From positions 558,001 through 622,000 of the forward strand of contig NZ_CP059068.1 of the NCBI RefSeq assembly GCF_017798165.1: a DNA stretch of 64,000 nucleotides. The letters are read 5' to 3'. Under the pieces are notes generated by a model, which did not search any database, was not told the origin of the DNA, and saw nothing but the letters and a program-made list of their open reading frames with translations. This document shows, piece after piece, positions 1 to 64,000 of this stretch. The position numbers were made by a program, and so were the translations under genes. The DNA comes from Rhodoferax sp. AJA081-3. Its GTDB lineage: Bacteria > Pseudomonadota > Gammaproteobacteria > Burkholderiales > Burkholderiaceae_C. Every line of letters starts with the position of its first letter. Position 1 is the first letter of the stretch.

Positions 1-346
1 AGGTTTCTATCATGCCGTAGATGTCACGCCCACAGGACACCACTTCGGGCGGGTACCACTGCAGCCAGCTCTGGTTGGCGGCCACATAGGCGCCTGCCAC
101 TGACATCAGCACCATCAACACGCCGCCGGTTAGTTGTATGGATTTTCGGTCACTAGCCCCCGCCAATGCTGAACATAGTGCTACCAAAACAAGAGCATAC
201 CGCTGCACAACACACATCGGGCAGGGGTTCAGCCCCACCACATGCTGCAAGTACATGCCAAAAGCCAACAGGCCCAGGCAGGCCAGGAAGATGGACGCAA
301 AAATGCGCCGGGGCGCCGTATCAAAAAGTGCCAAAACGGAAGTCAA
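1..346 (-). CDS. dsbB: DsbB disulfide bond formation protein, 3' end outside the window
   Basis: Inner-membrane quinone reductase that reoxidises DsbA. The minus-strand frame reads a first membrane segment (IFLACLGLLAFGMYLQHVVG), then the redox motif NPCPMC followed by VVQRY, a second and third hydrophobic segment, and a periplasmic loop starting WYPPEVVSCGRD, whose Cys is the first of the second conserved pair. The second Cys of that pair lies beyond position 1. No ATG precedes the first membrane segment; I chose the TTG at 344-346, but a TTG at 362-364 is also possible. An interspersed repeat (148-184) lies inside the frame between segments 2 and 3 without breaking it. Family assignment is firm, the start is not. 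Confidence 0.85.
   Translation of the reverse strand, partial: MTSVLALFDTAPRRIFASIFLACLGLLAFGMYLQHVVGLNPCPMCVVQRYALVLVALCSALAGASDRKSIQLTGGVLMVLMSVAGAYVAANQSWLQWYPPEVVSCGRDIYGMIET
148..184 (-). repeat. Interspersed 37-bp element, copy inside dsbB
   Basis: Minus strand reads GTAGC, 18 bases, then GGGGGCTAGTGACC. It fits the family pattern ATAGC-N18-GGGGGCTANAGGCC seen about ten times in this window with the same 18-base spacing. It is translated as part of the DsbB loop (ending AGASDRK). Confidence 0.65.
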
Positions 347-527
347 GATCAGGGGTCCTGTCAAAAATATGCGCCCTGGGTGGGCGCTGTGCGAATGTTG
401 GTATCCATTTTGCCCGTGAAGTTCCCCGGCCCATCCTACCGCTCGGCCGCCTTGGTGTGGCAAACCGAATAAGATTCAGCCTATGGGCTCCGGTTGAGCC
501 CCATTTTTTTCACACGAGGTTTTTTCC

Positions 528-800
528 ATGGCACGCACCGTCAACTGTATCAAGCTGGGCAAAGAAGCCGAGGGCATGGATTTTCCGCCCTACCCTGGCG
601 AATTGGGCAAACGCATCTGGGAAAGCGTCAGCAAGGAAGCCTGGGCGGCCTGGCTCAAGCACCAAACCATGCTGGTGAATGAAAACCGTTTGAACCTGGC
701 TGATGCCCGCGCGCGCCAGTACCTGGCCCGCCAGATGGAAAACCATTTCTTTGGTGATGGCGCCGACGCCGCCCAGGGTTATGTGCCGCCAGCGGCCTGA
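528..800 (+). CDS. yggX: YggX-family Fe(II)-trafficking / oxidative damage protection protein
   Basis: Ninety-residue cytoplasmic protein of the YggX family, which in enterics protects iron-sulfur clusters from oxidative damage. The whole length matches the family: [19 protein letters not shown] at the N-terminus with the conserved Cys7, [29 protein letters not shown], and [14 protein letters not shown] near the C-terminus. The ATG at 528 follows GAGG-type ribosome-binding sequence (cacgaggttttttcc). It stands alone between dsbB (opposite strand) and mnmC, whose start lies 35 bp downstream, so the two may be cotranscribed. Confidence 0.95.
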
Positions 801-835
801 CCGCTCCAGACCAAAGCCCTAACGCGATCGAGACC

Positions 836-2524
836 ATGGCGCCACCCGCTTTTGCGGCTTGTGGACTGCCCGGGGCATGGGCCCATCGTCCGTCCTGGAC
901 GGTGCTGGACACCGATTTCCAGGATGGCCAGCACTTTTTGAATGCCTTGCGGGCCTGGCAACACCATCCCGGGCGGCCGCGCATGTTGCACTACGTGGGC
1001 ATCACCGCGGTGGCGCCAGACTGCACGGCCGTGCACGATTTGCCCCAAGCATTGGCACCCCACTGGGTCGACCTGCGTCCCGGTTTTCACAGAATTTTGC
1101 TGGAGCATGGGCAGGTCTCATTGACGCTGTGTGTGGGTGATGTGTCGGCCATGTTGGGCGAGCACGTGTTCCAGACCGACACCCTGCTCGCACGGGCACC
1201 TGCCGATAAATGGGAAGTCCAGGCCTTGGCCCGTCGCTGCAAACGGGGGACCCGGTTTTGGGTCGCTGCACCGTCTGCGGGCCCCATGGGGAACGAACAC
1301 CAGTCTGAGAAGGTTGCACAGTTGCAATCCGCCGGCTTTCAGTTGGACCCGACCGACATACCCACCACGGCCATCACCGGGCGATTTGACCCACGGTGGC
1401 ACATTTCGACCAGCCGCACGCCGTCTCACCACGTGCAGCCGGTGCCAGCGCGCTGCGCCATTGTGGGTGCCGGAATAACAGGTGCCAGTGTGGCCCACGC
1501 GCTGGCTTTGCGCGGATGGGAGGTGACGGTGTTCGACGGCCAGGCGCAGGCTGCGTGTGGTGCCTCGGGTTTGCCGGTGGGCTTGGCGGTACCCCATGTG
1601 TCGGCTGATGACAACCCGCGCTCCCGCATGTCGCGCAGCGGAACCCATTTGCTGCAGCAACACGCCCGCCATTTGTTACTGCGTGGACAGGATTGGGAAC
1701 CCTCAGGGGTGATGGAACGTCTACCCGAGGGCGACAGCCTTTGGCATGCACGCGCCTGCTGGATCAAACCCGCTGCCTTGGTGCACGCCTGGTTGGCGCA
1801 TCCCGGCATCCGTTTTGTTGGCGCAAGCCGTGTCGCCCGACTGCACCACACGGACGGTTTGTGGCATGTATTTGGCCCCCAGGACGTGCACTTGGGGCGC
1901 TTCGAAGCCGTGGTTGTGGCAAATGCCATGGGCTGCGCCGACCTCTTGGCTGCCGTACCAACCGATGGTGCTGCAGGCCTTGCGCTGCAGGACAAGCTGG
2001 CCGCGTTGCAGGCCGTACACGGCACCCTGAGTCAGGGCCGATTTACACAGGAGATTGCCGGTCTGCCCGCCAAGCCGGTCAACGGAGATGGGTGTTTCAT
2101 ATCCCTTGATGACACCACCGGTACGCAATGGTTCGCCGGCTCAACGTTTGAGACCGATGCAGCCTTGGCTGCCGACGGAGCCCTGCAGCACGCTGCCAAT
2201 ATGGAGCGCCTGCGACACCTATTGCAGATACCGGGCACGGATCTGATAGCAGCCCTGAACCGCGCGCCCGTGTCACTGTGGTCGTCAACCCGCTGCGTCA
2301 CGCATGACCGTTTGCCCTTGGTGGGCCCAGTGGATGCAGCTGCAGGCCCTGGCCTGTGGCTGTCTGTGGGCATGGGCTCGCGGGGGCTCAGTTTCTCGGC
2401 GCTGTGTGCGGAATTGTTGGTGGCACGTATGGGCGCGGAGCCGCTACCGCTGGAGTTCAGTCTGTCACTCAGCCTGGATGCCAACCGCCCACGGCGGCGG
2501 CCGTCTGCACCAGACAAACACTAA
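836..2524 (+). CDS. mnmC: MnmC-like tRNA wobble-uridine modification protein; FAD oxidoreductase half intact, methyltransferase half degenerate
   Basis: MnmC normally has an N-terminal methyltransferase (MnmD) and a C-terminal FAD oxidoreductase that convert cmnm5s2U34 to mnm5s2U34 in tRNA. This 562-residue protein is shorter than the usual 620-670. The C-terminal half is orthodox: dinucleotide-binding GAGITG at residues 211-216, SGLPVGLAVPHVS, and near the end the family motif GMGSRGLSFSALCAELL. The N-terminal half can be aligned (GLPGAWAHR, LHYVG) but the expected SAM-binding LETGFGLGLNFL is LDTDFQDGQHFL (residues 24-35) and the DGFAP catalytic motif is replaced by TDTLLARAP (114-122). About 40 N-terminal residues are also missing. 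I infer oxidoreductase activity only. Confidence 0.85.
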   Translation: MAPPAFAACGLPGAWAHRPSWTVLDTDFQDGQHFLNALRAWQHHPGRPRMLHYVGITAVAPDCTAVHDLPQALAPHWVDLRPGFHRILLEHGQVSLTLCVGDVSAMLGEHVFQTDTLLARAPADKWEVQALARRCKRGTRFWVAAPSAGPMGNEHQSEKVAQLQSAGFQLDPTDIPTTAITGRFDPRWHISTSRTPSHHVQPVPARCAIVGAGITGASVAHALALRGWEVTVFDGQAQAACGASGLPVGLAVPHVSADDNPRSRMSRSGTHLLQQHARHLLLRGQDWEPSGVMERLPEGDSLWHARACWIKPAALVHAWLAHPGIRFVGASRVARLHHTDGLWHVFGPQDVHLGRFEAVVVANAMGCADLLAAVPTDGAAGLALQDKLAALQAVHGTLSQGRFTQEIAGLPAKPVNGDGCFISLDDTTGTQWFAGSTFETDAALAADGALQHAANMERLRHLLQIPGTDLIAALNRAPVSLWSSTRCVTHDRLPLVGPVDAAAGPGLWLSVGMGSRGLSFSALCAELLVARMGAEPLPLEFSLSLSLDANRPRRRPSAPDKH

Positions 2525-2532
2525 CCCTGTAT

Positions 2533-3270
2533 TCAGACCTTGAGCAGCAGGCCCATCACCTGGGGTGGGTTAAAGGGTATCTCCAGCAAACCGGCACAAC
2601 CCATTTGTTCGGCTTTCTCCATGGCAGACCACGAGGGCTTTTCGGTGGCGACGATTACGGCCTGGGGTGGTGTTGGCATGGCCTTGAAGCTCTGCACCAG
2701 TGCCCAGGGGTCTATATCGCTCAACTCCAGCCCAACAATAATGACGTCGTAGTGGCGATGCGCCAGGCTGGCACTGGCTTGCTCTGCCGTCTCGAACTCG
2801 TCCACATCGGTCAGCCCCGCCAGGGACAACCGGGCACGCAGGTACATGCGTTCCGCGGGTTTCAACCCGACCACTAGCGTCACCCGCATGCCGGGGGGCA
2901 CGGTTTGTTCATCCAGTTCATCAAAACCGGTCACCACATCCACGTAGGCGTGGGAGGCAAACAGGCCATCCAATACCTGCACCATGGCATTCCAGTCCAC
3001 CGGGCGCTGGAAGGATCGCCATGCCTTGTTGTGGGTCTTATTGCCCACACAAATAATCTTCAGATTGGGATTAAAGGTGGGTGAGGCCAGTTCGACCTCG
3101 GCCTCGTGGCAATCCATGTCGATCAATGTCACATGGGGTGGTGCCGGAGCATCGGGTGTCCACAGGCAATAGGCGGGCGTCTGGCGCACGGAGAGGCGGA
3201 ACAGGGTATTGAGCGAGTGCCGCTCAACGGCACTGAAACCGACTACTTTGACCCAAATGCTGGATGACAT
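2533..3270 (-). CDS. Double receiver-like (pseudo-receiver) protein, function unknown
   Basis: A 245-residue soluble protein. The C-terminal ~115 residues (from VTLVVGLKPAERMYLRARL) have the length and hydrophobic pattern of a CheY-like receiver, but the strand that should end in the phosphoacceptor Asp reads YDVIIVGLELSD and the usual KPF near the end reads EIPFNPP, so Asp and Lys are absent. The N-terminal half (PHVTLIDMD, LKIICVG, FQRPVDW) may be a second degenerate receiver. No DNA-binding or enzymatic domain is visible. It converges on mnmC with 8 bp between the stops. A phosphorylation-independent signalling or scaffold role is a guess. Confidence 0.55.
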   Translation of the reverse strand: MSSSIWVKVVGFSAVERHSLNTLFRLSVRQTPAYCLWTPDAPAPPHVTLIDMDCHEAEVELASPTFNPNLKIICVGNKTHNKAWRSFQRPVDWNAMVQVLDGLFASHAYVDVVTGFDELDEQTVPPGMRVTLVVGLKPAERMYLRARLSLAGLTDVDEFETAEQASASLAHRHYDVIIVGLELSDIDPWALVQSFKAMPTPPQAVIVATEKPSWSAMEKAEQMGCAGLLEIPFNPPQVMGLLLKV

Positions 3271-3333
3271 GCTGGACTGACTGCTAGTGTGGAACTACGC
3301 CGACTCTAGCAGTGTTTGCGCCCATTTTGCCGA

Positions 3334-4302
3334 CTAGCGGTCCTTGCTGTAGGGTCGTCCCAGGGCTTTGGGTGCAATGGCCTTGCCAATGAAGCCCGCC
3401 AACAACACCACCGTCAGCACATAGGGCAAGGCCTGGATGATTTGAACCGGTACCTCGCCCACCAGGGGTAGCTCGACGCCCTGCATCAGTATGGCCGCAG
3501 CATCCAGAAAGCCGAACAACAGGCAGGCCCAAAAAGCCCCGACGGGGTACCAACGTCCAAAAATCAAGGCGGCCAAAGCCATGAAGCCGCGGCCCGCAGT
3601 CATGTTGGGGGAAAAGTTGGCGCTTTGTGCCAGCACCAGGTAGCTGCCGGCCAGTCCACACAAAACACCATTCAGTGTGAGCGCGCCATAACGCAGGCGC
3701 ATGACCGACACGCCGGCTGCATCCACCATTTGGGGGTTTTCACCCACAGCCCGCAGGCGCAGACCAAAACGCGTTCTGAACAACAGCCACCACGACAAGG
3801 GCACCAGGGCCAAGGCCAGGTAGACCATGGGGTTGTGGCTTAACAGGCCCTCGCCCACCAAGGGGCCTATCCACGGTATGCCCGCGAGCGCCGCCGGTGC
3901 CTGCGGAAACAGGGCCTGTATGCGCACCGCATTGCCGACTGCAGGTGTCTGCCCACCCTGGGCAAACCAGGCAATACCGAGCACCACCGTCAGGCCCGCA
4001 GCAATGATGTTGATGGCCACACCCGACACCACCTGGTCACCCCGGTAGCTGACGCAGGCCAGGCCATGCATCCACGACAGCGCAACCGCAACCCCGATCG
4101 CCGCCAGCAAGGCCAGCGTGGTAGAGCCCCACACGGCACCCGCAGCACCCGCAGCAAAGGCCGCGAACAGCATCTTGCCCTCCAGGCCGATATCCACCAC
4201 GCCCGAGCGTTCGGAGAACAGGCCTGCCAGGGCGCAAAAAATCAACGGAGTGGCCAGCCTTAGCGTGGACGCCACCATGGTCGCCAGCAGGGATTCATCC
4301 AT
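3334..4302 (-). CDS. Nucleoside ABC transporter permease (second permease)
   Basis: Inner-membrane permease of the BMP-type nucleoside importer family (YufQ/NupQ-like), 322 residues, almost wholly hydrophobic. Family signatures include IGLEGKMLFAAF near residue 40, GDQVVSGVAINIIAAGLT, RAVGENPQMVDAAGV and MTAGRGFMALAALIFG. I chose ATG at 4302, which overlaps the end of the upstream permease by 8 bp; the frame is open further upstream but that part is translated from the neighbour. Last gene of the operon substrate-binding protein, ATPase, permease 1, permease 2. Confidence 0.9.
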   Translation of the reverse strand: MDESLLATMVASTLRLATPLIFCALAGLFSERSGVVDIGLEGKMLFAAFAAGAAGAVWGSTTLALLAAIGVAVALSWMHGLACVSYRGDQVVSGVAINIIAAGLTVVLGIAWFAQGGQTPAVGNAVRIQALFPQAPAALAGIPWIGPLVGEGLLSHNPMVYLALALVPLSWWLLFRTRFGLRLRAVGENPQMVDAAGVSVMRLRYGALTLNGVLCGLAGSYLVLAQSANFSPNMTAGRGFMALAALIFGRWYPVGAFWACLLFGFLDAAAILMQGVELPLVGEVPVQIIQALPYVLTVVLLAGFIGKAIAPKALGRPYSKDR

Positions 4303-5425
4303 GGGCGGCTCCCGACGGCAACAAACGCATGACCCGGGCCAACAACCAGCCCACGATGGGCGCAATGACATAGACCATGGCACCCGAAAACAACACGATA
4401 AAACCCTGCAGCATGACCACCATTTCGCGGCTGAAACCGCGCACTTCAAACGCCACCTCGGCGCCGCCCTGGAACAGGGCTCCAAACAAAATACTGGCCA
4501 ACACAATGCCCACCGGGTGGTTGCGTCCCATCAACGCAACGGCAATACCGGTAAAGCCGGCGCCGCTGACAAACTCCAGCAGCAGCTTGCCGTTCACACC
4601 CGCAATTTCGTTCATGCCCACCATGCCTGCCAGGGCGCCCGACACTGCCATGGCCACCATGATCTGGCGCTTGGGGCGAACGCCGGCATATTCCGCCGCA
4701 CCTGGGCTGGAGCCCACGGCACGCAGGTGGTAACCCGCGCGGGTGCGCCACAGAAACAGGTAGACGCCGACAGCTGCCAACACGGCCAGCAGCACGCTGA
4801 GGTTGAGCGGTGAACTGGGCCACTCGACGCCCAGCCATCCCAGGGCCTCGTGCATGGCAGGCAACTTGGCAGAATCAGCAAAAGGCTCACTCTCCACCGA
4901 CATGGAGCCCGCGGGGCGCAGGTGATTGACCAGCAAATAGACCAGCAGGCTGCTGGCAATAAAATTGAACATGATAGTGGTGATCACCACATGGCTGCCG
5001 CGGTAGGCTTGTAAATAACCGGGTACGGCCGCCCACGCCATGCCGAACAGAGCACCAGCCACCAGCATCAGCGGCAGCATGATCCACACCGGTAAAAAAG
5101 CCGACCACCACAGCGCCACCAGGCCAGCGCCCAGCCCGCCCAGAATTGCCTGGCCCTCACCACCAATGTTGAACAAGCCACCATGGAAAGCCACGGCAAC
5201 GGCCAGACCGGTGAATACAAAAGTGGTTGCGTAATACAGCGTGTAGCTGAAGCCGCGCGCCGTGCCAAACGCTCCATGGACCAGCACGGTTATCACTTCC
5301 TTCGGGCTTTGCCCAACCAGCGCCACCACACCGCCGGCCACCAGCAGAGCCACGGCCAGGCACACGGCCGGCAACAACACCAGATCTGCCCAGCGGGGCA
5401 ATGCTTGTGTACCGCCGCCGCTCAT
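4295..5425 (-). CDS. Nucleoside ABC transporter permease (first permease)
   Basis: Inner-membrane permease of 376 residues, partner of the permease at 3334-4302. Motifs of the YufP/NupP group are present: FTGLAVAVAFHGGLFNIGGEGQ, VPGYLQAYRGSHVVITTIMFN and LRAVGSSPGAAEYAGV, the last being the cytoplasmic loop that contacts the ATPase. Its ATG at 5425 overlaps the ATPase stop by four bases (ATGA), which indicates translational coupling. With the neighbouring ribokinase and nucleoside hydrolase it is expected to import nucleosides. Confidence 0.9.
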   Translation of the reverse strand: MSGGGTQALPRWADLVLLPAVCLAVALLVAGGVVALVGQSPKEVITVLVHGAFGTARGFSYTLYYATTFVFTGLAVAVAFHGGLFNIGGEGQAILGGLGAGLVALWWSAFLPVWIMLPLMLVAGALFGMAWAAVPGYLQAYRGSHVVITTIMFNFIASSLLVYLLVNHLRPAGSMSVESEPFADSAKLPAMHEALGWLGVEWPSSPLNLSVLLAVLAAVGVYLFLWRTRAGYHLRAVGSSPGAAEYAGVRPKRQIMVAMAVSGALAGMVGMNEIAGVNGKLLLEFVSGAGFTGIAVALMGRNHPVGIVLASILFGALFQGGAEVAFEVRGFSREMVVMLQGFIVLFSGAMVYVIAPIVGWLLARVMRLLPSGAAHG

Positions 5426-6972
5426 GCTGCCTGCTCCGCATCTGCCACCATCAACAGGCCAATGCTAGCCTCGGTGCAGTCTTCAATCGCCAGCTCACCG
5501 GTGACGCGTCCTTGGTTCATGACAATCACCCGATTTGAAAGTGCCAGTATTTCGTCCAGCTCGCTGGACACCACCAGCACCGCGCAACCTGCATCGCGCA
5601 TAGCGCGCAGTTGCCCATAAATAAACTCGATAGCCCCAATGTCCACGCCCCGCGTGGGTTGCCCCACCAGCAGCACCTTGGGCGTCTGCCCAATTTCGCG
5701 TGCCAGCACCAGCTTTTGCTGGTTGCCACCGGAGAAGCTGCGGCTCAAGAGTTCCGGGTCACGCGGGCGCACGTCAAAGTGTTCCATCATGTCCGTAGTG
5801 GCCTGCCGCATGTGTGTGTGGTTCATCCAGACGCCGTTGGCATATTCCGGCAAGTCGTCATAACCCAGTACCGCCGACTCCCACGCTACAAAATCCATGA
5901 CCATGGCCCGTGCGTGCCGGTCTTCTGGCACATGGGCCAGACCCAGTGCGCGGGCGCTGTGGGGTTCCAGCCAGGCTTTGGCGTCGAAGGTCTTGGCGCC
6001 CAGTTGCAATTGCCCTTCCGTGGGCTGCAGCATGCCGGACAACACATCCAGCAGTTCGCTCTGGCCGTTGCCAGACACACCGGCAACACCCACAATTTCG
6101 CCGCCGCGCAGGGTCAGGTTCAGCCGGCTCAGGCGCACCACATTTAGCGCGTCGCGCACCATCACATTGGATGCCTGCAACAGGACCTCGCCCACGGGTT
6201 TGGTTTCTTCGTCCACCCGTCCCACCTGTACCTTGCGTCCCACCATGGCCTCGGCCAGGCCTTCGCAGGATGCCTGGGCAATGGGCAGCTCCTGCACCAC
6301 ACGGCCAGCACGCATCACGGTCACCTGGTCACACAGGCGCATGACTTCCTTCAGCTTGTGGGTGATCAGCAAAATGGTGGTGCCCTGCTGGCGCAACACG
6401 CGCAACACGTCGAACAGCTGTTCGGTCTCCTGCGGTGTCAACACGGCAGTGGGCTCGTCCAGAATCAGGATTTTGGCGCCGCGGTACAGCGCCTTCAGAA
6501 TCTCCAGGCGCTGGCGGTCTCCCACCGGCAAATCGGCCACCTGCACATCCAGCGCCACCTGCAGTCCTGTGGACTGCATCAGCGCATTGAGCTTGCTGCG
6601 GACTTGTGCGTCGGCACGCTGGAGCAGCCAGTGCGGCTCAGCACCCAGCATCACGTTCTCTAACGCGGTCAGGGTGTCGACCAACATGAAGTGCTGGTGC
6701 ACCATGCCAATGCCCAGGGCAATAGCGTCATCTGCATTGCGGATGGAGGCGGGCTTGCCAAACACCTCGATATCTCCGCTGTCGGCCTGGTAGAAGCCAT
6801 ACAAAACGGACATCAAAGTGCTTTTGCCCGCACCGTTCTCACCTACCAGACCGTGCACGGTGCCAGCAGGTACCGCCAGGTTCACGTCGGCATTGGCCGC
6901 CACCGCGCCAAAGCGCTTGTGGATGCCGGTCATGCGGACCGCGGTGGCCGCATGCGCGGCAGAACCCGACAT
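5422..6972 (-). CDS. Nucleoside ABC transporter ATP-binding protein, two fused ABC domains
   Basis: A 516-residue tandem ATPase of the sugar/nucleoside type (YufO/RbsA-like). Domain 1 has Walker [13 protein letters not shown] near residue 45, a switch toward [16 protein letters not shown], and Walker [14 protein letters not shown]. Domain 2 has the degenerate Walker [12 protein letters not shown] typical of the second domain in this subfamily, the signature [16 protein letters not shown] and [16 protein letters not shown]. It energises the two adjacent permeases. ATG at 6972 overlaps the stop of the substrate-binding gene (ATGA). Confidence 0.93.
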
Positions 6973-7952
6973 CAGTATTTGCAGGCGTTGTCGGCCATGT
7001 AGTCAGCAGCCTTGATCTTGCCGCTGATGATGTCGGCCTTGATGGCTTCCACCTTTTTCTTCATATCCGCATTGACCAGCTTGGCGTTGTGTTCATCCAG
7101 CGCGTAGTCCACGCCGCCTTCCTTCAGGCCCAGAACCGACAGACCAGGTTTGTGGCCCTTGGCCACGTTGTACACGGCCACGTCCACCTTCTTGATCATC
7201 GAGGTCAGCATGGTGCCGGGCTGGATATGGTTCTGGTTGCTATCCACACCGATGGCGAGCTTGCCGCTGTCTTTGGCGGCCTGGTAAACACCCATGCCCG
7301 TGCCGCCCGCGGCCGCAAACACCACGTCAGCGCCCTTGGCAAACTGGGCCTTGGTCAACTCACCGCCACGCGCGGGGTCGCTCCAGGCAGCGCCGGTGGT
7401 GCCGGTCATGTTGGCAAACACCTCGGCCTTGGGGTTGGCGTACTTGGCGCCCTGCTCGTAGCCACACTGGAACTTGCGGATCAGCGGAATGTCCATGCCA
7501 CCGACAAAACCCACCTTGCCGGTCTTGCTGGCCATGGCCGCCATCGCGCCTACCAAGAAGCTGCCTTCATGCTCCTTGAACACCACGGACTGCACATTGG
7601 GCTGTTTCACCACCATGTCGATGATGGCGAACTGCAGCTTGGGAAACTCTTTGGCGATCTTTTCGATGCTGGAGGCCTGGCCAAAACCAATGCCGATGAT
7701 GGGGCTCGCGCCACGCTCTGCCATGCGGCGGATCGCCTGCTCGCGTTGTGATTCGTTGGACACCTCGAAGTCCAGGTAGGACTTGCCGGTTTCCTTCTTC
7801 CACTGCTCCATGCCACGGTAGGCTGCCTCGTTGAAAGACTTGTCGAACTTACCGCCCATGTCATACACGATGGCCGGCTCGGCCATGGCCTGGAAACTCG
7901 CGGCCAGCGCAAGGCCCAACAAACCCATACGCGCCACATTTGTAAAACTCAT
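6972..7952 (-). CDS. BMP-family nucleoside-binding periplasmic protein
   Basis: Substrate-binding component of the importer, 326 residues. The N-terminus is a Sec signal peptide (hydrophobic MGLLGLALAASFQAMA, cleavage after AMA). The mature part shows the PF02608 hallmarks: YDMGGKFDKSFNEAAYRG, then IIGIGFGQASSIEKIA, GFVGGMDIPLIRKFQCGYEQG, and VFAAAGGTGMGVYQAA. The gene heads the minus-strand operon, divergent from the ribokinase gene with 156 bp between the starts, so both sides could share regulation. Binding of purine nucleosides is inferred from family and neighbours. Confidence 0.93.
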   Translation of the reverse strand: MSFTNVARMGLLGLALAASFQAMAEPAIVYDMGGKFDKSFNEAAYRGMEQWKKETGKSYLDFEVSNESQREQAIRRMAERGASPIIGIGFGQASSIEKIAKEFPKLQFAIIDMVVKQPNVQSVVFKEHEGSFLVGAMAAMASKTGKVGFVGGMDIPLIRKFQCGYEQGAKYANPKAEVFANMTGTTGAAWSDPARGGELTKAQFAKGADVVFAAAGGTGMGVYQAAKDSGKLAIGVDSNQNHIQPGTMLTSMIKKVDVAVYNVAKGHKPGLSVLGLKEGGVDYALDEHNAKLVNADMKKKVEAIKADIISGKIKAADYMADNACKY

Positions 7953-8108
7953 AGCTACCCTTTTGTTGACTAAATGATCAGGAAAAATGGCGTAAGGTTA
8001 TAGTCTACGCACACCTCTTGCAATCAGGGTGTTTCCCTAGCGCAAAAAAATGGACCTCTGTATTTTCCACTACACAATGGACCCCCCATTGCAACCGCCC
8101 AAGACTTC

Positions 8109-9056
8109 ATGATACTGGTAGCAGGCTCCTCCAACCTGGACTTTGTCGTCCGGGCCCACCACATTCCCGCACCGGGCGAAACAGTTCTGGGCCGCGATTT
8201 CAAAACATTCCCCGGCGGCAAGGGTGCCAACCAGGCCGTGGCCTGCGCACGCGCAGGCGGTGCACCCACAACGCTCTTGACCGCCATGGGGGCTGACGCC
8301 TTCGCCACACCGATTGAAAACTCGCTGCGTGAAGCGGCGGTGGCCCTCAACATCGTACGTATCAACGACCAACCCACCGGTACCGCCTTTATCTGTGTGT
8401 CGGAAGACGCCGAAAACGCCATCACCGTGGCTCCAGGCGCCAATCTTTGCCTGCTGGAACAGCACCTGCCCAGCTTGCAAGATGTGAGCCACCTGCTGAT
8501 GCAACTGGAAATCCCGCTGACCACCGTCATTGCCTACGCCAAAGCCGCGCGCCAGCAGGGTGTGACCACCGTGCTCAACGCCGCACCCATCCAACAACTG
8601 CCCGCTGAACTGCTGGAGTGGATAGACGTTCTGGTGGTTAATGAGGGTGAATTGGCCAGCCTGTCCGGCCACAGCGGCAGCATTGCCGAATGCCTGGAGC
8701 GCATCGCCGTGCCGACGGTAGTTGTCACCTTGGGGCACCGCGGTAGCTGCGCACGGACCCAGGGCACATTTTTGGTGCAGCCGGCCTGCGCCATTACCCC
8801 GGTGGACACCACGGCGGCGGGTGATACCTTTTGTGGCAGCTTGGTCGCAGCCTTGAGCACCGGTACCAACATGCCACAAGCACTGTCGCTGGCGGGCGCT
8901 GCTGGCGCCTTGGCATGCACCCGTTTGGGTGCGCAATCCAGCATTCCGCACCAAGCCGAAGTGGCAGCTTTCCTGGCCCAACAACCAGCAAAAACCGCTG
9001 CAGCCATGGATGCCCTGGGCGCGTATTGCGGTTTGCCAGCCGGCACCTATTCTTGA
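8109..9056 (+). CDS. rbsK: Ribokinase, PfkB family
   Basis: Phosphorylates D-ribose at O5 with ATP; 315 residues, normal for the family. Substrate-binding GGKGANQA is at residues 36-43 and the PfkB signature 2 VDTTAAGDTF, with the catalytic Asp, at 232-241. Residues FICVSEDAENAI and NAAPIQQLP are also typical of ribokinases. It is directly followed (18 bp) by a nucleoside hydrolase gene that would release ribose in the cytoplasm, so the likely in vivo source of its substrate is imported nucleosides. Confidence 0.92.
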   Translation: MILVAGSSNLDFVVRAHHIPAPGETVLGRDFKTFPGGKGANQAVACARAGGAPTTLLTAMGADAFATPIENSLREAAVALNIVRINDQPTGTAFICVSEDAENAITVAPGANLCLLEQHLPSLQDVSHLLMQLEIPLTTVIAYAKAARQQGVTTVLNAAPIQQLPAELLEWIDVLVVNEGELASLSGHSGSIAECLERIAVPTVVVTLGHRGSCARTQGTFLVQPACAITPVDTTAAGDTFCGSLVAALSTGTNMPQALSLAGAAGALACTRLGAQSSIPHQAEVAAFLAQQPAKTAAAMDALGAYCGLPAGTYS

Positions 9057-9074
9057 TGGACCAACAATAAAACT

Positions 9075-10073
9075 ATGAACACGCAAGCTCCCCGCAAAGT
9101 CATCTACGACACGGATCCCGGCGTAGACGACGCCATGGCCCTGTATTTCGCCATGGCCCACCCCGGCATCGAATTGGTGGGCATCACCACAACCTTTGGC
9201 AACGTATCCGTCGACCAGGCCGCCACCAATGCGCTGTACCTGACCGCTCTCGCAGACCAGATCGTGCCGGTCACCAAGGGGGTGAAATCACCCTGGGTCA
9301 AGCCTGGAGAGCCACCACCGGATTTCATCCACGGCGCCGATGGCCTGGGCAACCTGCCCAGCCGCGTGGCCACCCGCAATGTGCTGGACCCGCGTTCATC
9401 TGCCCAGCTCATCGTCGATATGGCCCGCGCGCAACCGGGCGAGATCACGCTGGTGGCGGTTGGGCCCTTGGGCAACTTGGCTATGGCTTTGAAGCTGGAG
9501 CCCGAGCTGCCCAAACTGCTGCGTGAGGTCATCATCATGGGCGGTACCATCAATGAACCGGGCAATGTGTCACCGGTGGCCGAGGCCAATATCTGGAACG
9601 ATCCGCACGCGGCAGATCTGGTGTTCACCGCGGGCTGGAAGCTGACCATGGTCGGCCTGGACGTGACCCATGGCGTGGTGACGCACCTGGAGTTGTTCAA
9701 GAAGATTGCAGACCACCACCAGCATGTGGCAACCGATGTCTTGCACCACGCGGTAGCTTTCTATTCCAACTTCTACAGTGGCCTGCACCCCCACCTGGCG
9801 GCCAAACCCGGCTGTTTTGCGCACGATCTGCTGGCCTTCATCTACCTGACCAACCCCGAACTGTTCAAGCTGGAAACCGGTAGCGTACGTGTGGTAACCG
9901 AAGGTATCGCCCAGGGCCAGACCATGTTGAACCGCCGCGGATACATCGACTACCCGCAATCGGGCTGGGGCAAACACTTGCCGCTGACCGATGTCTGCAT
10001 GCAAGTTGATGCGCCGGGCTGTCTGGCGCTGTTTGAACAGACCCTGCTGTCCAACTGGCTGAAAATGAACTGA
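9075..10073 (+). CDS. Inosine-uridine preferring nucleoside hydrolase
   Basis: Hydrolyses the N-glycosidic bond of ribonucleosides to base and ribose. The 332-residue protein has the calcium-binding Asp cluster DTDPGVDDAMA at residues 12-22, the conserved VAVGPLGNLA, and EANIWNDPHAADLVF, which contributes Asn and Asp to the active site; a further conserved segment, GLDVTHG, follows at about residue 193. Located between ribokinase and a dioxygenase gene in an apparent three-gene operon, opposite the nucleoside importer. The exact base preference cannot be told from sequence. Confidence 0.93.
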   Translation: MNTQAPRKVIYDTDPGVDDAMALYFAMAHPGIELVGITTTFGNVSVDQAATNALYLTALADQIVPVTKGVKSPWVKPGEPPPDFIHGADGLGNLPSRVATRNVLDPRSSAQLIVDMARAQPGEITLVAVGPLGNLAMALKLEPELPKLLREVIIMGGTINEPGNVSPVAEANIWNDPHAADLVFTAGWKLTMVGLDVTHGVVTHLELFKKIADHHQHVATDVLHHAVAFYSNFYSGLHPHLAAKPGCFAHDLLAFIYLTNPELFKLETGSVRVVTEGIAQGQTMLNRRGYIDYPQSGWGKHLPLTDVCMQVDAPGCLALFEQTLLSNWLKMN

Positions 10074-10101
10074 TTGATAAAAAAAGCGAAAGAGGCAAGC
10101 C

Positions 10102-10944
10102 ATGCACTTACCCGTTGTTGACTTCCGCAGCCCCACCGCTGCAAAAGACTTTTGCCTGAGCCTGCACGAAACAGGTTTTGGTGTGCTGCGCAACCACCCG
10201 CTGGAGCAGTCCATGGTGGAAGGCATTTATGCCGAGTGGCTGGCGTTTTTCCAGACCGAGGCCAAGCACCAGTATCTGACGGACCCGGCCAAACACGATG
10301 GTTATTTTCCGCCCTCGGTCTCCGAAATTGCCAAGAACCATACGCGGCGCGACCTGAAGGAGTTTTTTCACATCTACCCGTGGGGCCGTTACCCTGCCGA
10401 AGTGTCCGACGCCGCGCGCCGCTATTACGACCAGGGCAATGCACTGGCCCGCACATTGCTGAACTGGGTGGAGGAAAACTCGCCGGCTGACATCAAGGCC
10501 CGTTACTCCATGCCCCTGCCCCAGATGCTGGAAGGCAGCGACAACACGCTCTTGCGCGTGCTGCACTACCCGCCCCTGCGCGGCGACGAAGAACCGGGCG
10601 CCGTGCGCGCCGCGGCCCATGGTGACATCAATCTGCTGACCATACTGCCCGCGGCGACCGAACCCGGCCTGCAGGTCCTGGGCAAGGACGACGCCTGGTA
10701 CGACGTGCCCTGCGATTTTGGTCTGTTGATCGTCAACATTGGCGACATGCTGGAAGAGGCTTCGGGCGGCTACTACCCTTCCACCGTGCACCGCGTGTTG
10801 AACCCCGTGGGTGATGCGCGCTTCAAGCCCCGTATCTCGCTGCCACTGTTTTTGCACCCACAGCGCGATGTGGTGCTGTCGGACCGCTACACGGTGGGCA
10901 GTTATTTCGACGAACGCATGCGCGAGTTGCGCGGCGAGAAGTAA
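10102..10944 (+). CDS. 2-oxoglutarate/Fe(II)-dependent dioxygenase, isopenicillin N synthase-like fold
   Basis: A 280-residue non-heme iron dioxygenase. The metal triad is visible: His and Asp in AAHGDINLLTIL, and the distal His in STVHRVLNP, followed by the 2-oxoglutarate-binding Arg/Ser in FKPRISLPLF. The N-terminus (LPVVDFRS, LHETGFGVLRNHPL) matches the DIOX_N domain. Substrate unknown. It is the last gene of the ribokinase/nucleoside hydrolase operon (28 bp after the hydrolase, with the ribosome-binding sequence AAAGAGGC) and is followed by a strong terminator, so a role in the metabolism of a released base or modified nucleoside is an inference from position only. Confidence 0.85.
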   Translation: MHLPVVDFRSPTAAKDFCLSLHETGFGVLRNHPLEQSMVEGIYAEWLAFFQTEAKHQYLTDPAKHDGYFPPSVSEIAKNHTRRDLKEFFHIYPWGRYPAEVSDAARRYYDQGNALARTLLNWVEENSPADIKARYSMPLPQMLEGSDNTLLRVLHYPPLRGDEEPGAVRAAAHGDINLLTILPAATEPGLQVLGKDDAWYDVPCDFGLLIVNIGDMLEEASGGYYPSTVHRVLNPVGDARFKPRISLPLFLHPQRDVVLSDRYTVGSYFDERMRELRGEK

Positions 10945-10947
10945 TAA

Positions 10948-10978
10948 AAAGCCCCGGCACTCCGGGGCTTTGTTTTTT
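10948..10978 (+). terminator. Rho-independent terminator after the dioxygenase gene
   Basis: AAAGCCCCGG, loop CACT, CCGGGGCTTT, then a T-rich tail. It closes the nucleoside-catabolic operon. Confidence 0.9.
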
Positions 10979-10992
10979 GGGGTGCCTGTGGT

Positions 10993-11397
10993 TCAGCTAA
11001 GAAGCTTGAACAGCATGAAAAGCATCAACCCGAGCTGAGTGCTCCAAAAGGTCGCCCGCACCAACACATGCAACGGGCCAACACCCGCCAGGTGGGTCAG
11101 CGACTGGGCGATGCGGGCATACAACACCCAGGGCGCCAGAGCGGCAATGACTTCCAGACGGCCCGCGGCCGCTGCGCCCAGCACAATCACCGCAAACACC
11201 GGCAGGTTCTCCAGGCAGTTGGCATGGGCGTCCTGCAGGCGGTTGACAAAAGCTGCGTCACCCGCAGGCTTGGTGCCGCGCGGCCAGCTGTTGATGGGTG
11301 TGCCCGTCACAAAACGCAGACCACGGTACAAAAATACACCCAGGACCAGCAATGCGGTCCAGGCGGCAAAACCCAAAAGTGCTTGAATGGCTGTCAT
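10993..11397 (-). CDS. MAPEG-family membrane protein
   Basis: A 134-residue protein with four predicted membrane segments of the MAPEG superfamily (glutathione-linked membrane enzymes of eicosanoid and drug metabolism in eukaryotes, mostly uncharacterised in bacteria). The family core is recognisable: FVNRLQDAHANCLENLPVFA, containing the conserved Asn-x-x-Glu, and LYARIAQSLTHLAGV. It is transcribed towards the dioxygenase operon and its stop lies 15 bp from that operon's terminator, which may serve both directions. Substrate not predictable. Confidence 0.85.
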   Translation of the reverse strand: MTAIQALLGFAAWTALLVLGVFLYRGLRFVTGTPINSWPRGTKPAGDAAFVNRLQDAHANCLENLPVFAVIVLGAAAAGRLEVIAALAPWVLYARIAQSLTHLAGVGPLHVLVRATFWSTQLGLMLFMLFKLLS

Positions 11398-11528
11398 GCG
11401 CTGGAGTCCTTGTGCGTTAAAAAAACCGACCTTAACCGATCACCCAAGGGCTTTATATGCAAATCCAGAATAAGGAAATAGCTAAAAAATATTTTTCAAT
11501 ATAAGCAGGGAAGCCTACAGTCGCTCCC

Positions 11529-12320
11529 ATGCATGAATTAGCGTTTGTCTTTGCGGGTTTTTTTGTTGGCGTTATCGTTGGTTTGACCGGCGTGGGCGGC
11601 GGCTCCCTGATGACGCCGATTCTGATCTTCTTCTTTGGCGTCAAGCCGTATCTGGCCGTCGGCACCGACCTGCTGTTTGCTGCTTTTACCAAGATGGGCG
11701 GCACCATCAAGCTGGCGCGCTCCAAGCACATCGACTGGCCCGTGGTGCTGAACCTGTCGGCTGGCAGCATCCCTGCGGCGCTGATCACGCTGTATGTTCT
11801 GCACACCATGGGCGCGGCCAGCCAGACGGTTCAAAAAGTCATGACCACCGCCCTGGGACTGGCCTTGTTGCTGACCGCTGCGGCCACGCTGTACAAGGTG
11901 GTGCGTGGCAAGGCCACACCCTCTTCCATCGCCAAAGGCGGAGAAGCCGCCGCAGCCCGCCCCCGCCACTGGAGCCTGCCCGTGCTGTTTGGCGCCATCA
12001 TTGGCACGCTGGTCACGCTGACATCCGTGGGCGCAGGTGCCATTGGCGTCACCGTGTTGATGATTCTGTACCCCTTGCTGCCGCTGCCACGCATTGTGGC
12101 GGCCGACATTGCCTATGCTGTGCCGCTAACCCTGGTCGCAGGTTTTGGCCACGCATCGTTGGGATCGGTAGATTGGCCCATGCTGGTCAGCCTGTTGGCC
12201 GGCTCCCTGCCCGGCATCTGGGTGGGCTCACACCTGATGTCCAAGACACCCGAACGCGTCATCCGCTCCCTGTTGTCCGTACTGCTGGCCTACGCCGGTT
12301 TGAAACTCATCGCCTTGTAA
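11529..12320 (+). CDS. TauE/SafE (TSUP) family sulfur-anion transporter
   Basis: A 263-residue inner-membrane protein with about eight hydrophobic segments. The two halves each carry the family's glycine motif: FFVGVIVGLTGVGGGSLMTP near residue 12 and LVTLTSVGAGAIGV near 160. TSUP proteins move sulfite, sulfate or organosulfonates. Its place just upstream of, and in the same direction as, the sulfate-reduction genes suggests sulfate uptake or removal of sulfite. The 131-bp AT-rich upstream region (11398-11528) is the likely site of CysB-type control, but I cannot define a site with confidence. Confidence 0.9.
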   Translation: MHELAFVFAGFFVGVIVGLTGVGGGSLMTPILIFFFGVKPYLAVGTDLLFAAFTKMGGTIKLARSKHIDWPVVLNLSAGSIPAALITLYVLHTMGAASQTVQKVMTTALGLALLLTAAATLYKVVRGKATPSSIAKGGEAAAARPRHWSLPVLFGAIIGTLVTLTSVGAGAIGVTVLMILYPLLPLPRIVAADIAYAVPLTLVAGFGHASLGSVDWPMLVSLLAGSLPGIWVGSHLMSKTPERVIRSLLSVLLAYAGLKLIAL

Positions 12321-12382
12321 AACCTTGCGGGGCTGACCAAAGTTACACGTAGTGAACTTTGCTCCGTTCCCAACCATTAAAC

Positions 12383-14200
12383 ATGTACCAATACACCGAA
12401 TTTGACCGCCAATTTATCCGCAGCCGCGCCGCCCAGCACCGCGACCAGCTGGAGCGCAACCTGGCCGGCACCTTGAGCGACGATGAATTCCGCCCCCTGC
12501 GCCTGCAAAACGGCTGGTACATCCAGCGCTACGCCCCCATGCTGCGCGTGGCCGTGCCTTATGGCGAGTTGTCGGCCAAACAGTTGCGCGCCCTGGCCAA
12601 GATTGCCCGCGAATACGACCACCCCAGCAAGGAAGTTTTTGACAAGGCCATTGGCACCCAAGCCACCTGGGGCACGACCCACCTGCCCGTGGGCTACGGC
12701 CACTTCACGACCCGCCAGAACGTGCAGTTCAACTGGATTCCGCTGGAGAAAAGTGCCGACGTGATGGACCTGCTGGCCAGCGTGGACATGCACGGCATCC
12801 AGACCAGCGGCAACTGCATTCGCAACATTACCAGTGATGAGTTGGCCGGTATCGCGCCCGATGAGATTGCCGACCCCCGCCCATTCGCTGAAATCATGCG
12901 CCAGTGGACTACGCTGCACCCCGAGTTCGCGTTTCTTCCCCGCAAGTTCAAGATCGCCATCACCGGCGCAACCGAAGACCGCGCCGCCACCCACTGGCAT
13001 GACGTGGGCCTGCACCTGATCAAGAATGCAGCCGGTGAACTGGGTTTCAAGGTGCTGGTAGGCGGTGGCATGGGCCGCACGCCCGTCATCGGCACAACGA
13101 TCCGCGAGTTCCTCCCGTGGATGCAGATCATGAATTTCCTGGAAGCCGTGGTTCGGGTCTACAACCGCTGGGGCCGCCGCGACAACCTGTACAAGGCGCG
13201 CATCAAGATCCTGGTCAAGGCCGAAGGCCAGCGCTACATCGACGAGGTGGAAGCCGAGTACCAGCAGATCATCACCGTGGACGGCGCACCACACACCATC
13301 ACCCAGGCCGAGCTGGACCGGGTCTCTGCATCATTTGTGCCGCCAGCCCTCGCCGAACGTGCACAAGCCGCTACCAAAACCGTAGCAGTTCCCGCGGACC
13401 GCCAAAAAGACTACGAACGTTGGCTCAAGCAAAACGTGGCCGCACACCAGAACCCTGCGCTGCGCGCCGTCACACTGTCCTTTAAACGCCTGGGCCAAGC
13501 ACCGGGTGATGCCGATGCGGACCAGCTCGACACCGCAGCCGCCCTGGCCGACGAGTTCAGCGCCGGTGAAACCCGCGTCACCCACGACCAAAACCTGCTG
13601 CTGCCGTGGGTGCGCGCAGAAGACCTGCCCGCCCTGTGGGTGGCCGCCAGCCACGCTGGCCTGGCCCGCTCGAACGTGCGCCTGCTGACCGACATGATTG
13701 CCTGCCCTGGCGGCGACTTCTGCGGGCTGGCCAATGCCCGCTCCATCCCGATTGCTGCATCCATCACCGAGCGTTACCAGGACATGGACGAGTTGCACGA
13801 CCTGGGCGAGATCGACCTGCACATCAGCGGCTGCATCAACAGCTGTGGCCACCACCACAGCGGCCACATCGGCGTGCTGGGCGTCGATAAAGACGGCAAG
13901 GAGTGGTACCAGATTTCGCTGGGCGGCTCCGACGGCTCGGCACTCTCTGGTACATCCGTGCCCGGCAAAGTTGTGGGACCATCGTTCAGCGCGTCCGAAG
14001 TGCCCTGCGTCATTGAAGCCGTGCTGGATACATTCCGCCTCAACCGCAATGGCCGCGAAACCTTTATCGACTGCGTGAAACGTGTCGGCTTCGACACCTT
14101 CAAGACTGCAGCCAACAGCGCCCGCCTGGCCGACAAACACGAAGACCTGCACGCCCTGCCCAAATCGGCAGGGTATGCCAAAGATGCACAGGAAGCCTGA
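12383..14200 (+). CDS. cysI: Assimilatory sulfite (or nitrite) reductase hemoprotein
   Basis: Siroheme/4Fe-4S enzyme reducing sulfite to sulfide with six electrons, 605 residues. Both halves of the pseudo-duplicated fold are visible: TSGNCIRNIT near residue 145, and the cluster cysteines in CPGGDFCGLANARS (about residue 440) and CINSCGHHHSGHIG (about 484). I chose ATG at 12383 (MYQYTEFD); an in-frame ATG eight codons upstream has no visible ribosome-binding site. No CysJ flavoprotein is nearby; downstream DUF934, FdxA and a ferredoxin reductase are candidate electron suppliers. Context with cysHDN favours sulfite over nitrite. Confidence 0.92.
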   Translation: MYQYTEFDRQFIRSRAAQHRDQLERNLAGTLSDDEFRPLRLQNGWYIQRYAPMLRVAVPYGELSAKQLRALAKIAREYDHPSKEVFDKAIGTQATWGTTHLPVGYGHFTTRQNVQFNWIPLEKSADVMDLLASVDMHGIQTSGNCIRNITSDELAGIAPDEIADPRPFAEIMRQWTTLHPEFAFLPRKFKIAITGATEDRAATHWHDVGLHLIKNAAGELGFKVLVGGGMGRTPVIGTTIREFLPWMQIMNFLEAVVRVYNRWGRRDNLYKARIKILVKAEGQRYIDEVEAEYQQIITVDGAPHTITQAELDRVSASFVPPALAERAQAATKTVAVPADRQKDYERWLKQNVAAHQNPALRAVTLSFKRLGQAPGDADADQLDTAAALADEFSAGETRVTHDQNLLLPWVRAEDLPALWVAASHAGLARSNVRLLTDMIACPGGDFCGLANARSIPIAASITERYQDMDELHDLGEIDLHISGCINSCGHHHSGHIGVLGVDKDGKEWYQISLGGSDGSALSGTSVPGKVVGPSFSASEVPCVIEAVLDTFRLNRNGRETFIDCVKRVGFDTFKTAANSARLADKHEDLHALPKSAGYAKDAQEA

Positions 14201-14270
14201 AAACAGAATTCATTGCGGGACAGACCGCAGCGCGCAGCGCAAGCTCTGTCCTCAACTGACTAGGATCACT

Positions 14271-14657
14271 ATGAAATTAATAGCTGCTCAATCACATTCC
14301 ACGGGGGCTACAGGCCTAAAAGTCATAGAGCTTGCCAACGATGTGGACCCCCGCACGCTGGCACTGGACGGCGTCGACCGCATCGACCTGGTCTTCCCCA
14401 AGTTCACCGACGGCCGCGCCTTCAGCCAGGCCTTCCTGCTGCACCGCCGCCTGGGCTTCAAGGGCGAGATCCGGGCCACGGGCGACGTGCTGGTGGACCA
14501 GCTGGTGCAGATGCAGCGCAGCGGCTTTACCTCCGCCGTGCTGCGCGAGGGCCAGGACATGGCCGTGGCCCAGAAACAGCTGGACCGCTACAAGGCCTTC
14601 TACCAGGGTGACGCGGTCACCGTGCAACCCATCTTCGCCCGGGAAGCAACAGCATGA
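14271..14657 (+). CDS. DUF934 family protein of sulfate assimilation
   Basis: A 128-residue cytoplasmic protein typical of alpha- and betaproteobacterial cys operons, where it follows cysI; its biochemical role is not established. Recognisable family segments are DRIDLVFPKFTDGRAFSQA, HRRLGFKGEIRATGDVL and QMQRSGFTSAVL. ATG at 14271 follows TAGGATCACT. The stop overlaps the cysH start (ATGA). Residues 4-16 are encoded by a copy of the interspersed repeat, so the N-terminal peptide before LKVIELAND is repeat-derived and probably dispensable. Confidence 0.9.
   Translation: MKLIAAQSHSTGATGLKVIELANDVDPRTLALDGVDRIDLVFPKFTDGRAFSQAFLLHRRLGFKGEIRATGDVLVDQLVQMQRSGFTSAVLREGQDMAVAQKQLDRYKAFYQGDAVTVQPIFAREATA
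14280..14316 (+). repeat. Interspersed 37-bp element at the 5' end of the DUF934 gene
   Basis: ATAGC, 18 bases, GGGGGCTACAGGCC. It begins nine bases after the start codon and is translated as IAAQSHSTGATGL. Confidence 0.85.
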
Positions 14658-15427
14658 GCGCCATAGACCTGCACGCCCGCCCTTCCAAAGACTACGCCGC
14701 CAAGCTGGCCGAAACCACGGCCCTGCTGGTGAAGGCTGCGCAAGACTATGCGCCCGGCGAAGTGACCCAAGCCTCCAGCCTGGGCGCCGAAGACGTGGTT
14801 ATCAGCCACATCCTCAACAGCCACCAGTTGGACATAGGCATTTTTGTGCTGGAAACGGGTCGTCTGCACCAGGAAACTCTGGCGCTGCTGGACCAGTTCA
14901 AAGCCACATCCCGCGCGCCGGTCACCGTCTACACGCCGGTAAACGAATCGGTGGTGCAGTTTGTGGCCCGGGAAGGCAAAGACGCGATGTACAAAAGCAT
15001 CGAGCTGCGCAAGGCCTGCTGTGGCATCCGCAAGATGGAGCCCCTGGGCCGCGCCCTGGACGGCAAAAAGGCCTGGATCAGTGGCCTGCGCCGCGAGCAA
15101 AGCGGCGCCCGTGCCGACGTGCCGCTGGTGGACACGTCCGAGCCCCGCACCAAACTCAACCCCCTGGCCAACTGGACCTGGGGCGACGTGTGGCACTACA
15201 TTGCCGAAAACGGCGTGGCCTACAACCCACTGCACGACGCGTTTTTCCCCAGCATTGGCTGCGAACCCTGCACCCGCGCCATCAGCCTGGGTGAAGATTT
15301 CCGCTCCGGCCGCTGGTGGTGGGAAGACGAAGCCGCCAAGGAATGTGGCCTGCATGTCAAACACGATGACGCCGGTGAAGACGCCGCCCCTGTATCCTCT
15401 TTGCTTTCCAGCCGAGCCCCCGCATGA
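14654..15427 (+). CDS. cysH: Assimilatory APS/PAPS reductase, iron-sulfur type
   Basis: Reduces activated sulfate to sulfite with thioredoxin or glutathione. The 257-residue protein has the Cys-Cys pair in KACCGIRKMEP (122-123) and the CxxC in GCEPCTRAI (203 and 206) that ligate a 4Fe-4S cluster; these mark the adenylylsulfate (APS)-using type. The C-terminal catalytic Cys is in KECGLHV (231). SSLGAEDVVI is the nucleotide-binding P-loop. The start overlaps the DUF934 stop and the stop overlaps the cysD start, both ATGA, so translation is coupled. No cysC (APS kinase) is seen, consistent with direct APS use. Confidence 0.95.
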   Translation: MSAIDLHARPSKDYAAKLAETTALLVKAAQDYAPGEVTQASSLGAEDVVISHILNSHQLDIGIFVLETGRLHQETLALLDQFKATSRAPVTVYTPVNESVVQFVAREGKDAMYKSIELRKACCGIRKMEPLGRALDGKKAWISGLRREQSGARADVPLVDTSEPRTKLNPLANWTWGDVWHYIAENGVAYNPLHDAFFPSIGCEPCTRAISLGEDFRSGRWWWEDEAAKECGLHVKHDDAGEDAAPVSSLLSSRAPA

Positions 15428-16356
15428 ACGCTATGACCGACACCTCGCATTTCAATTTACTCTCCAACCGCCACCTCGACGCGCTGGAGGAAGAAACCAT
15501 CTTCATCCTGCGTGAAGTGGCCGCCGCCTTTGAGCGCCCCACGCTGCTGTTCTCGGGCGGCAAGGACTCGCTGGTCATGCTCAAGTGCGCCGAAAAGGCC
15601 TTTGGCGTGGGCCGCATCCCCTACCCGCTGCTGATGATCGACACCGGCCACAACTTCCATGAAGTGACCGATTTCCGCGACTTCCGCGCCAAGGAACTGG
15701 GCGCTGAGCTGATCGTGCGCAGCGTCGAAGACTCGATGGCGCGCGGCACCGTGCGCCTGGCCCACCCCGGTGAGAGCCGCAATGTGCACCAGTCGGTGAC
15801 GCTGCTCGAAGCAATTGAAGAATTCCGCTTTGACGCGCTGATCGGCGGTGCCCGCCGCGACGAGGAAAAAGCCCGCGCCAAGGAACGCATCTTCAGCCAC
15901 CGCGACAGTTTTGGTCAGTGGCAGCCCAAGGCCCAGCGCCCCGAGCTGTGGACGTTATTCAACACCCGCCTGCAGCCCGGCGAACACTTCCGTGTGTTCC
16001 CCATCAGCAACTGGACCGAACTGGACGTTTGGCAGTACATCGAACGCGAAAAGATCGCACTGCCATCGCTGTACTACACGCACAAACGTGACGTGGTCGA
16101 ACGCAAGGGCCTGCTGGTGCCCATTACCGACCTGACGCCCGCCAAGGATGGCGAAACGGTTGAGAGCCGCGACGTGCGCTTCCGCACCGTGGGCGATATC
16201 ACCTGCACCTGCCCGGTGGACAGCCTGGCCGCCACTGCGGCCGACATCGTGGTCGAGACGCTGGCGGCCGACGTCAGCGAACGCGGCGCCACCCGCATGG
16301 ACGACAAAACGTCCGAAGCCTCCATGGAAAAGCGCAAGAAAGACGGGTACTTCTGA
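15424..16356 (+). CDS. cysD: Sulfate adenylyltransferase subunit 2 (small, catalytic)
   Basis: Forms APS from ATP and sulfate together with the GTPase CysN. The 310-residue protein carries the PP-loop SGGKDSLVML near residue 42, MIDTGHNFHEVTDFRD, FDALIGGARRDEEKARAKER, and the C-terminal MEKRKKDGYF that is invariant in the family. It overlaps cysH by four bases and is followed by cysN after one base. Confidence 0.97.
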   Translation: MNAMTDTSHFNLLSNRHLDALEEETIFILREVAAAFERPTLLFSGGKDSLVMLKCAEKAFGVGRIPYPLLMIDTGHNFHEVTDFRDFRAKELGAELIVRSVEDSMARGTVRLAHPGESRNVHQSVTLLEAIEEFRFDALIGGARRDEEKARAKERIFSHRDSFGQWQPKAQRPELWTLFNTRLQPGEHFRVFPISNWTELDVWQYIEREKIALPSLYYTHKRDVVERKGLLVPITDLTPAKDGETVESRDVRFRTVGDITCTCPVDSLAATAADIVVETLAADVSERGATRMDDKTSEASMEKRKKDGYF

Positions 16357-16357
16357 T

Positions 16358-17704
16358 ATGACAACCGCTACACAAACAATAGCTACACCCCTATATTCCG
16401 CGGGGGCTACAGGCCAAAATGGCTTAAACGGTGACACCCAAAGCGCCCTGCGCTTCATCACCTGTGGCAGCGTGGACGATGGCAAGAGCACGCTGATTGG
16501 CCGACTGCTGGTGGACAGCCGCTCCGTAATGTTGGACCAGTTGGCCAACGTCTCCAAAAGCGGCGAGGCTGATCTGGCCTTGTTCACCGATGGCTTGAGC
16601 GCCGAGCGCGAGCAAGGTATCACCATCGACGTGGCCTACCGCTACTTCGCCACGCCCACGCGCAAGTTCATCATTGGTGATGCACCCGGCCACGTGCAGT
16701 ACACCCGCAACATGGTGACCGCAGCCAGCAGCGCCCACGCCGCCGTGGTGTTGGTGGATGCGACCAAGCTGAAATGGGATGTCGAGGGCCTGGTGGACCT
16801 GCTGCCCCAGACCCGCCGCCATTCGCTGTTGGTGAACCTGTTGCGTGTGCCCAGCATCATCTTTGCAGTCAACAAGCTGGACGCGCTGGGCGATGGCGCT
16901 GCCAAGGCATTTGCCAAGATCACAGAGGCCTTGCAGGCCTTCGCCGCACAGGCGGGCATCACCGTCACCGCCAGCATCCCGATGTCGGCGCTCAAAGGCC
17001 ACAACGTGGTCACTGCGTCTGAAGGCTGGTGCGGCTATACCGGCCCCAGCTTGCTGGCCCTGTTGGAAACCCTGCCCGTGACCGCCGCCGAAACGGATGT
17101 TCCGTTTGCTTTCCCGGTGCAGTGGGTGGAAAAATTCCACGATTCCGCCGACACCACCCAAGGCCGCCGCGTGTTCTGGGGCCGTGTGGCCACCGGCACC
17201 GTACAACCCGGCGACACCATTTCGGTCTTGCCCAGCGGCCAGACCGCCAAGATCTCCCAGGTGCTGGACCACGCCCGCACGCCCAAGAACGTGGGCGCAG
17301 GCCACGGCGCCGGCATCGTGCTGGACCGCGAAGTGGATGTGTCGCGCGGCGACTGGCTGCTGGCATCGAACGACGCACCCAGCCACTTTGAGACGACGCG
17401 CGAGATCAAGGCAACGGTCGCCTGGATGGACGATGAACCCCTGGTTGCCGGCCGTGTCTACTGGGCGTTGCACGGCCACCGCTGGATCAAAGCCAAGGTC
17501 AAACGCATCGTCCACAGCCTGGACATCAACACGCTGGAAGAGCATGATGCAAGCCAGATCGAGCCCAACGCCATTGGCCACATCGAATTGGCCCTGCAGG
17601 AGCCCATCGCCGCCCTGCCCTACAGCCAGTCGCGCATCCTGGGTGCGCTGATCCTGGTCGACACCGCCAGCCACAAAACCTCAGGCGCCCTGCTCCTGAA
17701 CTGA
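16358..17704 (+). CDS. cysN: Sulfate adenylyltransferase subunit 1 (GTPase)
   Basis: EF-Tu-like GTPase that drives APS synthesis by CysD; 448 residues with no fused CysC kinase domain. G1 motif GSVDDGKST is at residues 37-45; the switch region has the family's EREQGITIDVAYRYF, G3 is DAPGH and G4 is NKLD. I place the start at ATG 16358, one base after the cysD stop region; the frame is open upstream but overlaps cysD. Residues 8-20 (ending AGATGQ) are encoded by the interspersed repeat and precede the conserved domain, which begins at about residue 30. Confidence 0.96.
   Translation: MTTATQTIATPLYSAGATGQNGLNGDTQSALRFITCGSVDDGKSTLIGRLLVDSRSVMLDQLANVSKSGEADLALFTDGLSAEREQGITIDVAYRYFATPTRKFIIGDAPGHVQYTRNMVTAASSAHAAVVLVDATKLKWDVEGLVDLLPQTRRHSLLVNLLRVPSIIFAVNKLDALGDGAAKAFAKITEALQAFAAQAGITVTASIPMSALKGHNVVTASEGWCGYTGPSLLALLETLPVTAAETDVPFAFPVQWVEKFHDSADTTQGRRVFWGRVATGTVQPGDTISVLPSGQTAKISQVLDHARTPKNVGAGHGAGIVLDREVDVSRGDWLLASNDAPSHFETTREIKATVAWMDDEPLVAGRVYWALHGHRWIKAKVKRIVHSLDINTLEEHDASQIEPNAIGHIELALQEPIAALPYSQSRILGALILVDTASHKTSGALLLN
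16379..16415 (+). repeat. Interspersed 37-bp element at the 5' end of cysN
   Basis: ATAGC, 18 bases, GGGGGCTACAGGCC, translated in the same frame as the copy in the DUF934 gene (both give GATG). Confidence 0.85.
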
Positions 17705-17797
17705 AAGACCCTTCCGGCGTACCCGTGCGACAGGAACCGTAAGCAATTGCCAATAAAATCAAGGGGTTGTTAATACCTCTGTGCCCTAGAAAACAAA

Positions 17798-18127
17798 ATG
17801 ACCCATACCGTCACCGAAGCCTGCATCAAGTGCAAGTACACCGATTGCGTCGACGTTTGCCCCGTGGATTGCTTCCGCGAAGGCCCCAACTTTTTGACCA
17901 TCGACCCTGATGAATGCATCGACTGCGCGGTGTGTATCCCCGAATGCCCGGTCAACGCCATTTATGCCGAAGAAGACGTGCCCGCTGACCAGCGCCACAT
18001 GACGGCCCTCAACGCCGAGTTGGCCAAGCTGCCCACCTGGAAAAGCATCACCAAGCGCAAGGCCGAATTGCCCGATGCAGACGAGTGGAAAGACAAGACC
18101 GGCAAGCTGGTGCACCTGATCCGCTGA
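17798..18127 (+). CDS. fdxA: FdxA-type seven-iron ferredoxin
   Basis: A 109-residue ferredoxin with one 3Fe-4S and one 4Fe-4S cluster. Cys positions in [20 protein letters not shown] and [14 protein letters not shown] fit the Azotobacter FdI-like arrangement, followed by the usual basic/acidic tail. It is separated from cysN by 93 bp and lies 6 bp before a ferredoxin-NADP reductase gene, forming a two-gene electron-transfer unit that could supply the neighbouring sulfite reductase. That link is inference. Confidence 0.95.
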
Positions 18128-18133
18128 TCTGCC

Positions 18134-19231
18134 GTGCCCATGGCACCGCCGCCCGCCCCTGTCATAGAAACCGATGCGCTCATCATCGGCGCAGGCCCTG
18201 TGGGCCTGTTCCAGGTGTTCCAGCTCGGCCTGCAGGAGGTCAAGGTGCACGTTGTGGACGCTTTGCCCGGCCCCGGCGGCCAGTGTGCAGAGCTGTACGC
18301 CGACAAACCCATCTACGACATCCCGGCGCTATTAGTCTGCACCGGTCGCGAACTGGCGGACAAACTGATGGCCCAGATCGCGCCTTTTGGCGCGCATTTC
18401 CATTGGAACCAGGTGGTCACGGCCTTGCAGAAGCAGCCGGACGGCCGTTTTCTGGTGGTGACCTCCCAAGCCCAGCGTTTTCTGTGCAAATCCGTATTTA
18501 TCGCGGCGGGTGTAGGCGCTTTTCAGCCACGCACCCTGCATGTGGACGGACTGGCCGCGTTTGCAGGCACGCAGCTGCTGCACAGCCTGCCGGATGCTGC
18601 AGTGTGTGCGAACCGAAACGTCGTGGTCTTCGGTGACGGCGATGCCGCACTCGAATCAGCACTAAAGCTCTGCGCAGCCCACGCCGACGGCCACCCCCAC
18701 AAGGCCAAACGCGTCACCCTGGTGCACCGCCGCGATGTGTTCAGCGCCGCAGCGCCGACTGTGGAACGTTTCCGCACATTGGTGCAGCAAGGACACATCC
18801 ATTTCGTGGCCGGCCAGGCACAGGGCATTGAGACCGTCAACGACCGCCTGACCGGTATCCAGATCCTGGACGCCGAAGGCCAGACGCGCACCCTGCCGCT
18901 GGAAATGCTGCTGGTGCTGCAGGGCCTGTCCCCCAAGCTCGGCCCCGTGGCCCAATGGGATCTGGACATGGAGCGCAAGCAGTTGCAGGTGGATACCGAG
19001 AAGTTCTCCACCAGCGAGCCTGGCATTTTTGCCGTGGGCGATATCAACACCTACCCTGGCAAGAAGAAGCTCATCGTGTGCGGCTTTCACGAGGCCACGC
19101 TGGCGGCGTTTGGTGCAATGCCTTTTATTGCGCCAGAAAAAAAAGTGATGCTGCAGTACACAACCACCAGTCCCAAGCTGCACAAGCTGCTGGGCGTGGC
19201 ACCGCAGGTGCACGATGCAGCCAATGAATAA
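18134..19231 (+). CDS. Ferredoxin-NADP(+) reductase, thioredoxin-reductase-like type
   Basis: FAD enzyme of 365 residues passing electrons between NADPH and ferredoxin. FAD-binding GAGPVGLF lies near residue 19, PGGQCAELY after the first domain segment, NADPH-binding VVFGDGDAALE near residue 160, and the C-terminal family stretch IFAVGDINTYPGKKKLIVC followed by GFHEATLAAF. A GTG at 18134 or an ATG two codons later (18140) could start it; either is close to the fdxA stop. Pairing with FdxA indicates that ferredoxin as partner. Confidence 0.93.
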   Translation: MPMAPPPAPVIETDALIIGAGPVGLFQVFQLGLQEVKVHVVDALPGPGGQCAELYADKPIYDIPALLVCTGRELADKLMAQIAPFGAHFHWNQVVTALQKQPDGRFLVVTSQAQRFLCKSVFIAAGVGAFQPRTLHVDGLAAFAGTQLLHSLPDAAVCANRNVVVFGDGDAALESALKLCAAHADGHPHKAKRVTLVHRRDVFSAAAPTVERFRTLVQQGHIHFVAGQAQGIETVNDRLTGIQILDAEGQTRTLPLEMLLVLQGLSPKLGPVAQWDLDMERKQLQVDTEKFSTSEPGIFAVGDINTYPGKKKLIVCGFHEATLAAFGAMPFIAPEKKVMLQYTTTSPKLHKLLGVAPQVHDAANE

Positions 19232-19267
19232 AAAATTCTGCAGTTTTTTCAAAAATCTGCGTGTCCC

Positions 19268-19296
19268 TTCAAAAACCAAAATTTCCACGCTATAAT
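19268..19296 (+). promoter_or_regulatory. Predicted sigma-70 promoter of the tRNA-Asn gene
   Basis: A consensus -10 TATAAT at 19291-19296 with a weak -35 TTCAAA at 19268-19273 (17-bp spacer), placing the transcript start a few bases before the tRNA at 19309. Confidence 0.6.
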
Positions 19297-19308
19297 TTGA
19301 GGCTTCAT

Positions 19309-19384
19309 TCCTCAATAGCTCAGTTGGTAGAGCGCCGGACTGTTAATCCGTAGGTCCCTGGTTCGAGCCCAGGTTGAGGAGCCA
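19309..19384 (+). tRNA. tRNA-Asn (anticodon GUU)
   Basis: Complete cloverleaf of 76 nt including encoded CCA. Acceptor stem TCCTCAA pairs with TTGAGGA; D-loop AGCTCAGTTGGTAGAGC; anticodon loop CTGTTAA with GTT at 19342-19344; T-loop GGTTCGAGCCC; discriminator G. The anticodon arm matches the bacterial tRNA-Asn consensus. Confidence 0.98.
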
Positions 19385-19389
19385 AATTT

Positions 19390-19425
19390 AAGAACCCACC
19401 ATTGCAAGATGGTGGGTTTTTTATT
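19390..19425 (+). terminator. Rho-independent terminator after tRNA-Asn
   Basis: ACCCACCAT, short loop, ATGGTGGGT, followed by TTTTTTATTTT. Confidence 0.9.
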
Positions 19426-19438
19426 TTCCGGGGCACAC

Positions 19439-19660
19439 ATGCACATCGACACATCCACCGCCGTCACCTCGCTCATCCAAGAGGGTGCACATCAGCTTGC
19501 AATACTGCGAGAAGACGCCAGTGAGGCCCACATCGCAGATCACATCCGCGGCATGGTTGCAGCAACCATGGGCCACCTGGCCAGCGACGTGTCAGACGCC
19601 ACGCTGAAGAATGCGGAACAATGGCAAGGTTGGGCACTGGGTGTGGCCGACGGAATTTGA
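19439..19660 (+). CDS. Small protein of unknown function
   Basis: A 73-residue acidic protein (MHIDTSTAVTSLIQEGAH, then IADHIRGMVAATMGHLASD) with no family I recognise. The start at 19439 is preferred because an in-frame ATG at 19409 lies inside the tRNA terminator. It precedes another small unknown gene by 26 bp, in the same direction, so the two may form a unit. Confidence 0.5.
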   Translation: MHIDTSTAVTSLIQEGAHQLAILREDASEAHIADHIRGMVAATMGHLASDVSDATLKNAEQWQGWALGVADGI

Positions 19661-19686
19661 TCGACGTGCAACAGGAGACACAACAC

Positions 19687-19944
19687 ATGTTTGACAAAAA
19701 CGGCCAGTGGATACGCCTTGAAACCTATGACGACTTTGACAACGGTCTTTCCGACCTGATTGAACTGTGGTCCAGCACCGCAAAGTCGGCAACACAGGCC
19801 GTGAAGGACGCGGCGTTCGCACATTTCAAAGAAGACCTGGAAGCGGCAATCCTGCAATGGGAAGGCAACAAAGCCAAGTCCAAAAAGTATGCGGCCATTG
19901 CGCAAGAGCTGGCCGAATTTGAAGAAGTGTTGAAACAAGGCTAA
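19687..19944 (+). CDS. Small protein of unknown function
   Basis: An 85-residue, helical, charged protein (MFDKNGQWIRLETYDDFDNG, later HFKEDLEAAILQWEGNKAK). The ATG at 19687 follows AACAGGAGACACAACAC, a good ribosome-binding site, and codon use is like that of neighbouring genes. I recognise no domain. It sits between another small gene and rluE. Confidence 0.6.
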   Translation: MFDKNGQWIRLETYDDFDNGLSDLIELWSSTAKSATQAVKDAAFAHFKEDLEAAILQWEGNKAKSKKYAAIAQELAEFEEVLKQG

Positions 19945-19968
19945 GACCCTGCCCGATAGAGGCGCAGC

Positions 19969-20502
19969 GTGATTTGTTTCAACAAACCCTACGGGGTGCT
20001 CAGCCAGTTCACGCCGGAAGGGCAATGGCGCGGGCTTAAAGACTTCATACCCGTTCCAAACGTGTACGTAGCGGGCCGCCTGGATGCCGACAGTGAAGGA
20101 CTGCTATTGCTAACGGACGATGGCAAACTCCAGGCACGGATTGCTGATCCGCGCTTCAAGATGGAGAAAACCTACTGGGTGCAGGTTGAGGGCATCCCCG
20201 ACGAGGCTGCGCTGGTGGCCTTGCGCAACGGTGTGCAGCTCAAAGATGGTCCCACCCTGCCCGCCCGCGCCCGTGTGATGGAAACGCCACCAGGCCTGTG
20301 GGAACGCGTGCCACCGATCCGTGTGCGCCAGACCAAGCCCACCGCCTGGCTGGAGCTGGTTATCCGCGAGGGGCGCAACCGCCAGGTACGGCGTATGTCA
20401 GCTGCCGTGGGCTTGCCCACCCTGCGCCTGATCCGCGCCGCCATAGGGCCCTACACACTGGACGGGCTGTCTCCGGGGTCTTGGCGGGAACAAGCTGTCT
20501 AA
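19969..20502 (+). CDS. rluE: Pseudouridine synthase of the RsuA/RluE family
   Basis: Isomerises a uridine in ribosomal RNA (RluE: 23S U2457). The 177-residue protein begins directly with the catalytic domain ([14 protein letters not shown]), with no S4 domain, as in RluE. The active-site motif [14 protein letters not shown] contains the catalytic Asp; later [10 protein letters not shown] and the C-terminal [21 protein letters not shown] are family hallmarks. A GTG start at 19969 is used; no ATG fits. Confidence 0.92.
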
Positions 20503-20528
20503 AACAGAATCGCGCAACGGCATCCTGA

Positions 20529-21221
20529 TCAGCGTTTTTTCTCGATCGGGTTGGCCGTCAGCCAGTTGGCAGGATAGGCCCGCATGAACTCCTTTGCTTT
20601 CTCTGGGCGAGCACTTAGCCAAGCGTCGACCGCCCCTTCGTTCAGAATCACCACCATGCGTTTTTCGTTGCCGGGCTGTTGGTAGCGGTGCATTAGCGCA
20701 TGGCTATTGGCGCTGACGGTGAGCAGGGTGTAACTGGTGATGACTTCACCGTCCGCACCCGTCCAGCTTTCCCACAAGCCGGCCACACCCATGGGTTTGC
20801 CATCTACCCGGGCAATGCGGGTGGGTACGGCCTTGCCACTGCGCCAATCATCTTCTTGAAACGCCATCATCGGCACGATACAACGCTGCCCATTCATCCA
20901 GGCGTCGCGGAAGTTGTTGGATGTGGTCACGGTTTCTGACCGGGCGTTGGCCAACTTGGACGAGCGCAGCTTGGCTTCAGACGCCGACTTGACCCAATTG
21001 GGCACCAGGCCAAACTGGCCAGCCACCAGTTCGCGGGAAAGAATCTCGCGTGCGGGCTCCTCCACTTCTGTTACCTCTAGGGCGTGGGGTTTGCCCGCCC
21101 GAACAAAGACACCTGGTTGGCGTGGCCACACCTCGCGCCCCACCGGTGAAACCGGAGCCGCCACATGGAAGGCCTCTGCGTAGAGCGAGGCTATCTGAAC
21201 GCTTTCGTAGCGGTCACTCAT
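20529..21221 (-). CDS. YedK/HMCES-like (SRAP) protein lacking the catalytic cysteine
   Basis: SRAP-family proteins shield abasic sites in single-stranded DNA by crosslinking through Cys2 of a processed MCGR N-terminus. This 230-residue member begins MSDRYESVQ, so Cys2 is absent and no Cys lies near the N-terminus. Other elements are present but diverged: GLVPNW, KLANARSETV, RCIVPMMAFQEDDW (where GFYEW is usual), GLWESW and a distal His in ALMHRY before RMVVIL. No alternative upstream start supplies MC. Its stop side faces rluE; the upstream glutaredoxin-like gene overlaps by four bases. Function in crosslinking is doubtful. Confidence 0.75.
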   Translation of the reverse strand: MSDRYESVQIASLYAEAFHVAAPVSPVGREVWPRQPGVFVRAGKPHALEVTEVEEPAREILSRELVAGQFGLVPNWVKSASEAKLRSSKLANARSETVTTSNNFRDAWMNGQRCIVPMMAFQEDDWRSGKAVPTRIARVDGKPMGVAGLWESWTGADGEVITSYTLLTVSANSHALMHRYQQPGNEKRMVVILNEGAVDAWLSARPEKAKEFMRAYPANWLTANPIEKKR

Positions 21222-21613
21222 ACGGCCGCTTCAAAACGCCCTCTCAAGTAGGCATTGATTGCCCCAGACTCGACCAGCCACTGGCTATTACCCGCGGTGT
21301 CGGTGATTTTCAGGCACGGCACTTTGGGCTGGCCCAGGCCACGCACCAATGCCGCTCGATGCTCCCCTTCCTTTTGCGCATCGCGGCGCTCAATGTTGAG
21401 GGACAGCCTGTGCATTTCTTTGCGGACCTTGATACAAAAAGGGCAGGTTTGGAACTGGTACAAAACAAGCTTGCTGCACTGCGCATCAATTTCCGCCTGC
21501 TGCGCAGGGGCACGCACGACACCCTTTGGGCGGCTGGCAATTTCCCAGATACGCATGACGGGGCCCAGCAGCAGCCGCACCGCTTTGAAAAATAGTCTGA
21601 CAAAAGTCTTCAT
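21218..21613 (-). CDS. Glutaredoxin-like protein with N-terminal membrane anchor
   Basis: A 131-residue protein. A hydrophobic N-terminal stretch (FFKAVRLLLGPVMRIWEIA) may anchor it, followed by a thioredoxin-fold domain: LVLYQFQTCPFCIKVRKEM with the CPFC redox site at about residues 57-60, the cis-Pro region KVPCLKI, and SGAINAYLRGRF. The layout matches glutaredoxin / GST-N proteins common in proteobacteria. Overlaps the downstream YedK-like gene by four bases (ATGA), so both are cotranscribed. Confidence 0.85.
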   Translation of the reverse strand: MKTFVRLFFKAVRLLLGPVMRIWEIASRPKGVVRAPAQQAEIDAQCSKLVLYQFQTCPFCIKVRKEMHRLSLNIERRDAQKEGEHRAALVRGLGQPKVPCLKITDTAGNSQWLVESGAINAYLRGRFEAAV

Positions 21614-21728
21614 CTGGATAAATTGGGATTGGGGTGAGAGTAGCGTGCACGGATACCGCGGCCCGCTTTTACAGGGGCCCCATTGTCGCCTGCCGCTGGG
21701 GCCAACCCCTCACACGGATAATGGCCGC

Positions 21729-22016
21729 ATGAGAATCAATTTGGTTACACCCTTCGCAGAGAAGGATGCCGCAAAAGCACTGGGTGCCCGTTGGGACGCC
21801 ACCAAAAAGCTTTGGTACATCGTTGATGTGGCCGACCTGACACCGTTTTTACGCTGGATACCCGATGTGGACGCTGCGACGGCAGAAGCGGTTGAAGGCG
21901 TCGAACCTGTCAGAAGGTCTGCCGGGGTCATCACCACATCGAACCTCAAAATTCCGTCATGCGGGTGCAATGTGCACGCTTGGCAAGACTGTCCGCATAG
22001 CGGAAGTCAGGCGTAA
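21729..22016 (+). CDS. DUF5710 domain protein
   Basis: A 95-residue protein starting MRINLVTPFAEKDAAKALGA, followed by RWDATKKLWYIVD, the compact DUF5710 motif found alone or beside primase/helicase-like domains in other bacteria. The C-terminal tail contains CGCNVHAWQDCPHSG, a possible metal-binding Cys/His cluster. Start ATG 21729 is chosen because the upstream open frame is antisense to the glutaredoxin gene. Role unknown. Confidence 0.75.
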   Translation: MRINLVTPFAEKDAAKALGARWDATKKLWYIVDVADLTPFLRWIPDVDAATAEAVEGVEPVRRSAGVITTSNLKIPSCGCNVHAWQDCPHSGSQA

Positions 22017-22050
22017 AAAGGCCGGGCCTTCTTGCGAAAGCCCGGCCCTG
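22015..22050 (-). terminator. Hairpin terminator between the DUF5710 gene and aceA
   Basis: GGCCGGGC and GCCCGGCC separated by a short loop. On the minus strand the stem is followed by a T run, giving a clear terminator for aceA; it probably also stops the convergent gene. Confidence 0.85.
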
Positions 22051-22067
22051 TCAGTTAAGCCAATGGC

Positions 22068-23384
22068 TTAGTGGAACTGCTCTTCTTCAGTAGAACCAGT
22101 CAGCGCCTTGACGGAGGATGTACCGCCCTGGATAACGGTGGTCACGTCGTCGAAGTAACCCACGCCGACTTCCTGCTGGTGCGACACGAAGGTGTAACCC
22201 TTTTCGCGGGCAGCGAATTCGGGCTCTTGCACCATCTCGGTGTAATGCTTCATGCCTTCGCCTTGGGCGTATGCATGGGCAAACTGGAAGGTGTTGAACC
22301 AGTTGATGTGGATACCGGCCAAGGTGATGAACTGGTACTTGTAGCCCAGTGCGGACAGGTCTTCCTGAAAGGACGCGATCTGCGAGTCGGACAAGTTTTT
22401 CTTCCAGTTGAAAGAAGGCGAGCAGTTGTACGACAGCAGCTTGCCAGGGCAGGCAGCATGCACGGCTTGTGCAAATTCGCGGGCAAAGCCGATGTCTGGC
22501 ACACCTGTCTCACACCACACCAAGTCGGCGTAAGGAGCGTAAGCCACGCCGCGGCTGATGGATTGCTCCAGGCCGTTCTTGACACGGTAGAAGCCTTCTT
22601 GGGTGCGCTCACCGGTGATGAAAGGCTTGTCGTTGGCGTCGTAGTCGCTGGTGATCAGGTTGGCGGCTTCCGCATCGGTGCGGGCCAGGATGATGGTGGA
22701 CACGCCCATGGTGTCTGCAGCAAAACGTGCGGAGATCAGCTTCTCGATGGCTTCGCGGGTTGGCACCAACACCTTGCCACCCATGTGGCCGCATTTCTTC
22801 ACGGCAGCCAACTGGTCTTCAAAGTGCACGCCAGCAGCGCCGGATGCAATCATGTTCTTCATCAACTCAAACGCGTTCAACACGCCGCCGAAACCGGCTT
22901 CTGCGTCGGCCACGATAGGCAGGAAGAAGTCGATGAATTCCTTGGAACCTGGCTCGATGCCACGGCCCCACTGGATTTCGTCGGCACGCTTGAAGGTGTT
23001 GTTGATACGGCGCACCATTGTGGGCACCGAGTCGTAGGCGTACAGCGACTGGTCGGGGTACATGGTCTCAGATGTGTTGCCGTCAGCGGCCACTTGCCAG
23101 CCCGACAGGTACACGGCTTCCAGACCGGCTTTGGCCTGCTGCATGGCCTGGCCCGCGGAGATCGCGCCGAAGGCGTTGACGTAACCCTTCTTGGCACCGC
23201 CGTTGACCTTTTCCCACAACTTTTCGGCACCGCGCTTGGCCAGCGTGTGCTCGATGTTCACGCTACCGCGCAGACGAACGACGTCGGCTGCGGTATAGCC
23301 GCGCTTGACGCCTTTCCAGCGGGGGTTGGTGGCCCAGTCTTTTTCAAGGGCTGCGATTTGCTGTTCACGGGTTTGAGTAGTCAT
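22068..23384 (-). CDS. aceA: Isocitrate lyase
   Basis: First enzyme of the glyoxylate bypass, cleaving isocitrate to glyoxylate and succinate. The 438-residue protein has the catalytic KKCGHMGGK at residues 196-204 (Cys198), the metal-site region [10 protein letters not shown], and [13 protein letters not shown]. Length and sequence fit the classical bacterial type. ATG at 23384 follows GACGGAGTGATTCC. The 363-bp upstream region carries palindromes (23461-23498) that are good regulator sites. No malate synthase gene is in the window. Confidence 0.97.
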
Positions 23385-23460
23385 GGAATCACTCCGTCGT
23401 AGTTAAAGGATTTCGGTGCCTGAAAGGCAGGCAGTGCAGTTCAAGCTGAGAACAATTGTA

Positions 23461-23498
23461 GTCTTATATAAGACATAAAACCATATCTTATGTCTTAT
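23461..23498. promoter_or_regulatory. Cluster of GTCTTAT half-sites upstream of aceA
   Basis: The 14-bp perfect palindrome GTCTTATATAAGAC (23461-23474) is followed by the spaced inverted pair AAGACATAA (23470-23478) and TTATGTCTT (23488-23496), with GTCTTAT repeated at 23492-23498. The rest of the 23385-23747 gap, between aceA and the divergent symporter gene, is AT-rich without a visible gene. I cannot name the regulator; a GntR-type dimer would fit. Confidence 0.65.
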
Positions 23499-23747
23499 AG
23501 ATGACTAAAATATTATCCATACAAATCAATAGCTTAGCGGCTTCATTTCTCCATATGAACTGCAATAATTGCCATATGAAAATTATTCTGCCACTTCTGG
23601 TACCGATGCAGGAATCAGGCCAGGGTGGTATTCCTAAGCTGTGGGCCCATGCAAACTGCTTGTACACGCCAACTGTGACAATCAGCGCTCTGATCCCTTG
23701 CCAACTGTTGGGATAATGCCCCGTTTTTTACATTTAAGGAGTGCGCC

Positions 23748-25196
23748 GTGCTGTTGACCCTGGTCATCGTCTACTTGCTGATCACCATCGCCATTGGTCT
23801 CTATGCGGCCAAACGTGTCAAGAACACGGCGGACTTTGCCATTGCGGGCCGCAATTTGCCCCTGATCATGATCGTCACCACCACGTTTGCCACCTGGTTC
23901 GGGTCGGAAACCGTGTTGGGCATCCCAGCCAAGTTTGTCAACACCGGGCTCAATGGTGTGGTCGAAGACCCGTTTGGAGCCGGGACCTGCCTGATCCTTG
24001 TCGGCATCTTCTTTGCGGCCAAGCTCTACAAGATGAATCTGCTGACCATCAGCGACTACTACCGCGAGCGTTTTGGCCGCACGGTGGAAGTGTTGTGCTC
24101 CTTGATCATCATGTTGAGTTACCTGGGGTGGGTGTCTGCACAGGTGACCGCACTGGGCCTGGTGTTCAACCTGCTGTCTGGCGGCGCCATCAGCATTCCT
24201 ATGGGCATGACGATTGGTGTGGTGTCCATCCTGGCCTACACCCTGTTTGGTGGCATGTGGTCGGTAGCAGTGACCGACTTCATCCAAATGATTATTCTGG
24301 TGGGTGGCCTGGCGATCATTGCGGTGTTTGCCGGCAACATGGCTGGCGGTGCAGACAAGGTGGTGTCGCTGGCTATGAGCAAAGACCTGTTCAAGTTTTT
24401 GCCAGAACCCTCGTTCAAGGACATTGTGTTTTTCCTCGCCGCTGCCATGACCATGATGCTGGGCTCCATTCCCCAGCAAGACGTCTTCCAGCGTGTGATG
24501 TCAGCCAACAGCAGCAGCGCCGCAACCAAGGGGCCAGTCATTGGTGGTGTGTGTTACATCCTGTTTGCCTTTGTGCCCATGTTCCTGGTGACCAGTGCGC
24601 TGATCATCATGCCGGAAAAAGCCGCGCTATTGCTGCAGGAAGACCCGCAGAAAGTATTGCCCGCCCTGGTCATGGAAAAAATGCCCTTTGTGATGCAGGT
24701 GCTGTTTTTTGGCGCGTTGTTGTCCGCCATCAAGTCCACCGCCTCTGCCACCCTGCTGGCACCCAGCGTCACCTTTGTCGAGAACATCTGGCGCCAGTTC
24801 ATGCCCCGCATCAGTGACAAGCAAGAACTGCGCACCATGCGTATCACGGTGCTGATTTTCAGCGCAGCCGTGCTCATCTATGCCATCAATGCACAGGGCA
24901 CACCCATTTACGAAATGGTTTCTGGTGCTTACCAAGTCACCTTGGTGGGCGCATTTATCCCGCTGGTGTTTGGCCTGTACTGGAAACGCGCCACCACCCA
25001 GGGCGCACTGTTCTCTATCGTGCTGGGCTTGTTGACCTGGGTACTGTTCCTTGCCACACCGGCTGGCGCTGAGTTTCCGGCACAGCTGGCGGGGGTACTC
25101 GCCGCGTTCCTGGGCATGCTGGTCGGGTCGCTGGGCCCCCAGGCTATCAAAAACGTACACGCAGGCCACCACAAGCTGCCAGGTCTGCACGGGTGA
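23748..25196 (+). CDS. Sodium:solute symporter family transporter
   Basis: Secondary transporter of 482 residues with about 13 hydrophobic segments. SSS-family features include NTADFAIAGRNLPL near the start, ATWFGSETVLGIPAKF, ISDYYRERFGRTVEVL, and ISALKS-like LSAIKSTASATLLAPS carrying the sodium-site serines/threonine. GTG start at 23748 follows TAAGGAGTGCGCC. Divergent from isocitrate lyase, which hints at uptake of an organic acid such as acetate, but the substrate is not predictable from sequence. Confidence 0.88.
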   Translation: MLLTLVIVYLLITIAIGLYAAKRVKNTADFAIAGRNLPLIMIVTTTFATWFGSETVLGIPAKFVNTGLNGVVEDPFGAGTCLILVGIFFAAKLYKMNLLTISDYYRERFGRTVEVLCSLIIMLSYLGWVSAQVTALGLVFNLLSGGAISIPMGMTIGVVSILAYTLFGGMWSVAVTDFIQMIILVGGLAIIAVFAGNMAGGADKVVSLAMSKDLFKFLPEPSFKDIVFFLAAAMTMMLGSIPQQDVFQRVMSANSSSAATKGPVIGGVCYILFAFVPMFLVTSALIIMPEKAALLLQEDPQKVLPALVMEKMPFVMQVLFFGALLSAIKSTASATLLAPSVTFVENIWRQFMPRISDKQELRTMRITVLIFSAAVLIYAINAQGTPIYEMVSGAYQVTLVGAFIPLVFGLYWKRATTQGALFSIVLGLLTWVLFLATPAGAEFPAQLAGVLAAFLGMLVGSLGPQAIKNVHAGHHKLPGLHG

Positions 25197-26137
25197 TGCA
25201 GCCCAACAGCCGCTGGCTGGCCTATGGCAGTCTGGCCTTGAGCATGGCCCTGGTTGGCAGCTATGTCGCCCTGTCCAAACCCTTGGTCGCAGCGTTGTCT
25301 GTATTCCTGCTCGCCTGGCTGCGTTTTGGCATTGGCGGCGTGGCCATGCTGGGCTGGTTGAAGCGGGCGCCGCATGAGGCGCCCATGGACAGCACAACCA
25401 AACGCCTGCTGTTCCTCGAATCACTGGTGGGCAACTTCCTGTTCTCGATCGCCATGCTGTTTGGCGTCAGCATGACCACGGCTGTTTCGGCGGGTGTGAT
25501 CATGTCCACCATACCGGCGGTCGTCGCGCTGATGAGCTGGGCCTTCCTGAAAGAGCGCATCGGTCTGCGGGTGTGGGCCGCCATTGTCTGCGGTGTGTTG
25601 GGTATTACCGTGCTGGCGCTATCAAAAGGAGAGCTAAACAGCGAGCAATCTCGGAGGCTAGGTGGCGATTTGACCAACAACACCATGCTGTGGGGCAATA
25701 TTCTGGTGTTTGTCGCCGTGGTGTGCGAGGCGGCCTACGCCGTCATCGGCAAGAAGCTGACCGGCAGCGTGTCACCCAAACGCATTGCTGCGTTGATCAA
25801 TGTGTGGGGGCTGGTTTTGATGACACCCATGGGGTTGTACGCGGCCTGGCATTTTGAGTTTTCTGCCGTCACACCCTCGCTGTGGCTGCTGCTGGTGTTT
25901 TACGCACTGGCGGCCAGCGTGTGGACGGTGTGGCTGTGGATGACGGGCCTGCAGACGGTGCCCGCCGCCCGCGCCGGAGTGTTTACCGTCATGCTGCCCA
26001 TATCCGCCGCACTGGTCGGCGTATTCGTTTTGGGTGAAACGCTGAGCGGCATGCAGTTGGTGGCCTTTGGCATAGCGCTGCTGGGTGTGGTGCTGGCAAC
26101 GCTGCCCTCGGGTCGAACCGTTACACCAGCGCCTTAG
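25196..26137 (+). CDS. EamA/DMT-family transporter
   Basis: Inner-membrane protein of 313 residues with ten predicted membrane segments made of two EamA repeats, the architecture of drug/metabolite exporters. ATG at 25196 overlaps the symporter stop (TGATG), so the genes are coupled. A loop between the two halves (about residues 143-160, SKGELNSEQSRRLGGDL) is encoded by a degenerate copy of the interspersed repeat. The last 17 bp overlap the convergent rraA-like gene. Substrate unknown. Confidence 0.85.
   Translation: MQPNSRWLAYGSLALSMALVGSYVALSKPLVAALSVFLLAWLRFGIGGVAMLGWLKRAPHEAPMDSTTKRLLFLESLVGNFLFSIAMLFGVSMTTAVSAGVIMSTIPAVVALMSWAFLKERIGLRVWAAIVCGVLGITVLALSKGELNSEQSRRLGGDLTNNTMLWGNILVFVAVVCEAAYAVIGKKLTGSVSPKRIAALINVWGLVLMTPMGLYAAWHFEFSAVTPSLWLLLVFYALAASVWTVWLWMTGLQTVPAARAGVFTVMLPISAALVGVFVLGETLSGMQLVAFGIALLGVVLATLPSGRTVTPAP
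25630..25666 (+). repeat. Degenerate interspersed element inside the DMT gene
   Basis: AGAGC, 18 bases, GGAGGCTAGGTGGC. Spacing matches the family exactly and the 3' block matches at 11 of 14 positions; read in a different frame from the cys copies. Confidence 0.5.
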
Positions 26138-26654
26138 CGGCCACCACGATGCCGTCTTCATCGGCATACAGCCAGTCACCGGGTCGCACCCATACACCCT
26201 GCACTTGCACGGCCACATCCGCCTGACCTTGTTGCCGCTTCTCCGTAGGCATGGGCATGCTGGCCAGTGCCCGTATGCCCACCGCCTGCGTGGCCAGCTC
26301 TGCGGTGTCGCGCACACAGCCATCGATCACCACACCGGCCCAGCCATTGCGCGCCGCTGCTGCGCCCAGGTTGCCCCCCAGCAGTGCCTTGCGCAATGAC
26401 CCACCCCCGTCCACTACCAGAACCTTGGCCACACGGCCCTGCGGCGTCTCCAGGTAGCCCGGTGAATCCACCGCGGCCTTGACCAAGGTGTTGTCCTCAA
26501 AACACTTCACGGTGACCACCGGGCCTGCGAACTTTTGCACGCCACCAAAGTCCCGAAACACCGGCGGCAAAACACGAAAATCACCAGTGGAATCACCCTT
26601 GTGGGCATCACACAGATCACAGGTCGCAAACGTCAATGCAATTGCAATCGCCAT
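26121..26654 (-). CDS. RraA-family protein
   Basis: A 177-residue member of the RraA / HMG aldolase family. Conserved parts are VKCFEDNTLVKAAVD, VLVVDGGGSLRKALLGGNLG, and the Arg-Asp motif GWAGVVIDGCVRDT. The family includes inhibitors of RNase E and class II 4-hydroxy-4-methyl-2-oxoglutarate / oxaloacetate aldolases; which applies here cannot be told. It converges on the DMT gene with a 17-bp overlap of coding ends. Confidence 0.88.
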   Translation of the reverse strand: MAIAIALTFATCDLCDAHKGDSTGDFRVLPPVFRDFGGVQKFAGPVVTVKCFEDNTLVKAAVDSPGYLETPQGRVAKVLVVDGGGSLRKALLGGNLGAAAARNGWAGVVIDGCVRDTAELATQAVGIRALASMPMPTEKRQQGQADVAVQVQGVWVRPGDWLYADEDGIVVAAKALV

Positions 26655-26830
26655 AGCTAGTCACTCCTTTTTGCCAAATAGGCCCATTCTCCAATGGAAA
26701 AAACAACATTTCCCAATGAAAAATTGATTTTTCCGCTGGATAAAGCCCCTTTTCTCCAGTAGCATCCGGGTACCAGCGAGGAGGCAGCTTTTCACTGGTG
26801 ATTAATCAACTTCAAGAAGGACAATCAATC

Positions 26831-27280
26831 ATGGCAACTGCAAAGAAAGCTCCGGCAAAAAAAGCGGCACCTGCTAAGAAGGCAGCCGCTCCGGCAAAGA
26901 AGGCAGCTCCTGCTAAAAAAGCAGCCGCTCCCGCCAAGAAAGTAGCCGCCAAGGCCCCAGCCAAGAAGGCAGCTCCCGCCAAGAAAGCGGCTCCAGCTAA
27001 AAAGGCCGCCGCCAAGGCTCCAGCGAAAAAGCGCACCGTGAATGCTGCATTCATGAAGGCTTTGACACCTAGCGCCGCATTGGCCGCTATCGTGGGCGCA
27101 AACCCACTGCCACGCACTGAAGTGGTGAGCAAGCTGTGGGCTTACATCAAGAAGAACAAGCTGCAAGACGCAGTCAACAAGCGCATGATCAATGCGGATG
27201 CCAAGCTCAAAGAAATCTTCGGCAAGATGCAAGTCTCGATGTTCGAGATGGCTGGCCTGATTGGCAAGCACCTCAAATAA
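26831..27280 (+). CDS. Histone H1-like lysine-rich tail fused to a SWIB/MDM2 domain
   Basis: A 149-residue protein. Residues 1 to about 68 are runs of AKKA and PAKKA, like bacterial H1-like nucleoid proteins; residues about 70-149 (from RTVNAAFMKALTPSAALAAI to MFEMAGLIGKHLK) form a SWIB domain with the LPRTEVVSKLWAYIKKNKLQ core. The lysine-rich part likely binds DNA nonspecifically. ATG at 26831 follows AAGAAGGACAATCAATC. It stands alone with its own terminator. The fusion is known in betaproteobacteria; its role is not clear. Confidence 0.92.
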   Translation: MATAKKAPAKKAAPAKKAAAPAKKAAPAKKAAAPAKKVAAKAPAKKAAPAKKAAPAKKAAAKAPAKKRTVNAAFMKALTPSAALAAIVGANPLPRTEVVSKLWAYIKKNKLQDAVNKRMINADAKLKEIFGKMQVSMFEMAGLIGKHLK

Positions 27281-27298
27281 TTGACCACTGCGTCAACC

Positions 27299-27328
27299 TG
27301 AAAAGGCCGGTTCACCCGGCCTTTTTTA
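27299..27328 (+). terminator. Terminator of the SWIB gene
   Basis: AAAGGCCGG, loop, CCGGCC, then TTTTTT. Confidence 0.88.
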
Positions 27329-27445
27329 CGTCTGCAACACAGGGAAAACCACTGCATGGTGCGATTTTTGCGTTGATAGAATTCGGCACCCCACGCACCA
27401 CCCCGGTGCGGCCTATTTGTCTATACAAGCCCAAACCGCCCACCC

Positions 27446-28456
27446 ATGCTGCGCTTTTTGTTCACGCGCTTGAGCCTGATCATCCCGACTTTTTTCGGCA
27501 TGACCCTGGTGGCATTTTTCCTGATTCGCCTGGTACCCGGCGACCCCATTGAAACCTTGGCGGGTGAACGCGGCATTGACGCCGAACGCCATGCGGTTTT
27601 ACTGAAGGAGTACGGGCTGGACCAGCCGGTCATCACGCAGTACGGCATCTACATCGCCAAGGTGTTGCAGGGTGATCTTGGCAAGTCCGTTATCACCCAA
27701 ACGCCAGTACTCACCGAATTTGCGGCCTTGTTCCCCGCCACCATCGAACTGGCGCTGTGTGCGATTGTGTTTGCGCTCTTGATCGGCATACCCGCCGGCA
27801 TCATTGCCGCCATCAAACGCAACACCATCCTGGACCATGGGGTGATGGGTGTATCACTAACCGGTTACTCCATGCCCATCTTCTGGTGGGGCCTGCTGCT
27901 GATTTTGTTCTTCTCGGTGCAGTTGGACCTGACACCGGTCTCGGGCCGCATTGCGGTGCAACACTTCATCGAACCCGTCACCGGTTTTCTGCTCATCGAC
28001 ACCTGGCTGGCCAACGACAAGGCGGCATTCTGGTCGTCGGTCAAGCATCTGATTCTGCCGACCATCGTCTTGGGCACCAACCCGCTGGCCGTGATTGCAC
28101 GCATGACACGCTCTGCCATGCTGGAGGTCTTGGGCGAAGACTACATTCGCACGGCACGCGCCAAGGGCCTGCCCAGCTTTCGCATCGTGGCGGTACACGC
28201 GCTGCGCAATGCGCTGATCCCGGTCGTCACCGTGATTGGACTGCAGGTGGGGGTGTTGTTCACCGGCGCCATCCTGACCGAAACCATCTTCTCGTGGCCC
28301 GGTGTGGGCAAGTGGCTGATCGAAGCCATCAGCCGGCGTGACTACCCCGTGTTGCAAGGCGGCATGTTATTGCTGGGCGCCCTGGTCATGGCCGTCAATC
28401 TGCTGGTGGACGTGACCTACGGCATCATCAACCCCCGCATCCGCCACCAAAAATGA
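27446..28456 (+). CDS. dppB: Peptide ABC transporter permease, DppB type
   Basis: Inner-membrane permease of 336 residues of the dipeptide/oligopeptide/nickel family. It begins with the typical first helix MLRFLFTRLSLIIPTFFGM followed by LVPGDPIETL; the ATPase-contact EAA loop reads EDYIRTARAKGLPSFRIVAVHALRN; GAILTETIFSWPGVGKWL lies near the end. First gene of a dppBCDF-A group; its stop overlaps dppC by four bases. Confidence 0.92.
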   Translation: MLRFLFTRLSLIIPTFFGMTLVAFFLIRLVPGDPIETLAGERGIDAERHAVLLKEYGLDQPVITQYGIYIAKVLQGDLGKSVITQTPVLTEFAALFPATIELALCAIVFALLIGIPAGIIAAIKRNTILDHGVMGVSLTGYSMPIFWWGLLLILFFSVQLDLTPVSGRIAVQHFIEPVTGFLLIDTWLANDKAAFWSSVKHLILPTIVLGTNPLAVIARMTRSAMLEVLGEDYIRTARAKGLPSFRIVAVHALRNALIPVVTVIGLQVGVLFTGAILTETIFSWPGVGKWLIEAISRRDYPVLQGGMLLLGALVMAVNLLVDVTYGIINPRIRHQK

Positions 28457-29340
28457 CAACGTCACACGCTGTGGGTGCCCCGCTGCACCCCTTCAAAGAG
28501 TTCTGGAGCTACTTCCGCGCCAACCGCGGTGCCGTGGGTGGACTGCTGGTTGTGGTGGGCGTGCTGTTGCTGGCGGCTTTTGCCCCCTGGGTGGCACCCT
28601 ACCCCCCCGATCTGACCGACAACACGGTGTTCCTGGTGCCACCGGCCTGGCAAACCGGGGGCTCGTCCGCCCACTGGCTGGGCACCGATGCCATTGGCCG
28701 TGACATTTTGTCGCGTCTGATCCATGGTGCGCGGCTGTCCCTGGCGATTGGTATTGCGGTTGTGGCGCTGTCCGTGGTGTTGGGCACCACACTGGGCCTG
28801 CTGGCGGGGTATTTCCGCGGTGTGTTTGAGATTGCGGTGATGCGCACCATGGACATCATCCTGACCCTGCCCAGCCTGCTGCTGGCCATTGTGATTGTGG
28901 CCATCCTAGGCCCTGGTTTGATGAACGCCATGCTGGCCGTCTCCGTCGTTGTGCTGCCCCACTATGTGCGCATCACCCGTGCAGCCGTCATCGCCGAGAT
29001 GTCGCGCGACTACGTGACCGCGGTGCGCATGGGCGGCGCGGGGCATGGGCGCATCATGTTCAGCGAGGTGTTGCCCAACTGCACGGCACCACTCATCGTG
29101 CAAGCCTCTTTGGGCATCTCCACCGCCATACTGGATGCGGCCGCACTAGGCTTTCTGGGCCTGGGCGCACAACCGCCCTCACCCGAATGGGGCACCATGT
29201 TGGCTGATGCACGCGAGTTTGTGCTGCGTGCCTGGTGGGTCGTTACCTTCCCCGGGCTGGCCATACTGATCACCGTGTTGGCCTTTAATCTGCTGGGCGA
29301 CGGCCTGCGTGATGCGCTAGACCCCAAGCTCAAACGCTGA
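28453..29340 (+). CDS. dppC: Peptide ABC transporter permease, DppC type
   Basis: Second inner-membrane permease, 295 residues. Contains the OppC-type N-terminal segment ([20 protein letters not shown]), [20 protein letters not shown], the EAA loop [19 protein letters not shown] and the terminal [15 protein letters not shown]. Coupled to dppB through an ATGA overlap; a 109-bp gap with a GC-rich inverted repeat separates it from dppD. Confidence 0.93.
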
Positions 29341-29378
29341 AATATGGCCCCCACGTTCGGCACTAGCGTGTCCTCTCT

Positions 29379-29419
29379 GCCCCCCAAGGGGGCTAATTTT
29401 CCTTGGGGCGGCCCGGCGG
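29379..29419. repeat. GC-rich inverted repeat between dppC and dppD
   Basis: CCCCCCAAGGGGGC followed by CCTTGGGGCGGCCCGGCGG: complementary CCCCAAGG and CCTTGGGG can pair. I recall similar intergenic sequences in Comamonadaceae genomes, so this may be a second interspersed repeat family; only one copy is in the window. Confidence 0.5.
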
Positions 29420-29449
29420 AAAATTCACCCTCAAGAAGCTGTATTCAAA

Positions 29450-30457
29450 ATGGCCCTGCTTGAAATTGAAAACCTGTCGGTGGAGTTCCCGTCACACAAC
29501 GGCGTCATGCATGCGGTGGACGGTGTCAGTCTGTCGCTGGACGCTGGCGATGTGTTGGGCATTGTTGGTGAGTCCGGCTCCGGCAAAAGCGTCACCATGA
29601 TGGCCCTAATGGGCCTGGTGGCCTACCCCGGCCGTGTCAAAGCCGACAAGCTGCGCTTTGATGGCCACGACCTGCTGACCCTGAGCGACCGCGAACGCCG
29701 CCGCCTGACAGGCAAAGATCTGGCCATGATTTTTCAGGACCCCACCACCAGCCTGAACCCGTGTTTTACCGTCGGCTTTCAGTTGGCCGAAACGCTCAAG
29801 CTACATATGGGCATGACCAAAGCCGCGGCCCGCAAACGCTCCATCGAACTGCTGGAGCAAGTAGGCATACCCGCACCCGAGAGCCGCCTGGGCGTCTACC
29901 CGCACCAACTCTCCGGCGGCATGAGCCAACGCGTGATGATTGCCATGGCCATTGCCTGCAACCCCAAGCTGCTGATCGCGGATGAGCCCACCACCGCGCT
30001 AGACGTGACCATCCAGGCGCAAATCTTGGACCTGCTGCGCAGCCTGCAAAAAGACCGCGGCATGGCCCTGGTGCTTATCACGCACAACATGGGCGTGGTC
30101 AGCGAAATGGCGCAACGCATTGCCGTGATGTATGCCGGCCAGATCATGGAGCAACGCGGTGCTGACACCTTGTTCACGACACCGCAGCACCCCTATACCG
30201 AAGCCCTGATGGCCGCCCTGCCTGAGCGAAACGACGGCCATTCACGCTTGGCCACCATCCCTGGCATGGTGCCGGGTTTGCATGACCGGCCCACGGGTTG
30301 CCTGTTTGCGCCCCGCTGCAGTTATGCAAATGACAGCCTGTGCCAGACCCGCCCTCCGCTGCGCGCCTGGCAAGACGGCGCTGTGCGCTGCCACTACCCG
30401 CTGGGTGACCCGGACCGCGCTTTGCACGCGCCCAAACATGCGGAGGTAGCAGCATGA
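29450..30457 (+). CDS. dppD: Peptide ABC transporter ATPase, DppD type
   Basis: ATP-binding subunit, 335 residues. Walker A GESGSGKS lies near residue 40, signature [16 protein letters not shown] near 155, and Walker [15 protein letters not shown] after it. The C-terminal oligopeptide-type extension has cysteines ([16 protein letters not shown]) that in relatives bind an iron-sulfur cluster. Coupled to dppF by a four-base overlap. Confidence 0.94.
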
Positions 30458-31437
30458 GCACAGCGGCCGTGGTTACGGCCCAAGACCTGCGCTGCGTCTA
30501 CCCCATCAGCCGGGGCCTGTTCAGCAAGCCCGACCTGCTGCAAGCAGTGGGTGGCGTGTCGTTCACCGTGCAGGCTGGCAAGACACTGGCCATCGTTGGT
30601 GAATCCGGTTGCGGCAAATCGACTCTGGCGCGTATGGTGACCCTGATCGAATCGCCCACCGGCGGCAGCCTGCAGCTCGGCGGCGTGGATGTGGCTAACG
30701 CGTCCAGCGATGAAAAACGAACCCTGCGCCAGAAGGTGCAATTGGTGTTCCAGAACCCCTACGGCTCGCTGAACCCCCGCAAACGCATTGGCCAGATTCT
30801 GGAAGCACCGCTGGAGATCAACACACAGCTCAACGCCCCACAACGTGCCGAGAAAGCCCGTGCCATGCTGGCCATGGTGGGCCTGCGGCCAGAGCACTAC
30901 GACCGCTACCCACACATGTTTTCCGGCGGCCAGCGCCAGCGTATTGCCATAGCGCGGGCCTTGATGCTCAACCCATCCCTGGTGGTGGCAGATGAACCGG
31001 TGTCGGCATTGGACGTGTCTATACAAGCCCAGGTGCTGAACCTGCTGGCCGACCTGCAGCGCGATCTGGGCCTGGCCTATCTGTTCATCTCACACGACCT
31101 GGGCGTGGTGCGCCACATCGCCCACGATGTGTTGGTCATGTACCTGGGCCACACGGTGGAGCATGGCGAGAAAAATGCCATCTTCAGCCGCCCCCTGCAC
31201 CCCTACACCCAGGCACTGTTGGGCTCTACACCGGGCTTGGCCGGCAGCGGGCCTGCTGCCCAACGCACGGTGCTCAAAGGCGAGCTGCCGTCTCCGCTCC
31301 ATCCGCCGGTGGGTTGTGTGTTTTCTACCCGCTGCCCCCATGCCACCGCGCAGTGCCGCAGCGAGCGGCCTGCGCTGCAAGAGCTGCATGGCCGCCTGGT
31401 CGCCTGTTTTGAAGCGTCGCGCCTGGCTGCAATATGA
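30454..31437 (+). CDS. dppF: Peptide ABC transporter ATPase, DppF type
   Basis: Second ATP-binding subunit, 327 residues: Walker [11 protein letters not shown]-loop [12 protein letters not shown], signature [15 protein letters not shown], Walker [15 protein letters not shown], and the C-terminal Cys motif [15 protein letters not shown]. Forms a heterodimer with DppD. A terminator-like hairpin (31536-31562) separates it from the binding-protein gene dppA. Confidence 0.94.
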
Positions 31438-31535
31438 ACGCAAAAGCAGTAAGAACCCCAGTAAGCGCATACCGGTTACTGGCGTACCATGATTTCTTGG
31501 CAACCAGGCCACAAGCTTGGTTCAATTGTTGACAC

Positions 31536-31562
31536 GGGGCGTAAGCCGCCCCATATTTTTTA
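31536..31562 (+). terminator. Terminator-like hairpin between dppF and dppA
   Basis: GGGGCG, loop TAAGC, CGCCCC, then an AT-rich stretch with six T. It may attenuate read-through into dppA or mark separate transcription of dppA. Confidence 0.55.
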
Positions 31563-31575
31563 TGGAGTTTTCTTG

Positions 31576-33201
31576 ATGACCACTTCTTTCCCGCGCACCA
31601 AGCTGCGTGCCAGCAAAGTTGCCATGTTGTGCGCTGTGGCGCTGCCTGCTTTGATGGCCATGGCACCCGCGGCCGCCAAGACCCTGGTGTATTGCTCTGA
31701 GGGCAGCCCTGAGAACTTCGCACCCAGCATCAACACCACTGGCACCTCGTTTGATGCAACGGAACAGATATACGACAACCTGGTCGAGTTTGAACGTGGC
31801 AGCACACAAATCGTGCCCAGCCTGGCCGAAAAATGGACCGTGTCCAAAGACGGCCTGGAGTACACGTTTCATCTGCGCAAGGGCGTCAAGTGGCACTCCA
31901 ATAAAAACTTCAAGCCTTCGCGCGATTTCAACGCCGATGACTTTCTGTTCACCATGAACCGACAGTGGGTTGCGACCGACCCCTACTTCAAAGTCACCAG
32001 CTCCAACCACTCCTACTTCGACGACATGGGCATGCCCAAACTGTTGAAGTCCATCGACAAGGTCGACGACTACACCGTCAAGATCACCCTGAACAAGCCC
32101 GAGGCGCCCTTCCTTTCCAACCTGGCCATGCAGTTCGCAGGCATCCAGTCCAAGGAATACGCCATTGCCATGCTGAAGGCCGGCACACCCGAAAAGATCG
32201 ACCAGGAGCCAGTAGGTACCGGTCCCTTTATGCTGGTGCAGTACCAGAAGGACGCCATCATCCGTTACAAGGCCTTCCCGCAATACTGGCAAGGCGCTGC
32301 CAAGATTGACGACCTGATCTTCTCCATCACACCCGATGCGTCGGTGCGCTGGGCCAAGCTGCAAAAGGGCGAATGCCATGTCATGCCCTACCCCAACCCG
32401 GCTGACCTGGACGCCATCCGCAAGGACCCCAATGTGACCGTGCTGGAGCAACCCGGCCTGAACGTGGGTTATCTGGCATACAACACGACCAAGAAGCCGT
32501 TTGACGATGTGCGTGTGCGCAAGGCACTCAACATGGCCATCGACAAGAAGGCGATTGTGTCGGCCGTCTACCTGAGCACTGGCATTGCGGCGACCAACCC
32601 CATACCGCCCACACAATGGTCGTACAACAAGTCCATCAAGGACGATGCGTTTGACCCCGCAGCGGCCAAGAAAGCACTTGCCGCCGCCGGCTACCCCAAC
32701 GGCTTCACGACCGATCTGTGGGCCATGCCCGTGCAACGCCCCTACAACCCCAATGCCAAGCGCATTGCCGAGCTGATGCAGGCCGACCTGGCCAAGATTG
32801 GCGTCAAGGCCGAAATCAAGAGCTTTGAATGGGGCGAATACCGCAAGCGCATGCAAGCCGGTGAACACCAGATGGGCATGCTGGGCTGGACCGGTGACAA
32901 CGGAGACCCAGACAACTTCCTGAACACCTTGCTGGGCTGCGATTCGGCCAAGACCAACGGCTCCAACGTGGCCAAGTTCTGTTTCAAACCCTTTGAAGAC
33001 CTGGTGCAAAAAGCCAAGGTAGTCTCCAAGCCCGCCGAGCGCACCAAGCTGTATGAGCAAGCCCAGGTGATCTTCAAGGAACAAGCCCCCTGGTTCACCA
33101 TTGCCCACGCGGTGCAACTGAAACCCGTGCGCAAGGAAGTGGTTGACTTCAAGCTGAGCCCGTTTGGGCGGCACACGTTTTATGGGGTGGATATGAAGTG
33201 A
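31576..33201 (+). CDS. dppA: Periplasmic peptide-binding protein, family 5, DppA type
   Basis: Solute-binding protein of 541 residues. A Sec signal peptide (MTTSFPRTKLRASKVAMLCA, hydrophobic core through LPALMAMAPAAA, cleavage after AAA) precedes mature TLVYCSEGSPENFAPS, the classical DppA start. Family segments include ATEQIYDNLVEF, YTFHLRKGVKWH and RKALNMAIDKKAIV. ATG at 31576 follows TATGGAGTTTTCTTG. It is the last gene of the group instead of the first, as in E. coli. Di/tripeptide binding is likely; heme or other ligands are possible in this family. Confidence 0.93.
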   Translation: MTTSFPRTKLRASKVAMLCAVALPALMAMAPAAAKTLVYCSEGSPENFAPSINTTGTSFDATEQIYDNLVEFERGSTQIVPSLAEKWTVSKDGLEYTFHLRKGVKWHSNKNFKPSRDFNADDFLFTMNRQWVATDPYFKVTSSNHSYFDDMGMPKLLKSIDKVDDYTVKITLNKPEAPFLSNLAMQFAGIQSKEYAIAMLKAGTPEKIDQEPVGTGPFMLVQYQKDAIIRYKAFPQYWQGAAKIDDLIFSITPDASVRWAKLQKGECHVMPYPNPADLDAIRKDPNVTVLEQPGLNVGYLAYNTTKKPFDDVRVRKALNMAIDKKAIVSAVYLSTGIAATNPIPPTQWSYNKSIKDDAFDPAAAKKALAAAGYPNGFTTDLWAMPVQRPYNPNAKRIAELMQADLAKIGVKAEIKSFEWGEYRKRMQAGEHQMGMLGWTGDNGDPDNFLNTLLGCDSAKTNGSNVAKFCFKPFEDLVQKAKVVSKPAERTKLYEQAQVIFKEQAPWFTIAHAVQLKPVRKEVVDFKLSPFGRHTFYGVDMK

Positions 33202-33235
33202 TCAGTGGTTAGTTTTGCGTTTCTCAAAAAGTTTA

Positions 33236-33262
33236 GGCCGGTGTGAACCGGCCTTTTTTTGC
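33236..33262 (+). terminator. Terminator after dppA
   Basis: GGCCGGT, loop GTGA, ACCGGCC, then seven T. Confidence 0.92.
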
Positions 33263-33378
33263 GCGTTAGGCGTTTTGGGAAGACTGCTTCAGACACATAG
33301 CTGACTTTCAAAATCCCAGACAGCAATCATTCAACGCATCAGTTTTCTGCGCTTGTGGGGGAGTCCATTTGTGTAGTG

Positions 33379-33954
33379 TTATGCGGCACTTTTCCTGCCC
33401 CAATCTAATACATCAGTGGATTGCTTAACCCAAATAGCTTCAAGGTCCTGACCTGCGTTCGCTCCTGCGACTTTGGCTTCCGCCTCAGAGATGGGGATTG
33501 CCACTAACGGATAGATTGTCTTTGCGGAAAGAGAGAGCTTCGACATGGTGTTCCACTGAAAAGGTGCAGTGAACATCACGTGAGGAAGCTCTGTACCAGG
33601 GACGTACATCCTCACTACGTCGTGGAAAACGACCCCCGGCGCTACGTTCCAACAGTCCTTCATCACACAAAAGGCAATTGTGGAGAGAACGTTTGAGATT
33701 CTTTCATCATGGCCTCTCTGATCCATGATGATTTCAGAGTAGATCTCGACACCCGGCTTGTCACTCTGATTGATCTCCATTAAGCCAACAGTAGCGGCAA
33801 CTATTCCATCGCTATTCGAACTTGAAAAGATGTGAATTTTGTTGGCGTTCGCCTCATCGTAGTACGCGGTAACTGAGGTGTTGCCGCCAACGAGTTGCCG
33901 CATGTGCTTCGCCCACTCTTTGTGTTCGCTAGGTATTGAGGATGGTGAGTTCAT
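33379..33954 (-). CDS. Suppressor-of-fused (SUFU) domain protein, possible orphan immunity protein
   Basis: A 191-residue protein. The C-terminal half matches the bacterial SUFU domain: LPHVMFTAPFQWNTMSKL, YPLVAIPISEAEAKVAG, and a closing STDVLDWGRKSAA (ending in the D-x-x-R-x-S pattern). In bacteria such proteins are often immunity proteins of polymorphic toxins. I chose ATG at 33954 (MNSPSSIPSEHKEW); the open frame runs 17 codons further upstream without a clear start. An IS256 copy sits 56 bp upstream and no toxin gene is adjacent, so it appears orphaned. Lower GC than its neighbours also suggests acquisition. Confidence 0.65.
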   Translation of the reverse strand: MNSPSSIPSEHKEWAKHMRQLVGGNTSVTAYYDEANANKIHIFSSSNSDGIVAATVGLMEINQSDKPGVEIYSEIIMDQRGHDERISNVLSTIAFCVMKDCWNVAPGVVFHDVVRMYVPGTELPHVMFTAPFQWNTMSKLSLSAKTIYPLVAIPISEAEAKVAGANAGQDLEAIWVKQSTDVLDWGRKSAA

Positions 33955-34010
33955 GACGCATAGCGCGGAAGTGAGGGGCAGCCGAAGCGAAGCGTAGGGA
34001 GCCACAAGCC

Positions 34011-35475
34011 GAGCCTGTCAGAAATTTTGTGTGCGAGGCATAACATGTCAACAAGGAGCATGAATGCCAAGCAAGACAAAGAGCGCCACGGTGGCGGACA
34101 ACGCAACACAACTTCAAATCCCAGCCGAGTTGCTGGACCAACTGGTGACCGGCCCCATGACAGCCGGTCAAGTCCAGGGACTGTTTGACCAGTTCAAAAA
34201 GGCCGTGCTGGAGCGGGCACTGGCTGGAGAAATGAGCCATCACCTGGGCTACGCGCCGGGCAAGGCCAAACCCGAGGGAGCGCCTGCAAACCACCGCAAC
34301 GGCAAAAGCGCTAAGACGGTACTGACCGATGCAGGAGCCCTGCGCATTGACGTCCCGCGCGACCGGGAAGGCACGTTCGAACCCCAACTCATCGGCAAAC
34401 ACGAGCGCCGTTTCACCGGCTTTGACGACAAGATCATCGCCATGTACGCGCGTGGCATGACCGTGCGCGAGATACAGGCGTTTTTGAGCGAGATGTACTC
34501 GGTCGATGTATCGCCCGACCTCATCAGCCGCGTGACTGACGAAGTCATGAGCGAGGTGACAGCCTGGCAGAGCCGCCCATTGGAATCCATGTACCCGGTG
34601 GTGTTCTTCGATGCGCTGCGCGTCAAGATTCGTGAGGACGGGGTGGTGCGCTCAAGGCCGTGTACTTGGCCCTGGGCGTGCTGGCCGATGGCAGCCGCGA
34701 CATCCTGGGGATCTGGGTCGAGAACACCGAAGGGGCCAAATTCTGGATGAAAGTGTTCAACGATTTGAAGACCCGAGGTGTGCAGGATATCCTGATTGCC
34801 GTCACCGACGGGCTCAAAGGCATGCCAGAGGCCCTGGGCGCGGTGTTCCCGGCCACGACACTGCAAACGTGCATCGTGCACCTGATACGCAACAGCCTGG
34901 ACTTTGCCAGTTGGAAGGATCGCAAGGCGCTGGCTGCGGCCATCAAACCCATCTACACGGCGGTGAGCGCAGAGGCAGCACAGGCTGAACTCGATGCATT
35001 TGAGGCAGGTCCCTGGGGCCAGAAGTTCCCCACCGTGGTGGGAGCCTGGCGCAGGGCTTGGGACAGAGTGATTCCCTTCTTTGCGTTCCCGCCCGAGGTA
35101 CGCCGTGTGATCTACACGACCAATGCCATTGAGAGCGTAAATGCCAGACTGCGCAAGATCATCAAGTCCAGAGGACACTTCCCCAGTGACGATGCGGCCA
35201 CCAAGCTGATCTGGCTGGCACTGCGCAACATTACCGAGGATTGGGGACGTGCGGCTAACCACTGGAAATCAGCCATGAACCAGTTTGCCATCCTCTACGG
35301 CGACAGGTTCACGCAGCCCACTCACGGGGGTGCAAAATGAAGGAGCTGAACCCTGCCACTCAGGGTTCTACCGGGGGGGGGCCTCCGGCGGCCTGGCAGG
35401 GGCCTTAGTTTGAATAAAATTTACCCATCAGCTGATTTCTGAAACCGCCTCACACACAGAAATTCTGACACTCCC
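34011..35475 (+). mobile_element. IS256-family insertion sequence, copy 1 (1465 bp)
   Basis: Ends were set by comparing with copy 2 (62446-63909). Imperfect terminal inverted repeats: left GAGCCTGTCAGAAATTTTGT, right end complement GGGAGTGTCAGAATTTCTGT, both continuing to GAGGC. It is flanked by a perfect 8-bp duplication CACAAGCC (34003-34010 and 35476-35483), as expected for IS256. The single transposase frame is broken by a one-base deletion. A run of nine G lies between the gene and the right end. Confidence 0.93.
34064..35340 (+). pseudogene. IS256-family (mutator-type) transposase, frameshifted
   Basis: The intact product would be 425 residues. The first part (34064 to about 34650) and the remainder (to 35340) are in different frames because GCGCTCAAGG at about 34650 lacks one C compared with copy 2 (GCGCTCCAAGG). 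DDE-type features are split by the shift: first Asp in VVFFDALRVKIRED, second in AVTDGLKGMPEA followed by the C/H signature CIVHLIRNS, and the Glu in TTNAIESVNARLRK. Inactive as sequenced unless the missing base is a sequencing error. Confidence 0.9.
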
Positions 35476-35527
35476 CACAAGCCCAACTTCTTGCTGTCCC
35501 TCACGACTGCAAAGTTCGGCAATGCGG

Positions 35528-35893
35528 CTACCATGAAGAAAAGCTGAGGCCTGGAAAGGACGAATGGTCTACGCCCACAGAGAAAGCCAAGGCAATTAAA
35601 CCGTGCACTTCGCCAATAGAAACTTGCTTTGAATATGAGCCTCTTTTTCCTTGGACCGGAATGTCGAGCAGAACAATTTCTAGGTGGCGAGCATCTTCAA
35701 AGTGGTCTGGAATGTCTTCGGTGAAGTAAAACTGGATGGTTCTTCCTTGTGTGTCGATCAAGCCGAAGAAATTTCCTTTAACACCACTTGCGTCAGACCA
35801 TGTGTTCTTGGCTTGCACCAGATCTAGCTCAACGGGAGTATCGGACGCAGGGCCCTGACCGCAATCGCTCCAGAATGCTTTCATTGTGCTCAT
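35528..35893 (-). CDS. Protein of unknown function in the accessory patch
   Basis: A 121-residue acidic protein (MSTMKAFWSDCGQGPASDTP near the start, then QGRTIQFYFTEDIPDHFED). I recognise no family. A second Met at residue 4 could be the start. Base composition is more AT-rich than the core genome genes. It lies 52 bp beyond the right target duplication of IS copy 1 and upstream of a PIN-like gene on the same strand; the size and setting resemble orphan immunity or toxin-antitoxin genes, but this is a guess. Confidence 0.4.
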   Translation of the reverse strand: MSTMKAFWSDCGQGPASDTPVELDLVQAKNTWSDASGVKGNFFGLIDTQGRTIQFYFTEDIPDHFEDARHLEIVLLDIPVQGKRGSYSKQVSIGEVHGLIALAFSVGVDHSSFPGLSFSSW

Positions 35894-36089
35894 TTAAGTA
35901 TTGCCAAACGAATAATCAATGGTTAACTGTAGTCGATCAGGCCGTGACATCAGAAGTCCGCTTTCGCCCCATTGCAGCATCGAAACAAGACGCCCCGGGG
36001 AGTGCTTCAATGCCACTACTCTTGTACACCACTATGATGGCAATAACTTAGAGCCATTGCACGCCCTCAATACGGAACATAAAACTAGC

Positions 36090-36545
36090 TCACAACTGCA
36101 ACATGGCCTCAAGCGCGGGCCAATCGTCAGGGTTGTGCAAAATCCGAATACCTACCGCTTGAAATATCTGCTCTCTCTTAGACCAAAGATCGTCCTTATC
36201 GCCCGTGAGAAGGACCGAGCATCCCGCTCGATATGCTGAGTCAACATGCTTCGCATCCTTCAAGTTGCTACCGCCGATAATTAATTTCAGTTCCTCGAAC
36301 TTGTCAGAACTACTTTCCAAATCGTCCCAAGTCAAAGACTTCAGCTCTTCGATCTGCTTCAGTTCGGCCCACGTGTAGTTCATTTCTCTGAACGTCGGTT
36401 GGGTCGGAACCGCAGCATGCTTAATTTTCGGGTTTCTGTTGTCGTCATAGCGAAACTGAAATAGCTTCGCCCGACCATCTATTACGTACGGCCGCAATTG
36501 AGGCATATAGCCTCCTGTATCGCAATAGATTTGAAGAGTGCTCAT
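36090..36545 (-). CDS. PIN-like domain protein, possible ribonuclease
   Basis: A 151-residue protein beginning MSTLQIYCDTGGY, with an early Asp after a beta strand, and a C-terminal part SNLKDAKHVDSAYRAGCSVL followed by LTGDKDDLW that matches the D..H..A...G...LTxDxD layout of PIN nucleases. PIN proteins usually act as toxins with an antitoxin. An overlapping frame just upstream (to about 36699) encodes up to 84 residues (from MSVGFDSSGAEAV) and could be a partner, but it runs 100 bp into this gene and I do not annotate it. AT-rich, accessory. Confidence 0.5.
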   Translation of the reverse strand: MSTLQIYCDTGGYMPQLRPYVIDGRAKLFQFRYDDNRNPKIKHAAVPTQPTFREMNYTWAELKQIEELKSLTWDDLESSSDKFEELKLIIGGSNLKDAKHVDSAYRAGCSVLLTGDKDDLWSKREQIFQAVGIRILHNPDDWPALEAMLQL

Positions 36546-36682
36546 AGGGCAATAAATCTACGGGGACGAGTGCGGGAATGTTACTCGACCAGTCTCGACG
36601 TCGCGGGTAAGGTTCGCGTACTTTTGAGAAGACCCTGCCAATTGGAAGCCCAATCTTGAGGACCGCTTCCGCCCCGCTGCTG

Positions 36683-38227
36683 TCAAAACCTACGCTCAAA
36701 CTTTACCAGCGCATCTTCCAGTTGCCACTGCAACTTGGCCTTGGGGCTTTGTTCCAAATACCGTTCGCAACGAGTGCTAGCTTTGGCGGCTCCAGGCCGG
36801 CTACCCGCACAGTCCGCGACCGGCCGCCCCTGCTCCACATCCTTCCACAGCGCCCCACCCTCCACAAACGCATACTGCAAACTGTTCCGCGCCATGGTCT
36901 TCAGCTGCCGGTAGCTGATGTTCTGCTCTTGCACAGCCTTCACATATTCGTGCGTCATCTCCGAGCGTGACACGCCTTCGTCATCCGTCGCCAATGCAGT
37001 GGGCACGCCGTACTTCAGGTAGGTCGCCAGCGGATGATGCGCACCACTCACACCCAGGATGCCGGTGTTACTGGTCAGGCAGATCTCCACCATGATCTTG
37101 TCGCGGGCCATGCGTTTGAGCAAACTCACGGCATCGTCTTCTTGCATGATGGCAACGCCGTGGCCGATGCGTTTGGCATGACCTTGTTCAATCGATTGAC
37201 GGATATGAAAACGCAGACCTTCGGGCGGCACCAGGCCGGGTGCCAGTTCACCGGCGTGTAACGTGACCTGTACCTTGGGGTAGACGCTGTGCAGATAGTC
37301 CAGCAGGCGCATGTGCAGCGAGAAATCGCGCATAGGCACCAATGCATCTTCGGGCATCACCAGGTTCAGGCCAACCACTTGTGAGTCCGCGCGGCTGGCC
37401 AGCTCGAAGCCTGCCAGCATTTGTGCAAACACAATCTCCTTGGGCAACCCACGTAGCACCTGGTACAGGTACCGCATGCTCACCGCGCAGCCAGGCGCGG
37501 CCTGGGGTGTGTCGCAGCGCAAGAGTTCGGCTTTGCGTGCGTTGGCATGTTTCAGCTCTTCTACAGCGGCCGTGGCTGCGGCGGGCATGCCGCCTTCCAG
37601 CATGGCCGTGCGCATCTGGGAAAAATCGTCGTTCCAGCCTGCCTTGGCTGCAACCTTGGACACTTCTGATCCGCCCGGTGTCAGCATCAGCTCCAGGTAA
37701 CTGACATGGCCACCGCTGGCACGCATGGCCACCTCGGCCAGCATGTCGCCACTACGGTTGCGGTTGGCGGCGCCAAACTTTCCAAAGCTGTCAAAGAACT
37801 GGTCGTGGCCACTCAGGCCGGAGGTTTGTGCGTTGCGCATGGACCAGGCGTCAATCATGCGGCGGTACAGCACGCCGTCTACCTGTGCGTCTTTTGCCGC
37901 GACCAAACCGGGCGTGGCATCACACGGCGGCTTCTGCAGAGCCATGGATTTGGTGTCCACACACAGGCCATCTTCGGCCGCCCATCCGATCATGGATTCG
38001 GCATAGATGGCGCCAGACAAATGGCTGTGCAGATCGCCGCCTTTGGGCATGTCTTTGAGGAAGGCCCACAGCTCGGGCGGCTTTGTTCGGACGGTTCGGA
38101 AGTGTGCTTCGGTGCGCTGCTGGGCACTGGTGCCCGACTTGGTTTGTGCGAAGCTGGGCGCGGTGATGCTGGCCGCCAGGGCCAAGCCCATGCACAGTGC
38201 CTTCAGCGTGGTGGTTGTGTGGTTCAT
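36683..38227 (-). CDS. Exported adenosine deaminase-family protein
   Basis: A 514-residue amidohydrolase of the adenosine deaminase fold with a Sec signal peptide (LCMGLALAASITAPSFA). Metal and active-site motifs are in order: DLHSHLSGAIYAES (HxH), VTLHAGEL (His), RIGHGVAIMQ, CLTSNTGILGV and ALATDDEGVSRSEM (Asp-Asp). C-terminal cysteines (ADCAGS, TRCERY) may form a disulfide in the periplasm. I chose ATG 38227 because the upstream frame runs through the terminator of the small gene. It would deaminate extracellular adenosine or deoxyadenosine ahead of nucleoside uptake. Confidence 0.87.
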   Translation of the reverse strand: MNHTTTTLKALCMGLALAASITAPSFAQTKSGTSAQQRTEAHFRTVRTKPPELWAFLKDMPKGGDLHSHLSGAIYAESMIGWAAEDGLCVDTKSMALQKPPCDATPGLVAAKDAQVDGVLYRRMIDAWSMRNAQTSGLSGHDQFFDSFGKFGAANRNRSGDMLAEVAMRASGGHVSYLELMLTPGGSEVSKVAAKAGWNDDFSQMRTAMLEGGMPAAATAAVEELKHANARKAELLRCDTPQAAPGCAVSMRYLYQVLRGLPKEIVFAQMLAGFELASRADSQVVGLNLVMPEDALVPMRDFSLHMRLLDYLHSVYPKVQVTLHAGELAPGLVPPEGLRFHIRQSIEQGHAKRIGHGVAIMQEDDAVSLLKRMARDKIMVEICLTSNTGILGVSGAHHPLATYLKYGVPTALATDDEGVSRSEMTHEYVKAVQEQNISYRQLKTMARNSLQYAFVEGGALWKDVEQGRPVADCAGSRPGAAKASTRCERYLEQSPKAKLQWQLEDALVKFERRF

Positions 38228-38230
38228 ACA

Positions 38231-38257
38231 AAAACAAAAAAGCCCCAAAGAAGGGGC
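38231..38257 (-). terminator. Terminator of the 52-residue protein gene (minus strand)
   Basis: Minus strand: GGCCCCTTCTTTGGGGCT followed by a long T-rich tract. It lies immediately before the adenosine deaminase start, so that gene needs its own promoter or read-through. Confidence 0.75.
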
Positions 38258-38279
38258 CATCATATGCGCGCTGCAGCCG

Positions 38280-38438
38280 CTATTTGGTGGGTGTTTCGCC
38301 GGTGGCGGGGGCCGGCTTCTTGCTGTTGAACTTTGCCGCAACCTCCGCCTGCTTGCGCTTGCGCTCCGCGTTGGTGCGCTCCAGCTGTGCCTGGTTGGTT
38401 TTCTTCATGTTGGGATCTTTCCCGAATACGCCTGCCAT
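38280..38438 (-). CDS. Small basic protein of 52 residues, unknown function
   Basis: The minus strand encodes MAGVFGKDPNMKKTNQAQLE, continuing RTNAERKRKQAEVAAKFNSK and ending in TPTK. It is lysine/arginine-rich and probably a single helix with a Pro-rich tail. The ATG at 38438 follows AAAGGAGTCCACACT, a strong ribosome-binding site, and the gene has its own terminator, which supports expression. I recognise no family; similar short KKTNQAQL proteins may exist in Comamonadaceae. Confidence 0.65.
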   Translation of the reverse strand: MAGVFGKDPNMKKTNQAQLERTNAERKRKQAEVAAKFNSKKPAPATGETPTK

Positions 38439-38522
38439 AGTGTGGACTCCTTTGGTTCAGTCTAACTGAAAGTCCACACGGTGGGTGCAGCACGCCGTGT
38501 GGTGTGAAATACTACGCTTTTG

Positions 38523-38559
38523 ATAGCATTACCAATATATTTCACGGGGGCTACAGGCC
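38523..38559 (+). repeat. Interspersed 37-bp element, intergenic
   Basis: ATAGC, 18 bases, GGGGGCTACAGGCC, between the 52-residue protein gene and the end of the LacI gene. Confidence 0.88.
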
Positions 38560-38582
38560 AATTATTCATACAACGCCTTGGC

Positions 38583-39608
38583 TCAGGTGCTGCCACGCAC
38601 CAGCAACTCGTAACCCAGGTCCACACAGGGCGACGCCACATCTTCATCCCGCATCAGTGCCAGCAGCATGGTGGCGGCGGCAGTACCAATCTCGGCCCGC
38701 GGCGTGCGCACCGTGGTCAGCGGCGGCAGCATCTGGTCGCTGCCGGTCAGGTCATTGAACCCGGCTACCGCCACCCGCTGGGGCACCGCAATACCCAAGC
38801 GCAGCGCGGCCAGCAATGCGCCTTGGGCCAGATCGTCATTGCAGAAAAAGATCGCATCGACCGCCGGCTGCTGGCCCATGATCTGCTCGAACATGCGCGC
38901 GCCCAAAGAGATAGACGACGGCGCTGGGTTCAGCCACTCCAGCGTGGTGTCGTACAAGCCAGCGGTCTGCAAAGCCTTGCGCCAGCCTTCCAGTCGTTGC
39001 AAGGTGCGCGGGTCCAGTTGGGCTGCGGCAAAGGCGATGCGTTTGTGGCCGCGGCCCAGCAAATGGTGTGTCAGTTCTTCACCCGCATCCATCTGCGAAA
39101 AACCGACGCAGTAAACACCCGCCGTGCCCGATGCTTCCATCACATGCACACAGGGCACGCCGGCCTGCGCAATGAGGTTGCGGGTAGCGTCGTTGCGCTC
39201 CAGCCCGGTCACGATCAGGCCTGCGGGCCGGTGCAACAGTTGCTCGCGCAACAGAGACTCTTCTTCGGCCGGGTCGTAGTGTGTGACGCCAATCAGCGTC
39301 TGGTATCCACCCTGGCGCAGCGTGCGTTGCGTGGCTTCCAGCAGGTCCACAAACAGGGCGTTGGACAACATGGGTATCAGCACCGCCACATGTGAGCCCA
39401 CGCCAGACGCCAGCGCGCGTGCCGCGGGGTTGGGCAAATAACCCAGCTTGGCCACTGCCGCCTGCACACGGGCTACCAGCTCGGGGTCTACGGCGCGCTC
39501 ACCCCGCAGGGCACGTGACACGGTGATGGGGCTGACACCAGCAGCATGTGCCACGTCTGCCAGCGTGATGCGGCCAGTGGCACGGGAACGGACGGCGGTG
39601 GGTTTCAT
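38583..39608 (-). CDS. LacI-family regulator of the gluconate genes
   Basis: A 341-residue repressor. The N-terminal helix-turn-helix reads ITLADVAHAAGVSPITVSRA with the hinge LGYLPNPAARALASG, followed by a periplasmic-binding-protein-like effector domain (VAVLIPMLSNALF, FFCNDDLAQGALLAA). ATG at 39608 was chosen since the upstream frame contains the operator. It is divergent from gluconokinase with two identical palindromes in between, so it most likely represses both itself and the kinase/TRAP genes until gluconate or 6-phosphogluconate binds. Confidence 0.9.
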   Translation of the reverse strand: MKPTAVRSRATGRITLADVAHAAGVSPITVSRALRGERAVDPELVARVQAAVAKLGYLPNPAARALASGVGSHVAVLIPMLSNALFVDLLEATQRTLRQGGYQTLIGVTHYDPAEEESLLREQLLHRPAGLIVTGLERNDATRNLIAQAGVPCVHVMEASGTAGVYCVGFSQMDAGEELTHHLLGRGHKRIAFAAAQLDPRTLQRLEGWRKALQTAGLYDTTLEWLNPAPSSISLGARMFEQIMGQQPAVDAIFFCNDDLAQGALLAALRLGIAVPQRVAVAGFNDLTGSDQMLPPLTTVRTPRAEIGTAAATMLLALMRDEDVASPCVDLGYELLVRGST

Positions 39609-39652
39609 GGGCCTAGGGTAAGTACGGATGGAGCGTTTGCAATATTCACATA

Positions 39653-39666
39653 GGATAGCGCTATCC
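39653..39666. promoter_or_regulatory. LacI-type operator, proximal to the regulator gene
   Basis: Perfect 14-bp palindrome GGATAGCGCTATCC with the central CG typical of LacI-family sites; 44 bp upstream of the regulator start. Confidence 0.85.
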
Positions 39667-39762
39667 AAACGCAAATGGCAGGCGGGCAATCCCTAGGTAG
39701 CGAGAAATTCTGCTGCTAGGGGACATACCCAACTTGTTGTTTGCCTTTTTATTAACCAAGCA

Positions 39763-39776
39763 GGATAGCGCTATCC
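39763..39776. promoter_or_regulatory. LacI-type operator, proximal to gluconokinase
   Basis: Second identical GGATAGCGCTATCC, followed by AAA as in the first site; 110 bp (ten to eleven helical turns) away, which would allow looping. It lies 17 bp before the gluconokinase start. Confidence 0.85.
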
Positions 39777-39793
39777 AAAAGAATAAAACAGTG

Positions 39794-40300
39794 ATGCAGG
39801 CGATTGTGATCATGGGTGTAGCCGGTTGCGGCAAGTCCAGCCTGGGGGCCGCGGTGTCGCGCGCCACCGGTTGGGAACTGGTGGAAGGCGACGACCACCA
39901 CAGCGCCGCCAACCGCGACAAGATGGCCCGCGGCGTGCCGCTGACGGATGCTGACCGCGATGGCTGGCTGACCACCCTGTGCGCGCAGTTGCAGGCCCAC
40001 CCCCAGGGTGTTGTGCTGACCTGCTCGGCGCTCAAAAAGGCCTACCGTGCCCGGCTGCGCTCTGCCGCACCTGGCCTGGGTTTTGTGTTCATGGCCATCA
40101 ACCGCGAGCAAGCGTTGCAACGCGTGGCCGCACGTGGCGGTGCGCACTTCTTCTCCACCACCTTGGTAGACAACCAGTTCACCACGCTGGAAGATCCCAC
40201 GGGTGAGCCCGGCGTGCTGAAAGTGGACGCGATGGCGCCCTTGGCACAACTGCAGACCCACGTCAGCCAATGGCTGCGCAACCACCAGGAGCCCGCATGA
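39794..40300 (+). CDS. gntK: Gluconokinase
   Basis: Phosphorylates D-gluconate to 6-phosphogluconate. The 168-residue protein has Walker A MGVAGCGKSSLG at the N-terminus, the family motif EGDDHHSAANRDKMARGVPL, TCSALKKAYRARLR and the lid segment ARGGAHFFSTTLVDNQF. ATG 39794 is chosen; the frame is open upstream but runs through the operator at 39763. Its stop overlaps the TRAP small-permease start (ATGA), linking the kinase to uptake. Confidence 0.95.
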   Translation: MQAIVIMGVAGCGKSSLGAAVSRATGWELVEGDDHHSAANRDKMARGVPLTDADRDGWLTTLCAQLQAHPQGVVLTCSALKKAYRARLRSAAPGLGFVFMAINREQALQRVAARGGAHFFSTTLVDNQFTTLEDPTGEPGVLKVDAMAPLAQLQTHVSQWLRNHQEPA

Positions 40301-40812
40301 GCGACACCACACAACACGCACCCGCACCCACCGGGCGCTTCCAGCACATCACGAATGTGTTGATGGCCGCCTGTCTGGGTGTGATGGCCGTCTCCGTCTT
40401 TGTCAACGTGGTGTTGCGCTACGGCTTTGGCAGCGGCGTGGCAGCCAGTGAAGAACTGTCGCGTCTGCTCTTTGTATGGATGGTCTTCATAGGCGCTACG
40501 GCGGCTTACCCGGCGGGTGAACACATGGCCTTCACCAGCCTGGTCGCGATGCTCAAGAACAAACCCCTGCCCATGCGGCTGATGACGGCGCTGATCCGCA
40601 TCGCCGTCATTCTGGGCTGTGTGCTGGTGGGCTGGGGGGCGTGGCAACAGGTGCTGGTGGGCCTGGACAGCAAATCCGTGGTGCTGGGCTACCCCACTGC
40701 CCTGCTCCCCTTGCCCGCCCTGCTGTGCACCGCGTCCATTGCGGTGATGGCCCTGGTTGAACTGATCCAACAAACACCGCTGGACCTGGGTCACGGCGCC
40801 GAACTGGAATAA
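40297..40812 (+). CDS. TRAP transporter small permease (DctQ type)
   Basis: A 171-residue inner-membrane protein with four hydrophobic segments, the usual DctQ layout; SEELSRLLFVWMVFIGATAA is the family core. Together with the large permease and binding protein it forms a sodium-driven importer. The coupled gluconokinase suggests gluconate or a related sugar acid. Confidence 0.9.
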   Translation: MSDTTQHAPAPTGRFQHITNVLMAACLGVMAVSVFVNVVLRYGFGSGVAASEELSRLLFVWMVFIGATAAYPAGEHMAFTSLVAMLKNKPLPMRLMTALIRIAVILGCVLVGWGAWQQVLVGLDSKSVVLGYPTALLPLPALLCTASIAVMALVELIQQTPLDLGHGAELE

Positions 40813-40818
40813 AACAAG

Positions 40819-42111
40819 ATGAGCAACGAAGGACTCGCTTTTATCGTCTTCGTCGCCGGCATGCTGGTGCTGATGGGTATTGGCATGAACATGGCACTGG
40901 CGCTGGTGTTGACCGGCGCCGGCATGGCTTGGGTGCTGGGCTTTTGGGATACCCAACTACTTGCACAAAACCTGGTAGCGGGGGTAGACAGCTTTCCGCT
41001 GTTGGCCGTGCCATTTTTCATATTGGCCGGAGAGCTGATGAACACGGGCGGCATCAGCCGGCGCATCATCGATATGGCCCAGGCCTGGGTGGGGCATATA
41101 CGCGGTGGGCTGGGTTATGTGACCATTGGCGCGGCGATTCTGCTGTCGGCCATGTCAGGCTCTGCGTTGGCCGATGCAGCCGCCATGTCGGCCATCCTGC
41201 TGCCCATGATGCGCAAACACGGCTACCCATTGGCCAGTTCGTCTGGCCTGATCGCGGCGGGCAGTGTCATCGGCCCCATCATTCCGCCGTCCATGGCGTT
41301 TGTGATCTATGGCGTCACCACCAACACATCGATCTCGGCCCTGTTTGTATCGGGCATCGTGCCCGGCCTGATCATGGGTGCAGCGCTGGTGGTGGCCTGG
41401 CGCTGGATGCTGCGTGGCATGGACCTTCCCGAAGGCACCCCCATGCCCATGCGCCAGCGCATGCTGGCAACCGGCCGCGCTGTGTGGGCCTTGCTGATGC
41501 CGGTCATCATCATCGGTGGCATGAAAACCGGCGTCTTCACGCCCACCGAAGCCGCCGTGGTGGCCGCGTTTTATGCACTGGTCATAGCACTGTTCGTACA
41601 CCGTGAGATGCGTGTGGCCGAGTTGTATGGCGTGCTGGTACGTGCAGCCAAGACCACGGCCATCGTCATGTTTTTGTGCGCGGGTGCCGCCGTGGCCAGC
41701 TACATGATTACCTTGGCCGATTTGCCCGCCACACTCACCGGCTGGCTGGGTCCGCTGGTGGAGCATCCGCGCGTCTTGATGGTGATGATGATGCTGGTAC
41801 TCATCGTCATCGGCACCGCGTTGGATCTCACGCCCACCATCCTGATCTTTGCCCCGGTCATGCTGCCCATCGCCGTGAAGGCTGGCATCGACCCGGTCTA
41901 CTTTGGCCTGATGTTTGTGCTTAACGGCGCCATTGGCCTGATCACACCACCGGTGGGCACGGTGCTGAATGTGGTGGCCGGTGTGGGCAAGCTGCCGCTG
42001 CACCAGGTCATCAAGGGTGTGAACCCCTTCCTGCTGACCTATACCGTCATTCTGTTTCTGTTCGTACTGTTCCCGCAGATCGTCACCGCACCCGTAGCGT
42101 GGATGCGGTAG
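40819..42111 (+). CDS. TRAP transporter large permease (DctM type)
   Basis: A 430-residue inner-membrane protein with about twelve hydrophobic segments. DctM hallmarks: VPFFILAGELMNTGGISRRI, AILLSAMSGSALADAAAMS, IIPPSMAFVIYGV and GVFTPTEAAVVAAFYAL. The start is 6 bp after the small permease stop. It is the translocating subunit of the gluconate-linked TRAP system. Confidence 0.95.
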   Translation: MSNEGLAFIVFVAGMLVLMGIGMNMALALVLTGAGMAWVLGFWDTQLLAQNLVAGVDSFPLLAVPFFILAGELMNTGGISRRIIDMAQAWVGHIRGGLGYVTIGAAILLSAMSGSALADAAAMSAILLPMMRKHGYPLASSSGLIAAGSVIGPIIPPSMAFVIYGVTTNTSISALFVSGIVPGLIMGAALVVAWRWMLRGMDLPEGTPMPMRQRMLATGRAVWALLMPVIIIGGMKTGVFTPTEAAVVAAFYALVIALFVHREMRVAELYGVLVRAAKTTAIVMFLCAGAAVASYMITLADLPATLTGWLGPLVEHPRVLMVMMMLVLIVIGTALDLTPTILIFAPVMLPIAVKAGIDPVYFGLMFVLNGAIGLITPPVGTVLNVVAGVGKLPLHQVIKGVNPFLLTYTVILFLFVLFPQIVTAPVAWMR

Positions 42112-42152
42112 ATAAACCCATAAAAACCTTTCAACCCCAGGAGACTCCCACC

Positions 42153-43175
42153 ATGACTTTTGCACTTCGCCGCACGCTGATTGCCGCCACCACCGCTGCC
42201 CTGCTGGGCGCATCCTTCGCGTCTTTCGCACAGGACATCAAGCCACGCCTGATCCGTTTTGGTTATGGCCTCAACGAACAAAGCAACCAGGGCCGTGCGG
42301 CCAAGGTGTTTGCAGACGCGGTGGACAAGGCCTCCGGCGGCAAGATGAAGGTGCGCGCCATTGGCGCCGCTGCACTGGGCCCCGACAACCAGATGCAGCA
42401 AGCGCTGATTGGCGGTGCGCAGGAGATGATGGTGGGCTCCACCGCCACACTGGTCGGCATCACCAAGGAAATGGCGCTGTGGGACACACCCTTCCTGTTC
42501 AGCAACACCAAAGAGGCCGACACCCTGCTGGACGGCCCCATTGGCGACAAGATCCGCAACAAACTGCAAGACAAAGGCCTGGTCGGCCTGGTGTATTGGG
42601 AAAACGGTTTTCGCAACCTGACCAATAGCAAACGTGCCATCACCAAGATGGAAGACCTGGACGGCGTCAAGCTGCGGGTGATGCAGAACAATGTGTTCCT
42701 GACCAGCTTCCAGACCCTGGGCGCCAATGCCATCCCCATGGCCTTCTCCGAGCTGTTCAGCGCGCTGGAAACCAAGACGGTCGATGGGCAAGAGAACCCG
42801 TTCAACACCATCTTGTCCAGCAAGTTCTACGAAGTGCAGAAGTACATGACGGTGACCAACCACGTCTACAGCCCCTGGATCGTCACCGCCAGCAAGAAGT
42901 GGTGGGACCAATTGTCCAAAGACGAGCAAAAGGTGCTGATGGACGCCGCCAAGATCAGCCGCGACTTTGAACGCAAGGACACCCGCGACGAAGCCGCCCG
43001 GGCCGTGGGCGACCTGAAGGCCAAGGGCATGCAAGTCAACGAGCTGTCCCCAGCAGAATCCGCCCGCATGCGCGACAAGCTGACCAAGGTCTACGCGCTG
43101 ATTGGTGCGGACATTGGCATGGATTTGTGGAACGAAACGCAGGCGGAGCTGGCCAAGATACGCGCCAAGAAATAG
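42153..43175 (+). CDS. TRAP transporter solute-binding protein (DctP type)
   Basis: Periplasmic binding protein of 340 residues with a signal peptide (RRTLIAATTAALLGASFASFA, cleavage after SFA). Mature segments IRFGYGLNEQSNQGRAAKVF, LWDTPFLFSNTKEADTLL and the Arg-containing LDGVKLRVMQNNVFL (carboxylate-binding Arg in this family) support an acidic sugar ligand. ATG at 42153 follows CAGGAGACTCCCACC. Confidence 0.93.
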   Translation: MTFALRRTLIAATTAALLGASFASFAQDIKPRLIRFGYGLNEQSNQGRAAKVFADAVDKASGGKMKVRAIGAAALGPDNQMQQALIGGAQEMMVGSTATLVGITKEMALWDTPFLFSNTKEADTLLDGPIGDKIRNKLQDKGLVGLVYWENGFRNLTNSKRAITKMEDLDGVKLRVMQNNVFLTSFQTLGANAIPMAFSELFSALETKTVDGQENPFNTILSSKFYEVQKYMTVTNHVYSPWIVTASKKWWDQLSKDEQKVLMDAAKISRDFERKDTRDEAARAVGDLKAKGMQVNELSPAESARMRDKLTKVYALIGADIGMDLWNETQAELAKIRAKK

Positions 43176-43213
43176 ACGCCTGGGGCTGCCACGGAGGCGA
43201 TCTATAACAAATC

Positions 43214-43250
43214 GGCCTCTAGCCCCGGAATAATATGGTTACTGCGCTAT
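43214..43250 (-). repeat. Interspersed 37-bp element, intergenic, inverted
   Basis: On the minus strand ATAGC, 18 bases, CGGGGCTAGAGGCC. Lies between the convergent ends of the TRAP operon and the MBL-fold gene. Confidence 0.85.
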
Positions 43251-43267
43251 ATATTCAATAGCATCAT

Positions 43268-44185
43268 TCATCTGACCCAAGCCGGAAAGTAGCCCAGCGC
43301 ATCCTGCACCGCGGCATCGTGCGCGGGTACCACCACCAGGTCGGGGTATTTGCGGGCCACATCCCGCACCTGCTCCACGCTGCGCAGGGTCTGCTCGCGG
43401 TTGCGGTCCACCACCATGCTGGCGGCCCAGAACTTGGGGGCACCGGCCTGTATGGCGGCCGATTTCCAGGCCACATCACCAATGAAGAAATAACACTTGC
43501 CACTGTCCACAGTCACAAACATGCCGATGGACCCTTCGGTGTGGCCCGGCATGGCCACCAGTACCACGCTGCCGTCGTTGAACAGGTCCAGGCTCTGTGC
43601 GTAACCCTTGTGGGCAATCGGCTGCAACACCAGTGGCGACCAGCGCGTGCCGGGGGTTGCCACCTGCGATGGCCAGGCCGTGGCCGCGCCGGACTCTGCG
43701 TGCTTGATAGAGTGCATCTCTTCTTCGGCGGCGAAGATTTCAGCCTCCGGAAAGTCGGGCACACCACTGGCATGGTCCCAATGGCCGTGGCTGATGATCA
43801 CCTTCTGAATAGGTGCAAAACCGGCCGCGTCCAGCTGCTTGCGCACCGGCACCACAGGCTTTTCAAACTTGAACGCCAGGCGTGCCCAGTAGGGCATATC
43901 TTGCGCGTACTGGGTCTCGATGTTGGCACCCAGGCCGGTGTCAAACAACAGGTAGTCGTTCTTGTGTTTGATCAGAAAGGCCGAAAAGTTGGTGTCTATC
44001 TTTTTGGAGAGGCTGCCATCGGGCACCAACAGGCGTTCGGCCACCGACACTTTGCCGGTCTTGATGATCGAAAAGCCCACTTGTGGGGGTGCCGAGGGTG
44101 TGGCAGCCGGGGCTTGCGCATGTGCTGCGCCGCACAGAAGCGCAGCGGCGAGTGTGAAAGACTGAAGCAATGAAAAGTATTTCAT
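43268..44185 (-). CDS. Exported metallo-beta-lactamase-fold hydrolase
   Basis: A 305-residue periplasmic protein with a signal peptide (SFTLAAALLCGAAHAQA) and the MBL metal motif ISHGHWDHASG (HxHxDH), then distal ligand segments AMPGHTEGSIG, FFIGDVAW and the terminal VVVPAHD. The overall pattern resembles quorum-quenching lactonases and related hydrolases, but substrate is unknown. Divergent from a MerR-family regulator, with a MerR-type promoter in front of it (44224-44254), so it is probably induced by an effector of that regulator. Confidence 0.87.
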   Translation of the reverse strand: MKYFSLLQSFTLAAALLCGAAHAQAPAATPSAPPQVGFSIIKTGKVSVAERLLVPDGSLSKKIDTNFSAFLIKHKNDYLLFDTGLGANIETQYAQDMPYWARLAFKFEKPVVPVRKQLDAAGFAPIQKVIISHGHWDHASGVPDFPEAEIFAAEEEMHSIKHAESGAATAWPSQVATPGTRWSPLVLQPIAHKGYAQSLDLFNDGSVVLVAMPGHTEGSIGMFVTVDSGKCYFFIGDVAWKSAAIQAGAPKFWAASMVVDRNREQTLRSVEQVRDVARKYPDLVVVPAHDAAVQDALGYFPAWVR

Positions 44186-44223
44186 GGGTGGCAAAGGAAA
44201 GAAAGTGATTGAAAACGGGGGAA

Positions 44224-44254
44224 CTCTAAAGCTTGGTCTATGCTCCAAGGTCAA
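44224..44254 (-). promoter_or_regulatory. MerR-type promoter with dyad operator, directed to the MBL-fold gene
   Basis: Minus strand -35 TTGACC (44249-44254) and a -10-like TTAGAG (44224-44229) are 19 bp apart, the overlong spacer of MerR-activated promoters. Within it is the dyad CTTGG-N8-CCAAG (44232-44249). Confidence 0.7.
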
Positions 44255-44287
44255 GCACTTTTTCACGCCGGTCGCAAAAACCTCACC

Positions 44288-44746
44288 ATGAACATCAGCC
44301 AACTAGCCAAAACCACAGGCGTCTCGACCGACACGGTGCGCTATTACGAAAAGCAGGGCCTGCTGCAGGCGCCCACCCGCCAGGACAATGGCTACCGCAG
44401 CTACACCGCCGCCCATATAGAGGCGATCCGTTTTGTGCGCGGGGCACAGTCGCTGGGATTTTCTTTGGCAGAGATACGGGTGATCGTGCCGCAGTTTGCC
44501 CAAGGGCAACTGGGCCGCACCGACATTGAACACCAGCTGCAAACCAAGATGGCACAGATAGACACCCACATCAAACAATTGCAAACCCTGAAGAAAGAGC
44601 TGCAGGCCACATTTGCATCCCTGCGTTGCGCACGCAACGAGCCGGTAACAACGGCCCAGGGCACGGCGGTGAACTCGGGCAGCGGTGCCGGTGTGGCGCG
44701 GGTGCGCAAATCCTTTGCCAAAACGGCTTCTGCCACGCATGGCTGA
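44288..44746 (+). CDS. MerR-family transcriptional regulator
   Basis: A 152-residue regulator. Helix-turn-helix MNISQLAKTTGVSTDTVRYY followed by EKQGLLQAPTR and the wing NGYRSYTAAHIEAIRFVRGA; a coiled-coil dimerisation helix comes after (HQLQTKMAQIDTHIKQLQTL). The C-terminal effector part has a single Cys in LRCARNE, so metal sensing in the CueR/ZntR manner is not supported. ATG 44288 is used. It lies divergently to the MBL-fold gene and overlaps the rhomboid gene by 8 bp. Confidence 0.88.
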   Translation: MNISQLAKTTGVSTDTVRYYEKQGLLQAPTRQDNGYRSYTAAHIEAIRFVRGAQSLGFSLAEIRVIVPQFAQGQLGRTDIEHQLQTKMAQIDTHIKQLQTLKKELQATFASLRCARNEPVTTAQGTAVNSGSGAGVARVRKSFAKTASATHG

Positions 44747-45839
44747 GCCGGTCATGAGCCTGGCCACGCTGATGGCCGCCCCGCCACGCCGTGCGCCCGT
44801 CACCGCCACCCTGTTGGCTGTGAACATTGGGGTGTTTCTGCTGATGCTGCTGGCTGGTGCTGGCTTCTGGCACACCCCCAATGGCGTGCAACTGGCCTGG
44901 GGCGCCAACTTCGGCCCGGCCACACAAGACGGCCAGTGGTGGCGCCTGTTCACCGCGCTGTTCATCCACTTTGGTGTGGTGCACCTGGCGCTCAATATGT
45001 GGGCCCTGTGGGATGTGGGCCGCTTGGTGGAGCAGCTTTATGGGCGCTGGCGTTTTGCGGGCTTGTATGTGGTCAGTGGGCTGCTGGGCAACCTGCTGTC
45101 GCTGGTGCTGCATGGCAACCAGGCCGTCTCGGGCGGGGCATCGGGCGCCATCTTCAGCCTGTATGGCGCGCTGCTGGTGTTTTTGTGGCGCGCACGGCGC
45201 AGCGTGGAGCCGGGTGAGTTCCGCTGGCTGTTTGGCGCTGCGCTGCTGTTTTCATCATTGATGCTGGGCGTGGGTTTTGTGGTGCCAGGCATAGACAATG
45301 CGGCCCATGGCGGTGGCCTGCTGGCAGGTGCATTGCTGGGCCTGGTGCTGGCGCCCGCAGGGGGCCTGCACGGACGCACACCCTCGCGTGGCCTGGCCTG
45401 GGGCACCGCGGCACTGATAGTGGCCGTCACGGCCGTGCTGGTGTGGCGCCTGCCCGAGCCCAGCTACCGCTTCAGCGAAGAACAAAAGGCGCGCGAGGCC
45501 ATCCAGCAGTTTCTGGGCGAAGACCAGCGCACCAGCCGGCGCTGGGGCAGCCTGCTGGCCAACAGCGCGCGCAACGGGCTGACGTTTGATGAACTCGCGG
45601 GCCAGATCGACGCCGACATCGCCGCGGTGTACGAACGCAGTTTTGAGCAGCTGGAGGCCGCCCAACCCGGTGGCGCGGCACCCTCGGCCCCCAAGCTGGA
45701 GCAGTTGCAGGCCTACGCCAATGAACGCGCCGAAGCCGCCCGTGAACTGTCGCAAGGCCTGCGCGAGCAGGACCGTGAACAGATCCAACGGGCACTGGAG
45801 CACGCCCGCCAAGCATCATCAAAACCGGCACCTGAATAA
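44739..45839 (+). CDS. Rhomboid-family intramembrane serine protease
   Basis: A 366-residue protein with six to seven membrane segments. The conserved loop WWRLFTALFIHFGVVHLALNM, the catalytic serine in SGGASGAIFSLYG (GxSG) and the catalytic histidine in NAAHGGGLLAG are present. A cytoplasmic C-terminal extension of about 125 residues (from YRFSEEQKAREAI) is helical, rich in Ala/Glu/Gln and has no domain I recognise. ATG 44739 overlaps the MerR stop; ATG 44754 is an alternative. Confidence 0.9.
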   Translation: MAEPVMSLATLMAAPPRRAPVTATLLAVNIGVFLLMLLAGAGFWHTPNGVQLAWGANFGPATQDGQWWRLFTALFIHFGVVHLALNMWALWDVGRLVEQLYGRWRFAGLYVVSGLLGNLLSLVLHGNQAVSGGASGAIFSLYGALLVFLWRARRSVEPGEFRWLFGAALLFSSLMLGVGFVVPGIDNAAHGGGLLAGALLGLVLAPAGGLHGRTPSRGLAWGTAALIVAVTAVLVWRLPEPSYRFSEEQKAREAIQQFLGEDQRTSRRWGSLLANSARNGLTFDELAGQIDADIAAVYERSFEQLEAAQPGGAAPSAPKLEQLQAYANERAEAARELSQGLREQDREQIQRALEHARQASSKPAPE

Positions 45840-45919
45840 TGGGAGTGTGCGGCGACGCACCGACCCCACCACGCAGCACGACTAGCCTTGTGGCCTTGTT
45901 CATTGCAAAGGGTCACTAT

Positions 45920-46156
45920 ATGGTCAGCATTGCAGACGTCATTCCCCTGTCAAACGCGAAGCGCGCACCCGTGCTGTTGATGGACTGGAAGCTGGTGGGC
46001 ATCACCCCACCGGACCAGCCCATGCCGGTGCCAGAGAGCCCACCGCCCCTGCCGCCAGAAATGCCGCAACCGCTGGAGCCACTTGGTGCGCCGCCACCTA
46101 CGGAATCGCCAGTCCCGATGCGCGAGCCACCCACAACGCTTCCACCGCAGTCTTGA
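45920..46156 (+). CDS. Small proline-rich protein
   Basis: A 78-residue protein (MVSIADVIPLSNAKRAPVLL, then a tail dominated by Pro, such as PESPPPLPPEMPQP). The ATG follows AAAGGGTCACTAT. It sits 3 bp before the metallopeptidase gene, in the same direction, which supports its reality. Low-complexity, no family recognised. Confidence 0.5.
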   Translation: MVSIADVIPLSNAKRAPVLLMDWKLVGITPPDQPMPVPESPPPLPPEMPQPLEPLGAPPPTESPVPMREPPTTLPPQS

Positions 46157-46159
46157 GGC

Positions 46160-47377
46160 ATGGAGGCCGACAAGCGCTGGCAGCCGTTGATACACCGCAT
46201 TGGCAAGTGTTACTGCGGCTACCCGGTATTTTTTCGCAACTACCTATGCCTGCACTGCGGCCGGGCGCTGGGCTACCAGCCCGACCAGGCGACCGTGTTG
46301 GCGCTGGAGCCAACCGATGAAGACGGAGTCTGGCAACTAGCCGGCGCCCCCGCCGGGGCCAGCCTGTACCGGCGCTGCACCAACTTTTACCTGCCCCCGC
46401 AATGCAACTGGATCATTGCGGTGGTAGATGGCGAGCAGCCAACCCTGTGCCGCTGCTGCAGGCTCAACCGCATGGTGCCGGACCAGAGCATTGCAGCCAA
46501 CGCGCCGCTGTGGCACAAGGTCGAGCTGGCCAAACGCAGGCTGGTGTCTTCCCTGATTGCCATGGGTTTGCCTGTGGCGTCACGCGTGGGTGAAGACCCA
46601 CAACGGGGCCTGGCCTTTGACCTGTTGGCCGACGTGGAGCCCACACCCGTGTCCACCGGCCATCACCAGGGCATCATCACCATCAATATCAACGAGGCGG
46701 ACGACGCCGCGCGCGAAGCCATTCGCACTGCACTGGACGAGCCCTACCGCACCCTGCTGGGCCATGTACGCCACGAGTCGGGCCACTATTGCTGGAGCCG
46801 CCTGCTGGAGGGCAGCCACTGGCACGAACCGTTTCGCGCGTTGTTTGGCGACGAGCGACAAGACTATGGCGCCGCTCTGCAACAGCATTACGCCAATGGC
46901 CCCGAGCCCGACTGGGCGGACACCTGCGTCAGCGCCTACGCCAGCGCCCACCCCTGGGAAGACTGGGCCGAGACCTGGGCACACTACCTGCACATGGTGG
47001 ACACCTTGGACACGGCCATGGCCTCTGGCATGAACGGCGAACATGCGAATCTGTTGAAAGACCCGTTTGGTGAAGAAGTGCTCTACCGAATGGAAGGTGA
47101 GTCGGACGGCACTTCGGACCAGGTCGACTACGCGTTTCTGAATTTCTTCAACGCCTGGGCCGGGCTGACCAGTGTGCTCAACGAGTTCTCACTCGGCATG
47201 GGGCTACCAGACTTCTACCCCTTTGTGCTGAGCCAACGCGCCATTACCAAGCTGCATTTTGTGCACCGTTTTATCCAGGCGCACAACAGCAACGCCGCTG
47301 CGTTAGTCCGAACAGACTATTGCGCGGCCACTCCGGCGGCTCGATACTTACCATTACTTACAGGAGTTACACCATGA
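46160..47377 (+). CDS. Putative zinc-binding metallopeptidase with N-terminal zinc ribbon
   Basis: A 405-residue cytoplasmic protein. The N-terminal zinc-ribbon shows CYCGYPVFFRNYLCLHCGRA and later CRCCRLNR; the peptidase-like domain has the zinc motif LLGHVRHESGHYCW (HESGH) and the downstream WEDWAETWAHYLHMVDT. This matches the widespread uncharacterised family annotated as putative zinc-binding metallopeptidase. Its stop overlaps the start of the PEP-CTERM gene by four bases. Confidence 0.85.
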   Translation: MEADKRWQPLIHRIGKCYCGYPVFFRNYLCLHCGRALGYQPDQATVLALEPTDEDGVWQLAGAPAGASLYRRCTNFYLPPQCNWIIAVVDGEQPTLCRCCRLNRMVPDQSIAANAPLWHKVELAKRRLVSSLIAMGLPVASRVGEDPQRGLAFDLLADVEPTPVSTGHHQGIITININEADDAAREAIRTALDEPYRTLLGHVRHESGHYCWSRLLEGSHWHEPFRALFGDERQDYGAALQQHYANGPEPDWADTCVSAYASAHPWEDWAETWAHYLHMVDTLDTAMASGMNGEHANLLKDPFGEEVLYRMEGESDGTSDQVDYAFLNFFNAWAGLTSVLNEFSLGMGLPDFYPFVLSQRAITKLHFVHRFIQAHNSNAAALVRTDYCAATPAARYLPLLTGVTP

Positions 47378-48027
47378 AATTCAAAGCACTGGCCGTTACT
47401 TGCGCGGCAGCATTCCTCCATACAGTGGCTAGCGCTGGTCCAAGCTGGATCGATTGGACAACAACGGACACCGGCACGCTGACCATCGGCAGCACCGTGG
47501 TTGGCGTGTCTCTGACAGGAAGCTCTCCTCTGAGCCTGAACGACGGGACCTACTACTACGACAACGCAAACACCGGCGGTGTTGCACCTACCGGAACCTA
47601 CGGCGGATACCAGCCCAGCGACATGTTGCAGGTGTATACCCCATCGATTTTCACACTGACATTCAGCCAAGCCATCGTCAACCCATACATCGCGCTGGTC
47701 AGCGTGGGCCAGGGTAGCGTACCCGTTACCTACAGCTTCGACAGCGCCGTGTCTGTAATGTCCTCGGGCGGCAATTACTGGGGTTACAGCGGGTATACCG
47801 TGGCGGGCAACCAGTTCACAGGATATGAATTCAACGGTGTTTTGCAGTTGCAAGGCACATTCACCACCATGAACATCACTGTTGGTCAACCTGAGTATTG
47901 GCACGGTTTCAACGTTGGCTCCGCCTCGGTATCGGCAGTACCCGAGCCAGAAAGCTACGCTTTGATGTTGGCCGGTTTGGGTCTCATGGGCGCCATTGCC
48001 CGTCGCCGCAAAGCCAAACAGGCTTGA
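47374..48027 (+). CDS. PEP-CTERM sorting domain protein
   Basis: An exported 217-residue protein: signal peptide (MKFKALAVTCAAAFLHTVAS), a beta-rich, Gly/Thr/Ser-rich middle, and a C-terminal sorting tag VPEPESYALMLAGLGLMG followed by AIARRRK. Such tags are processed by exosortase (EpsH/XrtA) and route proteins to the cell surface or extracellular matrix in polysaccharide-producing betaproteobacteria. ATG 47374 follows ACAGGAGTTACACC. No exosortase gene is in the window. Confidence 0.93.
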   Translation: MKFKALAVTCAAAFLHTVASAGPSWIDWTTTDTGTLTIGSTVVGVSLTGSSPLSLNDGTYYYDNANTGGVAPTGTYGGYQPSDMLQVYTPSIFTLTFSQAIVNPYIALVSVGQGSVPVTYSFDSAVSVMSSGGNYWGYSGYTVAGNQFTGYEFNGVLQLQGTFTTMNITVGQPEYWHGFNVGSASVSAVPEPESYALMLAGLGLMGAIARRRKAKQA

Positions 48028-48034
48028 TACAAGA

Positions 48035-48090
48035 GCCCACTCTGAAAAAAAACGGCACCTTCGGGTGCCGTTTTTTTTTACAGAGTGGGC
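48035..48090. terminator. Long bidirectional terminator
   Basis: Nested stem: outer GCCCACTCTG with CAGAGTGGGC, then complementary A and T runs, inner AACGGCACC, loop TTC, GGTGCCGTT. It separates the convergent PEP-CTERM and histidine kinase genes and has a T run on both strands. Confidence 0.92.
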
Positions 48091-48095
48091 CGCTG

Positions 48096-50633
48096 TCAAG
48101 GCAGGTGTACGGCCAATGCGCCCTCCGAGCCCAGCGTCAAGACCTCGTCCAGGGTTTCCATGAACTGGTCCACCCGAATGGGTTTGGTCAGGTAGCGGAA
48201 AAACCCTGCGGCCAAACCCTTGGCAATGTCGCTGGGCATGGCATTGGCGCTGATGGCAATGACCGGTATGTGGGCGGTGGCGGGGTCGGCGGTCAAAATG
48301 GCCAACGCCTTGGTGCCGCTCATGCCGGGCAAATTGATGTCCATCAAAATGACATCCGGCCGTACGGTGCGCGCAATCTCGATGCCGCTGGGGCCATTCC
48401 TCGCGGACAACAAACGCATATCGGACCGGCGCTCAATCAGCGCCTCTACCAGCATCAGGTTGGCCGGGTTGTCTTCCACATACAGCACTGTGTAGACGTG
48501 TGGACCGGCGACCACATGCACCGGTACCAGCGCCGCGGGCTCGACATGCTCGGCGGTTTGCGCATCGGTTGTCAGCTCCAGCTCTATCCAGAAAGAGCTG
48601 CCCTGGCCAACCACACTTTCCACACCAATCGTTCCGCCCATCAGCTCAACCAGGCGTTTGCACACCACCAGGCCGATGCCGGTGCCTTCCTCTGTCGTAG
48701 CCTCCTGGCCCAGGCGGTTGAAGGGCTGGAACAGCTGTGCAATCTTCTCCGTGGTCAGACCATCACCCGTGTCCGCCACGCCAATCCGCAAACGCCCCGG
48801 CGTGTTGGCCGCCAGGGAGACCACCACGGAGCCACTCGTGCGGTTGTACTTGATGGCGTTGGACAAGAGGTTGATCAGCACCTGCTTGACCCGTGTGCGA
48901 TCGGCCTTGACGCAGTAGCGCACGTCCACCGCCGGGAAACACACACTGATGTCACGCCGTCTGGCCTGGGATTCGACCATGGTCTCGCATTCGGCCATAA
49001 CGTCGGCCAGCGAAACGGGCTCCGACGTCAGCATCAGCTTGCCGGACTCGATCAGGGCCAGGTCCAGAATTTCGTTGATCAGCTCCAGCAGGTACCAGCC
49101 CGCCTGCAGGATCTGGTCGGTGCTGCGCTTTTGCGTGGGTGTTGGCGCCGGATCGCCAGAGTCTATGAGCTGTGCAAAACCCAGTATGGCGTTCAGCGGC
49201 GTGCGCAGCTCGTGGCTCATGCTGGACAAGAAGTCGGACTTGGCCAGGTTGGCTTTCTCGGCAATCGATTTGGCCATCTCCAGCTCGATGTTGTTCTCTT
49301 GCAGCGCCTGGTCCAGCAGCTTGCGTTCGGTCACATCCCGTGCTGCGGCAAATACGCCTTGCAGATTGCGGTCCCGGTCGTAAAACGTGGTGGCGTTGTA
49401 CGAGACCACAGTCTCTTTGCCATCCCTGGCCCGTGCGGTCAATTCGTAGTTGGTGACCTTGTTTTCCTTCAACACCCGTTTGATACCCGCCTCGGCACGC
49501 AATGGGTCGGTGAAAAAACTCTTGAAAGGCGCACCAATCAACTCATCCCGCGTGCAGCCGGTCAAGGCTTCCATTTGTTTGTTGACGTCCGAGATAACGC
49601 CGGCCGGGTCGGTGGTTATCAGCGCGTCGATGTGGGATTCAATCAGCGAGCGGGTGTAGAACTGCTGGTCGCGCAGGCGCTGGTCTAGCTTCTTGCGTTC
49701 GTCTTCCACCTGCTGGCGCGCGGTGTTGTCGGTGCCAATCAGCAGGTAACCAATGATGATGTTTTGCGCGTCGCGCAGGGCCGTAACCGACACCACGGCG
49801 GGCAGGCGGCTGCCGTCTTTGCGGATGTAGGTCAGCTCGTAAATGTCTTCAATACCGCGGGATGCCTTGAACACCAGGGCCTCAAAACCCGGGGTGATGG
49901 TGGTATCCAGCTCCAGGCTCAGGGTCTGGGCGCGTTCAATCACCTCCTGCGGGTCGGAGATGTCGGCGGGTGTGATCTTGTTCACCACGTCGGCAGCGGT
50001 GTAACCCAGCATGCGCTCGGCACCCACATTAAAAATCTGGATCACGCCCGTGGCATCGGTGGCGATGGACGAGAAATTGGCGCTGTTAAAAATGGCATTT
50101 TGCAGTGCGCCGGCCTTTAACAAAGCCTCTTCGGCCTGCTTGCGTGCCGTGTTGTCGGTGCCAATCAGCAGGTAACCGATGATGACGTTTTGCGCATCGC
50201 GCAGCGCGGTGACAGACACCACGGCCGGGAAGCGGCTGCCATCCTTGCGGATATAGGTCAGCTCGTAAATGTCTTCGATGCCGCGTGCGGCCTTGAAGAC
50301 CAGGGCCTCAAAACCCGGCGTGATGGGCGTGTCCAGCTCCAGGCTCAAGGCTTTGGCGCGCTCTATCACTTCCTGCGGGTCCGAAATATCGGCTGGCGTG
50401 ATCTTGTTCATCACGTCCGCGGCCGCGTAGCCCAGCATGCGCTCGGCTCCCACGTTGAAAATCTGGATCACGCCTTTGGCGTCGGTGGCAATGCTGGAGA
50501 AGTAGGCGCTGTTAAAAATGGCGCTTTGCAAGGCGCCCGCCTTGAGCACCTCTTCCTGCTGCTGGGCGTCGGCCGTCCCGTCCGGGCTGGCTACTCCGTA
50601 GAGCGGTGGCGGCGTGTTTTCGGTGTCAGACAT
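48096..50633 (-). CDS. Hybrid sensor histidine kinase, three PAS domains plus receiver
   Basis: An 845-residue soluble (no membrane segment seen) hybrid kinase. Order: PAS 1 (about 30-164), PAS 2 (172-306), PAS 3 (325-440), HisKA with phospho-His474 in SHELRTPLN, HATPase with N-box NLLSNAIKYN (588-597) and G-box DTGDGLT, then a receiver with Asp765 in ILMDINLPG and Lys817 in LTKPI. PAS 1 and PAS 2 are near-identical over 135 residues, a recent tandem duplication. No separate response regulator is adjacent; output is unknown. A 22-bp palindrome lies upstream of the gene. Confidence 0.93.
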   Translation of the reverse strand: MSDTENTPPPLYGVASPDGTADAQQQEEVLKAGALQSAIFNSAYFSSIATDAKGVIQIFNVGAERMLGYAAADVMNKITPADISDPQEVIERAKALSLELDTPITPGFEALVFKAARGIEDIYELTYIRKDGSRFPAVVSVTALRDAQNVIIGYLLIGTDNTARKQAEEALLKAGALQNAIFNSANFSSIATDATGVIQIFNVGAERMLGYTAADVVNKITPADISDPQEVIERAQTLSLELDTTITPGFEALVFKASRGIEDIYELTYIRKDGSRLPAVVSVTALRDAQNIIIGYLLIGTDNTARQQVEDERKKLDQRLRDQQFYTRSLIESHIDALITTDPAGVISDVNKQMEALTGCTRDELIGAPFKSFFTDPLRAEAGIKRVLKENKVTNYELTARARDGKETVVSYNATTFYDRDRNLQGVFAAARDVTERKLLDQALQENNIELEMAKSIAEKANLAKSDFLSSMSHELRTPLNAILGFAQLIDSGDPAPTPTQKRSTDQILQAGWYLLELINEILDLALIESGKLMLTSEPVSLADVMAECETMVESQARRRDISVCFPAVDVRYCVKADRTRVKQVLINLLSNAIKYNRTSGSVVVSLAANTPGRLRIGVADTGDGLTTEKIAQLFQPFNRLGQEATTEEGTGIGLVVCKRLVELMGGTIGVESVVGQGSSFWIELELTTDAQTAEHVEPAALVPVHVVAGPHVYTVLYVEDNPANLMLVEALIERRSDMRLLSARNGPSGIEIARTVRPDVILMDINLPGMSGTKALAILTADPATAHIPVIAISANAMPSDIAKGLAAGFFRYLTKPIRVDQFMETLDEVLTLGSEGALAVHLP
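49716..50120 (-). repeat. PAS-encoding direct repeat, copy 2
   Basis: Encodes residues 172-306 of the hybrid kinase; repeats 50142-50546 with an offset of 426 bp and few differences, in frame. Confidence 0.9.
50142..50546 (-). repeat. PAS-encoding direct repeat, copy 1
   Basis: Encodes residues 30-164 of the hybrid kinase. The copies share, for example, IQIFNVGAERMLGY and NKITPADISDPQEVIERA exactly. Confidence 0.9.
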
Positions 50634-50768
50634 GTTCCATTTCCCAAACAGCGCATACCTACCTGAACATGAAAATGGCTCAGCGAACCTGCATCAATCA
50701 ACTGGAGCGCCTAACACGGATACATGACGGCGCACAAGGCCTGAGCGTACAGAGTGCGGGAGTTTTTG

Positions 50769-50790
50769 CTATGTGCGGTACCGCACATAG
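50769..50790. promoter_or_regulatory. Perfect 22-bp palindrome upstream of the hybrid kinase
   Basis: Half-site CTATGTGCGGT followed by its exact complement ACCGCACATAG. It lies 136 bp upstream of the kinase start and 47 bp after the VOC gene stop (both minus strand). A dimeric regulator site is likely; a hairpin terminator for the VOC gene is less likely because no T run follows. Confidence 0.65.
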
Positions 50791-50836
50791 ACTCGATATA
50801 GGGCGCAATGAGCGGCCCAGCGCACAGAAAGAGGGC

Positions 50837-51232
50837 TCAGACGCTGGCCTGCACCAGATCCCACAGGTTGCCGCAGACGTCCTGGAACACGGCCACGGTG
50901 CCATATGGCTCTGCTTTGGGCTCGCGCACAAACACCACACCACGGGACTGGTAGGCGTTGAAATCACGCCAGAAGTCATCGGTGTACAGAAACAAGAAGA
51001 CGCGCCCGCCGGTCTGATTGCCCACGCGCGACAACTGTTCATCGCCAACCGCTCGCGCCAAAAGCAGGCGCACACCGCCCGCGCCCGGAGGGGCCACCAC
51101 CACCCAGCGCTTGTTTTGCGCGGGCATGGCGGTGTCTTCCACCAGCGTGAAGCCCAGCTGGTGGACGTAGAAGTGGATGGCCTCATCGTAGTCACGCACC
51201 AGCACCGAGAGCTGGCCAATGGATTGGCTCAC
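50837..51232 (-). CDS. VOC-family (glyoxalase-fold) protein
   Basis: A 131-residue protein with one vicinal-oxygen-chelate module pair: QLSVLVRDYDEAIHFYVHQL at the N-terminus, FLFLYTDDFWRDFNAYQSRG in the middle, and GTVAVFQDVCGNLWDLVQ at the end with the typical FxDxxGNxWDL. A GTG start at 51232 is chosen because TTAGGAG precedes it by the right distance. An interspersed repeat lies just upstream. Enzymatic role unknown. Confidence 0.85.
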   Translation of the reverse strand: MSQSIGQLSVLVRDYDEAIHFYVHQLGFTLVEDTAMPAQNKRWVVVAPPGAGGVRLLLARAVGDEQLSRVGNQTGGRVFLFLYTDDFWRDFNAYQSRGVVFVREPKAEPYGTVAVFQDVCGNLWDLVQASV

Positions 51233-51248
51233 ATTTACTCCTAAATTG

Positions 51249-51285
51249 ATAGCGCTACAGCTATATTTCACAGGGGCTAGAGGCC
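51249..51285 (+). repeat. Interspersed 37-bp element, intergenic
   Basis: ATAGC, 18 bases, AGGGGCTAGAGGCC, between the VOC and ThDP-enzyme genes. Confidence 0.87.
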
Positions 51286-51319
51286 AATTTGACGTATAGG
51301 CCTTCGGCTGGGCCGCTGG

Positions 51320-53116
51320 TTAACGCTTCAGCGCTGCCTGGGTGATACCCGTCAGCGACACCCGGGTGCTGATCAGCTCAGGCTCCAGCATGACCTCGAT
51401 CAGTGTGCCTTCGGGCCGCGCCAGCGCCGCCAGAAACTCGCCCTCAAAGTCAGCCGTGCGCTGGATGCGCACGCCGGCATAACCATAGGCGCGGGCCAGC
51501 GCGGCGAAATCGGGGTTGTGCAGCGACGTGCCGGCACCGGCCACGTGCTGCGGGTACTCGCGCTCCTGGTGCATACGAATCGTGCCGTACATGCCGTTGT
51601 TCAAGAGCAGGATGATGGTCTTGGCGCCGTGTTGCACGGCGGTGGCAAGCTCCTGGCCATTCATCAAAAAGTCGCCGTCACCGGCTATGGTGAACACCAC
51701 CCTGCCCTGCCCGGCCGCCGCGGGGCTGGCCTTGCTGGTGATGGCCGCCGCAATGCCGGCCGGCACGCCATAACCCATGGCGCCATTGGTGGGGGCCAAT
51801 TGCGTCTTGAATCCCTTGGCCAGACCGCTGTAGCGGTAGAAGCGGTGCAACCAGCTGGCAAAATTGCCGGCGCCATTGGTCAGCACAGCATCACCCGGTA
51901 AATGTTTTTGCACGGTGGTGATGACGCTGTGCATGTCGACCAGGCCGCGCGCAGTATCGGCCGGCAGGTCCTTGATGGGGCTGGCTTGCAGGTTGGCCAC
52001 ATAGTCGGCGTTGCAGGCCTGCGCCCAGGCTTCCCAGACCACATCTTTGGGGGCTGCCAACACCTCCAGCGAGCGGGCCGCGGCGCGCATGCTGGCGTGG
52101 ATGGCCAGGTCGGCCTGGTAGACGCGGTTCAGCTCCTCGGCGCTGGCGTGGATGTGGACCAGGGTTTGTTTGCTGCGCGGTGCCTGCAGCAGCGTGTAGC
52201 CGCCGGTCGTCATCTCACCCAGGCGCGGGCCGATGGCGATGACCAGGTCGCTCTCGCCAATGCGTTTGGCCAGCGCGGGGTTGATACCAATGCCCACGTC
52301 ACCGGCATACTGCGGATGGTGGTTGTCAAAGGTGTCCTGGAAACGGAAGGCATTGCCCACTGGCAGGCGCCAGGCTTCGGCAAAACGCTGCAAGGCCTGG
52401 GCAGACTGGGGCGTCCAGCCGCTGCCGCCGGCAATGACAAACGGGCGCTGGGCCTTCATCAGCATCTCGCGCAGCGTGCGCAAGGCGCCGGGGTCGCTCC
52501 AGGCATCGGATGGCTCTACCCGGGCCAAGGGCGCCGGCAACGCGCCGGTGTGCGGGTTCACTTTGACGGCTTGCGTCAACATGTCTTCGGGTAGCACCAG
52601 CACCACGGGGCCGGGGCGGCCATTCATGGCAGTTGCAAAGGCGCGGGCTATGTATTCGGGGATGCGGGCCGCATCGTCGATGCGCTCCACGCGTTTGGCC
52701 ATGCCCAGGGCGCTGGGGCCGAACATGACGCGGTAGTCCATCTCTTGAAAGGCTTCGCGGTCACGCTGGTCGCTGGCGACATCGCCGATCAGCAGCACCA
52801 TCGGTGTGGAGTCCTGGAACGCGGTGTGCACGCCGATGCAGGCGTTGGTGGCGCCGGGGCCGCGCGTTACAAAACACACGCCGGGGCGGCCGGTCAGCTT
52901 GCCATGGGCTTCGGCCATGAAGGCGGCGCCGCCCTCTTGGCGGTTGACGACAAACTGGATGTGTTCGCGGTACATGTGAAAACCATCCAGCACAGCCAGA
53001 TAACTTTCGCCGGGGACTCCAAAGGCGTGGGTAACGCCTTGTTCAATCAGACATTGCACCAGCAGGTGGCCAGCAATGTGAGGAGCGGGTGTAGAGGGGG
53101 TAGGTGTTGAATGCAT
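51320..53116 (-). CDS. Thiamine diphosphate-dependent enzyme, acetolactate synthase-like
   Basis: A 598-residue ThDP enzyme. The N-terminal Pyr domain has the catalytic Glu37 in GVPGESYLAVLDG and FVTRGPGATNACIGVHTA; the central domain is TH3-like; the C-terminal PP domain has the ThDP motif AGDGDFLMNGQELATAV ending in ILLLNN. ATG 53116 was chosen since the start MHSTPTPSTP leads directly into the domain. Without a regulatory subunit gene nearby it is probably catabolic or of unknown substrate, not the branched-chain biosynthetic enzyme. Confidence 0.88.
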   Translation of the reverse strand: MHSTPTPSTPAPHIAGHLLVQCLIEQGVTHAFGVPGESYLAVLDGFHMYREHIQFVVNRQEGGAAFMAEAHGKLTGRPGVCFVTRGPGATNACIGVHTAFQDSTPMVLLIGDVASDQRDREAFQEMDYRVMFGPSALGMAKRVERIDDAARIPEYIARAFATAMNGRPGPVVLVLPEDMLTQAVKVNPHTGALPAPLARVEPSDAWSDPGALRTLREMLMKAQRPFVIAGGSGWTPQSAQALQRFAEAWRLPVGNAFRFQDTFDNHHPQYAGDVGIGINPALAKRIGESDLVIAIGPRLGEMTTGGYTLLQAPRSKQTLVHIHASAEELNRVYQADLAIHASMRAAARSLEVLAAPKDVVWEAWAQACNADYVANLQASPIKDLPADTARGLVDMHSVITTVQKHLPGDAVLTNGAGNFASWLHRFYRYSGLAKGFKTQLAPTNGAMGYGVPAGIAAAITSKASPAAAGQGRVVFTIAGDGDFLMNGQELATAVQHGAKTIILLLNNGMYGTIRMHQEREYPQHVAGAGTSLHNPDFAALARAYGYAGVRIQRTADFEGEFLAALARPEGTLIEVMLEPELISTRVSLTGITQAALKR

Positions 53117-53195
53117 GGGCGATATTGTCCACGCACACGGCACCCTTTTGCCCCCCACTTTCCTCGGGGTTTACACCTTGGTAGTGGCGCCCAGA

Positions 53196-54806
53196 CTAGG
53201 TCGACGGGTACCGGCCGACGGTGTCTCCAGTCGTCCCATCATTTTTAAAAGCTGCACGTACGGCACCCACAACAGCGTCCCACACACCAGGCTGTGTCAG
53301 CACTGGCATCTCCTTGACCAACACACTGCTGAGTTGGCCCTGGTTCTGCTCTATCGAACGTAAGAGCCGGTCCGCCTGATGGTCCGGCATCTCAACAACC
53401 TCTTTGATAGCCTCACGCGCACGGTGGTGGGTCCGCAGATAGCGGGATTCTTCACGCATCTGTTCGGTAAGCGTGCGAGCAATCACCTTTGACAGGTAGA
53501 CCACATGCGGGCCAAGATCAGGATAACGCCAGATGGGTCGCGCCAGATCATGGGCCTCGAAAAAGAGGTTCGAGGTCACGCCATCAGGATAAGTGGTCTG
53601 TACTTTTGCAAACTCCACATGGTCGCGAACAGCCTCCATCAACGGGCGAGATACCTTGTCAAGAACCTCGTCATATGCGCGCCGCTCACCGGCGTCGGAA
53701 GTGATTACGGCGGAAACGGGCAGGATCACGGGCCCCGGGATCACGCCATCCCGGCGCAAGATATCGTTGATGAGAAAGCGGTGTATCCGGCCGTTGCCAT
53801 CGGCCATAGGGTGGATGTAAACAAAGGCAAACGCAGCCACAGCGCTGCGCAGAACCGACGATTGCCCTTGGGTGCGGTCCAAAAAGGTCTGCAAACCATC
53901 CAGCATGTCTTGCAGATCCCGTACCGGCGGCGCAACGTAGTGCACCACCTCTTGGTACCTGACTGTCTCGCCAACGAACACGGGTGACTGTCTCAAGCCA
54001 GTCCGGACAACCGTGGTCGTGGGGCCCAGGATCTCCTGCTGTAACTCCGCCAGGCTTGCATCTTTGAGAGGAAGCGGACCTTTGCCGGTGCGCCTGGCCA
54101 TGACATCGGCAAAGCGCTGGATCCGGGTGGATCGGTCTGCCTCCCCCTCGATGGTGAAGCTAGCCTTACTCTCCCGCAGGGTCATCCAGGCTGCCGCGCG
54201 TAACAGCAATTCTTCTCCAAATTCTGCGGAAAGTTCACCAAACAGCGCGCGGACGTCCAGCTCGGCGGCGGCAGACAAGGCATCCGTCTTGACCACGCTG
54301 GGGCAAAAAAATCGGGTGCCAGGCAGGTTGTCGTTAACCCGCCATCGGGCTACTTTCAACACCTTGTCAGTGGAAGCAGTCAGCAGCTTTTCATCATCGA
54401 TCGCGTTGATGTAATTGCCACCCAGATTCTCTGGCACATCAAGCAGTTCGCCCGTAAGCCATTCATACAGGAATGCTGCCCGGCGGGCATACCGCCCCGT
54501 AGGCTCACGCAGAACCCAAAGTTGAAGCTGATCTGGCCCTGTCACCTTGAAGAGTCTGCTCAGAAACTCCAGATGCAGGATTTCATGGCGCAAATGAAAT
54601 TGCAAGTGCTGTGCGAACTCCGGCAATGGCCGCATGACCTCTGGAAAAGTCTCTAGGCGGAAGCCATCGTCAATGTGGCTGGATCGGCGATGGCCAATTT
54701 GGCTCACGACCGGAAAGCGCCCCAGAGGACGCACATCAAACGCCTTGGCCAGCCAAGCTGCGCCAATCGCATGTGCAGGGAGTGATATGTGCTCGGGAGT
54801 ACCCAT
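53196..54806 (-). CDS. Fic-domain protein with N-terminal inhibitory motif
   Basis: A 536-residue protein. The Fic core motif reads HPMADGNGRIHR at residues 332-343, with the catalytic His and the GNGR anion-binding loop intact; such proteins transfer AMP to target hydroxyl groups. An inhibitory-helix motif (S/T)xxxE(G/N) is present as SFTIEGE (216-222), upstream of the Fic domain as in class II proteins. Residues 1-200 and the C-terminal 140 residues show no domain I recognise. Stand-alone gene; AT-richer spacer follows. Target unknown. Confidence 0.88.
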   Translation of the reverse strand: MGTPEHISLPAHAIGAAWLAKAFDVRPLGRFPVVSQIGHRRSSHIDDGFRLETFPEVMRPLPEFAQHLQFHLRHEILHLEFLSRLFKVTGPDQLQLWVLREPTGRYARRAAFLYEWLTGELLDVPENLGGNYINAIDDEKLLTASTDKVLKVARWRVNDNLPGTRFFCPSVVKTDALSAAAELDVRALFGELSAEFGEELLLRAAAWMTLRESKASFTIEGEADRSTRIQRFADVMARRTGKGPLPLKDASLAELQQEILGPTTTVVRTGLRQSPVFVGETVRYQEVVHYVAPPVRDLQDMLDGLQTFLDRTQGQSSVLRSAVAAFAFVYIHPMADGNGRIHRFLINDILRRDGVIPGPVILPVSAVITSDAGERRAYDEVLDKVSRPLMEAVRDHVEFAKVQTTYPDGVTSNLFFEAHDLARPIWRYPDLGPHVVYLSKVIARTLTEQMREESRYLRTHHRAREAIKEVVEMPDHQADRLLRSIEQNQGQLSSVLVKEMPVLTQPGVWDAVVGAVRAAFKNDGTTGDTVGRYPST

Positions 54807-55003
54807 GGTGCAGTGCTGCTCAAAAGTGATTTGCTACGACCCTGAATGACCCCCAATGACTTTGGGGTGCTTAATTTTGTGTACATGGGCAGATTTTTAC
54901 CCAAAACCAATTATTAAGCTACCCACCAATACGCCGCTGAAGCAAACAAATATGCAGCGACGAAAAAGTCAACCAACCGCCTTTCAATGAAAGGCGGTTG
55001 GCT

Positions 55004-55909
55004 TTACACCTTGGTCGCAGCCGCTGCAGCACGTGCGCGGTGGTAGCTGCCGGTACCGCGGTGGGGCACCACATCGGTGGGCAGCACATCACCCGGCTGG
55101 TAGGTCGGGCCGCTGTCCAGGCGGGCGTAATACGGCGCAAACTCGGTATTGGCCAAGGCCAGCAGGTCTTCCAGCTTGTCCAGCACGAAATAGCTTTCCT
55201 GGAAGTCGTCGATGCGGTAGTTGGTGCGCATCACACGCTCCAACTCGAACCCTATGCGGTTCGGTGAATCGCTCTGCACTGAGAACGTGCTCTCGGAGAA
55301 CGAAGACGCAATACCCGCGCCATAGATGCGCAAGCCTTCTTTCTGCTGCACCAGGCCAAACTCCACGGTGTACCAGTAGACCCGCGCCAGGTTCGTCAGC
55401 TTGCCCAGCTTTTGCGCCCGCAGGCCACCCTGGCCATAGGCCTGAATAAAGTCCGCCATCACCGGGTGCATCAACATGGGCACGTGGCCAAAAACGTCGT
55501 GGAAGACATCGGGTTCTTCCAGGTAGTCCAACTCGTGTGCACCGCGGATGAAATTACCAGCCGGGAAACGACGATTGGCCAGGTGCTCAAAAAACACATC
55601 GTCCGGCACCAGGCCCGCCACGGCCACGATCTGCCAGCCGGTTTTGCGCATCAGCGTCTCCGACAGCTTTTCGAAATTGGGAATCTCATCGGCCGACATG
55701 GGCAGGTGTTTCATGCCTTCCACAAAATCGTCGCAGGCCAGGCCGGGCAAGAGTTTGGTCTGGCGCTCGTACAGCGTCTTCCACACCGCGTGTTCCTGCG
55801 ACGTGTACTTGTCCCAGCCTTGGTCAATGGTCCAGTCGGCACGCTGGGGCGCTGCCGCGGGGCCGGCTGCCAAGCCGTGTTTAACCTTTACGGGTGTTGC
55901 TTGTTGCAT
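55004..55909 (-). CDS. phhA: Phenylalanine 4-monooxygenase
   Basis: Pterin- and iron-dependent hydroxylation of phenylalanine to tyrosine. The 301-residue monomeric bacterial type has iron ligands His137 and His142 in FHDVFGHVPML and the third ligand Glu in the YWYTVEFGLV segment. DWTIDQGWDKYTSQEHAVWK is the typical N-terminus. ATG 55909 follows GCAGGAGGCTTGAT. Downstream of phhB in the same operon. Confidence 0.96.
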   Translation of the reverse strand: MQQATPVKVKHGLAAGPAAAPQRADWTIDQGWDKYTSQEHAVWKTLYERQTKLLPGLACDDFVEGMKHLPMSADEIPNFEKLSETLMRKTGWQIVAVAGLVPDDVFFEHLANRRFPAGNFIRGAHELDYLEEPDVFHDVFGHVPMLMHPVMADFIQAYGQGGLRAQKLGKLTNLARVYWYTVEFGLVQQKEGLRIYGAGIASSFSESTFSVQSDSPNRIGFELERVMRTNYRIDDFQESYFVLDKLEDLLALANTEFAPYYARLDSGPTYQPGDVLPTDVVPHRGTGSYHRARAAAAATKV

Positions 55910-55923
55910 ATCAAGCCTCCTGC

Positions 55924-56244
55924 TTAGCTGTGGGGATGCGCCGACGCATGACCCGCAAACGCCTGGTCACACATGCGGGCCAGTGCGATGTCGTTGCTGC
56001 TCAGGCCGTGTACGTCGTGTGTGGTCCAGGTGATCAGCACCTTGTTGTACACATTGCTCCACTCGGGGTGGTGGTTGTGTTTTTCGGCGGCAATCGCGAT
56101 CTGCGTCATGAACGCAAAGGCCTGCATAAAGTCGGCCAGCACAAATTCACGTGTGATGGCGCCCACCTTGGCGTCAAACGTCCACAGCGGCAGAGCCTTC
56201 AGTTGTTGCGCGGCTTCTTGCGCATCCAGTTTTTGCAATGCCAT
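55924..56244 (-). CDS. phhB: Pterin-4a-carbinolamine dehydratase
   Basis: Regenerates the pterin cofactor of PhhA. The 106-residue protein has the family motif EKHNHHPEWSNVYNKV with the active-site histidines and later TTHDVHGLSSNDIALAR. Lies 14 bp upstream of phhA and 2 bp downstream of hppD, in one operon. Confidence 0.96.
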   Translation of the reverse strand: MALQKLDAQEAAQQLKALPLWTFDAKVGAITREFVLADFMQAFAFMTQIAIAAEKHNHHPEWSNVYNKVLITWTTHDVHGLSSNDIALARMCDQAFAGHASAHPHS

Positions 56245-56246
56245 GG

Positions 56247-57323
56247 TCAGTCCGCCGTGATAACGCCGCGGCGCAACTGGTCGCGCTCCAGCGATTCGAA
56301 CAGAGCCTTGAAATTGCCCTCGCCAAATCCGTCGTCGCCCTTGCGCTGGATGAATTCAAAAAACACCGGGCCTAGCAACGTGGCCGAGAAAATTTGTAGC
56401 AGCAGGCGGCGGTCGCCTTCCTTGCTGACGCCGTCCAGCAGGATGCCGCGGCTTTGGAGCGCGGCCACGTCTTCACCGTGGTTGGGCAGGCGGCCTTCCA
56501 GCATTTCGTAGTAGGTGGCGGGGGGTGCGGTCATCAGCGGCACGCCGGCCGCTTTCAGGCTGTCTAGCGTGGCCACCAGGTTGTCGCAGATCAGGGCGAT
56601 GTGCTGAATGCCTTCGCCGTTGAACTGCATCAGGTACTCTTCGATCTGGCCGGTCTTGCCCGAGGCTTCTTCGTTCAGCGGGATGCGGATCATGCCGTCA
56701 GGGGCAGTCATGGCGCGGGATGTGAGGCCGGTGTATTCACCCTTGATGTCGAAGAAACGGATTTCGCGGAAGTTAAAAATCTTCTCGTAGAAACCACCCC
56801 AATAGGCCATGCGGCCACGGTACACATTGTGGGTCAGGTGGTCGATGAGTTTGAGGCCATGGCCAAAGGGGTGGCGGTCCACACCGGGCAGGAATTCAAA
56901 GTCGATGTCGTAGATGGACTTGCCGTCTTCAAAGCGGTCGATCAGGTACAGCGGTGCACCACCAATGCCCTTGATGGCCGGCAGGCGCAGCTCCATGGGG
57001 CCGGGCTGGATCTCGATGGGCTGTGCGCCCAGCTCCAGTGCGCGGGCATAGGCCTTGTGTGAATCGCGCACGCGGAAGGCCATGCTGCAGGCGCAGGGGC
57101 CGTGCTCGGCCGCGAAGTAGGCGGCGTGGCTCTTGGGCTCGCGGTTGATGATGAAATTGATGTCGCCCTGGCGGTACAGGTCTACATCTTTGGAGCGGTG
57201 ACGGGCCACATGTTTAAAACCCATTTGTTCAAAAATGGGCTCTATCAAGCCAGGTGTGGGGGATGCAAACTCGACAAACTCAAAACCCATGAGTCCCATC
57301 GGGTTGTCAAAAAGATCGGCCAT
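56247..57323 (-). CDS. hppD: 4-hydroxyphenylpyruvate dioxygenase
   Basis: Converts 4-hydroxyphenylpyruvate to homogentisate. The 358-residue protein has the iron ligands in [12 protein letters not shown] (His), EGIQHIAL (His) and [13 protein letters not shown] (Glu). ATG 57323 follows ACAGGAGCAACACA. First gene of the hppD-phhB-phhA operon, which takes phenylalanine to homogentisate except for a transaminase step encoded elsewhere. Divergent from an Lrp-family gene. Confidence 0.96.
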
Positions 57324-57386
57324 TGTGTTGCTCCTGTTATCTATGGATGAATGGCTAGATTGTGGACAAAAGCACGCGCACGGTGT

Positions 57387-57399
57387 GCGCAATTTGCGC
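57387..57399. promoter_or_regulatory. Candidate Lrp-type operator between hppD and the regulator gene
   Basis: Palindrome GCGCAATTTGCGC (6+1+6). A second symmetric pair, ATGCAT twice, lies at about 57415-57434 over the regulator start. Confidence 0.55.
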
Positions 57400-57431
57400 C
57401 GCCCCAAGCCAAAGATATGCATAATTCATGC

Positions 57432-57965
57432 ATGAATCAAGAGAAATATGACGATCTGCTGCTCGACAAGTTCGATATCAGCTTGTTGATCGCATTGCAA
57501 AAGGATGCCCACGCGACCAACCAGCAGGTCGGCGAGCAGATCCATTTGTCGGCCTCCCAGGTGAGCCGCCGCATCCAGCGGCTGGAGTCCACGGGCATCA
57601 TCCGCCGGTACGTGGCATTGCTGGACGCTGCTGCGATGGGCCTCGGCGTGCGTGCCATGAGTTACGTGACGCTGAGCCGCCAAGGCGGCGACGAAGGCCC
57701 GGCATTTGAGCGCGAGATCATCGCCATTCCCGAAGTGCTGGACTGTTATGCCGTGGCCGGTGAATCGGACTACATCATGCAAATCGTGGCAGCTGATCTG
57801 GGTGTGCTGTCGGAGTCGGTGTTGCGCAAGATCATGCGCATCAAAGGCGTGGCCAATATCCGCTCCAACATCGTGCTGAACTGCATCAAGTCCAGCACCG
57901 AATTGCCGCTGGGGCATATCGGCAAGGCGGATGGCGCGGCGCGCAAGGTGCGGATTGCGGGCTGA
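57432..57965 (+). CDS. Lrp/AsnC-family regulator, likely of aromatic amino acid catabolism
   Basis: A 178-residue regulator with N-terminal helix-turn-helix (TNQQVGEQIHLSASQVSRRI, then QRLESTGIIRRYVALLD) and a C-terminal RAM effector domain (CYAVAGESDYIMQIVAADL). ATG 57432 begins MNQEKYDDLLLDKFD. Its divergent position to hppD-phhB-phhA suggests it senses an aromatic amino acid and controls that operon; this is inference from layout. Confidence 0.88.
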   Translation: MNQEKYDDLLLDKFDISLLIALQKDAHATNQQVGEQIHLSASQVSRRIQRLESTGIIRRYVALLDAAAMGLGVRAMSYVTLSRQGGDEGPAFEREIIAIPEVLDCYAVAGESDYIMQIVAADLGVLSESVLRKIMRIKGVANIRSNIVLNCIKSSTELPLGHIGKADGAARKVRIAG

Positions 57966-57975
57966 GCTTGCTCAC

Positions 57976-59286
57976 CTACTTGGGTTCAAGCACCCGTGAG
58001 ATCATGACCTGGTCAACCCGGTTGTTGTCGACGTCCATCACCTCAAAGCGCCAACCCTGCCACAACACGTGATCGGTGCGCCGGGGAATACGGCGCAGCG
58101 ACACCATCAAGAATCCGGCCAGGGTGTCATATTGCCCAGGCATGGGCCACTCGGACAAATCCAGCACCCTCTGCAGATCCGCCACCGGGGTGACTCCGTC
58201 GGCCAGGAAGCTGCCATCCTCTCGGCGCAGGATCTGTTCCTCATCATGGGATGCCACCATGCTGCCCATTACGGTGCTCATCACGTCGTTGAGCGTAATG
58301 ACACCCACCACCAAGCTGTATTCGTTGACGATGACCGCAAAGTCCTCATGCGCCTGGCGAAACTGCGTCAGCATTTCGGCCAGGGTCAGCCGGTCCGGGA
58401 CGACAAGGACCTTCTTGACCAGACCGCCGTCGATGCAATGTGAAAGGGTTAGCGGTTTTTCCAACAAGACGCGCTGAAAGAGGTCCGTTGCGTCGACATA
58501 ACCGATCACCTCATCGATGCCGCTTGCGCCGCACACCAAGTAGGTTGAATGCGGGGATTCGGCAAGCCGGGTGCGCAGCAAGGTCTCATCATCACCAATG
58601 GTCAGAAACACGATGCGCTCGCGGGTCGTCATCGCGCTCTCCACGGTGCGCGTGTCGAGTTCGAATACGTTTTCGATGACCTGTTGTTCAGCGGACGCTA
58701 CCGCCCCGGATTGGATACCCGCTTCGGTGAGCGCCAGGATGTCCAGATAGGTGATCCGCTCGTCTCGGGTTTGCGCAAGCCCCAGCAGGCGTGACAAGGT
58801 GTCCGCCAGTTTGCTAAAACAAAACACCAGGGGTTTGAACAGCGTCAAGAGACCCAGCATCGGGCCCACCGTCAACATCGCCAACCGCTCCGGCTCGTTC
58901 ATGCCCAAGCGCTTGGGCACCAGGTCGGCCACAACGATAAACAGCGTAGTAACCGTCACAAAAGACAAGGTGGTTGCCAGGGGGCCACTGGTGCCTGGAT
59001 CCACGCCCAACCACAAGACAACCTGGTTGAAGTGGGGCGACAAAGCGCCATCCCCGACAACGCCACCCAGGATGGCAATCGTATTGAGACCAATCTGTAC
59101 CACGGTCACAAAGTGTCCGGGCGTGTTCTGCACCGCCAACACGCGCGCGGCGCGCCGGTCACCGCTATCGGCCAGTTGGCTCAGTTTGATGCGCCGCGCC
59201 GCAGCCATGGAGATCTCGGCGACCGAGAAGAAGGCTGATGCAGCGATCAGAATGGTTATCAAAAAAAGGCTGGTAGGGAGGTTCAT
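57976..59286 (-). CDS. CNNM/CorC-type membrane protein (hemolysin family)
   Basis: A 436-residue protein: an N-terminal CNNM (DUF21) domain with four hydrophobic segments and the typical ASAFFSVAEISMAAARRIKL, then a pair of CBS domains (ERIVFLTIGDDETLL; EYSLVVGVITLNDVM) and a C-terminal CorC/HlyC domain (LADGVTPVADLQRVL, DTLAGFLM, WRFEVMDVDNNRVDQVMI). Members mediate magnesium efflux or resistance. It converges on the Lrp gene with 10 bp between the stops. Confidence 0.92.
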   Translation of the reverse strand: MNLPTSLFLITILIAASAFFSVAEISMAAARRIKLSQLADSGDRRAARVLAVQNTPGHFVTVVQIGLNTIAILGGVVGDGALSPHFNQVVLWLGVDPGTSGPLATTLSFVTVTTLFIVVADLVPKRLGMNEPERLAMLTVGPMLGLLTLFKPLVFCFSKLADTLSRLLGLAQTRDERITYLDILALTEAGIQSGAVASAEQQVIENVFELDTRTVESAMTTRERIVFLTIGDDETLLRTRLAESPHSTYLVCGASGIDEVIGYVDATDLFQRVLLEKPLTLSHCIDGGLVKKVLVVPDRLTLAEMLTQFRQAHEDFAVIVNEYSLVVGVITLNDVMSTVMGSMVASHDEEQILRREDGSFLADGVTPVADLQRVLDLSEWPMPGQYDTLAGFLMVSLRRIPRRTDHVLWQGWRFEVMDVDNNRVDQVMISRVLEPK

Positions 59287-59394
59287 TTCTCTGGCAACTA
59301 TAGCCGTTCAATACGCAGAAATGAAGGACTGCTCTGCCCACTGGGGGCTACCGGACCGCGTGCGGTGGTGTGCTTTGCCAGTGAACCTCTACCT

Positions 59395-59528
59395 CATAGA
59401 AACTCCTGATTTAATAGCAGAAGAAGTCCATTTTTCGGGGGCTAAAGGTCAATTCTGCATAGAGGATATTCTGGAACCAGACTATTGGCACGCTACCCCG
59501 CCTCACTCACAGATATTGAGACACTCCC
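59395..59528 (+). repeat. Array repeat unit E: interspersed element plus adjoining conserved segment
   Basis: Contains the element ATAGC-N18-GGGGGCTAAAGGTC (59414-59450) preceded by ACTCCTGATTTA and followed by CATAGAGGATATTCTGGAA and a segment ending like the IS256 right terminus. The same order is found at 62380-63973 once the IS is removed. The 307-bp gap 59287-59593 holds this unit and no gene. Confidence 0.8.
59498..59528 (+). repeat. Solo IS256-like terminal repeat
   Basis: CCGCCTCACTCACAGATATT, then GAGACACTCCC. It matches the right end of the two IS copies at 27 of 31 positions, without any transposase beside it. Confidence 0.75.
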
Positions 59529-59538
59529 ACCTTTCTGC

Positions 59539-59552
59539 GGGGGCTATAGGCC
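59539..59552 (+). repeat. 3' half of the interspersed element
   Basis: GGGGGCTATAGGCC followed by GATTTCAC. The 5' ATAGC block is not recognisable at the expected distance. Confidence 0.6.
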
Positions 59553-59593
59553 GATTTCACAAAATTGCATCGGTGAAAACCAGAGGTTTGCGA

Positions 59594-60055
59594 TCAGGAT
59601 TTATGCGAAGGGTCCAAGCAGTCCTTCGCGATCTTCATGATGAGCGCCTTCTTGAATTCACCGCCTTCGATCTTTGACCATAGGGCGCCGGTGTGTACAC
59701 AGTCTGCGCAAAACGGCGCAACCTTCACGCGCAAGAACTCAACAAACGTGCGCAAATCTTCGTCGCTAGCATTTCCACTGCAGGCCCCCTCAATCATCTC
59801 AGCATCTCCAGGAAACAGCGAAGTCAAACGCACCTGAATATGGCACTTGTTTTCCGCAGGAAAGGCCACAGCACCAAGGCTCTTGAGCCATATCCCCAGA
59901 TTAACGTAGTACTTGTCATCAAAGTCTGACTTCTGAAGGTTCAAAACCACTATTGAGTCGTCCCCGTCTAAGAACCAGGATTGCCCATTGTTCGCAAAAC
60001 GCGCTGCTTTCAGAACGCCGCCAATTGCTTTCTTGAAGGTAGTTTTTTCCATCAT
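59594..60055 (-). CDS. DUF4304 domain protein, possible orphan immunity protein
   Basis: A 153-residue protein (MMEKTTFKKAIGGVLKAARF, NGQSWFLDGDDSIVVLNLQK, YYVNLGIWLKSLG) matching the DUF4304 family, whose members are often found next to Rhs and other polymorphic toxins. It lies directly downstream, on the same strand, of a truncated Rhs tip. I infer an immunity gene that outlived its toxin. Start at the double Met (60055); the frame is open further upstream without a better start. Confidence 0.7.
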   Translation of the reverse strand: MMEKTTFKKAIGGVLKAARFANNGQSWFLDGDDSIVVLNLQKSDFDDKYYVNLGIWLKSLGAVAFPAENKCHIQVRLTSLFPGDAEMIEGACSGNASDEDLRTFVEFLRVKVAPFCADCVHTGALWSKIEGGEFKKALIMKIAKDCLDPSHKS

Positions 60056-60137
60056 TGCCGATACTTGTTTACAGACGAAGTTTGGCTCGTCACAACACTC
60101 CCCTTTTGCGCGTTCCATATGGGCAGGCAAGAGACTA

Positions 60138-60264
60138 TCAGTCTAGCCATCCATTGGTACGAAACAGATTTCCGACCTCAGCATCAAAAGCTCCGCAATC
60201 AAAATCCTTTATTTTTAGCTCGGGCAGCAACTTGACAGCACGATAGACGGACGCTGCCACCAAC
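60138..60264 (-). pseudogene. Orphan C-terminal coding fragment after the truncated Rhs tip
   Basis: In the frame shifted by one from the Rhs core, an open stretch of about 45 codons reads IELVAASVYRAVKLLPELK, then IKDFDCGAFDAEVG and LFRTNGWLD before a stop at 60138. It has no start and begins at the point where the Rhs core ends (NRY-stop). It looks like the 3' end of a lost toxin or immunity gene joined to the core by a deletion. Confidence 0.45.
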
Positions 60265-60741
60265 TCAATACCGATTGAACGAGTGAATGTTGTCTTCTTT
60301 GAAGTCAACAGGATCAACGCCCATAAACCGCCTCAACACCGGGTCGTAATACCGCGCCCCCATGTAACTCAAGCCCGTGGCCGGATCAAACTGCTTGCCC
60401 GCAAAGCCCAGCTTGTTCTTGCTGTAGCCCGCCTGGTTGTTCAGCCGCTCGCCGTAGGGGCGATAGTTTTCTTTCCAGATGACGGCACCCGCGCCATCGG
60501 TGGCCAGCATGGGGCTGCCGGAGATGTCGTTGTGGAAATAGGTGACCGCTGGCTCGGCTACCTCGGGCACCACCGCGTTGGAGTTGGCCGACCAAGCGCT
60601 GACACCGGCTGTGGTGGTGGTGCGCACCTTGCAGAAGTAAGACGTGCCATTGGTCAGGCCCGTCACGTTGATGGGTGAACTGGCGCCATTGGTGGCAAAG
60701 GCACCGCAGGCTGCGGTGTGGTTGACTAGCGTGCCGCCACT
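60265..60741 (-). pseudogene. Truncated Rhs tip (fibronectin-like segment plus Rhs core, toxin lost)
   Basis: From an in-frame TAG at 60742-60744 the frame reads a fibronectin-III-like segment (VTGLTNGTSYFCKVRTTT), then the Rhs-associated core: PVTYFHNDISG-type YFHNDISGSPMLATDGAG, WKENYRPYGERLNNQAG, FAGKQFDPATGLSYMGARYY, DPVLRRFMGVDPVDF and HSFNRY-stop. It has no start codon context and no upstream Rhs repeats, and ends where the other copy continues AYANNNPYKYIDPDG. Not expressed as such; a relic of a displaced tip. Confidence 0.85.
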
Positions 60742-60798
60742 CTACGAATACTCCTGATTCAATAGCGGAAGAGGTCCATTTCACGGGGGCTAGAGGCC
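60308..60798 (-). repeat. 491-bp Rhs-core duplication, copy 1
   Basis: Aligns to 61937-62427 with a constant offset of 1629 bp from one end to the other, that is without net gaps, and with few substitutions. It covers the Rhs core, the fibronectin-like segment and the interspersed element. Confidence 0.9.
60762..60798 (+). repeat. Interspersed element G, upstream edge of the truncated Rhs tip
   Basis: ATAGC, 18 bases, GGGGGCTAGAGGCC. Lies 20 bp before the 5' end of the truncated Rhs tip. The 316-bp gap 60667-60982 otherwise holds the fibronectin-like part of that tip and a hairpin. Confidence 0.87.
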
Positions 60799-60845
60799 GA
60801 TTTGGCGCGGAGTGTTAGTGCGCCACCCTGTGGCCGATAGAAGAA

Positions 60846-60898
60846 GCCACCCGAACCCCCACAGCTTCAGCAGATGGCAGGGGGTGTGGGTGGTTTTT
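60846..60898 (+). other. Hairpin with T tail in the Rhs array
   Basis: CCACCC and ACCCCC arms pair with GGGGGT and GGGTGG, followed by TTTTTC. It looks like a terminator on the plus strand but no plus-strand gene precedes it. Confidence 0.4.
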
Positions 60899-60982
60899 CT
60901 ACTTTAGAGATAGAGGAAAACTGGCTGCTAGCCCTAGTAGATATTCCGCTACTAGCTATTGATTTTGCAGCGACGGAACAGA

Positions 60983-61381
60983 TCAACTATCGATCGGCAG
61001 GTACTGACAAGCTAGCTGATTACAAACGTAGAGCGCGATCAGCCTCGCGGACCTGATTTCCTCAAATCGATCTAGGAATGTTGACAACTCGATTGACAGG
61101 AAGTAGTCGATATCCCACCGCTGTAGGCTAGATTCATCTAGTGGCAGGTTGTGGATCAAATTCAAAACTACCCCAGCACCTATGAAGTCCGAACTCTTAA
61201 TCTGAGTGATCGCCTCAGCGACACACAGTCTAATGATCTTCCTTGTACTCAAGATCGTTATTGAGTCCAGACTAGCAAGTACGTCCTCAAGACATTCGAC
61301 AACATTTTCATTTGATCGCCCTCCTAGCAAAATATTCCTGCACGAGATCAGGCAACCGGCAACCGTATTGTTTGGTTTCAT
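60983..61381 (-). CDS. Candidate immunity protein for the ParB-like Rhs toxin
   Basis: A 132-residue, mostly helical protein (MKPNNTVAGCLISCRNILLG near the start; CVAEAITQIKSSDFIGAG; YFLSIELSTFLDRFEEI). No family recognised. ATG 61381 follows CCTTGAGGATATTA, a ribosome-binding site that overlaps the toxin stop; a TTG at 61393 would overlap the toxin gene itself. Position immediately after an Rhs toxin tip is the usual place of the cognate immunity gene. Base composition is AT-rich like other immunity genes. Confidence 0.6.
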   Translation of the reverse strand: MKPNNTVAGCLISCRNILLGGRSNENVVECLEDVLASLDSITILSTRKIIRLCVAEAITQIKSSDFIGAGVVLNLIHNLPLDESSLQRWDIDYFLSIELSTFLDRFEEIRSARLIALYVCNQLACQYLPIDS

Positions 61382-61389
61382 TAATATCC

Positions 61390-62370
61390 TCAAGGTGTGA
61401 ACGTCAAATCGGCTGGCGTTTTATATGCCCCCCAAGGCAATTCAACTTTTGTGACGGGAACCTCAGCAACACCGGCCTTCGGGGCGGCGAGCGCTCGATG
61501 ATGACCATCCAAAATATGCAGCTTACCCCCGTTTTCGGTGACAGTAAGCGGTTCCTTTATTCCTTCGGCCCGAATATTCTTCGTGAGCTTGTCGAGTGCC
61601 TTATTGCTCATGGTTTTCCCATGAGTCGGAATCAGCTCACCAACCTTGGCAGTCTCTTGTGCTGATGCCTTTGCAGCATTGGCGGAAGCTGTTGCTCCCA
61701 CACGCAGGGCCGCCACACCCTCTCCAAGAACTGCAAAAATCCCATCACCAGCGGCCATCAGCGCCACGTGCGTATAGACACTAACCAAGCCGTCCTGAAA
61801 CGTCTTGAACTCAGCCTCCATGTTCGGGAAATACGCACCTACTGCCTGCCGCCCATCGGGATCAATGTATTTATAAGGATTGTTATTGGCGTAAGCGTAC
61901 CGATTGAAGCTATGGATATTGCCGGCGCCAAACTCCACAGGATCAACGCCCATAAACCGCCCCAACACCGGGTCGTAATACCGCGCACCCATATACGACA
62001 AGCCCGTGGCTGGATCGAACTGCTTGCCCGCAAAGCCCAGCTTGTTCTTGTTTGAGCCCGCCTGGTTGTTCAGCCGCTCGCCGTAGGGGCGGTAGTTTTC
62101 TTTCCAGATGACGGCACCCGCTCCATCGGTGGCCAGCATGGGGCTGCCGGAGATGTCGTTGTGGAAATAGGTGACCGGTGGCTCGGCTACCTCAGGCACC
62201 ACCGCGTTGGAGTTGGCCGACCAGGCGCTGACTCCGACCGTGGTGGTGGTGCGCACCTTGCAGAAGTAAGACGTGCCGTTGGTCAGGCCCGTCACGTTGA
62301 TGGGTGAACTGGCGCCATTGGTGGCGAAGGCACCGCAGGCTGCGGTGTGGTTGACAAGCGTGCCGCTAGT
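61390..62370 (-). pseudogene. Orphan Rhs tip with C-terminal ParB-like nuclease domain
   Basis: The frame is open from an in-frame TAG at 62371-62373. It encodes a fibronectin-like segment, the Rhs core ending GRFMGVDPVEF, then AYANNNPYKYIDPDGRQ, a hydrophobic linker (HVALMAAGDGIFAVLGEGVA) and a ParB/sulfiredoxin-like domain with NIRAEGIKEPLTV, HILDGHHRALAA and AEVPVTKVELPW. ParB-like domains occur as nuclease toxins of polymorphic toxin systems. The large N-terminal Rhs part, start codon and promoter are absent, so it is a silent or displaced tip; an internal ATG (62295) could only give a core plus toxin fragment. Confidence 0.8.
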
Positions 62371-62427
62371 CTACGAATACTCCTGATTCAATAGCATAAG
62401 AAGTCCATTTTGCGTGTTCTAGAGACC
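61937..62427 (-). repeat. 491-bp Rhs-core duplication, copy 2
   Basis: Counterpart of 60308-60798; both end at the last base of the interspersed element. Confidence 0.9.
62391..62427 (+). repeat. Interspersed element H, upstream edge of the ParB-like Rhs tip
   Basis: ATAGC, 18 bases, then the decayed block GTGTTCTAGAGACC. Identified by position and spacing relative to copy G. Confidence 0.7.
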
Positions 62428-62445
62428 GATTTTACATAGAGGACA

Positions 62446-63909
62446 GAGCCTGTCAGAAATTTTGTGTGCGAGGCATAACATGTCAACAAGGAGCATGAAT
62501 GCCAAGCAAGACAAAGAGCGCCACGGTGGCGGACAACGCAACACAACTTCAAATCCCAGCCGAGTTGCTGGACCAACTGGTGACCGGCCCCATGACAGCC
62601 GGTCAAGTCCAGGGACTGTTTGACCAGTTCAAAAAGGCCGTGCTGGAGCGGGCACTGGCTGGAGAAATGAGCCATCACCTGGGCTACGCGCCGGGCAAGG
62701 CCAAACCCGAGGGAGCGCCTGCAAACCACCGCAACGGCAAAAGCGCTAAGACGGTACTGACCGATGCAGGAGCCCTGCGCATTGACGTCCCGCGCGACCG
62801 GGAAGGCACGTTCGAACCCCAACTCATCGGCAAACACGAGCGCCGTTTCACCGGCTTTGACGACAAGATCATCGCCATGTACGCGCGTGGCATGACCGTG
62901 CGCGAGATACAGGCGCGTTTTGAGCGAGATGTACTCGGTCGATGTATCGCCCGACCTCATCAGCCGCGTGACTGACGAAGTCATGAGCGAGGTGACAGCC
63001 TGGCAGAGCCGCCCATTGGAATCCATGTACCCGGTGGTGTTCTTCGATGCGCTGCGCGTCAAGATTCGTGAGGACGGGGTGGTGCGCTCCAAGGCCGTGT
63101 ACTTGGCCCTGGGCGTGCTGGCCGATGGCAGCCGCGACATCCTGGGGATCTGGGTCGAGAACACCGAAGGGGCCAAATTCTGGATGAAAGTGTTCAACGA
63201 TTTGAAGACCCGAGGTGTGCAGGATATCCTGATTGCCGTCACCGACGGGCTCAAAGGCATGCCAGAGGCCCTGGGCGCGGTGTTCCCGGCCACGACACTG
63301 CAAACGTGCATCGTGCACCTGATACGCAACAGCCTGGACTTTGCCAGTTGGAAGGATCGCAAGGCGCTGGCTGCGGCCATCAAACCCATCTACACGGCGG
63401 TGAGCGCAGAGGCAGCACAGGCTGAACTCGATGCATTTGAGGCAGGTCCCTGGGGCCAGAAGTTCCCCACCGTGGTGGGAGCCTGGCGCAGGGCTTGGGA
63501 CAGAGTGATTCCCTTCTTTGCGTTCCCGCCCGAGGTACGCCGTGTGATCTACACGACCAATGCCATTGAGAGCGTAAATGCCAGACTGCGCAAGATCATC
63601 AAGTCAGAGGACACTTCCCCAGTGACGATGCGGCCACAAACTGATCTGGCTGGCACTGCGCAACATTACCGAGGATTGGGGACGTGCGGCTAACCACTGG
63701 AAATCAGCCATGAACCAGTTTGCCATCCTCTACGGCGACAGGTTCACGCAGCCCACTCACGGGGGTGCAAAATGAAGGAGCTGAACCCTGCCACTCAGGG
63801 TTCTACCGGGGGGGGCCTCCGGCGGCCTGGCAGGGGCCTTAGTTTGAATAAAATTTACCCATCAGCTGATTTCTGAAACCGCCTCACACACAGAAATTCT
63901 GACACTCCC
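62446..63909 (+). mobile_element. IS256-family insertion sequence, copy 2 (1464 bp)
   Basis: Same ends as copy 1 (GAGCCTGTCAG and complement GGGAGTGTCAG) and the same orientation. Flanked by a perfect 8-bp duplication AGAGGACA (62438-62445 and 63910-63917). Removing it and one duplication restores an uninterrupted array unit like the one at 59395-59528. It differs from copy 1 by a handful of indels and hardly any substitutions. Confidence 0.93.
62499..63775 (+). pseudogene. IS256-family transposase, multiple frameshifts
   Basis: Identical to copy 1 over long stretches, but with an extra base at about 62914 (GGCGCGTTTTGAG instead of GGCGTTTTTGAG), a missing C at about 63606 (AAGTCAGAGG instead of AAGTCCAGAGG) and a missing base at about 63641 (CCACAAACTG instead of CCACCAAGCTG). 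It has the C that copy 1 lacks. The combination of both copies predicts one intact 425-residue transposase. Confidence 0.9.
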
Positions 63910-63942
63910 AGAGGACATTCTGGAAGCAGGCTATTGGGCAGC

Positions 63943-63973
63943 CCGCCTCACTCACAGAAATTCAGACAGGCTC
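63943..63973 (+). repeat. Solo IS256-like terminal repeat, second relic
   Basis: CCGCCTCACTCACAGAAATT, then CAGACAGGCTC. Its last bases are the complement of GAGCC, the left end of the IS, so it is a left-end-like terminus in inverted orientation. The preceding 63910-63942 matches 59460-59497; 63974-64000 is AT-rich and shows no gene. Confidence 0.7.
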
Positions 63974-64000
63974 AAGAATGAAATTTTTGTTTCCTTTTCT

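What the first reader, a model, noticed from the sequence alone, without database searches (positions are those of the whole stretch)
59395..63973. Modular array of displaced Rhs tips bounded by the interspersed element
Reading the minus strand, the order is element H, ParB-like tip, immunity candidate, element G, truncated tip, DUF4304 gene, element E. The two tips share a 491-bp block with no net gaps whose outer edge is the last base of the element, and both are cut at the same in-frame TAG in the fibronectin-like segment. Thus each unit is element + core + toxin tip + immunity gene, without promoter or start. The element may have been the crossover point for duplicating or importing tips; unit E marks a third position whose tip is gone. 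A link between a short interspersed repeat and Rhs tip exchange would be new to me.
Basis: partly seen in the sequence, partly recalled or inferred. Interest (0 to 1): 0.75.

Follow-up and report, generated by a model that had tools for sequence, protein, structure and literature searches.

The report
Rhs toxin-tip array with hitchhiking repeat
Next to a complete bacterial competition-toxin gene lie two older, displaced toxin-gene ends (one with its toxin part lost) and a third worn-away one, a known way such genes store spare tips; the short repeat between them was probably copied along rather than driving the exchange.

Summary
On the minus strand lie displaced Rhs tip units H (ParB-like tip, linked small gene), G (core stub, tip lost, DUF4304 gene) and a decayed third, E. 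The full-length gene lies just past the window edge: 2053 aa, M6 peptidase, fn3, Rhs core, HNH-like tip, then a DUF4265 gene. Its core matches unit H at 425 of 426 bases; G differs from both at the same 23 sites. So the last exchange was between main gene and H, inside the core. This is the displaced-tip layout of Jackson 2009 and Koskiniemi 2014.

The element is not supported as crossover point. It has at least 211 copies in this genome, also occurs in 11 of 36 congeners searched, and 22 of 37 sampled copies sit just 3' of a gene. Two other Rhs loci of this genome show background density. Array copies E, G, H form one clade, and H-E homology crosses the element. The junction looks like a founder junction copied with each unit.

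In four other arrays some or all units also share a non-coding leader before the core; hairpins there are terminator-like only in part. New member of a known kind; the fixed cassette edge is the interesting part.

The parts
62446..63909 (+). IS256-family (Mutator) insertion sequence; transposase frame split into ORFs 62499-62975 and 62920-63693
   Evidence: Pfam Transposase_mut E 1e-84 for the second ORF; seven other places match at a listed 100%, six over nearly full length; 8-bp direct repeats TGTCCTCT at 63910-63917 and 62438-62445
63910..63968 (-). diverged IS256-type end plus prefix upstream of element H, repeated upstream of E
   Evidence: 84% to 59461-59523
62378..62432 (-). interspersed element H
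61940..62367 (-). unit H core fragment, 425 of 426 bases identical to the full-length gene
61390..61939 (-). unit H toxin tip, ParB-like
   Evidence: ParB_N E 4e-5, below curated cut-off; 81% to the tip of a long Rhs frame in Pelomonas
60983..61378 (-). immunity candidate of unit H (131 aa from ATG)
   Evidence: 70% homologue directly after both ParB-tip copies in Pelomonas L100/L113
60838..60900 (-). GC-rich hairpin followed by CTTCTTCT between the immunity gene and element G; terminator-like by eye only
   Evidence: fold of 60815-60900 -34.4 kcal/mol, z -1.63, 12 of 200 shuffles as good; not reported by the terminator scan
60749..60803 (-). interspersed element G
60265..60738 (-). unit G core fragment, cut by a stop after FNRY; tip lost
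59594..60055 (-). DUF4304 gene, possible orphan immunity gene
   Evidence: PF14137 E 5e-13; role inferred from position only
59532..59557 (-). truncated interspersed element F, 36 bp after the DUF4304 stop
59461..59523 (-). second copy of the IS256-type end plus prefix
59401..59455 (-). interspersed element E
59338..59391 (-). decayed core (fn3) remnant of the third unit
   Evidence: 36 of 54 identical

Best explanation
This is the displaced-tip tail of a polymorphic-toxin (Rhs) locus. New tips join the full-length gene by homologous recombination in the 3' core; the old tip and its immunity gene are pushed downstream without a start or export signal and decay there: H intact, G tip lost, E almost gone. 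The unit can be read as core - tip - immunity - 3' gene-end element. The founding event joined the 3' element of the locus to a point inside the last fn3 segment (inferred). Later exchanges recombine in the core and copy that element|core junction unchanged (inferred). The element is a common repeat of this genome, often just 3' of genes, carried along, not a recombination site. Shown: anatomy, dispersal, clade of array elements, near-identity of main and H cores. Inferred: circle or tandem-duplication route, toxin and immunity activities, silence of the orphan tips.
For: Full-length gene with the same core adjacent. Main-H 425/426; G differs from both at the same 23 of 426 sites, 16 of the 23 synonymous. 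Stop at one codon column in three units. G+C 62.4% in H core, 52.7% in its tip, 46.0% in its immunity gene. Element 211 copies, 0 for the reversed-pattern control; of 37 non-array copies looked at, 22 sit -20 to 65 bp 3' of a same-strand ORF stop against 14 of 400 random positions. E, G, H clade, support 0.96 among 42 copies. H-E homology crosses the element. ParB tip with its small gene on a long Rhs frame in Pelomonas. Same layout in Aestuariibacter: 19 leader|core junctions at one base. Precedent: PMC2935791, PMC3967940 (passages).
Against: Published core fragments vary in length (PMC2935791), here the left edge is fixed. G lacks the prefix that H and E share (best match E 0.41), so one clean duplication does not explain all units. 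The element clade rests on 56 columns; E-G-H identities (44-47 of 56) are no higher than the best pair among non-array copies (47), and element F is not in the clade. G+C of the HNH tip (56.0%) hardly differs from the rest of its gene (57.5%). No strain comparison shows a gain or loss. The array end is disturbed by IS remnants, so the founder junction is not seen in its original setting.
Confidence: 0.85

Rival explanations
1. The element is the crossover or integration point by which tips are duplicated or imported.
For: Element lies directly before the core at the same place in G and H, and E matches.
Against: 211 dispersed copies, 22 of 37 sampled just 3' of an ORF; no enrichment at two other Rhs loci; H-E homology continues on both sides of the element; recent exchange tract lies in the core; the leader of another array is not a dispersed repeat.
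Confidence: 0.06
2. Units arose by tandem duplication inside this genome followed by tip replacement, rather than by integration of imported circles.
For: G and H share element plus core as one block; near-identical main and H cores.
Against: The small genes and tips after the cores belong to different families, so foreign tips must have entered at some time.
Confidence: 0.3
3. The IS256-family element moves the tips.
For: An IS copy and two IS-end-like fragments lie in the array.
Against: The IS has its own 8-bp target duplication and lies inside the prefix that H shares with E; its other copies lie far from the array; the IS-end fragments are direct repeats and not found before G.
Confidence: 0.04
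4. The element inserted independently three times at the same core position.
For: It is a dispersed repeat; array copies are no more alike than the best non-array pair.
Against: E, G and H copies are closest to each other and form a clade of 0.96 support; three hits at one codon column by chance are unlikely.
Confidence: 0.03

Closest known systems
Rhs C-terminal displacement arrays of Enterobacteriaceae (Jackson et al. 2009, PMC2935791; passages seen)
   Same: Dissociated tips with core fragments of the same clade downstream of the full gene, nearly identical cores, homologous recombination model; tip of unit H lower in G+C than its core.
   Different: Core fragments there vary in length; here the left edge is fixed and adjoins a dispersed repeat. 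The main protein has an M6/fn3 N-terminus and the YD repeats lie in a separate gene.
Salmonella LT2 rhs main / rhs orphan (Koskiniemi et al. 2014, PMC3967940; passages seen)
   Same: Orphan tip plus immunity gene without start; 522 bp of 95% identity to the main gene allows fusion, here about 426 bp at 99.8% (H) and 94.6% (G).
   Different: One orphan there; here two and a remnant, with a repeat and an IS between units.
Polymorphic toxin cassettes (Zhang et al. 2012, PMC3482391; passages seen)
   Same: Toxin-immunity cassettes downstream; Tox-ParB on RHS proteins.
   Different: DUF4265 and DUF4304 are not named in the held part of that text.
Short dispersed intergenic repeats (REP/BIME type, recalled)
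   Same: Many copies, intergenic, often 3' of genes, small conserved stem.
   Different: No credible Rfam match in window 57000-64000; no described family found in two searches.

Membership tests
Displaced Rhs tip array | full-length rhs gene directly upstream with the same core | tested here: met
   G000:C1:622479-628640; blocks of 93.6% (H) and 92.8% (G), core 425/426 to H
Displaced Rhs tip array | orphan fragments keep 3' core plus a different tip | tested here: met
   H: ParB-like, main: HNH-like (both below Pfam cut-off); G keeps core but lost its tip
Displaced Rhs tip array | orphans lack start and export signal | tested here: met
   stop at the same codon column; first in-frame start is a GTG inside the fn3 segment; no signal-peptide program was run
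Displaced Rhs tip array | immunity gene after each tip | tested here: inconclusive
   small genes present; conserved linkage shown only for the ParB unit
Displaced Rhs tip array | recombination can re-attach orphan tips | not testable with these tools
   needs strains or experiment
Site-specific recombination cassette | exchange breakpoints within the bounding element | tested here: not met
   main-H identity tract lies in the core; H-E homology crosses the element
Site-specific recombination cassette | element restricted to or enriched at the toxin loci | tested here: not met
   211 copies; one each in 20 and 19 kb around two other Rhs genes, genome mean one per 24.5 kb
IS256 family | Mutator transposase, inverted ends, 8-bp target duplication | tested here: met
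   inverted ends read by eye

The most novel reading that the evidence does not exclude
Rhs tip arrays of several bacteria are built from fixed-format cassettes, core - tip - immunity - 3' terminator or gene-end element, all descended from one founder junction in which the 3' end of the locus was joined to the core. The 3' hairpin would insulate the silent tips from read-through while the core stays the only recombination handle.
Probability: 0.2. Interest if true: 0.5.

Novelty: new member of a known kind. Interest (0 to 1): 0.35.

Why it matters
It adds a clear displaced-tip array outside the Enterobacteriaceae, with a near-perfect core tract marking the last tip change. The fixed unit edge, seen again in some other arrays, suggests such arrays may grow from one founder junction, and 3' hairpins may keep stored toxins silent; both can be tested.

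Tried and rejected
Element as site-specific recombination site: rejected. Element as intrinsic terminator in this genome: not supported; the three array copies fold no better than shuffles (z 0.94 to 1.57), two other copies at z -0.82 and -1.89, and the terminator scan (9 sites against 4.8 expected) puts none on the minus strand at elements E, G or H. The small stem GCTAT/ATAGC is conserved (166 of 185 cells paired in all 37 copies; partners slid by 1-3 columns give at most 120), but dealing the 3' letters anew gives the same (mean 165.8), so no covariation support. Sigma-70 promoter scan of 59300-64000: 3 found, 2.8 expected. Rfam: one match, E 0.71, below gathering. Element at congeners' Rhs loci: none in five fetched loci, flanks 1.5 kb or less; in two of the five no core was re-found by tblastn.

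Literature: on the element, (0 papers; one listing, about Bordetella); on a repeat at Rhs orphan boundaries, (0); on DUF4304 with immunity, (0); on terminators with orphans, then passages of PMC11278526 (predicted terminators after cdiI orphans) and PMC10210955 (uptake-sequence terminators at vgrG clusters). Searches gave the Rhs papers. All other papers were seen as listings only.

Other arrays: of 23 loci with two or more core hits I compared 15, on 14 contigs. Four contigs share a non-coding leader between units: Aestuariibacter (L134/L142), L161 (2 of 3 units), L159 (2 of 3), L155 (2 of 4, about 70 bp). Four share a leader with start and signal-peptide-like N-terminus (L112, L115, L117, L119). 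Six share neither. A strict test (stem of 6 or more, loop 3-8, T run) in 220 bp before the core found terminators in L161 3 of 3 units, L155 1 of 4, L120 1 of 1, and none in L159 (0 of 3), L153 (0 of 2), L134 (0 of 5), L165, L113, L141 (0 of 1 each). So the terminator part of the novel reading is weaker than I first had it; I lowered its odds from 0.3 to 0.2.

Full report
Setting. The window is G000:C1:558001-622000 of a 5.17-Mb single-contig genome. The finding lies at its right edge, so I fetched the stretch to 654000. Directly right of the window, on the same strand, lie a DUF4265 gene (622008-622454), a 2053-aa gene (622479-628640) and a 1134-aa YD-repeat gene (628667-632071). The 2053-aa protein has an M6 metalloprotease domain, F5/8-type and fn3 domains, the Rhs-associated core (87 bits against a cut-off of 32.5) and an HNH-like tip (20.0 bits, cut-off 21.4).

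Observation. H and G share 535 bp without net gaps at 91.0%; main and H share 517 bp at 93.6%, main and G 470 bp at 92.8%. Base by base, main and H differ at 1 of 426 core positions, and G differs from both at the same 23 sites, 16 synonymous and 7 non-synonymous changes. The tips diverge from the VDPV motif on. Homology with the main gene starts just after the short linker that follows the element; in the units the reading frame meets TAG, TAG and TGA at the same codon column. E is a real third unit: 36 of 54 bases after it match the last fn3 segment; the 10 positions of 75,892 that reach this score are nine fn3/core copies and E.

The element. Its 21-base signature has 211 genome copies at up to 3 mismatches, 114 and 97 per strand, with 0 for the reversed pattern. 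It was found in 11 of 36 congeners searched and in 0 of 24 other genomes of the order, with at most 15 candidates scored per genome. Of 37 non-array copies at hand, 22 lie -20 to 65 bp after a same-strand ORF stop (14 of 400 random positions; 8 of the 81 random positions outside ORFs), 19 face a convergent stop and 3 fall inside an ORF. These ORF calls are mechanical, and the 37 are the better-matching copies, not a random sample. Array copies E, G and H group together (support 0.96, 42 copies, 56 columns), though their identities of 44-47 of 56 are not above the best non-array pair (47), and F falls elsewhere. H and E also share about 60 bp further upstream, an IS256-like end plus prefix; before G it is not found (best E 0.41). 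Two other Rhs loci of this genome, found with this core, have one core match each (a second, weak one at E 0.24 in L167) and one element each in 20 and 19 kb, near the genome mean of one per 24.5 kb.

The IS. An IS256-family element with 8-bp target duplication sits between the DUF4265 gene and element H; seven other places match it at a listed 100%, six of them over nearly the full length. It lies inside the prefix shared with E, so it is a later insertion.

Relatives. A genome-contig scan gave 66 loci. The ParB tip and the 131-aa gene recur together at two places in Pelomonas sp. BJYL3 (81% and 70%), once on a long Rhs frame, which supports a toxin-immunity pair. In Aestuariibacter sp. AA17 one array has 20 leader matches, 19 of them meeting the core at the same base, spaced 1.2-2.1 kb; one of the 19 matches only the leader part after the hairpin. 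In that genome the leader has 19 matches in this array, 4 in a second cluster on another contig that I did not examine, and 3 weak matches (E above 0.07) elsewhere. So there the shared leader is array-specific, unlike the element here. Its GC hairpin has no T run between units; at the array end the hairpin stands without core and, by eye, reads as a bidirectional terminator. In L161 two units share a leader that begins with a terminator, and a 27-base piece of it recurs past the last unit, where no core was found. L159 and L155 share leaders in two units each; a strict terminator test finds none in L159 and one in L155. These cases suggest, without proving, that the inter-unit stretch is the 3' end of the preceding cassette. 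In the window a GC-rich hairpin follows the immunity gene of unit H, but 12 of 200 shuffles fold as well.

Interpretation. The anatomy is that of displaced tips as described in PMC2935791 and of the Salmonella main/orphan pair in PMC3967940 (passages seen). The element marks unit edges because it was next to the founder junction. What is not shown: how the founder junction arose, whether circles exist, and whether the orphan tips are active or silent.

Noticed in passing
L131/L134/L142 (NZ_JAOWKX010000011.1, about 67-96 kb): Aestuariibacter sp. AA17 carries 19 displaced Rhs tip units in about 28 kb that meet a common leader at the same core base; the leader is array-specific.
   Followed up: partly
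L102-L108, L110, L150; also L101, L109, L111, L114: Split Rhs: a YD-repeat protein ends (as in GDKRIAQRVSP), and core plus tip follow as a separate short ORF with a signal-peptide-like N-terminus (by eye). For the last four loci the YD end was not matched. The window genome has the same split with a much longer second protein.
   Followed up: partly
L112 7900-14000: Five tandem core-tip ORFs, each with its own start and signal-peptide-like N-terminus, so several tips could be expressed at once.
   Followed up: partly
G000 genome-wide; window 14296, 16395, 38539, 43209, 51265: About 60-bp dispersed repeat AAATYGGCCTCTAGCCCCCGTGAAAT...GCTAT...ATAGC, at least 211 copies, often just 3' of genes; no published description found.
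   Followed up: partly
L166 15372-16358 and 17482-18469: 988-bp direct repeat at 99.3% at the 5' end of another Rhs-type gene (2105 aa) of this genome.
   Followed up: no
window 60143-60290 (-): Open stretch IELVAASVYRAVKLLPELKIKDFDCGAFDAEVGNLFRTNGWL after the G core stub, perhaps a remnant of another gene.
   Followed up: no
L100/L113 (Pelomonas sp. BJYL3): ParB tip plus the small gene present twice about 12.7 kb apart on one contig.
   Followed up: no
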